From: Anaerolineales bacterium
GTDB lineage: Bacteria; Chloroflexota; Anaerolineae; Anaerolineales; Villigracilaceae
DNA length: 42,751 nt
NCBI GenBank assembly: GCA_014379595.1
Contig: JACMLM010000042.1
Location: 1 to 42,751 of the forward strand
Reading direction: 5' to 3'
A program made the translations under genes and the position numbers. Below the pieces are notes generated by a model. That model did not search any database. It had not been told where the DNA came from and was given only the letters and a program-made list of their open reading frames with translations. Below, piece by piece: positions 1 to 42,751 of this stretch; the first letter of the stretch is position 1, and each line of letters opens with the position of its first letter.

Positions 1-1
1 A

Positions 2-472
2 TTCTTTTTAGGGCATCGCGCAGATCAATATCTTGAAGCTGCGCGTGATGCGCGTTCATCCATCCTTGACCGAAGTATTTATGAAGATGCTCATATTTTT
101 GCCCGTGCATTAAACCATATGGGGAATTTGGGCGAACGTGATTATCTTGCCTACCGCCGATTATTTGAAGTGGTTGTAAGTGGCTTGCCGCGCCCAGACT
201 TGTTGATCTATCTCAAAGCGCCTGTTCCTGTGCTCATGGATCGCATCCGCAGGCGTGCTCGCGATATGGAAACAGGTATTTCTTCTGATTATTTATCTTT
301 ACTTGATTCGTTTTATGATGAATGGCTGGGCGCGTTTGATCTTTGCCCTGTGTTAACCATTCAAACTGACGACCTTGATTATGTTAATCACCCTGCTCAT
401 TTGGATCTTGTAGCACAACGCATACAGGATAAATTAGCTGGAAAAGAAGTAATGGACTTAACCACCAGGTAG
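2..472 (+). CDS. Deoxynucleoside kinase, C-terminal part
   Basis: This is the 3' part of a deoxynucleoside kinase (dGK/dAK family), which phosphorylates deoxynucleosides with ATP in nucleotide salvage. The start lies outside the window; the open frame runs from base 2. The fragment contains the family's D-R-S-I-Y-E-D sequence (about residues 25-31 of the fragment), which ends with the substrate-contacting acidic residue. It also contains a Y-L-K-A-P segment and the arginine-rich lid I-R-R-R-A-R-D-M-E that clamps the ATP phosphates. The Walker A loop would lie upstream of the window. It ends 7 bases before the next gene, so co-transcription is likely. The family assignment is confident. The exact nucleoside preference cannot be read from this part. 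Confidence 0.88.
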   Translation, partial: FFLGHRADQYLEAARDARSSILDRSIYEDAHIFARALNHMGNLGERDYLAYRRLFEVVVSGLPRPDLLIYLKAPVPVLMDRIRRRARDMETGISSDYLSLLDSFYDEWLGAFDLCPVLTIQTDDLDYVNHPAHLDLVAQRIQDKLAGKEVMDLTTR

Positions 473-479
473 TTTTGAT

Positions 480-1736
480 ATGACAGTTAATCTCCTTTCG
501 CAAATCCCTTTGTTTACAGATCTTCCAGTGATAGAACTGGATGGAATTCTCGCGGCGATGGATGTAAAAGAATTAGCCGATAAAGAGGTTCTTTTTCGTG
601 AAGGCGATCCTGGCGAAGATTTTTACGTAGTGACGAAGGGTGTTGTTGAAGTATTAATGGCGGCTGGGCAGCAAGAAGAACTTCTGCTAAATATTATGCG
701 CGAAGGTGAACACTTCGGTGAGATGAGTCTCATTATGCCAGGCGGGCATCGCACTGCGAGCGTGCGAGCGCGCGGAGAATCTACGCTGCTATCTATGAGC
801 CGAACTCAATTTTTAGACCTCACCAGAAAACATCCTGAACTTTCCACTTCAATGGTGCGTGTGTTGAGTCAACGCCTGGATGCCACCAATACCCAAACCT
901 TTCGCGAACTTAATGAAAAGAATAAGCAGCTGCAAACTGCCTTTGATGAACTTAAGGCTGCACAAGCTCAACTGATCGAAAAAGAACGCCTCGAGCGTGA
1001 ACTGCAAGTTGCTGCTGATATTCAATTAAGTATTCTGCCCGATGAATTACCTGCATTAGAAGAATTTGGATTTGGTGCTCGTATTCTGCCTGCCCGTCAG
1101 GTGGGTGGCGACTTTTATGATGTATTTCTTGTGAAAGAAAATCAATATGGTGTTCTGATCGGTGACGTAGCTGATAAAGGTGTGCCGTCTGCGCTTTTCA
1201 TGGCGCGTGCTCATGCGCTCATCATGGCAGAAGCGGATACTGGTTTGTCTTCAGGCGAAGTGATGAAGTTGGTCAACCGTCATATTACACGTCTTCAAAA
1301 ATCAACACAATTTGTTACAGTGTTATACGGCATTCTGGATTTAACTACACGCGAATTTAATTATGCGCGTGCAGGTCATGAACCTCCATTGATATTAAAC
1401 CCTGATGGCACAGTGGAGCGCATCCCTCATAGCTCGGGAATGGCGCTGGGTTTATGGGAAGAAATTACACTTGATGTGCGTACTGTCATATTGCAACCCG
1501 GTGCAACTCTGCTTTTATTTACAGACGGTCTCACTGATTGTCGCAGCCCGGGCGGAGAAGCTTTTGGGTTGGAGCGTATCAAAAAAACATTAGGTGAAAT
1601 GCATAATGTCAACGCTCAAGAAGTTTGTGATCAATTGCTTGAAACATTAAGAAATTACGAAAGTGGCGCCAAACAGGATGACGATGTTACGCTGGTAGCG
1701 ATTCACGCTATTAGTAAAAATTCAATTAGAAAATAA
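480..1736 (+). CDS. Cyclic nucleotide-binding domain / SpoIIE-type PP2C phosphatase
   Basis: A 418-residue two-domain regulator. Residues about 10-135 form a Crp/CAP-type cyclic nucleotide-binding domain, with the phosphate-binding cassette seen as H-F-G-E-M-S-L followed by R-T-A-S-V. A coiled coil (about 140-180) leads into a PP2C SpoIIE phosphatase domain (about 180-410). Metal-binding acidic motifs are visible there: V-G-G-D-F-Y-D, I-G-D-V-A-D-K-G, T-D-G-L-T-D and Q-D-D-D-V-T. By family knowledge, such phosphatases dephosphorylate serine on STAS anti-sigma antagonists, here under control of a cyclic nucleotide. Possible partners in the window are the STAS protein at 32032-32430 and the class III cyclases at 20136-25584. 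These links are inference, since the genes are far apart. Confidence 0.92.
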   Translation: MTVNLLSQIPLFTDLPVIELDGILAAMDVKELADKEVLFREGDPGEDFYVVTKGVVEVLMAAGQQEELLLNIMREGEHFGEMSLIMPGGHRTASVRARGESTLLSMSRTQFLDLTRKHPELSTSMVRVLSQRLDATNTQTFRELNEKNKQLQTAFDELKAAQAQLIEKERLERELQVAADIQLSILPDELPALEEFGFGARILPARQVGGDFYDVFLVKENQYGVLIGDVADKGVPSALFMARAHALIMAEADTGLSSGEVMKLVNRHITRLQKSTQFVTVLYGILDLTTREFNYARAGHEPPLILNPDGTVERIPHSSGMALGLWEEITLDVRTVILQPGATLLLFTDGLTDCRSPGGEAFGLERIKKTLGEMHNVNAQEVCDQLLETLRNYESGAKQDDDVTLVAIHAISKNSIRK

Positions 1737-1747
1737 TGTCAATTTTT

Positions 1748-1837
1748 CCGTCATTGCGAGGAGGATGTTCTTCCCGACGAAGCAATCTCTTTCTCGTGTT
1801 GGGGATTGCTTCGGCAAGAGCGCCTCGCACTGACGGG
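1748..1837. repeat. Palindromic intergenic repeat (TCATTGCGAGGAG type)
   Basis: Imperfect inverted repeat between two convergent genes. The outer arms are CCGTCATTGCGAGG and CCTCGCACTGACGGG. The inner arms GAAGCAATC and GATTGCTTC also pair. The ends and spacing resemble the dispersed REP/MITE-like sequences with a TCATTGCGAGG end that I recall from many bacterial genomes, Chloroflexota included. Folded RNA from either strand gives a long hairpin, and the + strand continues into a T-rich stretch. It may therefore also act as a terminator for both neighbours. Confidence 0.75.
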
Positions 1838-1844
1838 ACACTTT

Positions 1845-2981
1845 TTATTTCAATGCCTGTTCCAAATCTGCGATCAGATCATCCACGTTTTCGATCCCAA
1901 CTGATAACCGTACTAAACCAGCGTCCACTTCCAAAGCGGAACCCGCTACAGATAAATGAGTCATTGCCGCGGGAACTTCGATCAATGATTCAACTCCGCC
2001 ACGCGACTCTGCCAATGTGAATATTTTTGTGGATTCCGCTACTCGCACAGCTGCATCCTTCCCGTCTTTCATCACGAACGAGATCATGCCTCCGCCATTG
2101 AGCATTTGGCGCTTCGCTATATTAACTTGAGGATGACTCTCGTGAAATGGGTAGATCAGCCGTTTGACATTTTTCTGCTTCTCAAGAAACTTTACGATTT
2201 TCTCCGCATTCACCGCATGACGATCCATGCGAACGGGGAGGGTTTTGATTCCGCGCAGCACGAGGAAAGAATCCATCGGACCTTGAATGCCGCCGATTGC
2301 ATTTTGTAAGTAAGCAAGCTTCTCACCAAGTTCTTTATCTTTACCAATGATCGCGCCGCCAACAACATCTGAATGGCCGCCGAGATATTTGGTCATCGAG
2401 TGGACAACTAGATCAGCGCCTAACTCCAGTGGCCGTTGAAGATAGGGAGTAGCAAATGTATTATCCACAACCAACAGAGGTTTATTTGGATGAGATTTTA
2501 CAATTTCAGCCACGGCTCGAATATCAGTTACAGCTAATAAAGGATTTGTAGGAGTTTCAAGCCACACAATTCGTGTGGACGGGGTTAATGCCTCGGCGAG
2601 ATTCTCTGGATCGGTTGTGTCAGCAAATGTAAAGTCCAGACCGAAGCGGCGCAGGATCTTATCAAATAAACGAAATGTCCCGCCATACACATCATTGCCC
2701 GCTACAACATGATCTCCACTCGCAAGCATTCGCAGAACCGTATCCGTTGCCGCCATGCCAGAGGCGAAGGCCAGGCCGAACGTCCCGCTTTCTAATTCTG
2801 CAAGACAATCCTGTAGTGCTTTGCGCGTGGGGTTAAGCGTCCGCGAATATTCATATCCCTGTCTCGGCTTTCCAATTCCATCCTGCATATAAGTGGATGT
2901 GAAATATACGGGCGTCATCACCGCGCCGTTGTTCGGGTCAGGCTCCTGCCCTGCATGAATTGCGAGCGTTTCAAATTTCAT
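1845..2981 (-). CDS. Cys/Met metabolism PLP-dependent enzyme (cystathionine gamma-synthase or gamma-lyase)
   Basis: A 378-residue enzyme of the Cys/Met metabolism PLP family, which makes or cleaves cystathionine in transsulfuration. Visible marks are the substrate/phosphate-binding [11 protein letters not shown] near residue 45, the cofactor-stacking region A-S-G-M-A-A, the aspartate in V-V-D-N-T-F-A-T, and the PLP lysine in [12 protein letters not shown]. The C-terminal segment [12 protein letters not shown] is also typical. The length fits a full enzyme. The start is supported by AGGAG 8 bases upstream. Synthase, gamma-lyase and beta-lyase cannot be separated by eye. The gene is monocistronic and divergent from the PIG-L gene. 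Confidence 0.92.
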
Positions 2982-3071
2982 TTTGTCTCCTGGCTGCTTG
3001 TTTTAAAATGTAAATTTCACATATAACATGTTGTCTGGATGAAGATTACAATACTGATTATACGAGGAAAT

Positions 3072-3917
3072 ATGACAAAAACTTTATTGGCAGTTTTAGC
3101 ACACCCTGATGATGAATCTTTTGGTTTGGGCGGCACGCTCGCTTTGTACGCAGGCAAAGGCTACGATACGTATTATGTCTGTGCAACGCGCGGCGAAGCT
3201 GGTTCAGCGGATGAAGAATATATGAAAGGTTTCAAAGATACTGCAGAAATGCGCACAGATGAATTAACACGCGCCGCAAAAATACTTGGATTAAAGGAAG
3301 TTTTTTTTCTGGGCTACCGTGACTCGGGCATGCCTGGTATGGATGCAAACCAACATCCCAATGCGCAGATCAATCATCCCATTGATGAAGTGGCTGGCCT
3401 CGTTGTGAAATATATCCGCGAGCTTAAGCCTGATGTTGTCATCACATTTGACCCCATTGGCGGATATAAGCACCCTGACCATATTCATATTCAAAAGGCA
3501 ACTGTCCTCGCCTTTGCAAATGCAGATGACGCTTCTTTCCACCCTGAGGCAGGTGAGCCTTTCCAACCAAAAGCACTTTACTTTCACGTTTTCTCGAAGG
3601 GATTACTAAAGACTGCTATTCGTTTGATGCCGCTCTTTGGCAAAGATCCAACTAAATTTGGACGAAATGGCGACATCAACTTAAAAGAATTAACCGAAGT
3701 GGATTTTCCTGTGCACGTGAGATTAAATATTCGCTCTGTGACAGAGATTAAACGCAAGGCAGGCGAGCAACATGCCTCACAAGGCGGCCTGCAAATGCGG
3801 CGCGGTGTCACAGGCTTTATTACCAAATTATTTGGCGAGCGCGAGGAATTTATGCAGGTATATCCAGCGGTGAATGATGCAAAATTTAAGAAGCTTGATC
3901 TGTTTGATCAAATCTAA
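3072..3917 (+). CDS. PIG-L/LmbE family zinc deacetylase
   Basis: A 281-residue PIG-L (LmbE) family protein. These zinc enzymes remove N-acetyl groups from sugar conjugates such as GlcNAc-inositol, mycothiol precursors, bacillithiol precursors or secondary-metabolite sugars. The N-terminal A-H-P-D-D-E supplies zinc ligands and the catalytic aspartate. The second H-P-D-H motif (Y-K-H-P-D-H-I-H) supplies the remaining histidine. The upstream in-frame ATG at 3039 is less likely: the ATG at 3072 follows GAGGAAAT, and homology begins at its leader. The gene ends just before a strong terminator. The acetylated substrate cannot be inferred here. Confidence 0.9.
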   Translation: MTKTLLAVLAHPDDESFGLGGTLALYAGKGYDTYYVCATRGEAGSADEEYMKGFKDTAEMRTDELTRAAKILGLKEVFFLGYRDSGMPGMDANQHPNAQINHPIDEVAGLVVKYIRELKPDVVITFDPIGGYKHPDHIHIQKATVLAFANADDASFHPEAGEPFQPKALYFHVFSKGLLKTAIRLMPLFGKDPTKFGRNGDINLKELTEVDFPVHVRLNIRSVTEIKRKAGEQHASQGGLQMRRGVTGFITKLFGEREEFMQVYPAVNDAKFKKLDLFDQI

Positions 3918-3937
3918 TTTGGGAATATCTTATAATG

Positions 3938-3967
3938 AGTGGCTGGAACAAATCCAGCCACTTTTTC
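3938..3967 (+). terminator. Rho-independent terminator after the PIG-L gene
   Basis: Perfect 9-bp stem AGTGGCTGG / CCAGCCACT with a 7-base loop, followed by five T. It lies 21 bases after the PIG-L stop codon. The in-frame ATG at 3935 sits at its foot, so that ATG is unlikely to be the start of the next gene. Confidence 0.93.
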
Positions 3968-4030
3968 GTTAATAGCAGGATATATTCCTTATGGAAGCGT
4001 GTTAGAATTTTTGATGCGAATGGGAAACCT

Positions 4031-4789
4031 ATGACTCAATCAAATGTATCCGCCCCAACCCGTAAACTGGATTTTAGCCGTATTCTTGAAGTTTTGCTTC
4101 ATCCACAGCGCACCTTTTCACTGATCGCGGAGGAAGCACAAGCCAGCTGGCTCACGCCCATGCTGGTTTTAAGTGTGTCGGCGTTTTTGAGCATTCTCGT
4201 CAGCGGATATCTGACTTCACGCGCCGCGATGATGGGCGAAGTGCAGCTCCCTCGAGATTGGCAATACTGGACGCCCGATATGCAGAGCAACTACATGCAG
4301 GCCCAGCAGGCCATGCAAGGACCTGTATTTTCATACATTATTCCGCTGATCACTGCTTTGATCGGGCTTTGGCTGTGGTGGTTGATCTTAAGCGGTTTAC
4401 TGCACTTGGGGTCAACTTTGCTGGGTGGGCGCGGCTCAATGCAGATGGCGCTAAACATTGTGGGTTGGGCAGCTTTGCCTTTTGTCGTTCGAGATTTTTT
4501 AAGAATTATTTTCATGCTCTTGGCTGGTCATTCCATTACAAGCCCTGGCCTTTCTGGTTTTGCAGGAAGTGCAGTTTTTATTTCACAGATACTCACTCGT
4601 GTAGATATCTTCTTTATTTGGAATTGTATTTTATTGATCATTGGTTTCGGTATTTCTGAAAACCTTTCAAAAAACCGTGTGGTTGTTGGGGTTGTTAGTG
4701 TTGTAGTTCTGCTTCTTCTCATACAGTCAGGTTTGGGTTCATTGCTTTCAAGCGTAAGCGGGTTGGCGGTTCAGCGCCCGTTCTTTTAA
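4031..4789 (+). CDS. YIP1-family integral membrane protein
   Basis: A 252-residue membrane protein with the YIP1-domain layout. A short cytoplasmic N-terminus carries an L-H-P-Q-R-T-F motif (YIP1 proteins often have a P-x-x-x-F element at this place). About five membrane segments follow (about residues 45-65, 95-120, 140-165, 185-205 and 215-240). The start at 4031 is chosen because the longer frame would begin inside the terminator at 3938-3967. The ATPase gene follows after 4 bases, so this is the first gene of the ABC operon. A role as membrane partner or regulator of that exporter is plausible but not shown. Confidence 0.82.
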   Translation: MTQSNVSAPTRKLDFSRILEVLLHPQRTFSLIAEEAQASWLTPMLVLSVSAFLSILVSGYLTSRAAMMGEVQLPRDWQYWTPDMQSNYMQAQQAMQGPVFSYIIPLITALIGLWLWWLILSGLLHLGSTLLGGRGSMQMALNIVGWAALPFVVRDFLRIIFMLLAGHSITSPGLSGFAGSAVFISQILTRVDIFFIWNCILLIIGFGISENLSKNRVVVGVVSVVVLLLLIQSGLGSLLSSVSGLAVQRPFF

Positions 4790-4793
4790 TCTC

Positions 4794-5522
4794 ATGACAT
4801 CTTCTCCGTTGATCCACATCGAAGAACTGAAAAAGCATTTTCAAATGGGCGGCACAACTGTCCGCGCCTTGGATGGTGTAGATTTAGATATTCAAGCCGG
4901 CACATTTACAGTGGTGATGGGGCCTTCAGGCTCAGGCAAAAGTAGTTTGCTTTACCTCCTTGGTGGACTGGATCGATCTACATCTGGTCAGATCTCAGTC
5001 AGCGGTGAACGCCTCGATCAAATGGATGAAAATGCGCTCGCGCTCTTTCGCCGCCGAACCATGGGATTTATTTTCCAATCATTTAATCTAGTCTCGAGCA
5101 TGACCGCGTTAGAAAACGTGGCTTTCCCAATGCAATTCACAGGGACATCGATCGCACAGCGAAATGAATCAGCATCTAAACTATTGGAACAGGTCGGGCT
5201 TGCTGATCGAAGTCATCATCGTCCATCTGAGCTTTCAGGTGGACAACAACAGCGTGTAGCTGTGGCGCGGGCACTGGTCAATAATCCCAGCTTGATCTTG
5301 GCTGATGAACCCACGGGTAATCTTGATACAGCAAGTGGTATTGCTGTTATGCAGCTGCTCTCCGACCTTCATCGTTCAGGGCGGACTGTGTTGGTCGTTA
5401 CTCATGACCCGCGTATGACGCGCTTTGCCACCCATAAAATATTTTTATTAGATGGGCATGTGGTCAGTGAAGCAGAATATCAGTCTGCTATTTTGGATAT
5501 GACCCAAACTGTTCCTGAATAA
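4794..5522 (+). CDS. ABC transporter ATP-binding protein, LolD/MacB type
   Basis: A 242-residue ABC ATPase that powers the permease encoded two genes downstream. The Walker A loop G-P-S-G-S-G-K-S-S is near residue 42, the Q-loop is in F-I-F-Q-S-F-N-L-V, the signature is [10 protein letters not shown], Walker B is [12 protein letters not shown], and the H-loop is V-T-H-D. The N-L-D-T-A-S-G after Walker B is typical of the LolD/MacB/FtsE subfamily. Members work by mechanotransmission on periplasmic or extracellular substrates rather than by classical import. It sits between a YIP1 protein and a secreted CARDB protein in one operon. Confidence 0.95.
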
Positions 5523-5545
5523 AAGTTTAAATCACGGGAGATCGA

Positions 5546-7270
5546 ATGAAATTTCAGAATAAATTTTTTGTTTCAATTTTTCTTGCACTAGTTTTAATAG
5601 TGAATTGGATTCATCCTGCGTATGCTGCGACGGTTATTTCGGTTTCGCCATCTTCCATCATTAATGATGTTAATCGAACAATTACAATAACTGGAACTGG
5701 ATTTGATAATACTGCAATTGTATTATTGGATGGCGCTGCGCTTGCCACAGCATTTGTCGATGCAGTGACCCTAACCGCAACAGTGCCCGCTGGAACTTCA
5801 GTAGGTACGCATGTCATCACTGTCACAATGGGTGGCGCTCCTCTTTCTGCTTCACTAAATTTGGATGTGACAGATTCCGTAGCAGTTCCTCCTACAGCAA
5901 TACCAACATCTACTTCCACGCCATCGTCATTTGTGCGACCGCAATTGGTAATAGACTCATACAAAGCGAATGTGTCCACAGTGCAATCAGGACAGGAATT
6001 TAAGATCAATATTAACTTTGATAATGCAGGTACTTCTGGCGCCTTCAATGTGCAGGCTGCTTTTACATCCGCAGACCTTGTACCCACCAAGACGGGTGGA
6101 GTTGTAGCCTTAGGGTCTATAGCAGCAGGTGCAGGCGGCAACACATCACAAACTTTTCTGGCAGCTGATTCTATTTTTGGAAAGACCATAGTGATAGTTG
6201 ATGTGGCGCTTACCTACTATGATGTGAGCGGCACTTCATATTCAGATAAATTTACACTCAGTGTCCCTGCTGGCGGCGGAACAGGCGGAGTGTCTTATCC
6301 TACATCCACACCTACCGGGCTTCAGAGCGGCCAATTGATCATCCCTTCCTATGGAACCACGATTGACCCTCTACAGCCAGGCTCACAATTTACATTAGCC
6401 ATGACGGTTCAAAATGTAGGGAATGATATCGCACAGCGAGTTACCATGATCGTGGGCGGTGGCTCCTCTGGAACAGGCGGAAGCACACCTCAGCCCGGCG
6501 GTGTTTCTGGTGGAGGCGGTGAGTTCACAAATTTTGCTCCCGTTGGCACATCCAATGTGCAGTCGCTTGGCGATCTTAGAGCGGGCAGCATGGTGCAGGT
6601 TTCGCAGGATTTGATCGTCAACGTATCCACCAATCCCGGTGCGTATCCAATGAAAATAACTTTCTCTTATTTAAATGACAAAGGCGAAGTTATTAATGAT
6701 GAACAGGTAATTACTTTATTGGTATTTAGCCTGCCGAATGTTGATGTAAGTTTTTATCGTCCGCCTGATCTATTCTTTGCTGGCCAACCTGGGGCTTTGC
6801 CAATTCAAGTTGTGAACCTTGGCAAGCGCACAGCGGTTTTGGGAAACATGACCGTTACTTCTACTAGCGGCATCATAGAAAATGGATCGACATTGGTCGG
6901 CTCACTGGATGCAGGCGGTTATTTTACGCTTGACTCTACCTTGTTCCCTGACCTGCCCGGTACGGTTGAGTTAAATATAGTGATCGAATATACCGATGAC
7001 TTTAATCAACCTCGCACGGTAGAGAAAACAATTGAATTAACTGTGGAAGAAGGTTCTTTTGAACCTATGCCTGATCCTTCTACAGAAGGAAGTGAAGGGG
7101 GTGAAGTTTTCATTCCTCCTGGCGATGAATCATTCCTGCAAAAGACATGGCGCTTCATTCTTGGACTTTTAGGCCTGGACAGCGCTCCTCCGGCATCTAC
7201 GCCCGATATGAATATTCCCCCGGAAAAGTTTCCGCTTCCGCCCGTCCAGGAGGAAGGTGGAGCAGGCTAA
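5546..7270 (+). CDS. Secreted IPT/TIG and CARDB-like repeat protein of an ABC operon
   Basis: A 574-residue exported protein. The signal peptide covers about residues 1-27, ending P-A-Y-A-A. An IPT/TIG-like beta domain follows (about 29-110, beginning V-I-S-V-S-P-S-S), then a Pro/Thr/Ser linker. Several CARDB/COG1361-like beta sandwiches come next, each opening with a short strand and a G-Q-E-F or G-S-Q-F turn (about 131-235 and 258-380), with another at about 390-495. The C-terminus is acidic and Pro/Gly-rich, with one short hydrophobic helix (F-I-L-G-L-L-G-L). Similar S-layer-like COG1361 proteins are encoded beside MacB-type ABC genes in other organisms. Here it occupies the place a MacA adaptor would have. 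That functional equivalence is inference. GGGAG upstream of 5546 supports the start. Confidence 0.82.
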   Translation: MKFQNKFFVSIFLALVLIVNWIHPAYAATVISVSPSSIINDVNRTITITGTGFDNTAIVLLDGAALATAFVDAVTLTATVPAGTSVGTHVITVTMGGAPLSASLNLDVTDSVAVPPTAIPTSTSTPSSFVRPQLVIDSYKANVSTVQSGQEFKININFDNAGTSGAFNVQAAFTSADLVPTKTGGVVALGSIAAGAGGNTSQTFLAADSIFGKTIVIVDVALTYYDVSGTSYSDKFTLSVPAGGGTGGVSYPTSTPTGLQSGQLIIPSYGTTIDPLQPGSQFTLAMTVQNVGNDIAQRVTMIVGGGSSGTGGSTPQPGGVSGGGGEFTNFAPVGTSNVQSLGDLRAGSMVQVSQDLIVNVSTNPGAYPMKITFSYLNDKGEVINDEQVITLLVFSLPNVDVSFYRPPDLFFAGQPGALPIQVVNLGKRTAVLGNMTVTSTSGIIENGSTLVGSLDAGGYFTLDSTLFPDLPGTVELNIVIEYTDDFNQPRTVEKTIELTVEEGSFEPMPDPSTEGSEGGEVFIPPGDESFLQKTWRFILGLLGLDSAPPASTPDMNIPPEKFPLPPVQEEGGAG

Positions 7271-7279
7271 GGTATCTCT

Positions 7280-8623
7280 ATGAAACTTCTTGATTTGTTT
7301 CGTCTTGTTATTAATAATTTAAGCCGTCGTAAAGCACGCGTCGGTTTGACCGCTGTGGGTGTGGTGATCGGCACTGCGGCAGTCATCATTCTAGTATCGC
7401 TTGCTATTGGACTGCAAAAGAATGCAACCGAACAGTTATATGGCATTGGTGACCTAAGTCTGATCAATGTGTATCCGGGCTTTGGCGGAGAAATGTTTGC
7501 AGGTGGGGGTGGTTCTGTGAAAATAATGCAAGGTGGCGGCGGAGAGGGAAGCGGCTCGACAGATATGTTGTTATTAACAAATAGCGCGTTGGATGATTTA
7601 AGTGCTATCTCATTTGTTCAGTCTGTTATTCCACGTGAGTATTTGCAATCATCCATGATCATGAAGTTTAAAAAATTTGAAGGCGGCAGTGGTGTTTATG
7701 GAATTGGCACAAATGACCTTGCTGACCTTGGCTTGGAAACACAACAAGGTTCAACAGCGCTTTCACGTGCAACAGTTGTGATCGGTTACATGGTGGCTCA
7801 AAATATGTACGATCCAACTTTGAGACCCGGGCAGGAACCGCCTCTACCTCCTGATCTATATGACCAACAAATCCAGTTGGTACTCAGTAAATGGGATGCC
7901 GATGGAAATGAAATCCGAAAGAATATAAGTGTACGAGTCTCTGGCATATTGACCGAATCAGGTTCAGAAGCAGATTGGTCTATTTATATGCCTCTTGAGC
8001 AGATCAAAACGCTTAATGAGTGGGCAACTGGCATTCGAGTCAATTACAACAAAGACGGATATTCTGAAGTGCTTGTTAAAGTTGAAAACCCAGATCACAC
8101 TTTAGAAGTCCGTGACCAGATCATCACTATGGGATTTCAGGCAAACACCATGCTGGATTTTGTACAGGGCATCAATAATTTCTACAAAATTTTGCAAGTA
8201 GTCTTGGGCGGTGTGGGTGCAATTGCCTTACTAGTAGCTGCCATTGGAATTGCGAACACCATGGCCATGTCTATTTTGGAGCGCACGCGTGAGATAGGCT
8301 TGATGAAAGCAGTTGGCGCAACCAACCGCGATGTACTGGCCATCTTCTTAGGAGAGGCTGCGGGCATTGGGTTTATTGGCGGGTTGGGGGGCGTGCTGAT
8401 CGGTTGGCTGGCAGGCCAGGGATTAAATATTGTTGCGGTTGTTTATTTGGCGCAGCAAGCTGCCGAGCAAGGCGGGTTACCTCCCAGTGTGGCGGTTTAT
8501 ACTCCATTATGGCTTCCAATATTTGTTTTACTTTTTTCGATCTTTATTGGTATGGTATCTGGTTTATATCCTGCTTTGCGCGCCGCAACGATGATCCCAG
8601 TACAGGCATTAAAGTATGAATAA
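7280..8623 (+). CDS. ABC transporter permease, MacB/FtsX family
   Basis: A 447-residue permease with MacB topology. There is one N-terminal membrane helix (about residues 20-45, preceded by N-N-L-S-R-R-K-A-R), a large extracytoplasmic domain (about 50-290) and three C-terminal helices. The FtsX-domain motif I-G-I-A-N-T-M-A-M-S-I-L-E-R-T-R-E-I-G lies just after the second helix, where it contacts the ATPase. The extracytoplasmic domain opens with an unusually glycine-rich loop (about 70-95). The spacing of 9 bases from the CARDB gene supports one operon. The substrate is unknown. Confidence 0.93.
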   Translation: MKLLDLFRLVINNLSRRKARVGLTAVGVVIGTAAVIILVSLAIGLQKNATEQLYGIGDLSLINVYPGFGGEMFAGGGGSVKIMQGGGGEGSGSTDMLLLTNSALDDLSAISFVQSVIPREYLQSSMIMKFKKFEGGSGVYGIGTNDLADLGLETQQGSTALSRATVVIGYMVAQNMYDPTLRPGQEPPLPPDLYDQQIQLVLSKWDADGNEIRKNISVRVSGILTESGSEADWSIYMPLEQIKTLNEWATGIRVNYNKDGYSEVLVKVENPDHTLEVRDQIITMGFQANTMLDFVQGINNFYKILQVVLGGVGAIALLVAAIGIANTMAMSILERTREIGLMKAVGATNRDVLAIFLGEAAGIGFIGGLGGVLIGWLAGQGLNIVAVVYLAQQAAEQGGLPPSVAVYTPLWLPIFVLLFSIFIGMVSGLYPALRAATMIPVQALKYE

Positions 8624-8775
8624 TGTGTTTTATCCATATCATTATAGGTTTTGAGATTCATTTAGCAATACAACATACTTCTATTGTAGATTTAATATAA
8701 TATAATCATTTATTAAGAGTATTACAGTGGTACGATTAGGGTATATTTTGTTCTTGATTTGGAAGGAGAATTCTT

Positions 8776-9117
8776 ATGCCTGAACGACGAACTGCGCCGA
8801 GAAAGAAATTTGTTTTTTACATGCGTGTTTTGAATGATGACACGCAGGAAATATTGGGTCACATGGTGGAGGTGGGGCCTAATGGGCTACAGTTGGAGAC
8901 AACGATGCCCCTCCCTGTCAACCGTGACTATTATCTACGTCTTGAAATTACCCCGGACTTGGGAGACAGGCCATATATCGTTTTTATTGGCCGCACAAAA
9001 TGGTGCAAGATGGATGAGATTGAACTGAATCTGTACCATACAGGGTTTAGTATCGCAGAGATCATGCCTGACGACAAACAGATTTTTCTGAATGTTCTCA
9101 AGAAATATGGAACATAA
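8776..9117 (+). CDS. PilZ-like domain protein, degenerate second motif
   Basis: A 113-residue single-domain protein resembling PilZ, the c-di-GMP receptor domain. It starts with R-R-T-A-P-R, matching the RxxxR ligand motif. The second motif, normally D/N-x-S-x-x-G, reads E-V-G-P-N-G here, so key residues differ and c-di-GMP binding is uncertain. The following L-Q-L-E-T and G-R-T-K-W-C strands fit the PilZ barrel. GGAAGGAGA upstream is a strong ribosome site. It is transcribed alone and closed by a terminator. The 152 bases upstream are AT-rich with several TATAAT-like hexamers, but I could not settle on one promoter. Confidence 0.72.
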   Translation: MPERRTAPRKKFVFYMRVLNDDTQEILGHMVEVGPNGLQLETTMPLPVNRDYYLRLEITPDLGDRPYIVFIGRTKWCKMDEIELNLYHTGFSIAEIMPDDKQIFLNVLKKYGT

Positions 9118-9125
9118 ACAAAAAT

Positions 9126-9164
9126 AAAAAGTGAGAGACACTCCTGGAGTGTCTCTCACTTTTT
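9126..9164 (+). terminator. Rho-independent terminator after the PilZ gene
   Basis: Near-perfect inverted repeat AAAAAGTGAGAGACACTCC ... GGAGTGTCTCTCACTTTTT with a minimal loop. Because A and T tracts flank the stem symmetrically, it can work on both strands. From 9165 to 9297 I see nothing identifiable. Confidence 0.95.
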
Positions 9165-9297
9165 ACATAGTATCGCATAATTTATTAAACCAGAGATGCA
9201 TTATTTACCTACGATTTCATCCGAAAAGTTTACTTATTTATGAGACAAGCGATAGCGGCAGGGGATATTATTCATTTGATATATATATTTGAAAACC

Positions 9298-9326
9298 TTG
9301 ACATTTTAGAACGTATGTTCTAAAAT
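9298..9326 (+). promoter_or_regulatory. Sigma70-type promoter covered by a LexA-like palindrome
   Basis: TTGACA (9298-9303), a 17-base spacer and TAAAAT (9321-9326) form a near-consensus promoter. A perfect 10-bp inverted repeat, ATTTTAGAAC / GTTCTAAAAT with GTAT between, spans 9303-9326. It therefore fills exactly the spacer and the -10 box. Its core GAAC-GTAT-GTTC fits the Gram-positive LexA (SOS) box GAACRNRYGTTC. A dimeric repressor bound here would block RNA polymerase. Assignment to LexA rather than another dimeric regulator is inference. Confidence 0.8.
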
Positions 9327-9364
9327 CTATATATCGTCATCCGTTTACCAAAAAGGAGAATGTC

Positions 9365-9733
9365 ATGTCCAAAAGAAATGTTGTACATATTGAAATTCCT
9401 GCTGCGAATGTCCAAGGTGCTGGAAAATTTTATGCTGATTTATTTGGATGGAAGATGGAACACGTGCCTGAATTTAATTACACGATGTGGGCAGATGGAA
9501 GCGGCTCAGGCGGAGGCTTTAATGAAGTATCTGCTGAAAATCCTGTTGGTCATGTGTTGGTTTACATTGATAGCGATGATATTGAAGCCGACCTTATAAA
9601 AGCAGAAAAACTTGGCGGTAAGATTGTGCGCGCCAAAACGGAAATTCCCGGCATGGGCTGGTATGGTTTGTTTCAAGACCCCACTGGAAATACACTGGCT
9701 GTGTACACAAGCGCGAATCCTGAGAATAACTAG
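9365..9733 (+). CDS. VOC-family (glyoxalase/bleomycin resistance-like) protein
   Basis: A 122-residue vicinal-oxygen-chelate fold protein with two beta-alpha-beta-beta-beta units. The N-terminal half carries V-V-H-I-E-I-P-A and A-G-K-F-Y-A-D-L-F-G-W. The C-terminal half ends D-P-T-G-N-T-L-A-V-Y, the usual end of these domains. Family members include glyoxalases, dioxygenases and antibiotic-binding proteins, and the substrate here is unknown. AAGGAG precedes the start. It is the first gene behind the palindrome-covered promoter at 9298 and is 8 bases from the next gene. Confidence 0.88.
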   Translation: MSKRNVVHIEIPAANVQGAGKFYADLFGWKMEHVPEFNYTMWADGSGSGGGFNEVSAENPVGHVLVYIDSDDIEADLIKAEKLGGKIVRAKTEIPGMGWYGLFQDPTGNTLAVYTSANPENN

Positions 9734-9741
9734 GTGCTATC

Positions 9742-10035
9742 ATGGCCTCGGATGAATTTGTACTAGCCATTAATCCTGACCCAACGAAACACAGCGTTCG
9801 CATTGAGAAAAATAAGTACGACCTTGTACACGATGCAATCCTTGAGAATTTGCTCGACCAAGGCCCAATGACATTTAAACGACTTGGCAGCCTTGTGCAG
9901 GAACAGTTGGAAATGAATTTTGGCGACGACTCGGTCATGTGGTATTACACAGCTGTAAAATTAGATATGGAGGCGCGCGGCGAGATCCGCCGCGCGCCAA
10001 AACTTACATTAAAGTTGAAAGACTTCGATAAATAA
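9742..10035 (+). CDS. Small conserved protein, DUF6958-like
   Basis: A 97-residue cytoplasmic protein. Its layout fits a winged-helix-like small domain: residues about 25-55 (Y-D-L-V-H-D-A-I-L-E-N-L-L, then P-M-T-F-K-R-L) and 65-85 (W-Y-Y-T-A-V-K-L-D-M-E-A-R-G-E-I). The pattern matches the uncharacterised family I recall as DUF6958, for which no function is established. It lies between two VOC genes, so it probably shares the promoter at 9298. A regulatory or binding role is possible, but nothing in the sequence proves it. Confidence 0.7.
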   Translation: MASDEFVLAINPDPTKHSVRIEKNKYDLVHDAILENLLDQGPMTFKRLGSLVQEQLEMNFGDDSVMWYYTAVKLDMEARGEIRRAPKLTLKLKDFDK

Positions 10036-10083
10036 AACATTACTATCATTATCGTGGTAATCAATCTAACTAAGGAGGTTCGA

Positions 10084-10575
10084 ATGCAAAAAATAGTAAC
10101 TTTTCTTTGGTGTAACGACCAGGCAAAAGAAGCGGTAGATTTGTATGTATCGCTGTTTGAAAATGCAAAAATAACAAACACATCGTATCTCACAGAGTCA
10201 GTGGCAAAAGCAGCCGGAAAGAAACCCGGAGATGTATCAACAATAGACTTTGAACTGAATGGCCAAAACTTTACTGCGCTAAATGGTGGTCCGTTCTATA
10301 CTTTTAGTGAGGCTATTTCTATTTTGGTGTATTGCAAGACCCAGGAAGAAATTGACAAGTTATGGGAAGCGCTATCCGAAGGCGGCGAAATACTTTCTTG
10401 CGGATGGCTCAAAGATAAATATGGCTTAACGTGGCAGATTACCCCGGAAAGCCTAGACATCATGATGCGTGATCCAGACACTGCTAAAGCTGATCGGGTT
10501 AGCGCTGCTATGCTTAGTATGGATGGTAAACTGAATATAAGCGAGCTTGAAAAAGCTTATAATAACGCAGAATAA
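10084..10575 (+). CDS. PhnB-like VOC-family protein
   Basis: A 163-residue protein of the PhnB-like VOC branch, often annotated '3-demethylubiquinone-9 3-methyltransferase' although enzymatic evidence is weak. Typical elements are V-T-F-L-W-C-N-D-Q-A-K-E-A-V-D-L-Y at the N-terminus, F-E-L-N-G-Q-N-F-T-A-L-N-G-G mid-protein, and G-W-L-K-D-K-Y-G-L-T-W-Q-I-T-P near residue 115. The ATG at 10084 follows AAGGAGGT, a near-perfect ribosome site, so it is preferred over the in-frame ATG at 10054. It is the third gene of the VOC cluster and ends just before the next promoter. Confidence 0.88.
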   Translation: MQKIVTFLWCNDQAKEAVDLYVSLFENAKITNTSYLTESVAKAAGKKPGDVSTIDFELNGQNFTALNGGPFYTFSEAISILVYCKTQEEIDKLWEALSEGGEILSCGWLKDKYGLTWQITPESLDIMMRDPDTAKADRVSAAMLSMDGKLNISELEKAYNNAE

Positions 10576-10603
10576 TTTAATAAATAATTTTAGATTTACT
10601 TGC

Positions 10604-10632
10604 TTGACGCATATTCGTCAGGGTGGTATCCT
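10604..10632 (+). promoter_or_regulatory. Promoter with embedded inverted repeat upstream of the Trp-codon leader
   Basis: TTGACG (10604-10609), a 17-base spacer and TATCCT (10627-10632) make a plausible sigma70 promoter. The inverted repeat TGACG-CATATT-CGTCA (10605-10620) overlaps the -35 box and spacer and may be an operator. The predicted transcription start, about 7 bases after the -10 box, falls at or beside the ATG at 10640. The leader peptide would then be translated from a leaderless mRNA. Confidence 0.65.
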
Positions 10633-10639
10633 TGCGCGA

Positions 10640-10753
10640 ATGTTTAGACAATTCGTTGTTGATACTGATAATACTAATCGTAATACTCGCACTGATGCAG
10701 TGCCGGGGCGTTGGTGGTTATCAGGTGAACATGAAAAAATTTATTCATCTTAA
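10640..10753 (+). CDS. Putative Trp-codon leader peptide (attenuation uORF)
   Basis: A 37-codon open frame between promoter and terminator. Its middle reads V-P-G-R-W-W-L-S, with two adjacent Trp codons at 10712-10717. Trp is rare, so tandem UGG in a short leader is the classic sign of tRNA-Trp-sensed attenuation. The segment that encodes G-R-W-W (GGGGCGTTGG, 10705-10714) is complementary, with one bulged A, to 10763-10773 (CCAAACGCCCC). That region includes the 5' arm of the downstream terminator, so the two pairings exclude each other. The first ATG of the longer frame (10547) lies inside the upstream VOC gene and before the promoter, so 10640 is the sensible start. No Shine-Dalgarno site is needed if the mRNA is leaderless. 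Confidence 0.62.
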   Translation: MFRQFVVDTDNTNRNTRTDAVPGRWWLSGEHEKIYSS

Positions 10754-10764
10754 CTAGGAAAACC

Positions 10765-10790
10765 AAACGCCCCGAACTCGGGGCGTTTTT
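10765..10790 (+). terminator. Leader terminator (attenuator) before the aminotransferase gene
   Basis: An 11-bp stem AAACGCCCCGA / TCGGGGCGTTT with a very short loop, continuing into a T run (10786-10790). It is 11 bases after the leader-peptide stop and only 14 bases before the aminotransferase ATG. Termination here would silence that gene rather than close an upstream one. Confidence 0.88.
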
Positions 10791-10804
10791 CTTAAGGAGA
10801 ATCC

Positions 10805-12109
10805 ATGTCTGTTTCCCATACCACCCCAGTCCTTGCTGTAGACGAGAAAAATCTTATTCCCGTCAGCGATCATCTTAAACAAATGGTAGATATTCCATCC
10901 TCACGCATGTTTCTGATCAATCAATCGTTAAGAGTATATGTGGAAAAGAATGCGGGTGCGAAAATATTTGACGCTTCACAAGGCGACGGGGGTGCATCTC
11001 TCCCTGGAACTCCGAAAGCAATTTTGGAACGCGCGCTTCAACTTCAACTCGAACATGGTACCGCTTACGATCAGCCATTCGGCACCGAAGCATATCGCAA
11101 GTCCGTAATCGAGCAATATTGGAAACTGGATTCCAGTTCAGGCTGGGGTCCTGCAAACGTAATGGGCACCACAGGCGGACGTGATGCATTAGTCAAAGCT
11201 TATCAGGCCATGCTTGCGCTTGGTCATGGACGACAAGGTGACCTCATCATGGTCTCACGTGTCCCATGGATTTCGTACAACTGGGGACCATACGGAGTCG
11301 GTGCAAATGTTTTATGGGCACCAGGCGACCCTGCGCAAGGTTGGGCATATTCCGAAGATGCAATTCGTGAAAGTGTGAAATTTGCCGAATCCAAAGGAAG
11401 AAAGATCGCAGGCATTCTCATCACCAATCCCGATAACCCAACTGGTTTGACGATCACCGTTGAAAAACAAGTCTCACTTGCAAAAGCAGCTTTAGAAGCT
11501 GGTGTTGCATTTGTTTTATTTGATTGGATGTATCACTACGTCACAGATGAATCGCCAATGGACTTGAATTCCTTCCTTAAGTTTTTCACTCCCGAAGAAC
11601 GTAAACGATTAATGTTCCTCGATGGCATTACAAAATCACTTGGTGGATCAAATATTCGCAACTGCCATTTGATCGCAGATGAATCAGTGATTCGCTTTAT
11701 TATGGCACGTGCTTCGCATGGAGTCATTCCTCCGTTCTTTTCATTGGCTGTGGCAATGGCCGCCTACGAAATGGGATTTGCCGAAGCTGCGAAGACCATC
11801 ATTGAACCAACCAATATTAGCCGTGCAGCGTTGAAGTCCTTATTGTTACGAAATGAATTTGAACACATTATTGGTAAAGGATATTACGCCTTCATCAATG
11901 TTGAAGAATATATTCAAGCCAAAGGCTGGAATAATAGTGAACCACTTGGACAATATCTCGCAGAAAATCATGGTGTTGCGATTGTTCCTGGAGCCTTCTT
12001 CTCGCCCTTCGGCAATGACTGGATTCGTTTCTCCTATGCAACTCCTGTTGAAAAGGTAGAAGGTGCTTTTGGGAGGTTGATGGAAGGATTGAGCTCGTTA
12101 AAAAAGTAG
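10805..12109 (+). CDS. PLP-dependent aminotransferase, class I/II fold
   Basis: A 434-residue fold-type I aminotransferase. Visible elements are G-T-A-Y-D-Q-P-F-G near residue 80, the G-G-R-D-A-L cofactor-binding turn, I-T-N-P-D-N-P-T-G (the conserved Asn-Pro region), V-L-F-D-W-M-Y (the PLP-binding Asp and Tyr), the Schiff-base lysine in D-G-I-T-K-S-L-G-G-S, and the substrate-carboxylate arginine in W-I-R-F-S-Y-A. The amino donor is not evident from the sequence. The upstream Trp-codon attenuator suggests a link to tryptophan or aromatic amino acids, which is inference. AAGGAGA lies 4 bases before the ATG. Confidence 0.9.
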   Translation: MSVSHTTPVLAVDEKNLIPVSDHLKQMVDIPSSRMFLINQSLRVYVEKNAGAKIFDASQGDGGASLPGTPKAILERALQLQLEHGTAYDQPFGTEAYRKSVIEQYWKLDSSSGWGPANVMGTTGGRDALVKAYQAMLALGHGRQGDLIMVSRVPWISYNWGPYGVGANVLWAPGDPAQGWAYSEDAIRESVKFAESKGRKIAGILITNPDNPTGLTITVEKQVSLAKAALEAGVAFVLFDWMYHYVTDESPMDLNSFLKFFTPEERKRLMFLDGITKSLGGSNIRNCHLIADESVIRFIMARASHGVIPPFFSLAVAMAAYEMGFAEAAKTIIEPTNISRAALKSLLLRNEFEHIIGKGYYAFINVEEYIQAKGWNNSEPLGQYLAENHGVAIVPGAFFSPFGNDWIRFSYATPVEKVEGAFGRLMEGLSSLKK

Positions 12110-12127
12110 TGAGTAGAGAGATTAATT

Positions 12128-13435
12128 ATGAAATATCTTGGTAGGTTGCAATTGTCAGGTTTTGATTTGATGATTTTTTTGTGTTTAGTATCGTGTGCAA
12201 CAAAATCAAATAATACTGAAACACCATTAATTTTGACTACTACACCGCCTGCTATTCCAACTCTGATTCACTCAAATGCTACTCAGATACTTGTACCTTT
12301 AGAAAATTCTTTCTCAATCTCCCCTGGCAGATTACTCTTTGTAAGTGATTCTGTTGAAACTGATGCTACCTCCCCACACGATTTAATATCTTTAAACTTA
12401 GAAACGAATGAACAGTTTTTTATTTTAGATAAAGACCAAGAGTTGAATGGTCAAACGATATCAATATCCTATCCAAATATTACATGGTCGCCAGATGGGC
12501 ACTGGATTGCTTTTGTTGGCACAGATTTTTCAAAACCATTCTGGCAGTATGCGTATGAGGATATATATATCGTCAAGTCTGATGGAACAGAGCTACAGCG
12601 ATTGACTTATAGCCCACGCTATAATAAATGGGACATTGCGTGGTCGCCAGACGGAAAATATATTCTTGTGTCCATGGGAATAAACGGTTCAGATTTGTAT
12701 CTCATTGACACAGCTAATGGCGAGATAGTCAATAGACTTACGTCAAGTGGAAACAATCATGTGGCAGTTTGGGCGCCTGACGGAGATAAAATCGCTTATC
12801 TGGAAGATTCAGTATTATCAATTATGAATGTCGCCGATGAAACATCACAACAAATCAGTATCCCATCCAATTATAGTGTTCTAGATATTTCTTGGTCGCC
12901 AAACGAGGAACAAATTGCTTTTGTTTCATCTGTAAATGACTCAAAATGCGCTGATGTTTTCGTAATTAATATCGATACTGGCGGGATAACAAACCTAACC
13001 TCATCCGAATATTACGAGAGGACTCCTGATTGGTTGCCTGACGGAGACCAGCTGATTTTTTTAAGGTCAGTATACACTTGTGATGAACAGGATGGACAAG
13101 CCGATTGGGATATTTATATAACAAATCTACTTGGTGAAGAGCACGAGATTGTTTCCAGTGTAGGTTCATCAGCAATAATTGCTTGGTCTCCTGTTCCAAG
13201 TTTAGAAATCGGCAAGCAATATACCATTACCAAATTTGGGGAACTTCTAAATTTGAGAAGTGATCCTTCACTTAACGGAAATATTCTCGAAAAACTTCCT
13301 GCTGGAGAAATCATAACTGTTCTTGAAGGTTTCGTTGACGCTGATGATTATTACTGGTGGAAAATTCGAATACAGGATGGTACAGAAGGTTGGGTTGTCG
13401 AAGTAGCTAATTGGTATAAGTCGATATTTAAATAA
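12128..13435 (+). CDS. Lipoprotein with PD40/WD40-like beta-propeller and SH3b domain
   Basis: A 435-residue surface protein. A signal peptide with lipobox L-V-S-C-A (Cys near residue 23) is followed by a Thr/Pro-rich linker. TolB-like PD40 repeats follow, marked by W-S-P-D-G at about residues 122, 171 and 216 (as W-A-P-D-G), then W-S-P-N-E and W-L-P-D-G. A C-terminal bacterial SH3 domain (about 370-430) has the pattern L-N-L-R-S-D-P-S, L-P-A-G and W-W-K-I-R. It probably binds cell-envelope ligands. The coding sequence is visibly more AT-rich than its neighbours, which may indicate separate acquisition. It follows the aminotransferase by 18 bases without a strong ribosome site. Confidence 0.85.
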   Translation: MKYLGRLQLSGFDLMIFLCLVSCATKSNNTETPLILTTTPPAIPTLIHSNATQILVPLENSFSISPGRLLFVSDSVETDATSPHDLISLNLETNEQFFILDKDQELNGQTISISYPNITWSPDGHWIAFVGTDFSKPFWQYAYEDIYIVKSDGTELQRLTYSPRYNKWDIAWSPDGKYILVSMGINGSDLYLIDTANGEIVNRLTSSGNNHVAVWAPDGDKIAYLEDSVLSIMNVADETSQQISIPSNYSVLDISWSPNEEQIAFVSSVNDSKCADVFVINIDTGGITNLTSSEYYERTPDWLPDGDQLIFLRSVYTCDEQDGQADWDIYITNLLGEEHEIVSSVGSSAIIAWSPVPSLEIGKQYTITKFGELLNLRSDPSLNGNILEKLPAGEIITVLEGFVDADDYYWWKIRIQDGTEGWVVEVANWYKSIFK

Positions 13436-13487
13436 TTTTCTTTCTTCTTTCCTCTTTCTTTATCTAACGAACACATAGGAATCACTC

Positions 13488-16322
13488 ATGTCCCAAAATT
13501 TTGCCGACAAGTATCTCCTCTCACTAGAACAAGCCGCCAAAGAAAAACCACAAGGTGGACTCAACGGCTTTGAACAAGAATGGAATCTGCTCGATGAAGA
13601 ACTTCGCCCATTATTAACTGTCGGTGCAGGGCCGAGCCAACAATCTTTTGTAGATTACCTGCGGGCTGAATGTATTCCACCGTGGCAGGCACAATTCAGC
13701 CAGCTCGAAGTATTTCACTGGATGGTGGAATGGGCCACACGTCCATTCTATACACCGCGTGGAACAATTTATGAAGCTCGATTAATGGAAGCATCATTAA
13801 TCAATGCGCTTCACCGTGCGGGTCTTAAATTTGGTGAACGTTTGCATTATTGGCATGGCAATCTTTTATTCCTTACAGATATTGGGCATAACTCTTTACC
13901 TGGTAATTGGAGCATTGCCAAACGCCGTTATCTTGAAAAATGTGTTGACCTATATGGCAGTGGGCTTGCAACTGCTGGCATTCACAGCAATCTCTCCTTG
14001 CCCGATCCACTTTTTGCATGGGACTTCATGCACCTCTCTGCCAGCGAACGCGGCGATAAACATCTCGATGATTTCAAATCCGAATTTTATATAACAGCCA
14101 CACGTCTTTTGCGTGCGTTCGCATCTCTTTTTATTGCAACGGCTGCGTCCACGCCGATGCAGGCTCAGGTCAAGGATGGACGCGCTGTCGTCGTCCTCAC
14201 TGAACATGATTCAGTTCGCAATCTCACTTTCCCAAATCCGCGCGAGATCGATCTTCCTGATCTATATCGTTCGTACAATGATTATCTGCAAATTTCTTAT
14301 GACCTTGTTCGGCGCGGCATTCGTTTTGGAAACAACAACTGGACTCCAGTCCGCGCGCGTTCGTTTGCCGAACCTGTGGAACGATTGATTTCCACCACAA
14401 GTGATGAGTTGACGCATCTCTACACCCGAGGCCTGTTCGCTGTGGGTCAAGCGACTCCTCCCGAGGAGATGGCTCTGCAAATCGAAAAGCAGAATCTCAT
14501 GGCGCGAATTAATTTGCCGATGGGGCGTGTTGAAGTCCGTGTGGATGATGGGGGGCATAGTTTGGATATTGATGTTGCAAACTTAACCCTCAAACATCTT
14601 TTGCTTCTTCGCATTTATTCAGATCCGCAATTTGCACGTTCATTCCGTTATGACTATGAAGATATCAGTCGTGCACGAACAAATGAAAACCTTGCTGCAA
14701 AATTCAGTTTGCGTGCTGAAATTGAGAATCCATTCACTGCCAAACCAATCAATATGCGCGATTTCCTCAAGTGGACTCTGAACGAAGTGAAACCATTAGC
14801 CGAAGCGTTGAATTTATGGAATGATTTGAATCCGCTGGTTGAAATGTCTGAAGGAACAAAGAACACAGCTGAAAAATTCCGCGCCCGTTTACAAAATGAG
14901 TTGAGTGATGGTAATGAAGTTTCTTTGGAGGTTTTGAAAGAAATACACTTTGAACGGGAAGCACAAGTGAAAAGTGATGTAGAACGAATTGCATCTGAAT
15001 ACAGTGCGCTTGGCAATGACGCCTCCAAAATTTCTGAATTCCTGCAGCGCGGACGTGACTCTGCACGTCAGACTCAGAATGTACCTATTCAATTCCGTCC
15101 GCGCCCACAAGCTGTGATCGAGGTTTCATATCCAGATAAAACATCTGAAATTTTAGATTTGGCCCAACAATTGATTCGCATTCCATCTGTCACTGCTTCA
15201 CCAAACGAAAGACTCGATGAAGTCCATCGTGCTGGCTCTTTGATTGATGACTATTTACGAAATGCTGGCCTGGACGTGAAATTCTTAGATGGAAAATACC
15301 CAGCAGTTTATGCAACTTTTCCAACGCAAAGGACTATGGATAAGGAATCAGACTCCCTAGTCCCTAGTCTCTTATCTCCTATTCTTCTAACAGGTCACTT
15401 CGATGTCGTCGAACCTGAACCAGATGACTCGCAATTTATCCCACGAATAGATGGTGATTATCTGTGGGGGCGTGGTTCCGCGGATATGAAGACAGTTGTC
15501 GCCACATACTTAGTCTGGATGAAAGACTGTTTGCGTGTAGGCAATTTAGGGCAATTACCTAATATTTCTCTGTTACTTGTTGGCAATGAAGAAAATGGAG
15601 AAGCTGAAGCTTGGGGAACGCCACATGTATTGAAAGAATTGAATCTCACACCATCTCTTTTCATTGCTGGCGAACGGACTGGGGAAAAAGGAAATGAACT
15701 CTTTGGCGAAATTTGTGTGGAGAATCGCGGTGTGATGCGCTTTGATGTGATTGCGCGTGGCGCAAAAGGACATTCAGGTGTGACAGGCACAGGCGATTTA
15801 AGCGAGAAATTAATTTCAGCTCGCGCCGCATTGAATGAAATATTTGCCAAACATCTCACATTGAAATCAGCAGACGGATGGCAATCTCAGGCGAAATTTC
15901 CATTTATCAATGTTGGGACTCCTGGCGTGTACAACGTGACTGCGGCGGATGGAATTCTCGGCGTGGAGATTCGTCCCATTCCGCAGGATGATATTTTCAA
16001 ATTGAAAGATGAAGTAGAAAAGTATTGTGCGTCAAATGAACTTGAAGCAAAATTTTCTGTGATGGAAAACGGCGTGGCTTGTGACGCGAATAATCCAGCG
16101 TTGAAAATGTTAATTGAAGCAGTCAGGCAGGCTAGAGCGGGGGAAGAGCCGAGAATCGGGAAAAAACTTCCAGGCACCAGTGCAAGATTCGCTCCTGGTG
16201 GTCAGGCTGTTGTATGGGGACAATCTGGTGTAGGTCCACATGCAAAAGATGAACGGCATTACATCCCCAGTATTGAGCCGTATTACAAATCATTGAATGA
16301 GTTGGCAAAGTTGTGGAAGTAA
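13488..16322 (+). CDS. Fusion of glutamate-cysteine ligase-like (GCS2) domain and M20 metallopeptidase
   Basis: A 944-residue fusion. Residues about 20-470 resemble the GCS2/carboxylate-amine ligase fold: G-F-E-Q-E-W near residue 27, A-G-I-H-S-N-L-S, and G-R-V-E-V-R-V-D-D-G. This fold joins glutamate to an amine using ATP. A linker with charged helices (about 480-560) precedes an M20/ArgE/DapE-type peptidase (about 560-944). Its metal and catalytic elements are H637 in G-H-F-D-V-V, the aspartate in G-R-G-S-A-D-M-K, N-E-E-N-G-E, and a late histidine in G-P-H-A-K-D-E. One half could make an amide bond and the other hydrolyse one. The physiological substrate is unknown. An insertion at about 613-631 includes a heptamer repeat (see separate entry). 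Confidence 0.83.
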   Translation: MSQNFADKYLLSLEQAAKEKPQGGLNGFEQEWNLLDEELRPLLTVGAGPSQQSFVDYLRAECIPPWQAQFSQLEVFHWMVEWATRPFYTPRGTIYEARLMEASLINALHRAGLKFGERLHYWHGNLLFLTDIGHNSLPGNWSIAKRRYLEKCVDLYGSGLATAGIHSNLSLPDPLFAWDFMHLSASERGDKHLDDFKSEFYITATRLLRAFASLFIATAASTPMQAQVKDGRAVVVLTEHDSVRNLTFPNPREIDLPDLYRSYNDYLQISYDLVRRGIRFGNNNWTPVRARSFAEPVERLISTTSDELTHLYTRGLFAVGQATPPEEMALQIEKQNLMARINLPMGRVEVRVDDGGHSLDIDVANLTLKHLLLLRIYSDPQFARSFRYDYEDISRARTNENLAAKFSLRAEIENPFTAKPINMRDFLKWTLNEVKPLAEALNLWNDLNPLVEMSEGTKNTAEKFRARLQNELSDGNEVSLEVLKEIHFEREAQVKSDVERIASEYSALGNDASKISEFLQRGRDSARQTQNVPIQFRPRPQAVIEVSYPDKTSEILDLAQQLIRIPSVTASPNERLDEVHRAGSLIDDYLRNAGLDVKFLDGKYPAVYATFPTQRTMDKESDSLVPSLLSPILLTGHFDVVEPEPDDSQFIPRIDGDYLWGRGSADMKTVVATYLVWMKDCLRVGNLGQLPNISLLLVGNEENGEAEAWGTPHVLKELNLTPSLFIAGERTGEKGNELFGEICVENRGVMRFDVIARGAKGHSGVTGTGDLSEKLISARAALNEIFAKHLTLKSADGWQSQAKFPFINVGTPGVYNVTAADGILGVEIRPIPQDDIFKLKDEVEKYCASNELEAKFSVMENGVACDANNPALKMLIEAVRQARAGEEPRIGKKLPGTSARFAPGGQAVVWGQSGVGPHAKDERHYIPSIEPYYKSLNELAKLWK
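15354..15381. repeat. In-frame heptamer tandem repeat
   Basis: Four consecutive heptamers, TCCCTAG, TCCCTAG, TCTCTTA and TCTCCTA, lie inside the M20 part of the fusion gene. They encode about residues 623-631. The segment falls in a loop just before the metal-binding G-H-F-D motif, where an insertion can be tolerated. Confidence 0.55.
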
Positions 16323-16328
16323 ACGAAG

Positions 16329-16356
16329 GGCGACCGAGTGGGTCGTCCTTTTTTTC
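16329..16356 (+). terminator. Rho-independent terminator after the ligase-M20 gene
   Basis: Stem GGGCGACC / GGTCGTCC with one G-U pair and loop GAGTG, followed by seven T. It separates this gene from the convergent FHA-lipase gene and is oriented for the + strand. Confidence 0.9.
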
Positions 16357-16364
16357 TCAAAATG

Positions 16365-18059
16365 CTATTTGCGATCTCGCATTAGCTCTAGTTTTAAACG
16401 CATCTTTACGTCTTTATCGTTGAAGAGTGTTCCGTGATATTGTTGGACTGGATGAATTTCTGTTTTGGGCAGAACGGCGCTGCTTTCAGGAACAGAGCTA
16501 TCTCCGCTTGGCTGAACGTCTATCAGGGCTTTATGGAACACGCCGTAACTGTCTCGCTGAACGCGCATCTGCATGGCTGTTTTTAACCCATAACCAAAAA
16601 TGGATAAAGTTGGCACACTGGTTTTTATGCCCAACTCGCGGTGAAATTCGCGGGCCGCTCGGAGTAAGGGGCGATAAGCGGTTTTTACCCAGTTCTCATC
16701 TTCAAGAAAATTGATCGAATTCCCGTTTTGGTCAGTTGCGCAGGGATAGTGTGGTAAATATTGATAACAGCTCGGGAATGTTTCAATGATCTCAGTTAAT
16801 TTTTTTCCCATTAAACCAAAGGGTAACAAATCCACTCCTGTGAGGAGATTGGCAGCAATCTTGGGCACACCTTGATGTGGACCGCCTATCAGCAAGAGAC
16901 GGCCAACTTTCTTTTTTCCGTTCAGCATCTCCACGTAATAGCGGCTCACCAACGTACCCAGGCTGTGCGCAATGATAGTAATTGGAGCATTTACGTTCCA
17001 GCCATTAATAAAAGCCGCAAGATCACGGGCTGACTGGCGAACATCCTGCCGCCAGTCGTAGGCGAACTCAATGAAATTATTTTCCCGTTCGTATCCCAAT
17101 TCTTCAACTAGATAATCACCGAGAAGATTATATTGATCGAAAGAAATTAAATTGGGCACAATCACCATTTCATTGAGTATGCCTTTTGCCGTTAGTTTGG
17201 TGTCTTCAGAATAACTTAATACCTCTGGATGTTTGAAAAGTAAATTCATATTGGGCCAGACTCTTTCGCTGCCCTGCCATAATTCAGAACCCATTGTTCC
17301 AGGCACAAAGATCACTGGTGTCAACCCAGACTGATGGCGAAGGTCGAGACCATCGGCGAAGGTCATTTCTTCTTGAGAAAAACCATCTTTGAAAACAATC
17401 TGAGTTGGGCCGATCTGGAAGGTATCACCATTTTGTAAAACGCGCTCTTCGATTCGGTCATTGCCCATTAGTATGCCATTGGTGCTTTGAAGATCACGCA
17501 GGATAAAATTATGTCCCTTTCGTTCAATTTGGGCATGGTTCCTGGAGATCTTTAAATAGTCAAGTACCAATTTGTTTTGAGTAGTTCGGCCAATGGTATA
17601 AGAATCATCATCCAGCCGCAGCTCCCAGGTTCGGTCAGGTGCATTAATGACCAATCGAGGCAGGGAAGTATCGTTCAATGAAATTGGGACTGTCATTTCA
17701 TTCAGAGTCATTTCCAGTTCATGCTCTGAATTGATCATGGTAGCTTCTTCGAAGGTATCCTGGGTAGGAGGAAGATAATGTAATTCACAGCCACTGATAT
17801 TAATCTTATCGCCTGGCCGAATTTTTGCTTCAGCAACCTTTTGACCATTAACCCATACACCGTTCGCAGATTTCAGGTCGTTCAGAATGATCCCATCTTC
17901 AGTACACTGGACTTGAGCGTGGTTACGTGAAACGCGTCCTTCCGTAAGGACGATATCATTTGTGGTTGCCCGCCCCAATGTGACCAGGGTTTTATTAAGA
18001 ATGAACTCTTGATTAAGTCCATCTGGCTTATTTAAGATCAATTTTCCAAAATCTTCCAT
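16365..18059 (-). CDS. Double FHA domain fused to an alpha/beta-hydrolase (LCAT/lipase-like)
   Basis: A 564-residue protein with two forkhead-associated domains, which bind phosphothreonine peptides. They lie at about residues 20-95 (L-G-R-A, G-R-V-S-R-N-H-A, S-A-N-G-V-W-V-N-G) and 145-215 (I-G-R-T, K-I-S-R-N-H-A, S-T-N-G-I). From about 245 follows a hydrolase domain with F-V-P-G-T-M-G-S (oxyanion region), the nucleophile elbow A-H-S-L-G near residue 372, and a late Q-Y-H-G histidine. The order resembles LCAT/phospholipase folds. No signal peptide is present, so it is probably cytoplasmic. The Ser/Thr kinase gene lies 34 bases upstream in the same operon, and phosphorylation-dependent recruitment is a natural inference. 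Confidence 0.87.
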   Translation of the reverse strand: MEDFGKLILNKPDGLNQEFILNKTLVTLGRATTNDIVLTEGRVSRNHAQVQCTEDGIILNDLKSANGVWVNGQKVAEAKIRPGDKINISGCELHYLPPTQDTFEEATMINSEHELEMTLNEMTVPISLNDTSLPRLVINAPDRTWELRLDDDSYTIGRTTQNKLVLDYLKISRNHAQIERKGHNFILRDLQSTNGILMGNDRIEERVLQNGDTFQIGPTQIVFKDGFSQEEMTFADGLDLRHQSGLTPVIFVPGTMGSELWQGSERVWPNMNLLFKHPEVLSYSEDTKLTAKGILNEMVIVPNLISFDQYNLLGDYLVEELGYERENNFIEFAYDWRQDVRQSARDLAAFINGWNVNAPITIIAHSLGTLVSRYYVEMLNGKKKVGRLLLIGGPHQGVPKIAANLLTGVDLLPFGLMGKKLTEIIETFPSCYQYLPHYPCATDQNGNSINFLEDENWVKTAYRPLLRAAREFHRELGIKTSVPTLSIFGYGLKTAMQMRVQRDSYGVFHKALIDVQPSGDSSVPESSAVLPKTEIHPVQQYHGTLFNDKDVKMRLKLELMRDRK

Positions 18060-18093
18060 ATTTCATTCCTGTCTTAAAACATATGCTCGAAAA

Positions 18094-19815
18094 TTATTGA
18101 CCAGCTTCTGTAATCAGAAAATTATTGAATACGACTTCAAAAGGTTGTGTATCGAGATTAGCGGCAATAAGGCCGCTAAAGCCAGAGGTGAAATCTGCAT
18201 CAGTCACTTCACCCAGCAATATATTATTTACATAAAAGCTTAATCTGTTTCCTGCGCAATTTGCCTGAAGACGATTGGTTTGACTACCCAGATTAATTAT
18301 ATTACTTTGCCTCCACACTTCTGAAAAGAGAGGCTGAAACTCGGCATTTTTATATTTCCCAATGTTATAGTCGCCATTACTTCGTATTACAAAATAATAA
18401 AAGTTTTGATCATCTTGAAGTCGGCATAGCAATCCATAATAACCGTTCATACCTTCTGCAACTGGTCTTGCGTCCACGTGAATACTTACATTGCCATCCT
18501 GCCTGTTTGTTTTTGCCCAAAATACTCCTTGTACTTCATTAACATAGATATGATATCCATCCTGCAGGTAACCATACCCTCCTTGAGTATTCTGAACAGT
18601 GGGCCAGCCGCTTAGTGGATCGGAAAAATCATCTGCATATAAGACTGTAGCCTGAGTTGCTGCTGCAAGGGTTGGAGTTGCAGTTTGGTTTTGCCCCGGC
18701 AATAAACCTGCAAGTCCTGCCCAGGTTCCAAAAACGCCTATTGAGCTACAGAAGATAAATAGAACGAGTAGTAGGCCTGCAATCGCAGCAATTTGTAATA
18801 CGCTCCAGCGAGATCGCTTGATGTTTGTTTTTGACGCAGGAGATGTCACAGGTCCAGTTTGAGGCGTGGATTTAGAAACGTCAACTTGAGGTATATGGAA
18901 TGATGGTAATGCGTCACCCATGTCTATTTCAGTTGCCAGCTCTTCATTTCGTGAAACTTTTATGGGAATAGATGGATGCTCTGAGTTATCCCTGAATGTA
19001 GATGTGGTAGAAATTGCTCGCAAATCACGAGCGAATTCAGACGCACTTGTATAGCGCATCTCTCTATCCTTTGCCATAACCTTATCCAAAATAGAATCCA
19101 CTTCAATTGGAAGATCAGGTCGAAAGGAAAGGATGGAAGGAACAGAATCTGTAAGATGCTTCATTGCAACGCTCATGGGCGTTTTTGCCTGGAATGGTCC
19201 TCGACCGGTAAGCATTTCAAACAGAATCACACCTAATGCATAAATATCGCTTCGCCCATCCAAGTCTGTGTCGCCACGTACTTGTTCGGGACTCATATAG
19301 GATGGCGTTCCAATGATCGAGCTGCCTGTTAAGTCAGTAGTGGTGATTGTGAGATGGGCGATGCCAAAGTCGGAAATGGCTGGATTCCCAAAGCCATCTA
19401 AAAGAATGTTCCCCGGCTTGAGGTCACGGTGGACAATTCCCTGTGAATGAACTGCATCCAATGCTGGAGCAATTTGTGAAATGATTTGTGTAGCATAACT
19501 AAGAGTTAACACTCCCTCCTTGATTTTATTTGTAAGCGCCCCTCCCGGCATGTACCGCATCACCAGATAAAGCTGATCATCCTGCTCACCATAATCATAG
19601 ACTGGCACGATGGCAGGGTGTTCTATCTTCGCGATCAGATGCGCTTCACGCTCAAACCGATCCCGAAACGTGGGGTTCTCCTGGAGATTGCCATATACAA
19701 GCTTGACAGCTACATTGCGGCGAAAGTTGGGGTCATAAGCCAGGTAAACAGCAGCCATTCCCCCGCGACCTATCTCAGATTGAATTTTATACCTTCCGAT
19801 AGATTCTTTACTCAT
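18094..19815 (-). CDS. Transmembrane Ser/Thr protein kinase (PknB-like) with extracellular LamG-like domain
   Basis: A 573-residue receptor-type Hanks kinase. The kinase domain spans about residues 8-265: the glycine loop G-R-G-G-M-A-A-V-Y, the ATP-binding lysine in V-A-V-K-L, the catalytic loop H-R-D-L-K-P-G-N, D-F-G, and the activation loop ending G-T-P-S-Y-M-S-P-E. A juxtamembrane linker leads to one or two hydrophobic stretches (about 340-375). An extracellular concanavalin-like/LamG-like sensor follows (about 390-570, starting D-D-F-S-D-P-L-S-G-W). The ATG at 19815 is chosen over a TTG at 19827 because neither has a Shine-Dalgarno and kinase homology begins just after it. It forms an operon with the FHA-lipase. 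Confidence 0.9.
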   Translation of the reverse strand: MSKESIGRYKIQSEIGRGGMAAVYLAYDPNFRRNVAVKLVYGNLQENPTFRDRFEREAHLIAKIEHPAIVPVYDYGEQDDQLYLVMRYMPGGALTNKIKEGVLTLSYATQIISQIAPALDAVHSQGIVHRDLKPGNILLDGFGNPAISDFGIAHLTITTTDLTGSSIIGTPSYMSPEQVRGDTDLDGRSDIYALGVILFEMLTGRGPFQAKTPMSVAMKHLTDSVPSILSFRPDLPIEVDSILDKVMAKDREMRYTSASEFARDLRAISTTSTFRDNSEHPSIPIKVSRNEELATEIDMGDALPSFHIPQVDVSKSTPQTGPVTSPASKTNIKRSRWSVLQIAAIAGLLLVLFIFCSSIGVFGTWAGLAGLLPGQNQTATPTLAAATQATVLYADDFSDPLSGWPTVQNTQGGYGYLQDGYHIYVNEVQGVFWAKTNRQDGNVSIHVDARPVAEGMNGYYGLLCRLQDDQNFYYFVIRSNGDYNIGKYKNAEFQPLFSEVWRQSNIINLGSQTNRLQANCAGNRLSFYVNNILLGEVTDADFTSGFSGLIAANLDTQPFEVVFNNFLITEAGQ

Positions 19816-19914
19816 TTCAATGTGCAAATTGTATCACGGACATAATTCGAAGCGATTTCTATTTAATTAACGTCAGTTCGTGATAACCCCGACAGTCTTT
19901 TCGGAAGCTGATTC

Positions 19915-19971
19915 ACGCAGACAAACGCAGTTTTTCTCTTTTTTTCAGCGTAAATCAGCGTTTATCTGCGT
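19915..19971. repeat. Palindromic intergenic repeat
   Basis: The arms ACGCAGACAAACGC (19915-19928) and GCGTTTATCTGCGT (19958-19971) pair with one mismatch around a pyrimidine-rich loop that includes AGCGTAAATCAGCG. The composition (repeated CTGCGT/ACGCAG words) resembles a dispersed repeat family. It sits in the 320-base gap between the kinase gene and the Smr remnant. I see no gene in that gap other than the remnant. Confidence 0.6.
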
Positions 19972-20016
19972 CCAAAACCTTTATCCCGAATTAAGGTTAA
20001 TTAGCTTCTGCTTGAA

Positions 20017-20143
20017 ATGGATAAATATCCGCCCTGCGTTTTATCATCTTTTTCTGTGCGATGATACAACTATCTTTGAGTTCATTATCGACCTGATTAC
20101 TGCCATTCTACATATCAGGTCAATCAAGTTTGAGTTTAGCCAT
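20017..20143 (-). pseudogene. Decayed, internally deleted copy of the Smr-domain gene
   Basis: Read on the minus strand from 20143, this begins M-A-K-L-K-L-D, then a stop, P-D-M, a second stop, N-G-S-N-Q-V-D-N-E-L-K. That matches residues 1-23 of the intact Smr protein at 26772-27026 (M-A-K-L-K-L-D-L-H-D-I-Y-N-K-G-Y-Q-I-D-A-E-L-N). After an internal deletion, another frame matches its end: Y-H-R-T-E-K-D-D-K against Y-H-R-V-E-K-D-D-K. At DNA level the words ATCCGCCC, TCTTTTTC and GCGATGATA are shared. Two stops, a shift and the deletion mark it as dead. Its former ATG overlaps the end of the cyclase gene, as the intact copy overlaps its own upstream neighbour. Confidence 0.85.
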
Positions 20144-22853
20144 GTTTATCACTCAATGCTAATTCTATAGCATCATCTATTGTTAATTTTTGCCCTTCAA
20201 GCCATCTCCTATTATATTCATCTTCACCCAGCATTTTTCGTAAACTAGAAATTTCTTTTTCATACTCAACTACTTCTAGATTCGTCATGTTTGTATCAAT
20301 TGCCTTGCGTAAAACCTCTGCCGCACCAAGCAACATCCCAGCAGATTCAGGTTCCTCTTTTTTGATAAGAATGTAAGCAATACATTCCAATTCGTGTGCC
20401 ACAGCCGCGCGATGACCGAGTTCTTTCCATTGAGGTAGTACTTCTCTGTAAATTTCCAATGCTTCATCAATTTTGCCATGCTCGCGTAAAACATGTGCGA
20501 ACTCACTACGGCTGGAATACGCCATGCGCTTATTCCCTATTTTTTTTGAAATCTCCGCGCTTTCAACAAAGCGTTGTCGCGCGGTTTCAAGATCACCTAA
20601 AGTTCCTGCCAATCGCCCAGCCGCAAGCATGGATAAATCAGATGCCCAATGATAACCCGCTTCTTTTCCTAAAATAACTGCTTCCCTCAAATATTTTTCG
20701 GCAAGTGCCAAATCTTTTTTTGTAAAGAAATTTGACTGCGCATGGGCGGTCAGTGCGATTGCCAATTCGCCTTTGAATTCGTTTTGCCTTGCCATCAAAA
20801 TACATTCTTCAAAGATAGCCATTGCAGTAATAGGGTCGCCGCTAAACATGGTAGCCAGCCCAATAATGCTCAAAAGCCGCACAATGATATATTTTTTATC
20901 CTCTGCTTGTTTGGCTAATGCCAAACCTATTTCTGCCGCGGCAAGACCTTCTTTATGATTACCTGTTGTAATTGCAGACCAACCCCAAATCGCGTACATT
21001 TTTGCGCGTTCGTTATTTAATGTATGTAGCAACTGACTGTGTTCGAGAATCGTTTTGCACCAATTACGCGCTTCACTGCTATAGTCGCGTGTTGTCCAAA
21101 ATCCGCCAACTGCTATCGCAAGCCTGATTGCTTTTTCAATGTGATTTGAAACAGCCCATTCCAACGCGGCGCGTAAATTATCATGCTCTATTTCCATTTG
21201 ATCGAGCCATTCAACGCTTTCTGCGCCAAACATTTGTCCTTCAGATTCTTCAGCGAGTTGTAAAATGAAGTCGAGATGATGATTCCGTGCATCTACTGCT
21301 TCACCTGATTCAATAAGTTTTTCCAGCGCATATTGACGAATTGTCTCAAGAAAACGATAGCGCGATTGACCTTCGTGCTCTTCGACATTCACTAGCGATT
21401 TATTGACCAGTCCTACCAAACCATCCATCGCTTCATTTGCCCCGATAACTGATTCAGCTGCTTCAAAAGTCCAGCCACCTGAGAAAACCGCGAGACTGCG
21501 CAATGTCTTTTGTTCTGTTTCGTTGAGAGTTTGATAACTCCAGTCAATCAATGCGTGTAGAGTTTGCTGGCGTGGTAGTGCAGTGCGTGAGCCACCTGTT
21601 AATAATTTAAACCGATCATCCAGACGTTCTGCAATTTGTTCAGGTGTAAATAATTTTACGCGTGCTGCGGCTAGCTCTATCGCCAAAGGAATGCCGTCTA
21701 AACGGGAGCAGATTTGGGCGATGGAAGAAGCGTTGTTTTCTGTTAACTTGAATCGTGACTCTGCTTTTGTCGCACGTTCAACAAAGAGACGAGTCGCTTC
21801 AGTATCTATTAATGATGGAACACGAAAAACGGTTTCACCTTCAATGCCCAACGCTTCACGACTCGATGCAACGATTTTTACTTGTGAGCATGTTTGTAAA
21901 ATTTGACTCGCAATTTGTGCGCTGGCTTCAATAAGATGTTCGCAATTATCAAAAATCAGCAGGATTTGTTTGGCTCGCAAATAATCAAGCAAAATGTTTG
22001 TAAATGAAATGTTTCGGACTTCGCGCAAGTCAAACACAGATGCAATTGCAGGAATGATGTAATCAGAATTGGCAAGTGGCGCAAGTTCAATAAACCAAAT
22101 ACCATCTTTGAATTTAGAAAATTGCTCTGCCGCAAGTTGTAATGACAAACGAGTCTTGCCTGTGCCGCCTGGTCCAACGAGGGTGAGCAGATGTGATGAT
22201 GAAATTAATCTTTCTGCTTCGCTCATCTCACGTTCCCGTCCAATAAAACTTGTCAGTTGATTTGGCAAGTTGTTTGGCAAAGTGTTGAGTGATTTAAGTG
22301 CAGGGAAATTATTTGGCAAATCAGGTGCATTGAGCTGAAAGATTCTTTCAGGGCGAATTAAATCTTTGAGACGATGATCTCCTAGATCTTGTAATGATGT
22401 ATTTGCAGGTAAATGCTCGCGAACAACTTCAGTTGTAATTCCTGACAAAAGAATTTGTCCCCCATGCCCAACCCCCATAATGCGCGCGGCGCGATTTAGT
22501 GATTGACCGTAATAATCATTCTCACGTAATTCGGCTTCGCCTGTGTGGAAGCCCATGCGAACATGCAACAAAACCTCCGAGTTCTTAGAGAACTCGGAGG
22601 TTTTAAACTTGCTTTGCGCAGCAATAGCGGCATTGATGGCATCTATCGCAGTCGTGAACACTGCATGGACTCCGTCACCTGTGGTTTTGATGATATGTCC
22701 ATGATTGGATTCGATGGCTGTTTTAAGAATTGCATCATGTTTGGCCAATGCAGATTTCATCTCTTCGGGATTTTTTTCCCAAAGTTGAGTTGAGCCTTCG
22801 ATATCGGTAAAGAGGAAAGTAACAGTGCCAGATGGGAGTTCGAGTTTACTCAC
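20136..22853 (-). CDS. Class III adenylate/guanylate cyclase - NTPase - TPR regulator (paralogue 1)
   Basis: A 905-residue three-part protein. Residues about 8-170 form a class III nucleotidyl cyclase domain: metal aspartates in F-T-D-I-E-G-S-T and T-T-G-D-G-V, and transition-state Asn and Arg in L-N-R-A-A-R-I-M. Residues about 205-480 are an AfsR/MalT-like STAND NTPase with Walker A G-P-G-G-T-G-K-T-R and Walker B L-L-I-F-D-N-C-E-H. The rest is helical TPR-like repeat. All expected catalytic residues are present. It starts at GTG (22853), overlapping the stop of paralogue 2 by 8 bases, so translation is probably coupled. A perfect palindrome is embedded in the cyclase domain (22570-22604). 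The triggering signal is unknown. Confidence 0.88.
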   Translation of the reverse strand: MSKLELPSGTVTFLFTDIEGSTQLWEKNPEEMKSALAKHDAILKTAIESNHGHIIKTTGDGVHAVFTTAIDAINAAIAAQSKFKTSEFSKNSEVLLHVRMGFHTGEAELRENDYYGQSLNRAARIMGVGHGGQILLSGITTEVVREHLPANTSLQDLGDHRLKDLIRPERIFQLNAPDLPNNFPALKSLNTLPNNLPNQLTSFIGREREMSEAERLISSSHLLTLVGPGGTGKTRLSLQLAAEQFSKFKDGIWFIELAPLANSDYIIPAIASVFDLREVRNISFTNILLDYLRAKQILLIFDNCEHLIEASAQIASQILQTCSQVKIVASSREALGIEGETVFRVPSLIDTEATRLFVERATKAESRFKLTENNASSIAQICSRLDGIPLAIELAAARVKLFTPEQIAERLDDRFKLLTGGSRTALPRQQTLHALIDWSYQTLNETEQKTLRSLAVFSGGWTFEAAESVIGANEAMDGLVGLVNKSLVNVEEHEGQSRYRFLETIRQYALEKLIESGEAVDARNHHLDFILQLAEESEGQMFGAESVEWLDQMEIEHDNLRAALEWAVSNHIEKAIRLAIAVGGFWTTRDYSSEARNWCKTILEHSQLLHTLNNERAKMYAIWGWSAITTGNHKEGLAAAEIGLALAKQAEDKKYIIVRLLSIIGLATMFSGDPITAMAIFEECILMARQNEFKGELAIALTAHAQSNFFTKKDLALAEKYLREAVILGKEAGYHWASDLSMLAAGRLAGTLGDLETARQRFVESAEISKKIGNKRMAYSSRSEFAHVLREHGKIDEALEIYREVLPQWKELGHRAAVAHELECIAYILIKKEEPESAGMLLGAAEVLRKAIDTNMTNLEVVEYEKEISSLRKMLGEDEYNRRWLEGQKLTIDDAIELALSDKHG
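22570..22604. repeat. Perfect 16-bp palindrome inside the cyclase coding sequence
   Basis: AAAACCTCCGAGTTCT, a TAG spacer and AGAACTCGGAGGTTTT form a perfect 16-bp stem. It encodes about residues 84-95 of cyclase paralogue 1, a surface loop between two core elements. On both strands the stem ends in T4, like an intrinsic terminator. It looks like an intergenic palindromic repeat accommodated in frame. Confidence 0.88.
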
Positions 22854-25584
22854 GGGTTGCCTCTAATACAAGCTCGATCGCCTGCTCCATCGTCATGGAC
22901 TTGCCCTCCGCCCAGAGCGAGTTGAACTCTGCTTCGGGGAGCATCGCGCGCATTTGAGCCACGGACTGATCATATTCGACGCGCTCATAATCTGCCATCG
23001 GTGACTGGGCTTTTTCGCGTAAAGCTTCTGCTGCGCTGAAAAGTTTTACTGCGTGTTGCGGTTCCTCATCGGCGATGGCGAGAAAAGCAAAACATTCCAG
23101 TTGATTTGCGATGGCTCCGCGATTGCCCAACTCCTGCCAGTCTTTGATGGTTTCGCTATAAATCAATCTGGCTTGATGAAAGTTTCCTGCGTTCCGTTCG
23201 ACGTGACCAATTTCACTTCTCATAGCCAACTGAAAATTCAAGTTGCTTAAGCCTTTGAATATTATCAGACCGTCTTCAAAGTGTTTTTTCGCAGTTGCAT
23301 GGTTGCCGCGCACTTTTTCATCCATACCCATTCCGAGAAAGAACATGCCCGCCTGAAAAGACTCGGGTGACTCTCGAATCCTTTCCCTAAGTTGTTCAAA
23401 ATACATTTCCTTTTCGCTTTCATCCCCCTTTTCTGCCGCAAGTCTTGCCATGTTCATTTGGGCCATGCCTAGCCCAAAGCTGTCATTGATCTCATGGCTG
23501 AATATATGAAACCCTTCCCGTGCAGCTTCATCTCTATCAGGCATATGGATGAATCCTGTGGCGGTATAGTACATTTCCAGACTGTACCCCAATATCTGTC
23601 TATCACCGGTTATGCGTGAGATGGCGATGGCTTCCCTCAAAACTTGCAAAACAAGCGGCATGTTTCCCGTACCCATACCCATCAGGCCCTGTATAAACAA
23701 TGCCTTGGCAATTAGCTTTTGTCGGCGAAGGTCGGCATCCCCACTTACAGTTGACAGGGACTTTGCACGTTCCACCGCGGCTTGTGCGATCCTCACTCCT
23801 TCGGTAACGAAACCCAGCATATTGGATACGATGCAAAAGTTCGCCGCTAAACGGAGACTCTCTTCGACATGGTTTTCCATGCCCCATTCCAGTGCGGCGC
23901 GGAAATTTTCAACTTCATCTTTTGCCCTCTTGACCATGGCAGAGAGATTTTCTAAACGAAAAGCGTCCCACATCGGTTCAGATACCTTATCAAAGTAGAC
24001 GAAGTGCTGATCACGCGCTGCCGATGATTGCTTCGCTCCGAATAACTTTTCTCTTGCGTATTGTCTGATCGTCTCCAACATGAAGTAGCGCATTTCGCTT
24101 CCACGTTCTTCTGTTACGACCAGTGATTTGTTGACGAGTCCCTCAAGATGTTCAATGGCATTCGGGTCATCGGATACGGCTTCGAGCGCGTCCAACGTCC
24201 AGCCGCCGACGAATACAGACGCGGTTCGTAATAGTTGCTTTTCTTCTTCTGTGAGTAAGTCATAACTCCAATCGATTAGTGCGCGCAAAGTTTGTTGGCG
24301 CGGCAACGCAGTGCGACTGCCGCCCACGAGCAGACGGAAGAGGTCATCGAGGCGCGCGGCGATCTGGTCAGCAGAGAGTAACTTCGTCCGCGCTGCGGCT
24401 AGTTCAATCGCGAGGGGAATGCCATCAAGACGGGAGCAGATTTGCGCCACGGCTGAAGCGTTTGAATAATCGGTGAGAGAAAACTTTGAGTTGGCGGCTT
24501 GGGCGCGTTCCACGAAAAGACGCGTCGATTCGGAATCCGCAAGCGAAGGTGTGCGATACGCCACTTCACCTGCGATGCCCAACGCTTCACGACTGCTAGC
24601 AAGAATTTTGAGTCCCGCGCATTGATGTAAAAGATCATTGGCAAGGCGCGCGCAGGTTTCGATGAGATGCTCGCAATTATCGAGAATGAGCAGGAGCTTT
24701 TTGTCGCGCAGATAATCCATGACCTGTGAGACCAGAGGACGAAAGGGAAGTTCCTGCAGACCAAAGGCTTGCGCGAGAGCGGGGATAATTTGTGCATGGT
24801 CAGTGAGCGGCGCAAGTTCGATCAGCCAAACGCCGTTGGTAAAAGATGCGAGTTCCTGTATGCCGACTTCAATAGAAAGGCGTGTCTTGCCCGTACCGCC
24901 CGAACCTGTGAGAGTCACAAGGCGAGATGAGTTGAGCAATGCTTTGATTTCCACAATTTCTTTTTCACGACCGACGAAGGAAGTCAGTTGCGAGGGGATG
25001 TTATGCTGAAAATATTCCAGTGTATTGAGCGGCGCAAATTCTGAAGGTAGATCGGGAACGGATAATTGATAGAGATGTTCTGGTCGCAGAACATCCTTCA
25101 AGCGGTGCTCGCCCATGTCCACGAGTTGTGCTTTCTCTGGTAGTCTGTCTCGTGTTAAGTCGTACGTACTTTGCGAAAGCAGAATTTGTCCGCCATGCCC
25201 TGCAGACATGATGCGCTGGGTCAATGCCAGGGTGGCATATCCCGAATAAGTATTCTGTGTTGAATTAACATCCACTTGCGCCGCGCCTATATGGATGCCC
25301 ATGCGCACTTTGATGGGTGCGGGTAACCAGGCTTCGTTGTGCAGCCTTCTTTGTGCATTCAGTGCGGCGTTTAATGCATCGTTCGCACTGTGAAAGGATG
25401 CCGAAAATGAATCGCCGACGACGCGAAAAACAAACCCATTATGCGCTTCAATGGCTTGATTCAGGATTTCGTTATGCCGGGCAAGCAGGGCAGGCATCGC
25501 ATCTGGATATTGCTGTGCCAGTTTGGTGCTGCCCTCGATATCTGTGAAGAGAAAGGTGACCGTACCTGAGGGTAAATTATTCAT
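22846..25584 (-). CDS. Class III cyclase-like - NTPase - TPR regulator (paralogue 2, cyclase site degenerate)
   Basis: A 912-residue paralogue of the next gene with the same order: cyclase-like domain (about 5-170), STAND NTPase (about 205-480; Walker A G-S-G-G-T-G-K-T-R, Walker B L-L-I-L-D-N-C-E-H) and TPR-like repeats. In the cyclase part the first metal aspartate (F-T-D-I-E-G-S-T) and second (V-V-G-D-S-F) remain. The region aligned to L-N-R-A-A-R-I-M in paralogue 1 reads L-A-L-T-Q-R-I-M, so the transition-state Asn is replaced by Ala. Catalysis may be weak or lost, and the domain may serve as a sensor or heterodimer partner. It is GC-richer than paralogue 1. Sulfotransferase is 8 bases upstream. 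Confidence 0.87.
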   Translation of the reverse strand: MNNLPSGTVTFLFTDIEGSTKLAQQYPDAMPALLARHNEILNQAIEAHNGFVFRVVGDSFSASFHSANDALNAALNAQRRLHNEAWLPAPIKVRMGIHIGAAQVDVNSTQNTYSGYATLALTQRIMSAGHGGQILLSQSTYDLTRDRLPEKAQLVDMGEHRLKDVLRPEHLYQLSVPDLPSEFAPLNTLEYFQHNIPSQLTSFVGREKEIVEIKALLNSSRLVTLTGSGGTGKTRLSIEVGIQELASFTNGVWLIELAPLTDHAQIIPALAQAFGLQELPFRPLVSQVMDYLRDKKLLLILDNCEHLIETCARLANDLLHQCAGLKILASSREALGIAGEVAYRTPSLADSESTRLFVERAQAANSKFSLTDYSNASAVAQICSRLDGIPLAIELAAARTKLLSADQIAARLDDLFRLLVGGSRTALPRQQTLRALIDWSYDLLTEEEKQLLRTASVFVGGWTLDALEAVSDDPNAIEHLEGLVNKSLVVTEERGSEMRYFMLETIRQYAREKLFGAKQSSAARDQHFVYFDKVSEPMWDAFRLENLSAMVKRAKDEVENFRAALEWGMENHVEESLRLAANFCIVSNMLGFVTEGVRIAQAAVERAKSLSTVSGDADLRRQKLIAKALFIQGLMGMGTGNMPLVLQVLREAIAISRITGDRQILGYSLEMYYTATGFIHMPDRDEAAREGFHIFSHEINDSFGLGMAQMNMARLAAEKGDESEKEMYFEQLRERIRESPESFQAGMFFLGMGMDEKVRGNHATAKKHFEDGLIIFKGLSNLNFQLAMRSEIGHVERNAGNFHQARLIYSETIKDWQELGNRGAIANQLECFAFLAIADEEPQHAVKLFSAAEALREKAQSPMADYERVEYDQSVAQMRAMLPEAEFNSLWAEGKSMTMEQAIELVLEATRE

Positions 25585-25592
25585 TAGCTAAT

Positions 25593-26708
25593 TCATATTG
25601 TTGGCACTCTAAAGTCCGGGGAATTTATGACAGGATGTGCCTGTAAGACTCTTGTTAAATCAGCTCTATGTGCATCGGTCATTTCAAAATTCTTTTGTCC
25701 CAGGTTTTCCTGTGAAATTGCTGAGCCTGCTTGTGAATCCTTTGCTAAAACTTGATAGACAGTTTCGATATTAACATTAGAAAATCCACAATAATCAACA
25801 ATTTTCTTCATGGTTTCTTGTGGGGCGGCTTTTAAGTCTTCATAACGAACTGCCAGCCCAGGCATTCCTTTTTCGTGCAGTTCCATATATCTTTCCATTA
25901 CCCGCAGCCACATCATGGCTCCGATAGTGGAAAAGGTCAAAAGCTCGCCACCACTTTTTACATGTTTTGCAATAGGCGGAACCATGGTGCTGAGGAATCC
26001 TTGCATAAAAGTTCTAAATTCAACGTTATGTTCATTCTCTACAAAGGCACGCATCGTAGAGGTTGTCCAACTTTCTGCGTTGCGATATATGAAAATGTTT
26101 TTTGTATGCGGAAAATGTTTATAAAGCAAATCACCCAATTCAATGCTGAAACTGCGGAACTTGATCGCCCATGCAATGGGATTCGAGATTTGTTCTGTTG
26201 GTTTACACTGTAATTTTATACAGCTTTCCACGAGTTTGCTGATTTCGATGTCGTTGCTTCCGCCAAAGTCTCTAAACATTACCAATTGTGTAAATACATC
26301 AGGTTCAGATATCCCAACGATTCCATCCACAGCGTTCAGAGCAGATCCAAGCAAGGTGGAGCCTGCGCGACCAACTGAATATATAAGAATCAATTGGTTG
26401 CTATCAAATGAAATTTCACTGGCAAGTTTGTTCAGTGTTTCATACGGAACACCGATCAAATTCACAGTGTTTTCATATTGAGCCTGGTAAAAGAATGGAA
26501 CTTGTGATAAATCTACCCCGGGCGAAGTCTCTACGAACAACGCTCGCTGATTGGCATGATCTAGACAGTACAAACTTATCAGTGGATTCGTTACAACGAT
26601 TTTAGGATCAACGGCATTTCCCTGCTCGAATTCAAAATCTGATGGATCAGCAGGGGCTAAAGGGTTTTGGCGCTTCCGAGATTTGATTTCCAATAGGTTT
26701 GCATTCAT
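25593..26708 (-). CDS. Sulfotransferase-family protein
   Basis: A 371-residue protein of the sulfotransferase fold, which transfers sulfate from PAPS. The 5'-phosphosulfate-binding loop is seen as S-V-G-R-A-G-S-T-L-L-G near residue 115. The 3'-phosphate-binding segment is F-I-Y-R-N-A-E-S-W near residue 210. A late V-R-Y-E-D-L-K-A-A-P is typical of bacterial members. Residues 1-100 are a non-canonical N-terminal extension without a recognised motif. The start at 26708 follows AAAGGAG; a longer frame adds 13 residues without support. It is the first gene of an apparent operon with the two cyclase regulators, an unusual partnership. The acceptor is unknown. Confidence 0.82.
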   Translation of the reverse strand: MNANLLEIKSRKRQNPLAPADPSDFEFEQGNAVDPKIVVTNPLISLYCLDHANQRALFVETSPGVDLSQVPFFYQAQYENTVNLIGVPYETLNKLASEISFDSNQLILIYSVGRAGSTLLGSALNAVDGIVGISEPDVFTQLVMFRDFGGSNDIEISKLVESCIKLQCKPTEQISNPIAWAIKFRSFSIELGDLLYKHFPHTKNIFIYRNAESWTTSTMRAFVENEHNVEFRTFMQGFLSTMVPPIAKHVKSGGELLTFSTIGAMMWLRVMERYMELHEKGMPGLAVRYEDLKAAPQETMKKIVDYCGFSNVNIETVYQVLAKDSQAGSAISQENLGQKNFEMTDAHRADLTRVLQAHPVINSPDFRVPTI

Positions 26709-26771
26709 CGTTTGCTCCTTTCGATTCACCTGTAAATAAAACCCCATATCTGTTAAATCGTTGTTTATTGT

Positions 26772-27026
26772 CTAATGCTTAAAGTGAATAAAAATCCGCC
26801 CGAAATTTTTATCGTCTTTTTCCACGCGATGATAAAGCTTCTTAATGTGACTTTGATTTAAAAAACGCAATACCTTTTTCTTAAGTTGCCCGCTGCCTTT
26901 GCCTGGAATAATTTCTACAAGCGCAATTTTTTTATCAATGGCTTCTTCCACTATTCGATTGAGCTCTGCGTCAATTTGATAGCCTTTGTTATAAATGTCA
27001 TGTAAATCGAGTTTAAGTTTAGCCAT
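26772..27026 (-). CDS. Small Smr (MutS2 C-terminal-like) domain protein
   Basis: An 84-residue stand-alone Smr domain. The family's first motif is L-D-L-H (residues 6-9) and its second is the I-P-G-K-G-S-G-Q-L segment, equivalent to H-G-x-G-x-G with the His replaced by Pro. Smr domains are nucleases or nucleic-acid-binding modules found at the end of MutS2 or alone. The ATG shares a base with the stop of the upstream histidine phosphatase (TAATG), so the two are translationally coupled. A decayed copy of this gene lies at 20017-20143. Confidence 0.85.
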   Translation of the reverse strand: MAKLKLDLHDIYNKGYQIDAELNRIVEEAIDKKIALVEIIPGKGSGQLKKKVLRFLNQSHIKKLYHRVEKDDKNFGRIFIHFKH

Positions 27027-27658
27027 TATTTTTTCTTTTCACCTGGTAAAAAATCAAATGGCGGGCGTTGATTTAATTTGATCAAATTCGCACCCATTTC
27101 ATTTACATGCAACACGCTGACAGAGCCTGTATCGCAGCTTAAGCGTTGAAAATGATCAAGTGGCAGCCCAAGAAAATTTGATACAGCCAGTTTGATCGGG
27201 TCAGCATGAAAAACAACAGCCACAATATCATGCGGCTTGTTGTGCTTTCTGACTATCTCCTCCAATGCATTTGCGATCCGCCTTTGCAGATCAAGAAATG
27301 ATTCGCCGCCAGGGAATTGAAATCGTGAAGGAGAATTTTGTACGATCTTCCATGATTTGTAAAGACGTAACACTTTTAAAGATTTTCCCTGCCATTTGCC
27401 AACATCCGTATCCAGCAAATTGGGATTTATATTGATCTGTAACTTGCGCGCCTCAGCGATTGGCTTCGCGGTTTCCTGCGCCCGTTCCAGCGGACTTGAA
27501 TAAATGGCTTTGATCGGGACATCTTTTAACGCCTCGCCCAACGCCTGAGCCTGTTTCTGCCCTCGTTCATTTAAATGTACTCCGGGCAGACGCCCAGCCA
27601 TCTTGCCTGTTTTTACATATTCGTTTTCGCCGTGACGGATGAGAAGTAAAAGTGTCAT
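27026..27658 (-). CDS. Histidine phosphatase family (phosphoglycerate mutase-like)
   Basis: A 210-residue member of the histidine phosphatase superfamily. The catalytic L-I-R-H-G-E is near residue 6, and the second histidine is in V-F-H-A-D-P-I-K, the variant typical of the MSMEG_4193-like group rather than true glycolytic mutases. Y-S-S-P-L-E-R-A-Q-E-T-A carries the conserved arginine. No Shine-Dalgarno precedes the ATG at 27658. A promoter-like TTGCAT-17-TATGCT lies 9 bases before it, suggesting a nearly leaderless mRNA. The alternative ATG six codons upstream would overlap that -10 box. The substrate is not predictable. Confidence 0.88.
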   Translation of the reverse strand: MTLLLLIRHGENEYVKTGKMAGRLPGVHLNERGQKQAQALGEALKDVPIKAIYSSPLERAQETAKPIAEARKLQININPNLLDTDVGKWQGKSLKVLRLYKSWKIVQNSPSRFQFPGGESFLDLQRRIANALEEIVRKHNKPHDIVAVVFHADPIKLAVSNFLGLPLDHFQRLSCDTGSVSVLHVNEMGANLIKLNQRPPFDFLPGEKKK

Positions 27659-28008
27659 AATTGCAAGAGCATACATGAAAACACCTGCCTATGCAAGGTG
27701 GAATTTTTGACGAAGATGTTGATAGAGGGCCAACACCACACCGCCGATTGAGCCTGCTTTCAGCATTGATAAGAAATTACACCCGCACTGAAAGCCTGGT
27801 ATCTGTTAGGAGTGTATAATCAATTTTGTTGAGACTTTTGTCGTTTTAATTATTCCATTAATCAACTTGTGCAGCGATGCATGGACTCTTCAATTAAGGG
27901 AGAGAGCAGGGATCGAGAATGTTATTCCACCAATTTAATAAATCTAATGGAAATTGATATAGTTTTAAAGAATCCATCGCAGATTCGAGCCTGAGAGAGA
28001 AGACCTTC
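27659..28008. other. 350-base intergenic region between divergent genes
   Basis: It separates the minus-strand phosphatase operon from the + strand GGDEF-EAL gene. The promoter-like TTGCAT-17-TATGCT for the phosphatase lies at its left end. A TATAAT at 27815-27820 has no good -35 partner. A weak AGAGAGAAGA precedes the ATG at 28009. I see no convincing gene, repeat or RNA structure in the rest. Confidence 0.5.
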
Positions 28009-30069
28009 ATGCCCAAGGAAAGAATTTTTATTGTCGAGGATGAAAGTGCAGGAGCCCAGAATATGGCTGCCAGCCTGGAGAACATGGGATATATTGTTGC
28101 CGGGCAAACTGGCCGGGGCGAAATTGCCATCCGCCAGATTGAAGAATTACGCCCCGACTTGGTTTTAATGGATATTCGTCTACAAGGTCAAATGCATGGT
28201 ATTGAAGCTGCTGAGTATATTCATGCTCACTTTGATATCCCTGTGGTTTTTATCAGCGCCCATTCCGATACAATAACCATGCAATCTGCCATTAGGGCCC
28301 AAGCCTATGGATATTTGATCAAACCGTTTGATGAGCGCGATCTTCGATACAATATTATTACGGCGCTTTACAAACACGGAATGGAACGCAAATTGCGTGA
28401 GAGCGAGGAGCGCTATGCTTTGGCAGTTCGGGCCGCCAACGACGGTATTTGGGACTGGAATCTTAAGGCGAACGAAATCTATTTTTCCCACCGCTGGAAG
28501 GATATTCTGGGGTATAAGGCGGAGGAGATCGGGAATGATCCAAATGAATGGATTAGTCGTGTGCATCCTGATCACAAGAATCGTGTCCAGACGGATCTGG
28601 CATCTCACGTCAAAGGGCTTACTCCACTATTTGAATGCGAGTATCTAATCCGTCATTCCAATGGAAAATATTTATGGGTGCTTAGTCGTGGATTGGCAGT
28701 GCGGGATGCAAATGGAAAAGTTTATCGCATGGCAGGGTCGCATTCGGATATTGCTGCCCGAAAACTCGCAGAAGAACGTCTGGCACACGATGCGCTTCAC
28801 GACGCTCTAACTGGATTACCTAACCGCGTACTTTTTATGGATCGGTTGGAAAATCGGCTTGAACGCACGAAACGAAGCCCAGACGATTTGTTTGCCCTAA
28901 TGTTTATTGACCTGGACCGTTTCAAGGTGGTTAATGACAGTTTGGGACATGCGGTTGGAGATCAGCTGCTGATAACAATATCCCACCGCTTAAGGCTGTC
29001 CCTGCGGCCGGAAGATACAATCTCCCGATTAAGTGGAGATGAGTTTGCCGTCCTGCTGCATGATGTGAGTGATATTAATGATGTGCATCGGGTAGCGGAT
29101 AGAATCAAAGGGCAATTGGTCACAACCACCTTGCTGGGCGCGGTGGAGCGCTCCCCAAGTGCCAGTATTGGCATTGCCATTTTCAACACCACCTATTCGT
29201 CGGCCGCAGAGCTCCTGCGAGATGCGGATTTGGCCATGTATCGCGCCAAAGCCTTGGGCGGAAACCGTCATCAATTGTTTGATGAAACTATGCAAGTCAG
29301 CGCCATTGAACTTCTACAGCTCGAAGAAGATCTTAAACATGCTGCCGCACGAAAGGAATGGCTGGTCTATTATCAGCCGATTGTTTCACTCGCAAGCAAC
29401 GAAATCATAGGAGTTGAAGCATTGGTGCGTTGGTTGCACCCGAAACGCGGTATTCTTCAACCGAGTGAATTCATCCATCTTGCCGAAGAGACTGGGCATA
29501 TTTTATCCATCGGGGAATTTGTTTTGCGCACGGCCTGTCTGCAAGTGAAAGCCTGGCGAAATGCAGGGCACCCAAATATTTGGGTATCTGTCAATATATC
29601 CTCGCGCCAGTTCCAGGACCAAAACATGGTTGAGCAGGTTTCACAAATTCTTTCTGAAACCGAATTGCCTAGTGACGGCTTGAGATTGGAGATAACGGAA
29701 AGACTCGCCATACATGATACGGAATACAGCATCAAGATCATGAAGGAGTTACAGGAAATGGGAGTGCATACCTCACTCGATGACTTTGGAACCGGATATT
29801 CCTCCCTTGCGTACTTAAATCGTTTTCCGCTTAAATTCTTGAAAATCGATCAATCCTTCATACAAGATATACAGCTTGATGAGAAGAACGAATCCCTCGT
29901 CGCTGCAATAATTGCCATGGCTCGTTCCCTTGGGCTCGAAGTGGTGGCAGAAGGCGTGGAAAAAGATGAGCAGCTCAACTTTCTGCGTTCGCAGCTATGT
30001 GAAAATGTGCAGGGATTCCTGTTGAGCCATCCCGTTACAGCCATGGAATTAACCAAGCTGCTTAAATAA
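28009..30069 (+). CDS. REC-PAS-GGDEF-EAL cyclic-di-GMP signalling protein
   Basis: A 686-residue response regulator. The REC domain (about 4-122) has the phospho-acceptor in V-L-M-D-I-R, acidic V-E-D-E and the lysine in I-K-P-F-D. The PAS/PAC domain (about 132-260) starts S-E-E-R-Y-A-L-A. The GGDEF domain (about 265-425) has L-T-G-L-P-N-R and the active-site loop as S-G-D-E-F, with Ser for the first Gly, a variant that can stay active. The EAL domain (about 440-686) has E-A-L-V-R-W, N-I-S-S-R-Q-F, E-I-T-E-R and D-D-F-G-T-G-Y-S-S, consistent with an active c-di-GMP phosphodiesterase. No partner histidine kinase is encoded nearby. The PilZ-like protein at 8776 is a possible but doubtful effector. 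Confidence 0.95.
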   Translation: MPKERIFIVEDESAGAQNMAASLENMGYIVAGQTGRGEIAIRQIEELRPDLVLMDIRLQGQMHGIEAAEYIHAHFDIPVVFISAHSDTITMQSAIRAQAYGYLIKPFDERDLRYNIITALYKHGMERKLRESEERYALAVRAANDGIWDWNLKANEIYFSHRWKDILGYKAEEIGNDPNEWISRVHPDHKNRVQTDLASHVKGLTPLFECEYLIRHSNGKYLWVLSRGLAVRDANGKVYRMAGSHSDIAARKLAEERLAHDALHDALTGLPNRVLFMDRLENRLERTKRSPDDLFALMFIDLDRFKVVNDSLGHAVGDQLLITISHRLRLSLRPEDTISRLSGDEFAVLLHDVSDINDVHRVADRIKGQLVTTTLLGAVERSPSASIGIAIFNTTYSSAAELLRDADLAMYRAKALGGNRHQLFDETMQVSAIELLQLEEDLKHAAARKEWLVYYQPIVSLASNEIIGVEALVRWLHPKRGILQPSEFIHLAEETGHILSIGEFVLRTACLQVKAWRNAGHPNIWVSVNISSRQFQDQNMVEQVSQILSETELPSDGLRLEITERLAIHDTEYSIKIMKELQEMGVHTSLDDFGTGYSSLAYLNRFPLKFLKIDQSFIQDIQLDEKNESLVAAIIAMARSLGLEVVAEGVEKDEQLNFLRSQLCENVQGFLLSHPVTAMELTKLLK

Positions 30070-30080
30070 AATATTTCCAA

Positions 30081-30530
30081 TCAAAAAATTCGAATTGATA
30101 ATCTCATAATATCGATATAGGGGGTTGTTTCATTATAATAACTGCAAAATGATTCCCACACCGGTTCATGCGGTATAGACTCGGGGTGCTTTCGTTTGAT
30201 ATCCTTGTACGCATCTGATAGACTTAACCCTTCTACTTCTTTAAGTGCTGCCATACAAAAGGCTGTTGAACGATTGATGCCTGCGCCGCATGCTACCAGG
30301 ACTTTGTGACCTTTTTCTTTCTCAGCCAAAATAAAATCTATACCTTGCTTAATCAAGAGGGGTGAGGTTGGTGCGAGATCTTCTACTGGCAAGTAAATCG
30401 AATTGATGCTTGGTTGATTTACTGGGTCGGCAAGTTGAAGCATCGACTTAATGCGATTGAGCTCCAAATATTTCTTATCGAGTGTATCTCTAAATTTACC
30501 GATGTAGAGCCATGAGCGAATTTCATCCAT
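30081..30530 (-). CDS. Dual-specificity-type protein phosphatase
   Basis: A 149-residue cysteine phosphatase of the DSP/PTP fold. The signature C-x5-R reads V-A-C-G-A-G-I-N-R-S-T-A near residue 81. The usual His before the Cys is Ala here, which is unusual. The general-acid aspartate may be in L-P-V-E-D-L-A. It dephosphorylates Tyr/Ser/Thr residues or other phosphoesters by family analogy. Its ATG lies 1 base after the RarA stop, so both genes share one transcript. A role opposing the Ser/Thr kinase at 18094-19815 is conceivable but not supported by linkage. Confidence 0.83.
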   Translation of the reverse strand: MDEIRSWLYIGKFRDTLDKKYLELNRIKSMLQLADPVNQPSINSIYLPVEDLAPTSPLLIKQGIDFILAEKEKGHKVLVACGAGINRSTAFCMAALKEVEGLSLSDAYKDIKRKHPESIPHEPVWESFCSYYNETTPYIDIMRLSIRIF

Positions 30531-30531
30531 A

Positions 30532-31962
30532 CTATTTTATTTTTCTCTTCATTTCTTTAATTTCTTCTTCGCTCATATCAGGAACATTTTCCACTTTTGA
30601 AATATCTAATGCTTTTCTCTGTGCTTCTCGCCACATTTCTAAGCGTGTAGCCACTTGAGACTCGTAGCCTTCTTGTGATGGCGTATAAAAATATGTACCC
30701 AATAACCTTTTTGGCAAATATTGTTGTGGCGTGAAATGACCTTCCTGGTCATGCGGATAAATGTAGTCCTTGCCCTGACCTGTTGCTTTCGCATCACGGT
30801 TGCCATCTGCCAGATGACGGGGAACTGAGACCTGACCTTCATCTTCGATCTTCTTCATAGCTTTGAAATATGCTCCTGCGCTATTTGATTTCGGCGCAGT
30901 GGCAAGGTAGAGTGTCGCCTCAACAATTGGATATATTCCTTCTGGCAGTCCTATATAGTCAAAAGCTTGCGCAGCAGATGATGCTATAACAAGCCCCATG
31001 GGGTCTGCAATGCCGATATCTTCACCTGCGAGAATGATCAACCGGCGAATAATGAATTTTGGGTCTTCGCCTGCATAGATCATTTTTGCGAGCCAGTATA
31101 AAGCTGCATCTGGATCAGATCCGCGCACCGATTTGATAAAGGCTGAGATCGTGTCATAATGTGCATCGCCGTCTTTGTCGTATAAAACTGCGCGGCGTTG
31201 AATCGATTCCTGTGCCACATCCAATGTGACATGGATAATGCCATCGGCCTGCCCTGAGCCTGTCGAAGGGTCTGGCGCAGTGGATTCCACAGCAAGCTCT
31301 ATCGCGTTGAGTGCGTTGCGTGCGTCGCCGCTGGAAATTTCAATTAAGTGGGAACGGGCCGCGGCGTCGAGGGTGATGCGTTTATTTCCATAGCCGCGTT
31401 CTTTGTCCGTGAGAGCACGGTCAAGTAATATTCCTGTCTCGGTTTGATTCAAGTTGCGCAGTTGAAAGACTCGCGAGCGTGATATCAAAGCTTTGATAAC
31501 TTCAAAATATGGATTCTCTGTTGTTGCACCGATCAGAGTGAATGTCCCATTTTCGACGTGCGGCAGTAGTGCATCCTGCTGGGCTTTATTCCAACGATGG
31601 ACTTCATCCACAAAAAGAATGGTGCGGATGTTATGTAGGCGTCTGCGCTCAAGAGATTCATCAATGATGACACGTAGATCCGCTTTGCCAGCAAGAATGG
31701 CAGAGATGGTAGTGAAGTGACTCTTTGTAGTATTTGCAATGACTTGAGCAAGTGTTGTTTTTCCCGTGCCTGGAGGCCCCCAAAGAATAATAGACGAAAA
31801 AAGTTTATCGGCTTCGATGGCGCGACGCAGCAGCTTTCCCTCGCCGACAATATGTTCCTGCCCGATATATTCATCTAATGTGCGCGGACGCATGCGCGCG
31901 GCAAGAGGTGCTTCTGTTTTCATGCGTTGGTGCATGGCGTGATCGAAGAGGTCATTAGACAT
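30532..31962 (-). CDS. rarA: Replication-associated recombination AAA+ ATPase RarA (MgsA)
   Basis: A 476-residue AAA+ ATPase of the RarA/MgsA/WRNIP1 family, which acts at stalled replication forks. Residues 20-45 carry the family opening M-R-P-R-T-L-D-E-Y-I-G-Q. Walker A is G-P-P-G-T-G-K-T-T, Walker B is I-L-F-V-D-E-V-H-R, sensor 1 is G-A-T-T-E-N-P-Y-F, and sensor 2 is in S-S-G-D-A-R-N-A-L-N. The C-terminal domain with E-D-I-G-I-A-D-P is typical. The first in-frame ATG (32001) lies within the upstream terminator hairpin, so 31962 is used. There, TATAAT lies 6 bases before the ATG, suggesting leaderless expression. An in-frame repeat adds residues near 231-239 (see 31247-31272). Confidence 0.94.
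   Translation of the reverse strand: MSNDLFDHAMHQRMKTEAPLAARMRPRTLDEYIGQEHIVGEGKLLRRAIEADKLFSSIILWGPPGTGKTTLAQVIANTTKSHFTTISAILAGKADLRVIIDESLERRRLHNIRTILFVDEVHRWNKAQQDALLPHVENGTFTLIGATTENPYFEVIKALISRSRVFQLRNLNQTETGILLDRALTDKERGYGNKRITLDAAARSHLIEISSGDARNALNAIELAVESTAPDPSTGSGQADGIIHVTLDVAQESIQRRAVLYDKDGDAHYDTISAFIKSVRGSDPDAALYWLAKMIYAGEDPKFIIRRLIILAGEDIGIADPMGLVIASSAAQAFDYIGLPEGIYPIVEATLYLATAPKSNSAGAYFKAMKKIEDEGQVSVPRHLADGNRDAKATGQGKDYIYPHDQEGHFTPQQYLPKRLLGTYFYTPSQEGYESQVATRLEMWREAQRKALDISKVENVPDMSEEEIKEMKRKIK
31247..31272. repeat. Short interspersed repeat (CCCTGAGCCTGTCGAAGGG) inside rarA
   Basis: The + strand core CCCTGAGCCTGTCGAAGGG, read as CCCTTCGACAGGCTCAGGG on the coding strand, encodes part of D-P-S-T-G-S-G-Q-A in RarA. 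I recognise the word as a frequent dispersed repeat in Anaerolineae and other genomes (from memory, not searched). It lies in a variable loop between the AAA+ lid and the C-terminal domain, where RarA homologues differ in length. Confidence 0.75.
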
Positions 31963-31981
31963 GATGGAATTATAGCAGGTG

Positions 31982-32027
31982 GAGTATAAGAAAAAGGCCA
32001 TCGTATGATGGCCTTTTTCTTATACTC
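31982..32027 (-). terminator. Long perfect terminator hairpin between the STAS gene and rarA
   Basis: A perfect 21-bp inverted repeat around GTAT. The outer arms are GAGTATAAG / CTTATACTC, and the core is AAAAAGGCCATC / GATGGCCTTTTT. A and T tracts flank the GC core on both sides, so it can terminate on both strands. It ends the membrane protein-STAS operon (minus strand). Confidence 0.93.
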
Positions 32028-32031
32028 TTAT

Positions 32032-32430
32032 TTAGAAAGAGGCAATTGCCTTGTTTACATCATCATATACTTCAATGTATGTATCAAAACCACCTAGTTC
32101 AAATACCTCTTTTGCCTCTTCTGAAAGGCTGGCTACTTTCAAGTAAGGTGATTTATATGCGCCCGCACTCATACTTTTCCGTAAGGCGTCATCGTCTGCA
32201 TCTTTGTGTAATGAACGAAGTTGATTGAAGATGCTGTGCATGGCACGCAAGCCAGCACTGCTAATAAAGGGCGCATTGGCAAGGTTGATAAGAATATGAT
32301 GTGCGCCATTGGATATCAGCTCTTCGGCTTTGGATTGAAAAGCTTGATAAGTGGCTGAATCAATATTGCCATCCACATGGATGACTGTGACGGGAACTTT
32401 TCCACTCTCGGTTGAGACTTTGATTTCCAT
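32032..32430 (-). CDS. STAS-domain protein (anti-sigma factor antagonist-like)
   Basis: A 132-residue STAS domain like SpoIIAA/RsbV. The phosphorylatable serine region is F-I-S-S-A-G-L-R-A near residue 57, and V-D-G-N-I-D-S is near residue 20. An insertion of about 20 polar residues (H-K-D-A-D-D-D-A ...) after the phosphosite helix makes it longer than the usual 105-115 residues. In the family, a switch-protein kinase phosphorylates the serine and a PP2C phosphatase removes it. A SpoIIE-type phosphatase is encoded at 480-1736, but no kinase or anti-sigma gene is seen. AAGGAAG precedes the ATG. It follows the membrane-protein gene by 11 bases. Confidence 0.88.
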   Translation of the reverse strand: MEIKVSTESGKVPVTVIHVDGNIDSATYQAFQSKAEELISNGAHHILINLANAPFISSAGLRAMHSIFNQLRSLHKDADDDALRKSMSAGAYKSPYLKVASLSEEAKEVFELGGFDTYIEVYDDVNKAIASF

Positions 32431-32441
32431 AGCTTCCTTCT

Positions 32442-33437
32442 TTAGACAGGTTTATTGGACTGAGATTCGGATTGTGGACGTATCCCAACTAGTTTGCGCA
32501 GAATATCAAACCAGAATGGCGCGCCCTGTGCAGCAGCCAGGGCGGTCAATAAAAAGCCGCATAGCTTTACCAATAATCCCCAGCCATTATTTAAAGCCGG
32601 GAAACCTGTCAGCAAACGGCACTGTCCTGCAGATCGAATAACGAGTTGATAATCTTCTGTGTCAATCAAGGAACAGCTTTGATTCTCTATAACAGTTGTG
32701 GTCCAGCCAATTGGGAAGGCTAGGCTTTGTACCTTGGCCAAATGATCTGTTGAAGGCAGGTCGGGCTCAGTAGCTTGTGTTTGAGCCTGGGCAACGAGCA
32801 CCGCACGGATGGTTGGTTCCTGCCAGAGCTTTTGAGCGATATTAATCGTATCAATATTTAAGAATAGAGTTATTCCAAGGCCCACAAAAAATGCGATAAT
32901 TTGTGCGCGCTGCTTGTAAATAGTGGAAGCTTGTCCCATTACGTTGTGAAACCAATCTTCCATATTCAAACGATACCCTGTGATCGTTTGCTCAAAGTTT
33001 TCTACATCTTTTTCGAGATTTGGAATCATATGTTGAAACGTGCGTGCCAAAGGAGGATTAGTTTCGGCGAGCTTCTTTGCACTCTCACGCATTCCTTCAA
33101 TCGACATCATGGACACAGGAATCGTATCGCCATCTTTCCCAGCATTCATGATCACTTCAAATGCCACACTCGCGAAGATTGGATTGGGAATATAGTCTGG
33201 CCGCTTGAGCTTGTTGTTTTTATCTCTTGGGGTCAACTGCTGGATCAATGGATGGTTATATAACTTTTTGACCAATTCGGGGTCTTTCAGCATATCGTGC
33301 ATGGTCTTTTCTAATAGATCTGCACGCCAGTTAAGTATAATGCTGATGCGATTTTGAATTTCCAGAGTTGCAACACTGATTACCAGCCATACGAACACAA
33401 GTCCGATAACGACTTCAAGAATGGCATCTAATTGCAT
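32442..33437 (-). CDS. Conserved integral membrane protein of unknown function
   Basis: A 331-residue protein. There is one helix at the N-terminus (about 8-28), a long charged cytoplasmic or periplasmic segment (about 30-185), a second helix (about 190-208), a polar loop, and a C-terminal hydrophobic pair (about 285-305). The end A-A-Q-G-A-P-F-W-F-D-I-L-R-K-L is a conserved signature I have seen in hypothetical membrane proteins of many bacteria. AGGAGG lies 6 bases before the ATG. It forms an operon with the STAS protein, which suggests a regulatory or stress link. I do not know its function. Confidence 0.78.
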   Translation of the reverse strand: MQLDAILEVVIGLVFVWLVISVATLEIQNRISIILNWRADLLEKTMHDMLKDPELVKKLYNHPLIQQLTPRDKNNKLKRPDYIPNPIFASVAFEVIMNAGKDGDTIPVSMMSIEGMRESAKKLAETNPPLARTFQHMIPNLEKDVENFEQTITGYRLNMEDWFHNVMGQASTIYKQRAQIIAFFVGLGITLFLNIDTINIAQKLWQEPTIRAVLVAQAQTQATEPDLPSTDHLAKVQSLAFPIGWTTTVIENQSCSLIDTEDYQLVIRSAGQCRLLTGFPALNNGWGLLVKLCGFLLTALAAAQGAPFWFDILRKLVGIRPQSESQSNKPV

Positions 33438-33521
33438 GGTGTCCTCCTGTTAATGGGTGAGATGGGATAAGTGTATCTAGTATATACGGGCAGGGAATGA
33501 ATTTCAAGACATATATTTGCA

Positions 33522-34415
33522 TTATGTATTGGGAATTTCTTCCTGAGTTTGTTTATGAGATTGATTGACGATGTAAATTCCAGCTAGAGCTATTGCACCA
33601 CCAATCCATTGGATTAAAGTTGGAATCTCGCCAAGCAAAGGAATAGCTAATAAGGCTGTCAGGATCGGTTGCCCTATAAGAGTGGGTGCCACAATGGAAG
33701 CAGGCAAATGCCCCAATGCATATGTAATGGCTAGGTAGCCGATCATTTGAGAGACCACCGCTGCCGTAAAAAAGATCACCCAGGTTTGCGTTGAATATCC
33801 TGTAAAAGAGTTTCCCAGGATGATATTGATAAATAACATTCCAATTGTTGAGCTTAAACCTACGAACCATATATAGCGAAATGGATCAATGTATTTACGT
33901 CCACGCTCGGTGATGAGTTGATAGCCCGCATAAAAAATCGCCGCTATACTCGCTAATAAGTCGCCGCGGCCAAGTGTAGGGTGAAGTAGAAAATCACTAC
34001 CCATAACGAGAGCTGCACCTGCAAGAGCCAGGATGAGTCCCAGCCAGAAAACGCCGCGCAATTTTTCACGAAAAATAAAAAGTGCCCCCAAAGCTACCCA
34101 TAATGGCGCCGTATTACCTAATAAAGTTGCATTGGCTGCTGTTGTATATTTTAGCGATGAATTCCAAATTGCAAAATCAAATGCAGTGAAAATACCCGCC
34201 GCCAACGGAAACAGGAAATATTTTTTATTGATAGGTTTAAGTTTTCTTTGTTGCTGTACAAAAAATGGAATAAATAATATGGTAGAGATCAACACGCGAT
34301 AAAAACCAGTGATGGGGCCAGGAGCTTCTGCCCAACGTACGAACATGGCTGAAAGGCTAAGCGCAATAATACCAATGGCAAGGGCAATATATGGAAAAAG
34401 TTTATTCTGCATTGT
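33522..34415 (-). CDS. EamA/DMT-superfamily transporter
   Basis: A 297-residue membrane protein with ten predicted helices in two EamA repeats (about 5-135 and 150-285). The first repeat has F-V-R-W-A-E-A-P-G-P-I-T-G-F-Y-R, and the second ends W-I-G-G-A-I-A-L-A-G-I-Y. Members export amino acids, nucleobases or metabolites, and the substrate is not predictable. The start is uncertain: ATG 34415 (used) has a TACAAT 6 bases upstream but no Shine-Dalgarno, and ATG 34433 would add 6 residues. The HAD gene ends 35 bases upstream on the same strand. Confidence 0.87.
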   Translation of the reverse strand, partial: TMQNKLFPYIALAIGIIALSLSAMFVRWAEAPGPITGFYRVLISTILFIPFFVQQQRKLKPINKKYFLFPLAAGIFTAFDFAIWNSSLKYTTAANATLLGNTAPLWVALGALFIFREKLRGVFWLGLILALAGAALVMGSDFLLHPTLGRGDLLASIAAIFYAGYQLITERGRKYIDPFRYIWFVGLSSTIGMLFINIILGNSFTGYSTQTWVIFFTAAVVSQMIGYLAITYALGHLPASIVAPTLIGQPILTALLAIPLLGEIPTLIQWIGGAIALAGIYIVNQSHKQTQEEIPNT

Positions 34416-34450
34416 GAGATTGTACCCCGACATTCACGACGATGCAGATG

Positions 34451-35191
34451 TTAGGCACGCATGTGGTTGATCTGCTCCAGCATAGGCAAAAGCTGATCGA
34501 GGCTTTGCAGGCTAAAGTCTGGTTGGATGCGCTGCATTATATCGTCGTTAAATTGTGCGCGGCGTGTGAGCCAGATCGTTTGCATGCCCAAATTCTTTGC
34601 GCCGTAAATATCCGCTTGAAGGCTGTCGCCGATCATCACTGCATCCGAAGGTGCAATGCTCCAACGCGCCAGCGCCATTTCAAAAGCCCGCGGATGAGGT
34701 TTGCGATAAAAACACGCAGCAGAGGTTAAGACAAAATCAAAATATTGTTGAATCGCAAAACTTTCGATCAGTTCCTGCACATCTTTATCATCACCCGCAT
34801 TTGAAAAAATGCCAAGTTGATAATTTTCTGATTTAAGATTTTGAATGACAGCAAGTGTATCTTCTTCGAGAATCCAGTTGGTTTGTGTAATGGAATACAT
34901 CGCATCCAACGCGGACCTGATCGCTGTTTCGTCTACCTCGGCATATCCCTGCTCTTCAAGTAATTCGCGCAATACAAAATGATAGGTAGTTTCCTGAAAA
35001 TCCTTATCACGTTGTTCGTAATATTTATGCAAACGCGCACGAAAGATATTTTTATCAAGCTTGATGTCGCATTCATCTAATTTTTGAGTGAGTGCCTCAT
35101 CTGCATATTGGAGGACAGATGCCCAATCTCCACGCGAGTGCATGAGCGTGCCACCAAGATCAAACAGGATGTGACGAATGGGAGATTTCAT
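34451..35191 (-). CDS. HAD-superfamily hydrolase
   Basis: A 246-residue HAD phosphatase-like enzyme. Motif I is L-F-D-L-G-G-T-L, where the second acidic residue is Gly, a variant common in this subgroup. Motif II is I-F-S-N-A-G-D, the motif III lysine is in Y-R-K-P-H-P, and motif IV is I-G-D-S-L-Q-A-D. The cap inserted after motif I is helical (subtype I, about residues 20-90). ATG 35191 is chosen because the HAD core starts four residues later. It has no Shine-Dalgarno, but TTTACG-17-TATACC ends 9 bases before it. The substrate is unknown. Confidence 0.85.
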   Translation of the reverse strand: MKSPIRHILFDLGGTLMHSRGDWASVLQYADEALTQKLDECDIKLDKNIFRARLHKYYEQRDKDFQETTYHFVLRELLEEQGYAEVDETAIRSALDAMYSITQTNWILEEDTLAVIQNLKSENYQLGIFSNAGDDKDVQELIESFAIQQYFDFVLTSAACFYRKPHPRAFEMALARWSIAPSDAVMIGDSLQADIYGAKNLGMQTIWLTRRAQFNDDIMQRIQPDFSLQSLDQLLPMLEQINHMRA

Positions 35192-35276
35192 TATCCAGTT
35201 GGTATACCCTGACAATTGTTTTGCGTAAAGGGAAAATAGGTAAGTAATACATTGGAGTTTGCTTACAATTTTTAAA

Positions 35277-36173
35277 CTACTTTGTGATCGTTCTCTTCAT
35301 TGTATAAAGATAAATTAACGCTGATCCAATAACAAGCGCGGGAAGTACGATCAGTCCAGCTTCTGGACCAAATGCACCGCCGGTCCATATCTCCGGACCG
35401 TTAACCTGGTGCCGTACCAAACGATAGATATCCAATCCCGAAACAGGGAAGCCGAAAATTACACCCTCAAAGAAGTTCCAGCCAATGTGCAGTCCAATCG
35501 ATAACCAAAGTTGACCTGTGCGGATGTATCCATAGGCAAGGAATACTCCTGCAAAGAAAATACCAACAGCGCTCACCCAGGTGGCATTTGGATTCCCAAG
35601 ATGCGCGATCCCAAATAAGCTGGATGAGATCAAAACACCCCAGAACATGTTGATTCCACTGGCGAGAGTTTGTAAGTGATATCCGCGTGAGAGCAATTCC
35701 TCATTGAAGCCAACGAAAATAAAAACAATGAGAAAACTTAATACGCCAATAATTACACTGTTTATCGGTTCAACTTGCCAGGCGAATCTTTCAAAGGTGA
35801 GCCAGCCCATGGCAACTTCAGCTAAATAGATAAAGCCCATCATTACAAACGTAATTGCGATCCCAATGAAAATATCTACAAATGCTTGCTTATTGACCCG
35901 CAGACCCAAACTCAGGAACGAACGCTTATCGAGCCACCTTCGAGCGATATAAATTGATAATGTAAAGATGATCAGCTCAACAATTTGACTTAAAAATAAT
36001 CCATCTCCGCTAATTGGGATCGACCCTGCAAGCAAAGATATCGGAATGCCAATTATGAGCATGAGAAGCGTTTGTAAAAGCAAGCGCCAACCTGCGCGCA
36101 GCCTTGGCTCGTCTGATGAAATAAAAATATTTGAAATGAGACCACGTTTTGGGGTAGATTGAAGTTCAGTCAT
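35277..36173 (-). CDS. CPBP-family intramembrane metalloprotease (CAAX/Abi)
   Basis: A 298-residue protein with about eight membrane helices. The catalytic E-E-x-x-x-R motif appears as N-E-E-L-L-S-R-G-Y near residue 163. The metal-binding histidines are in G-I-A-H-L-G-N and G-L-H-I-G-W-N-F. Members cleave prenylated proteins, peptides or bacteriocin-like substrates, and the role here is unknown. ATG 36173 directly follows the stop of the CoA-transferase B gene, so it is probably the last gene of that operon. Confidence 0.88.
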   Translation of the reverse strand: MTELQSTPKRGLISNIFISSDEPRLRAGWRLLLQTLLMLIIGIPISLLAGSIPISGDGLFLSQIVELIIFTLSIYIARRWLDKRSFLSLGLRVNKQAFVDIFIGIAITFVMMGFIYLAEVAMGWLTFERFAWQVEPINSVIIGVLSFLIVFIFVGFNEELLSRGYHLQTLASGINMFWGVLISSSLFGIAHLGNPNATWVSAVGIFFAGVFLAYGYIRTGQLWLSIGLHIGWNFFEGVIFGFPVSGLDIYRLVRHQVNGPEIWTGGAFGPEAGLIVLPALVIGSALIYLYTMKRTITK

Positions 36174-36174
36174 G

Positions 36175-36951
36175 TTATGCCGCACCTTTCAAATAAATAC
36201 CCGTAGGATCTAATTCTTTATGTAAAATCTTTAATTCTTTTTTTGTGACAGGTTCAGTTATCTTTACATGTTCTGCAACTTTCAGATCCCAGCCCGTGTT
36301 TTGTTTTGCTTCTTCCACTGTTTTACCAGGGTGCAATGCAGTAAGGATCATTTCCCCTGTTTCATCTGGTTCAAGCATTCCAATATCTGTCACAACCCCA
36401 ACCATACCTTTACCTCGCAAGCCTGCGTTTTCACGATCACCTTTGCCGTTGATGAATCCAGCAGATGTCATAAATTCCACTTTTTCAGGGAAGCGGCGTT
36501 TTTGATGCGGGGTCATAATGTAACAGCGGTTTGCCCATGCCGCGATTTCCTGCGAGCCACCAGAGCCAGGCAAGCGCACTTTGGGATGATCGTATCCACC
36601 GATGACCGTGGCGTTTATATTTCCATATTTATCAATTTGTGCGCCGCCCATAAAGCCCACGTCCACATTGCCGCGTTGTAGGTAATTTGAAAAAATGTCA
36701 TACATGCTCACAACGGATAACGATCCGCTTACAAGGGTTGGGTCGCCAATGGAAAGCGGTAAGCGTTCAGGCTCTGCGCCGATCACACCTGCTTCATAGA
36801 TCATCACCAGATTCGGTGCGTGGGTTCGCTTTGCCAAATTGCAAGCAAGGTTTGGCTGGCCCACCCCAACAAAAACCACATCTCCATCTTTAAGCAAGCG
36901 AGCAGCGTTGACGATCATCAACTCGGCGGATGAATATTTTATTTCGGTCAT
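36175..36951 (-). CDS. CoA transferase subunit B, glutaconate CoA-transferase type
   Basis: A 258-residue class I CoA-transferase beta subunit. Residues 28-40 show F-V-G-V-G-Q-P-N-L-A. The expected catalytic glutamate is in M-I-Y-E-A-G-V-I-G-A-E. A conserved glycine loop reads G-S-G-G-S-Q-E-I-A. The H-P-G-K-T-V-E-E-A end is typical of the GctB branch. It moves CoA between acyl-CoA and free acids together with subunit A (37787-38689). The specific acid cannot be read. Overlap by ATGA with the hydrolase gene implies coupled translation. Confidence 0.88.
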   Translation of the reverse strand: MTEIKYSSAELMIVNAARLLKDGDVVFVGVGQPNLACNLAKRTHAPNLVMIYEAGVIGAEPERLPLSIGDPTLVSGSLSVVSMYDIFSNYLQRGNVDVGFMGGAQIDKYGNINATVIGGYDHPKVRLPGSGGSQEIAAWANRCYIMTPHQKRRFPEKVEFMTSAGFINGKGDRENAGLRGKGMVGVVTDIGMLEPDETGEMILTALHPGKTVEEAKQNTGWDLKVAEHVKITEPVTKKELKILHKELDPTGIYLKGAA

Positions 36952-37787
36952 GATATTTCCTTCAGAAAATTTTGCATCATATCAAATATTTCAAGCGGGC
37001 GTTCCAGCGGCAAAATATGTGTGGATTTTTCCAGTGTTTCTATCTTAACTTTTGGCTGTTTCAGTTTAACAAGCCTTGCACCTGGCTCTGAAAATATATC
37101 CGTCTCTGCGCCGCGGATGATGAGAGCGGGCACTGCGAGTTTGGGTAAATTGCGCCATATATCAAAATCGTGCATACCTGTCAAATAGATGTGAGATTCC
37201 CATTCAGGCGAGAATACCAACTCGTAACTGCCATCTGATTTTTGTTGAGTGATGCCTTCAATATATACGCGTAAACTTTCATCGTTCATATATCTGAAAA
37301 TATTACGTGAACGATATCCTCGAAAGACTATATCCAGATCATCGAAAGTTCTTCTGCGTTTTAGTGCACCTCTGACGTTGGGATGAAGTCTACTCGCCAG
37401 CCCAATCGCATTGACAGCTTTCCATATTGCTAAGAACGATGGCACAAATAATACTGGATCAAGCAGAATGATTGCACGAAATTTACTCGGGTCGCGCAAT
37501 GCTGCTCGCAAAGTGACAGTGGCTCCGATGGAATGACCAACTCCAATCACAGGATCAGTTTTATGGTCAGAGAGGAAGCGCAATAAATCGTCAGAGAAGA
37601 GATGCCAATCTTTAACGTCTTCCAATTTTGAATCAGGCCATAAAGGACGAAGTGTCATCCCAAACAGATGATATTCATTTTTAAATAATTCAAATAATGG
37701 CTTGTAGCTATCAGGCGGATAGCCGTTGGCATGAAGAAAATGTAATGGCGCGCCGTCACCGCCATAATCAAAATGTGGAATATTCAC
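36948..37787 (-). CDS. Alpha/beta-hydrolase between the two CoA-transferase subunits
   Basis: A 279-residue alpha/beta-hydrolase fold enzyme. The nucleophile elbow is G-H-S-I-G near residue 84, the acid is probably in G-A-E-T-D-I-F, and the catalytic histidine is in S-T-H-I-L-P. H-A-N-G-Y-P-P near residue 19 forms the oxyanion-hole loop. It starts at GTG, which shares one base with the stop of subunit A (TAGTG), and its stop overlaps subunit B by four bases. This arrangement suggests that it acts on the same acyl or ester substrate. That is inference. Confidence 0.85.
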   Translation of the reverse strand: MNIPHFDYGGDGAPLHFLHANGYPPDSYKPLFELFKNEYHLFGMTLRPLWPDSKLEDVKDWHLFSDDLLRFLSDHKTDPVIGVGHSIGATVTLRAALRDPSKFRAIILLDPVLFVPSFLAIWKAVNAIGLASRLHPNVRGALKRRRTFDDLDIVFRGYRSRNIFRYMNDESLRVYIEGITQQKSDGSYELVFSPEWESHIYLTGMHDFDIWRNLPKLAVPALIIRGAETDIFSEPGARLVKLKQPKVKIETLEKSTHILPLERPLEIFDMMQNFLKEIS

Positions 37788-38689
37788 TAATACTTCCCAT
37801 AATTAATTTTTTCACTATATTGTGGTTTTACTTTCAGGCGTTTATGAGTCTTCGTGCCAAGCTTTTCCCAATATTCATTACGATCTTTTACACCGTACAC
37901 CCATTCATCAAGATATGCTTTGACAGACTCTGGTGACTCGCTGATCTTATCCCATGCCAAATAAAACTCATTGTCGCGGTCATAATATCCTTGCGAGTAT
38001 GATGGATGACTCGCATGTGGAACATGACAGACAGCATCGACAATATTGGCTGGGATCATGGTACGGTTCGGGTCTGACCTGATGACTGATTCATCCACGA
38101 TTTCTTCTGCTGTGAGAATCACCTTTTGTGCCGCGAATGCAGCTTCTTTTTGTTCGCCGATAATTCCCCATAAATGAGCATTGCCGTTTTTATCTGCACG
38201 CTGCACATGGACAATGGCTAGGTCTGGATTCAAGGCTGGCACAACGATCACATCTTTACCGCCATAGGGGTCAGGAATACGTTTGATCAATGGATTGACT
38301 TGCTCGAGGCTGGTTGCACCTGTTTGATTCATCGGTAAAAATGGCAAGCCACTTGCACCTGCCTGCAAACGTGTGATCATACCGAAGTGTGAATATTCTT
38401 CCCATTCAAGTTCGCCTTTTTCGAGCGCGGCACGCACAATGCGTAAAGAGCCAACACCAGGATTTCCCATATATGAAAAGATGACTTTTTTTGCACAACC
38501 TGCTGCAACCATTTGATCATAAATTAAATCTGGCGTGGCGCGTGCAAGGGTGAGATTCTTTTTACCCTGACGAATGATCTCATGCCCCGCAGCAAAAGGG
38601 ATAAGGTGCGTGAAGCCTGCCGCATATACGACATCACCGTCACTTACAAATTCTGCAACTGCTTTTTTAAGTGAAACAAGTTTGGACAT
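37787..38689 (-). CDS. CoA transferase subunit A, glutaconate CoA-transferase type
   Basis: A 300-residue class I CoA-transferase alpha subunit. The CoA-binding glycine region is V-Y-A-A-G-F-T-H near residue 22, and the middle carries F-S-Y-M-G-N-P-G-V-G-S. The end E-Y-W-E-K-L-G is typical of the GctA branch. It pairs with the B subunit at 36175-36951, separated by the hydrolase gene. A longer in-frame start at 38863 would overlap the upstream membrane protein, so 38689 is used. It follows that gene by a single base. Confidence 0.87.
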   Translation of the reverse strand: MSKLVSLKKAVAEFVSDGDVVYAAGFTHLIPFAAGHEIIRQGKKNLTLARATPDLIYDQMVAAGCAKKVIFSYMGNPGVGSLRIVRAALEKGELEWEEYSHFGMITRLQAGASGLPFLPMNQTGATSLEQVNPLIKRIPDPYGGKDVIVVPALNPDLAIVHVQRADKNGNAHLWGIIGEQKEAAFAAQKVILTAEEIVDESVIRSDPNRTMIPANIVDAVCHVPHASHPSYSQGYYDRDNEFYLAWDKISESPESVKAYLDEWVYGVKDRNEYWEKLGTKTHKRLKVKPQYSEKINYGKY

Positions 38690-38690
38690 A

Positions 38691-38978
38691 TTATTTTTTC
38701 TTTGCATCTTGTTTGCCTTGAAGTTTTTCCTCGCGTTTTTTCTTTGCATTTTCCCGCATTTTTTTAATATACGAAAAACGCCCTGCTGATGGGGGAGGCG
38801 GCTTTCCTCTTCGAAATACCCAACCGACAAAAATAAGCAGGACTGCGATGAAAAAATAGTCAAAATCTGCGCGGTCAGCTAGATCAGAGGCGATGAATAT
38901 GACGAATATGCCTCCACCTATTACGAGGAAAAAGGTTCCCACGCGAACGATGACAGGATCGTCGTTGTCATTATTCAC
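38691..38978 (-). CDS. Small two-helix membrane protein with basic tail
   Basis: A 95-residue protein of unknown function. It has two hydrophobic helices (about residues 10-34 and 40-56) and then a Pro-rich turn and a strongly basic, Lys/Arg-rich C-terminal tail (about 57-95), likely cytoplasmic. It is one base upstream of CoA-transferase A, with which it is probably co-transcribed. I do not recognise a family. Its reality is supported by operon spacing and by two clear membrane segments. Confidence 0.65.
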   Translation of the reverse strand: MNNDNDDPVIVRVGTFFLVIGGGIFVIFIASDLADRADFDYFFIAVLLIFVGWVFRRGKPPPPSAGRFSYIKKMRENAKKKREEKLQGKQDAKKK

Positions 38979-39017
38979 TTGTGATGTCTCCCAAAAGTCC
39001 GTCTGTCATAAGAGTAT

Positions 39018-39773
39018 CTATTGTTTCTTCGCTGAAAATAATATTCTGCGGAAAGGATATAGCAAGGGGCTTTCGGGTAGAGCTTTCTTCATTTTTGTTT
39101 GAAGCACCGCAACGAATTCTGTTTTATGCTCTCCAAGCCTTTCAAAATAGGGAACAAGTGCAGTCCCAGAGATCCATTCGACGACGGCGTCTGAATTTTC
39201 CAAAACGTGCGGATATATCTTTTCAAAGACGATAATATCTTTTGCGTTTTGGTCAAATAGTATTTTCGCGTATTGGTCAATGGATAGAACAGGCGCGATC
39301 CGTTCGAAGTTATTCAGAATTTTATTGAATGGCGCTTCTTTTGCTGTTTCACGGATAAGCAAATGTGAAATATGATGGTGGTTTGATGGAATCTGTACAC
39401 AGAGCTGCCCAACAGGATTTAATGTTGAGAATATCTGAGGTATTAAATTTTCATGATCTTCACTCCATTGAATGGCGGCGTTGCTGAAGATCAGATCCCA
39501 ACTTCCCGTCAGCGCAGATAAATCTCCTTGTTCAAATTTCAGGTTCGGACTTGAGTAGGAAGCGGCTTTGTTTAACATTTGGAGAGATGAATCCAGACCA
39601 GTCACATTGCTTTCTGGTAGAGCATCTGCTAGTATGCGAGTCAATTCACCTGTGCCGCATCCAAGGTCAACTGCTTTTAAGTTTGGACGAATGAGGACAA
39701 GCTTCAATAAGTCATAAAACGGGGCAGAGCGTTCTGATTGAAATTTATGATATTGTTCGGGATTCCATGGCAT
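39018..39773 (-). CDS. SAM-dependent methyltransferase (trans-aconitate methyltransferase-like)
   Basis: A 251-residue class I methyltransferase similar in layout to Tam. It starts P-W-N-P-E-Q-Y-H-K-F. The SAM-binding motif I is A-V-D-L-G-C-G-T-G near residue 40. The acidic D in G-L-D-S-S, the Q-G-D-L loop and the N-A-A-I-Q-W segment follow. The C-terminal substrate domain (about 130-250) is compatible with small carboxylic acids such as trans-aconitate, but substrate identity is not established. It may belong to the same transcript as the small membrane protein and CoA-transferase genes downstream (39 bases apart). Confidence 0.87.
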   Translation of the reverse strand: MPWNPEQYHKFQSERSAPFYDLLKLVLIRPNLKAVDLGCGTGELTRILADALPESNVTGLDSSLQMLNKAASYSSPNLKFEQGDLSALTGSWDLIFSNAAIQWSEDHENLIPQIFSTLNPVGQLCVQIPSNHHHISHLLIRETAKEAPFNKILNNFERIAPVLSIDQYAKILFDQNAKDIIVFEKIYPHVLENSDAVVEWISGTALVPYFERLGEHKTEFVAVLQTKMKKALPESPLLYPFRRILFSAKKQ

Positions 39774-39830
39774 GAGTTTATTTTACCTTTAGGAGTGTAA
39801 ATGCGTAAATACGTAAACAAGTAGAAATGT

Positions 39831-39864
39831 AAAAAGAGAGCCTTCGTCAGAAAGCTCTCTTTTT
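39831..39864 (-). terminator. Terminator after the P5C dehydrogenase gene
   Basis: Stem AAAAAGAGAGC / GCTCTCTTTTT (11 bp) around a 12-base loop. With A and T tracts on both sides it can act on either strand. It separates the dehydrogenase from the methyltransferase gene. Confidence 0.9.
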
Positions 39865-39896
39865 GTATGGATGTTTACTTGTATATTTTCTACTAC

Positions 39897-41471
39897 CTAT
39901 TTCACTGATGTTCGAATCTGTTCGTGCATATAAAGCGGAACATAATAATGACCGCCCGCATTCTTACCGCTTGAGCCAGAGCCTTTCCAGCCCCCGAAAG
40001 GTTGGAAGCCAGGCCATGCACCTGTCGTTGCGCCTTGTGGACGATTTGCATAGGTCACACCTGCTTCGATCTTATCGAAGAACCAATCTGTTTCATCAGC
40101 GGAGCCATAGAAGCCAGCGGTCAGTCCGTAGTTGACATTGTTTGCAATCTGCATGGCTTCGTCCATGTTCTTCACTTTACCAATCGTAGTAATAGGCAGG
40201 AACATTTCATATTGCCACAAGCGATGTGAGAAAGGCAAATCTGTTACGAAGGTTGATTCGCAGAAAAAGCCTTTATCAAAATCGGCACCAGTTTTTACAT
40301 TACCGCCGATCAGGAACTTACCGCCGCCTTGATTGATCTCTTCGGTAAGATTTTTGAAATCATTATATGATTTTTGATTGATGACAGGTCCGTTGTATGT
40401 ATTGCGATCTGTGGGATCACCAATGACAAGATTCTCGCCAGCGGTCTTCAAGCGAGCAATCAAATCATCGTAAATAGATTCCTCTATCAGCACACGTGAG
40501 GCGGCGGAACATTTTTGTCCCTGCAAACCAAATGCCGAGCGGATAATTCCAATCGTGGCGCGGTCCAAGTCTGCATTCTTGGAAACAATTGCAGCGTTCT
40601 TCCCGCCAAGTTCAAGGATGACAGGGCGTATGTAATTACGTTTGCCCATTTCGCGATGGATTCTCATGCCTACATCAAATGAACCTGTGAATGTAACGCC
40701 GTCTACTTCGGGGTTGTCTACAAGTGCCTGACCAACAACGGAGCCTGGGCCTGTAACGAAATTGACAACACCGTCAGGCAAACCTGCATCACGGAAACAA
40801 TCGATCAACAAACGCACGATCCATGAGGTATCTTCTGCAGCTTTGACAATAACTGTATTTCCCGCTACAAGCGCCGCGCCCATTGGTCCGCCTGTTAAAG
40901 CATGTGGGAAATTGAATGGAGAAATAATTACCCAAACACCGTAAGGTCTTAACACAGAAACATTGCGTGACTCAAACCCAACCAGCGGATCTTTGCCCAT
41001 TTCAACAATGTATCCGCCATTTTTTTCTATTTGATCGCAAGAGTAATAAATAAGGTCGGCAGTTTCCTGCACATCACCCAAAGATTCCATGCGATTCTTT
41101 CCCACTTCCAAAGCCATCGCCGCGCCAAGGTCAAAGATACGTTTTTCAATTAAGCCCGCAGCTTTGCGAAGATATTCCACACGTTTCTGCCAGGGAGTAT
41201 GACTCCAACCATGAAATGCATTACGCGCCGCAGCAACTGCATCCTGTGCATGTTTGGCATTTCCTTTTTGCATCTTCGCTAACACCCAACTCGTGTTGAC
41301 AGGTGAAATATCATCGAACTTTTCATCGGCTATCACGTCCTTGCCGTTAATGAACATGCCATATTCCTTGCCCATGTTTTGCTTAAGTGTTTCCACGGCT
41401 TTATCAAAGCCGGTATGAAGCTCATCGGGTGGGTTGAACATGGTCGAGTATGTAAGTTTGAAATCGGACAT
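39897..41471 (-). CDS. pruA: L-glutamate gamma-semialdehyde (1-pyrroline-5-carboxylate) dehydrogenase
   Basis: A 524-residue aldehyde dehydrogenase that oxidises glutamate semialdehyde to glutamate in proline catabolism. It has F-T-G-S-F-D-V-G (NAD-binding loop), the general base Glu in L-E-L-G-G-K-N, and the nucleophilic Cys in G-Q-K-C-S-A-A-S-R. The N-terminal region with F-I-N-G-K-D-V and the C-terminal F-G-G-W-K-G-S-G are characteristic. The length matches RocA/PruA-type enzymes. AAAAGGAGA precedes the ATG at 41471. The longer frame to 41594 lacks support and enters the promoter region of the divergent lipoprotein. No proline dehydrogenase gene is seen in the window. Confidence 0.93.
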   Translation of the reverse strand: MSDFKLTYSTMFNPPDELHTGFDKAVETLKQNMGKEYGMFINGKDVIADEKFDDISPVNTSWVLAKMQKGNAKHAQDAVAAARNAFHGWSHTPWQKRVEYLRKAAGLIEKRIFDLGAAMALEVGKNRMESLGDVQETADLIYYSCDQIEKNGGYIVEMGKDPLVGFESRNVSVLRPYGVWVIISPFNFPHALTGGPMGAALVAGNTVIVKAAEDTSWIVRLLIDCFRDAGLPDGVVNFVTGPGSVVGQALVDNPEVDGVTFTGSFDVGMRIHREMGKRNYIRPVILELGGKNAAIVSKNADLDRATIGIIRSAFGLQGQKCSAASRVLIEESIYDDLIARLKTAGENLVIGDPTDRNTYNGPVINQKSYNDFKNLTEEINQGGGKFLIGGNVKTGADFDKGFFCESTFVTDLPFSHRLWQYEMFLPITTIGKVKNMDEAMQIANNVNYGLTAGFYGSADETDWFFDKIEAGVTYANRPQGATTGAWPGFQPFGGWKGSGSSGKNAGGHYYVPLYMHEQIRTSVK

Positions 41472-41617
41472 ACGAATTCTCCTTTTGATATTTTTGTAAG
41501 GGCTACTATCAAGTATAGCGTAGGATGGTATGCCCGTCAAAGCAGATAAGAATTGGCTTAGATTTTGTAAGAAGAAGTAGCAATAAGGTATCATTAATTC
41601 AAATGAAACGGAGACCT

Positions 41618-42151
41618 ATGACTATACATCGCTTCTTTCTCTTAACTGTAAGTTTGCTTGCTGTATCAGTAGCAGTTTCCTGCGCCCCAGCAGCAGCTAC
41701 TAACGCTCCAACAGATGCAGTGGTTATCCCTGCTACTGAAGCACCTATCAATTCATCGTCACCCGAAGCCACAGCCTCTGTACCCGCTGAGGTTCCTGTT
41801 GTGGAAGCTGCTGCCACTTCCCGTGGGCCTAATCTCGAAGCCACAGACCCCACTACGGTTAATTTGGCTTCGGGTCAACTGCAACTGGTTGAGTTCTTTC
41901 GCTTTACGTGAAGTACCTGCCGCGCAATGGCGCCCATGGTTCATGGGCTTGAAGCGGAATATGTTGGCAAGGTCAAGTTTTCATATCTTGATGCAGACGA
42001 TCCTCAGACAGATGTTTTTCAACAGGAATTGGGTTTTTATTACCAACCTGAGTTTTACTTCCTTGATGCCAATGGGAATTTGATCAAGAAACTTGTAGGT
42101 TTTATTTCGGAAGACGAGTTTAGAAGTATGTTCAACGAAAGCCTTCAATAA
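41618..42151 (+). CDS. Candidate selenoprotein: thioredoxin-fold lipoprotein with U-x-x-C active site
   Basis: Open from 41618 to 42151 in one frame if the UGA at 41909-41911 is read as selenocysteine (177 residues, Sec98). The N-terminus is a signal peptide with A-V-S-C lipobox and an Ala/Pro/Thr linker. The C-terminal part is a thioredoxin domain: L-V-E-F-F-R-F-T, then UGA, S-T-C-R-A-M-A-P-M-V, and later Y-Q-P-E-F-Y-F-L-D (in the cis-Pro region). The UGA falls exactly at the first Cys of CxxC, giving U-S-T-C with Cys101. A SECIS-like hairpin follows (41932-41948). Homology continues beyond the UGA without a shift, so truncation at 41911 would leave half a fold. Alternatives are a nonsense mutation or sequencing error. 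GGAG at 41610-41613 supports the start. Confidence 0.8.
41932..41948 (+). promoter_or_regulatory. SECIS-like hairpin downstream of the in-frame UGA
   Basis: A perfect 7-bp stem GCCCATG / CATGGGC with a GTT loop. The loop starts 27 bases after the UGA and begins with G, which fits the bacterial SECIS pattern (short apical loop with an early G, 16-37 bases from UGA). A lower helix CCGC (41920-41923) / GCGG (41954-41957) can extend it across an internal loop. It would recruit SelB during translation. Confidence 0.72.
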
Positions 42152-42160
42152 ATAAAACAC

Positions 42161-42194
42161 AACAACCTGCCCGAAACGACAGGTTGTTTCTTTA
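42161..42194 (+). terminator. Terminator after the thioredoxin-fold gene
   Basis: Stem AACAACCTG / CAGGTTGTT around a 10-base loop, followed by a T-rich tract, 9 bases after the stop codon. Confidence 0.9.
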
Positions 42195-42220
42195 TAACTT
42201 CGTAATATATAATACCGTTC

Positions 42221-42751
42221 ATGGATTCGATTACTCACTTTATTGTCTTTATTCTTGGCTTGGGAATTGTTATAGCAACAATTACATCGGCCATTTCTAC
42301 ATTTGTGTTGCCGCGCAGTGCGCGCAGTCAGTTAAATCGCCTGATATTTGGTCTGTATCGCAGGCTCTTCGAGTTTACTTTCCGATTTGTAAAATCATAC
42401 GAGCGGCGTGATGCCATCATGGCATATTTCTCTCCTGTTGCTTTAATGAGTCTCGTGCCAACGTGGTATGTTCTCATTTCACTTGGATATTCCTTCATGT
42501 ATTGGGCATTAAGAGCAGGAGATTATTTCTTCGACTTTCGCTTAAGTGGGTCATCTTTGTTAACGCTTGGCTTCACCGCTCCAGAAGGATATCTTGTAAC
42601 CGTATTGGTTTTCTCAGAAGCCATGCTGGGGCTCATTATGGTTGGTTTACTTATTGCGTATTTGCCGACCATGTATTCGGCATTCTCACGCCGCGAACAA
42701 GCTGTGAACTTGCTTGAAGTACGTGCAGGAAGTCCGCCTTCTGCATCGGAG
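42221..42751 (+). CDS. Channel-like membrane protein, 5' part
   Basis: The first 177 residues of a membrane protein that runs off the window. Helices are at about residues 5-30, 75-95 and 125-150. Between the last two lies a pore-loop-like segment, G-S-S-L-L-T-L-G-F (about 110-118), resembling the selectivity region of two-helix ion channels (T-x-G-Y/F). It may therefore be a channel, but the resemblance is short and the family is not certain. TTGTTT-18-TATAAT ends 7 bases before the ATG with no Shine-Dalgarno, suggesting a leaderless transcript. Confidence 0.7.
   Translation, partial: MDSITHFIVFILGLGIVIATITSAISTFVLPRSARSQLNRLIFGLYRRLFEFTFRFVKSYERRDAIMAYFSPVALMSLVPTWYVLISLGYSFMYWALRAGDYFFDFRLSGSSLLTLGFTAPEGYLVTVLVFSEAMLGLIMVGLLIAYLPTMYSAFSRREQAVNLLEVRAGSPPSASE

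Follow-up and report, generated by a model that had tools for sequence, protein, structure and literature searches.

The locus raises the question of whether a UGA codon inside an otherwise open reading frame, at the first redox position of a thioredoxin domain, is read as selenocysteine (Sec), and what kind of selenoprotein the gene would then encode.

A thioredoxin gene with an in-frame UGA

The window (the whole stretch of DNA that was analysed, 42,751 nt) is the entire contig C48 of a 4.47 Mb assembly, which consists of 72 contigs and is 95% complete. The features around the gene are the following.

39897-41594, minus strand: divergent aldehyde dehydrogenase (PF00171), outside the system
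41610-41613, plus strand: likely ribosome-binding site GGAG, 4 nt before the ATG (by eye)
41618-42151, plus strand: predicted selenoprotein gene, lipoprotein-anchored thioredoxin of 177 aa, Sec at residue 98, stop TAA
41618-41683, plus strand: signal peptide and lipobox (AVSC), lipidated Cys22 expected (direct reading)
41873-42130, plus strand: thioredoxin domain (PF00085), residues 86-171 (Pfam, structure prediction)
41909-41911, plus strand: UGA very probably read as selenocysteine, Sec98 (translation, comparison with relatives)
41909-41920, plus strand: redox motif Sec-Ser-Thr-Cys, UxxC (translation, site reading)
41932-41948, plus strand: predicted bacterial SECIS hairpin GCCCAUG-GUU-CAUGGGC, apical loop starting 27 nt after the UGA
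about 42161-42194, plus strand: intrinsic-terminator-like hairpin and T-rich run (by eye)
42221-42751: membrane-protein-like ORF, cut short by the end of the contig and without a Pfam match

Translation of the gene shows a single UGA, at residue 98, with the rest of the frame open up to the TAA. As originally predicted, this codon takes the first redox position of a U-S-T-C motif, and thioredoxin homology continues unshifted beyond it, the PF00085 match spanning the UGA. The terminator noted after the gene would correspond to the terminator-like hairpin listed above. The product is very likely a selenoprotein in which the UGA at residue 98 is read as selenocysteine. The frame, the conservation of the UGA, the interchange of Sec and Cys, the machinery, the SECIS-like hairpin, the thioredoxin fold and the lipobox were computed, and from them we infer actual incorporation of Sec at residue 98.

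Conservation of the UGA among relatives

The search for homologues covered 61 genomes, this one and 60 relatives. A close homologue is present in 31 of the 37 same-genus genomes (own included), each with exactly one TGA in the match, and all 31 sites read U-x-x-C; the remaining six gave weak matches only and no close homologue. Outside the genus, eight genomes of the same order carry a close TGA form, at nine sites (two of them in G041), and a Cys form is found in G044 and G057 (WCSTC and WCAVC). The copy in G050 (L056) is frame-broken, has its UGA in another frame, and stands outside both the Sec and the Cys counts.

A scan of named genomes gave 146 relatives, and U-x-x-C is present at all of the 80 best-scoring loci that were taken further. 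At 78 of these the Sec motif was recognised by pattern (79 sites, with two in L133), and L102 and L145 (VEIF/VELF) were read directly. The record titles name Chloroflexi, Chloroflexota, Anaerolineales/Anaerolineae/Anaerolineaceae/Anaerolinea, Villigracilaceae, Brevefilum, Desulfolinea, Thermoflexales and Herpetosiphon, all of which, Herpetosiphon included, we take to be Chloroflexota. Downstream of the UGA, 1015 of 1666 substitutions (61%) fall at third codon positions, as in a translated frame. A Sec-containing, membrane-anchored thioredoxin had been expected to be unusual; on these counts it is common in this group.

Tandem Sec-thioredoxin genes occur in L046 at 1467 and 2007 (G041:C719) and also in L133, the second gene being the more diverged. 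A frame beginning FDF in L171 is a chance frame and was dropped.

Selenocysteine machinery and exchange of Sec and Cys

The genome was checked for selA, selB, selC and selD, and all four are present. The tRNA-Sec scores 64.6 bits, over the cut-off, and ARAGORN reports it as SeC with anticodon tca; SelA (550.6 bits), SelB (342.4 bits) and SelD (345.1 bits) are each over the family cut-off. The SelD frame has its own in-frame TGA and reads CAG-U. The homologues, too, agree with the original prediction, as the Cys forms have their Cys at the exact position of the UGA.

In a class sample of 298 genomes, 225 have a tRNA-Sec and 70 match the family at a threshold of E 1e-15. By best match, 57 of the latter are Sec-form genomes (mostly judged by '1 TGA' inside the match) and 13 are Cys-form genomes; all 13 Cys-form sites were read directly and show Cys, many of them in distant relatives. 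A tRNA-Sec is present in 56 of the 57 Sec-form versus five of the 13 Cys-form genomes (Fisher p 1.1e-6, uncorrected for kinship), and the lone Sec-form genome without a detected tRNA-Sec, G321, is 69% complete. Some genomes have both forms, for example G322 (TGA match).

The fit is weaker in the set of 60 relatives, where 33 of the 39 genomes with the UGA gene have a tRNA-Sec and none was detected in the other six (G014, G017, G031, G035, G036 and G043). Of these, four have SelB over the cut-off, G017 has a SelB split between adjacent frames, and neither tRNA-Sec nor SelB was detected in G014, which is 71% complete. A tRNA-Sec is still present in four of the six genomes of the genus that lack the gene.

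Within one genus, L169 (G157) has Sec together with a tRNA-Sec and L152 (G294) has Cys without one, and the two are sisters in the tree (SH-aLRT 98). The forks that place the Cys forms L053 and L054 among Sec forms have modest support. In the tree, of 60 rows and 92 columns, 13 branches are starred and many forks are open.

A SECIS-like hairpin behind the UGA

Counted from the U of the UGA, nucleotides 24-30 pair with 34-40 around a small loop. The published bSECIS model, as given in a figure legend, has a loop of 3-9 nt, a stem of 4-16 bp, a G in the first two loop positions, a distance of 16-37 nt from the UGA and an energy of -7.5 kcal/mol or lower (PMC13188914). These constraints were applied by our own script, to unbroken stems only. 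A search for a bSECIS behind the UGA had been proposed, and the script accepts the hairpin at 41932-41948 (loop 3, stem 7 bp, G first, 27 nt, -9.9 kcal/mol). Of the 81 named Sec sites, 72 pass and nine miss the strict, energy-bearing model; among the controls, it is passed by 29 of the window's 1796 TGA triplets and, for synonymous resamples drawn from 79 of the sites, by 132 of 1580. A search with Rfam SECIS_1 (RF00031) gave zero matches in the genome and equally zero in every control genome.

Taken alone, the hairpin region of the window is no more stable than its synonymous versions (z 0.0), so the case for the hairpin rests on comparison. In 42 Sec sites (31 same-genus, nine same-order, and the paralogues L058 and L061) five of the six core pairs are intact throughout and the sixth, outermost pair in 40. 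Thirty-two sites have the loop GGUUC and eight have CGUGC; loop positions 2-3 are GU in every one of the 42. Four of the six core pairs are kept at the Cys sites L053 and L054. In a subset of 23 of the Sec sites, 98.6% of the cells pair and there are seven compensatory (double-change) cells, values that none of 500 shuffles reaches, and the same holds for the covariation score; two-sided changes at three pairs are reached by nine of the 500. The count of further pair types is reached by 489 of the 500 shuffles, so this measure gives no support to the hairpin.

The consensus energy of 40 sequences is -12.74, versus a null mean of -10.97 (sd 0.22) from codon swaps made only between sequences with the same residue in the column, and none of 200 nulls reaches it. 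The covariation readout of the codon-permutation script (0.68 vs a null mean of 0.11, with 200 of 200 nulls at or below it) has an ambiguous sign convention and is not counted as evidence. At three of the four hairpin codons that allow such a test, all 31 genus members have the identical codon; the 58 comparison codons have a mean modal share of 0.62, and one of them is also frozen. In a more distant set, seven of 20 Sec sites pass the strict model and all 20 keep five or six of the six core pairs; among the Cys sites, one of 14 passes (L157) and four of 14 keep five or six pairs (L146, L150, L152 and L157). A lower stem, 11-14 with 20-23, is also visible in the consensus fold.

Alternatives to selenocysteine

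In metagenome assemblies a lone stop that interrupts an open frame can result from an error, and the window gene has just such a single stop, so that a true TGC or TGT, or a broken gene, has to be considered. The same codon, however, recurs in the 31 same-genus genomes and at the 80 named loci (the best 80 of 146), which by record title come from many projects, and change downstream of the UGA is biased to third codon positions. A pseudogene or sequencing error is rejected on both grounds, the independent assemblies and the third-position bias, and we regard it as extremely improbable.

The UGA could also be decoded as another amino acid, by general readthrough or by a reassigned code such as one for Trp or Gly. 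In favour of this, UGA is a rare stop in the window, where it ends two of the 27 ORFs of at least 200 aa, each time with another stop two codons on. RF2 was, furthermore, not found in the 95% complete assembly: the search for prfB gave only an RF1-type protein, with the PAT motif, and an ArfB-like protein, at L201 (C15:10300-11600) and L202. The missing RF2 is probably an assembly gap. Against reassignment, the same 27 ORFs hold about 12,080 codons free of UGA, something that a sense UGA would exclude, and of 359 conserved neighbouring ORFs in relatives 78 have TGA as their stop; by the counts of stops in the window and in relatives, the original prediction of UGA as a normal stop holds. The UGA moreover occupies the redox position, where the alternative forms have Cys; the hairpin that follows it is conserved, and the genome has a tRNA-Sec. 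The UGA-free ORFs, the TGA stops of relatives, the redox position and the tRNA-Sec lead us to reject reassignment, which is very unlikely, and to keep the reading of UGA as Sec.

Domain, fold and export signal

With the UGA read through, the protein scores 37.7 bits on PF00085 (cut-off 23.5, E 2.2e-9), its best Pfam score; PF13462 is below its cut-off. The TIGR01068 thioredoxin equivalog model gives 34.1 bits, below its cut-off of 96.8, so this is a thioredoxin-domain protein and, by that model, no TrxA orthologue. AlphaFold, run with 25 aligned sequences, gives a mean pLDDT of 83, with ten-residue means of 89 for residues 71-80 and of at least 92 beyond. The first predicted strand (88-94) is followed by a helix from 99, which places residue 98 directly ahead of the active-site helix. 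P144, the Pro ahead of the following strand and a candidate cis-Pro, is invariant in all 25 aligned rows. The closest solved structures, 4ba7 by sequence (E 1.8e-14) and 6h1y by fold (E 5.3e-8), are both ordinary thioredoxins.

The linker between the lipoprotein signal and the thioredoxin domain is rich in Pro, Thr and Ala. A lipobox pattern after PROSITE was sought anywhere upstream within the frame. Of the named sites, 77 have upstream sequence long enough for this, and 73 of them show the pattern. Three of the others (L077, L114 and L132) start right at the end of a contig, and in the fourth, L086, the frame is disturbed upstream. Given this frequency, the protein should sit on the outer face of the membrane and, judged from the sequence, would be lipidated.

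U-x-x-U relatives and paralogues

In samples of 298 and 396 class genomes, seven genomes encode thioredoxin relatives with U-x-x-U: L160 (G264), L161 (G152), L162/L189 (G337), L190 (G404), L194 (G402), L195 (G308) and L203 (G106). All seven have a single hairpin with six of six core pairs, 26-27 nt past the first UGA and 17-18 nt past the second. Its energies are -7.2, -11.0, -7.7, -7.4, -7.4, -6.9 and -10.2, so that three of the seven reach the strict limit of -7.5. A tRNA-Sec is present in all five of the U-x-x-U genomes inside the sample of 298, G402 and G404 lying outside that sample. In the tree, the sister of L160 has UxxC (98), and L161 and L162 group with UxxC forms (98); L190, L194, L195 and L203 are outside the tree. 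These placements suggest that U-x-x-U arose at least twice from UxxC forms.

With one SECIS-like hairpin in range of both codons, one signal could decode two UGAs nine bases apart, and we consider it likely that in this Chloroflexota family of exported thioredoxins both redox Cys can become Sec. If true, there would be a diselenide thioredoxin outside the membrane. Passages of published surveys list UxxU for a Prx-like protein, a metal-binding protein and FmdB (PMC13188914), and the GOS paper has it for the Prx-like family (PMC2398784); in the passages concerned, neither gives it for thioredoxin.

Two further kinds of gene are related to these. The genome itself has a second predicted Sec-thioredoxin, L058 (C32:3401-3694), with VEFFAGY-U-RDC and a membrane-anchor-like N-terminus; its hairpin has five of six pairs and fails the strict model. 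A third related family, with LEFQSPY/F-U-x-x-C, includes L061 (G022:C41) and L062 (G054:C176). Its Sec form has a SECIS-like hairpin that passes the model; L126 and L129 contain its Cys forms, which precede a gene of the window type by about 1-2 kb.

Relation to known selenoproteins

To our knowledge, the characterised Sec-thioredoxins are cytosolic, and Kim 2015 is said to be the biochemical reference for them. The window protein shares with Sec-containing thioredoxin (Trx) the domain family, a Sec at the first redox position of UxxC and a SECIS in the coding region, but its domain is preceded by a lipoprotein signal and a linker rich in Pro, Thr and Ala, and its hosts are Chloroflexota. The DsbA-, DsbG- and TlpA-type Sec oxidoreductases work outside the cytoplasm. 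They have in common with it the thioredoxin fold with Sec in the redox motif, but belong to other families (PF01323, PF13462, PF13098, cd02966), whereas the window protein does best on PF00085 and matches DsbE/TlpA-family models weakly. Its Cys-form class relatives L053, L054, L146 and L152 have the same domain and the same position of the redox pair, with Cys in place of Sec; their hairpin core has four of six pairs in L053 and L054 and five of six in L146 and L152, and no tRNA-Sec was detected in the four genomes.

In passages of two selenoprotein inventories, thioredoxin is listed with PF00085 and UxxC (PMC13188914, PMC9312934), and one or both also list Sec forms of a DsbA-like protein, a DsbG-like protein, a thiol:disulfide interchange protein and a UGC-containing TlpA family. 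Of the original prediction of a candidate new selenoprotein, the selenoprotein reading is supported, and 'new' has to be taken as a new branch of a selenoprotein family that is already listed, thioredoxin with UxxC (PMC13188914). A table in a 2006 survey has seven for thioredoxin and three selenoproteins for Chloroflexi (PMC1794560), and a table on the Sargasso Sea has 11 thioredoxins (PMC1088965). By word search, Chloroflexota, Anaerolineae and lipoprotein go unmentioned in the main text of both inventories (PMC13188914, PMC9312934), and such terms have zero occurrences in the deep-Sep paper (PMC12013277). Among the matches listed from open-licence literature, no title or beginning of an abstract names such a family, though it may have been reported before. 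Three things seem to be new: that the branch consists of exported lipoproteins, that it is spread across Anaerolineae-type Chloroflexota, and that seven class genomes encode U-x-x-U thioredoxins.

Proposed mechanism and role

SelB with Sec-tRNA-Sec would bind the hairpin just past the UGA and insert selenocysteine at residue 98; this decoding step by SelB, SECIS and Sec-tRNA is treated as established in passages of PMC13188914. Export and lipidation at Cys22 would then anchor the product to the outer face of the cytoplasmic membrane. There the Sec98/Cys101 pair of its thioredoxin domain could serve for fast thiol-disulfide reduction, with a CcdA-type carrier probably recharging it across the membrane. 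The genome has three matches to PF02683 (CcdA-type; 68.5, 31.7 and 30.6 bits), the best a 241-aa CcdA-like protein, all encoded elsewhere than the gene.

Across 79 loci (78 named and the window) no operon partner is conserved: the gene stands alone and the genes downstream vary. A divergent aldehyde dehydrogenase homologue lies upstream in 53 of the 79, many loci being cut by contig ends, and the cluster of the ORF at 42221-42751 lies downstream of the selenoprotein gene in 14, window included. Lacking a conserved operon partner, the reaction is a guess, and we infer the direction of electron flow, the partners and substrates, and the reduction via a CcdA-type carrier.

Thioredoxin folds outside the membrane serve many roles, and the selenoprotein might instead be a Dsb-like oxidase or isomerase, a partner in peroxide scavenging, or a metal- or metalloid-binding lipoprotein. 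This variety of roles, the lack of an operon partner that would fix the direction, and a weak match to a DsbE-family model (26.6 bits vs a cut-off of 123) speak for such a function, which is the less likely one. Against it, both the family and the structure searches give classical thioredoxins as best matches, and CcdA-type proteins are present in the genome; on balance we lean somewhat towards a reductant role for the Sec98/Cys101 protein.

A gene caller that takes UGA as a stop would cut the protein at residue 97, so that a common exported redox protein is easily mis-annotated. Its carriers are Anaerolineae-type bacteria whose record titles name groundwater, sludge, lakes and other habitats. 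The finding would extend Sec thioredoxins to the cell surface. It provides Sec, Cys and double-Sec variants of a single fold as a natural series, from genomes that have the machinery and genomes that lack it, and it makes testable what an exposed redox site gains from selenium and pays for it.
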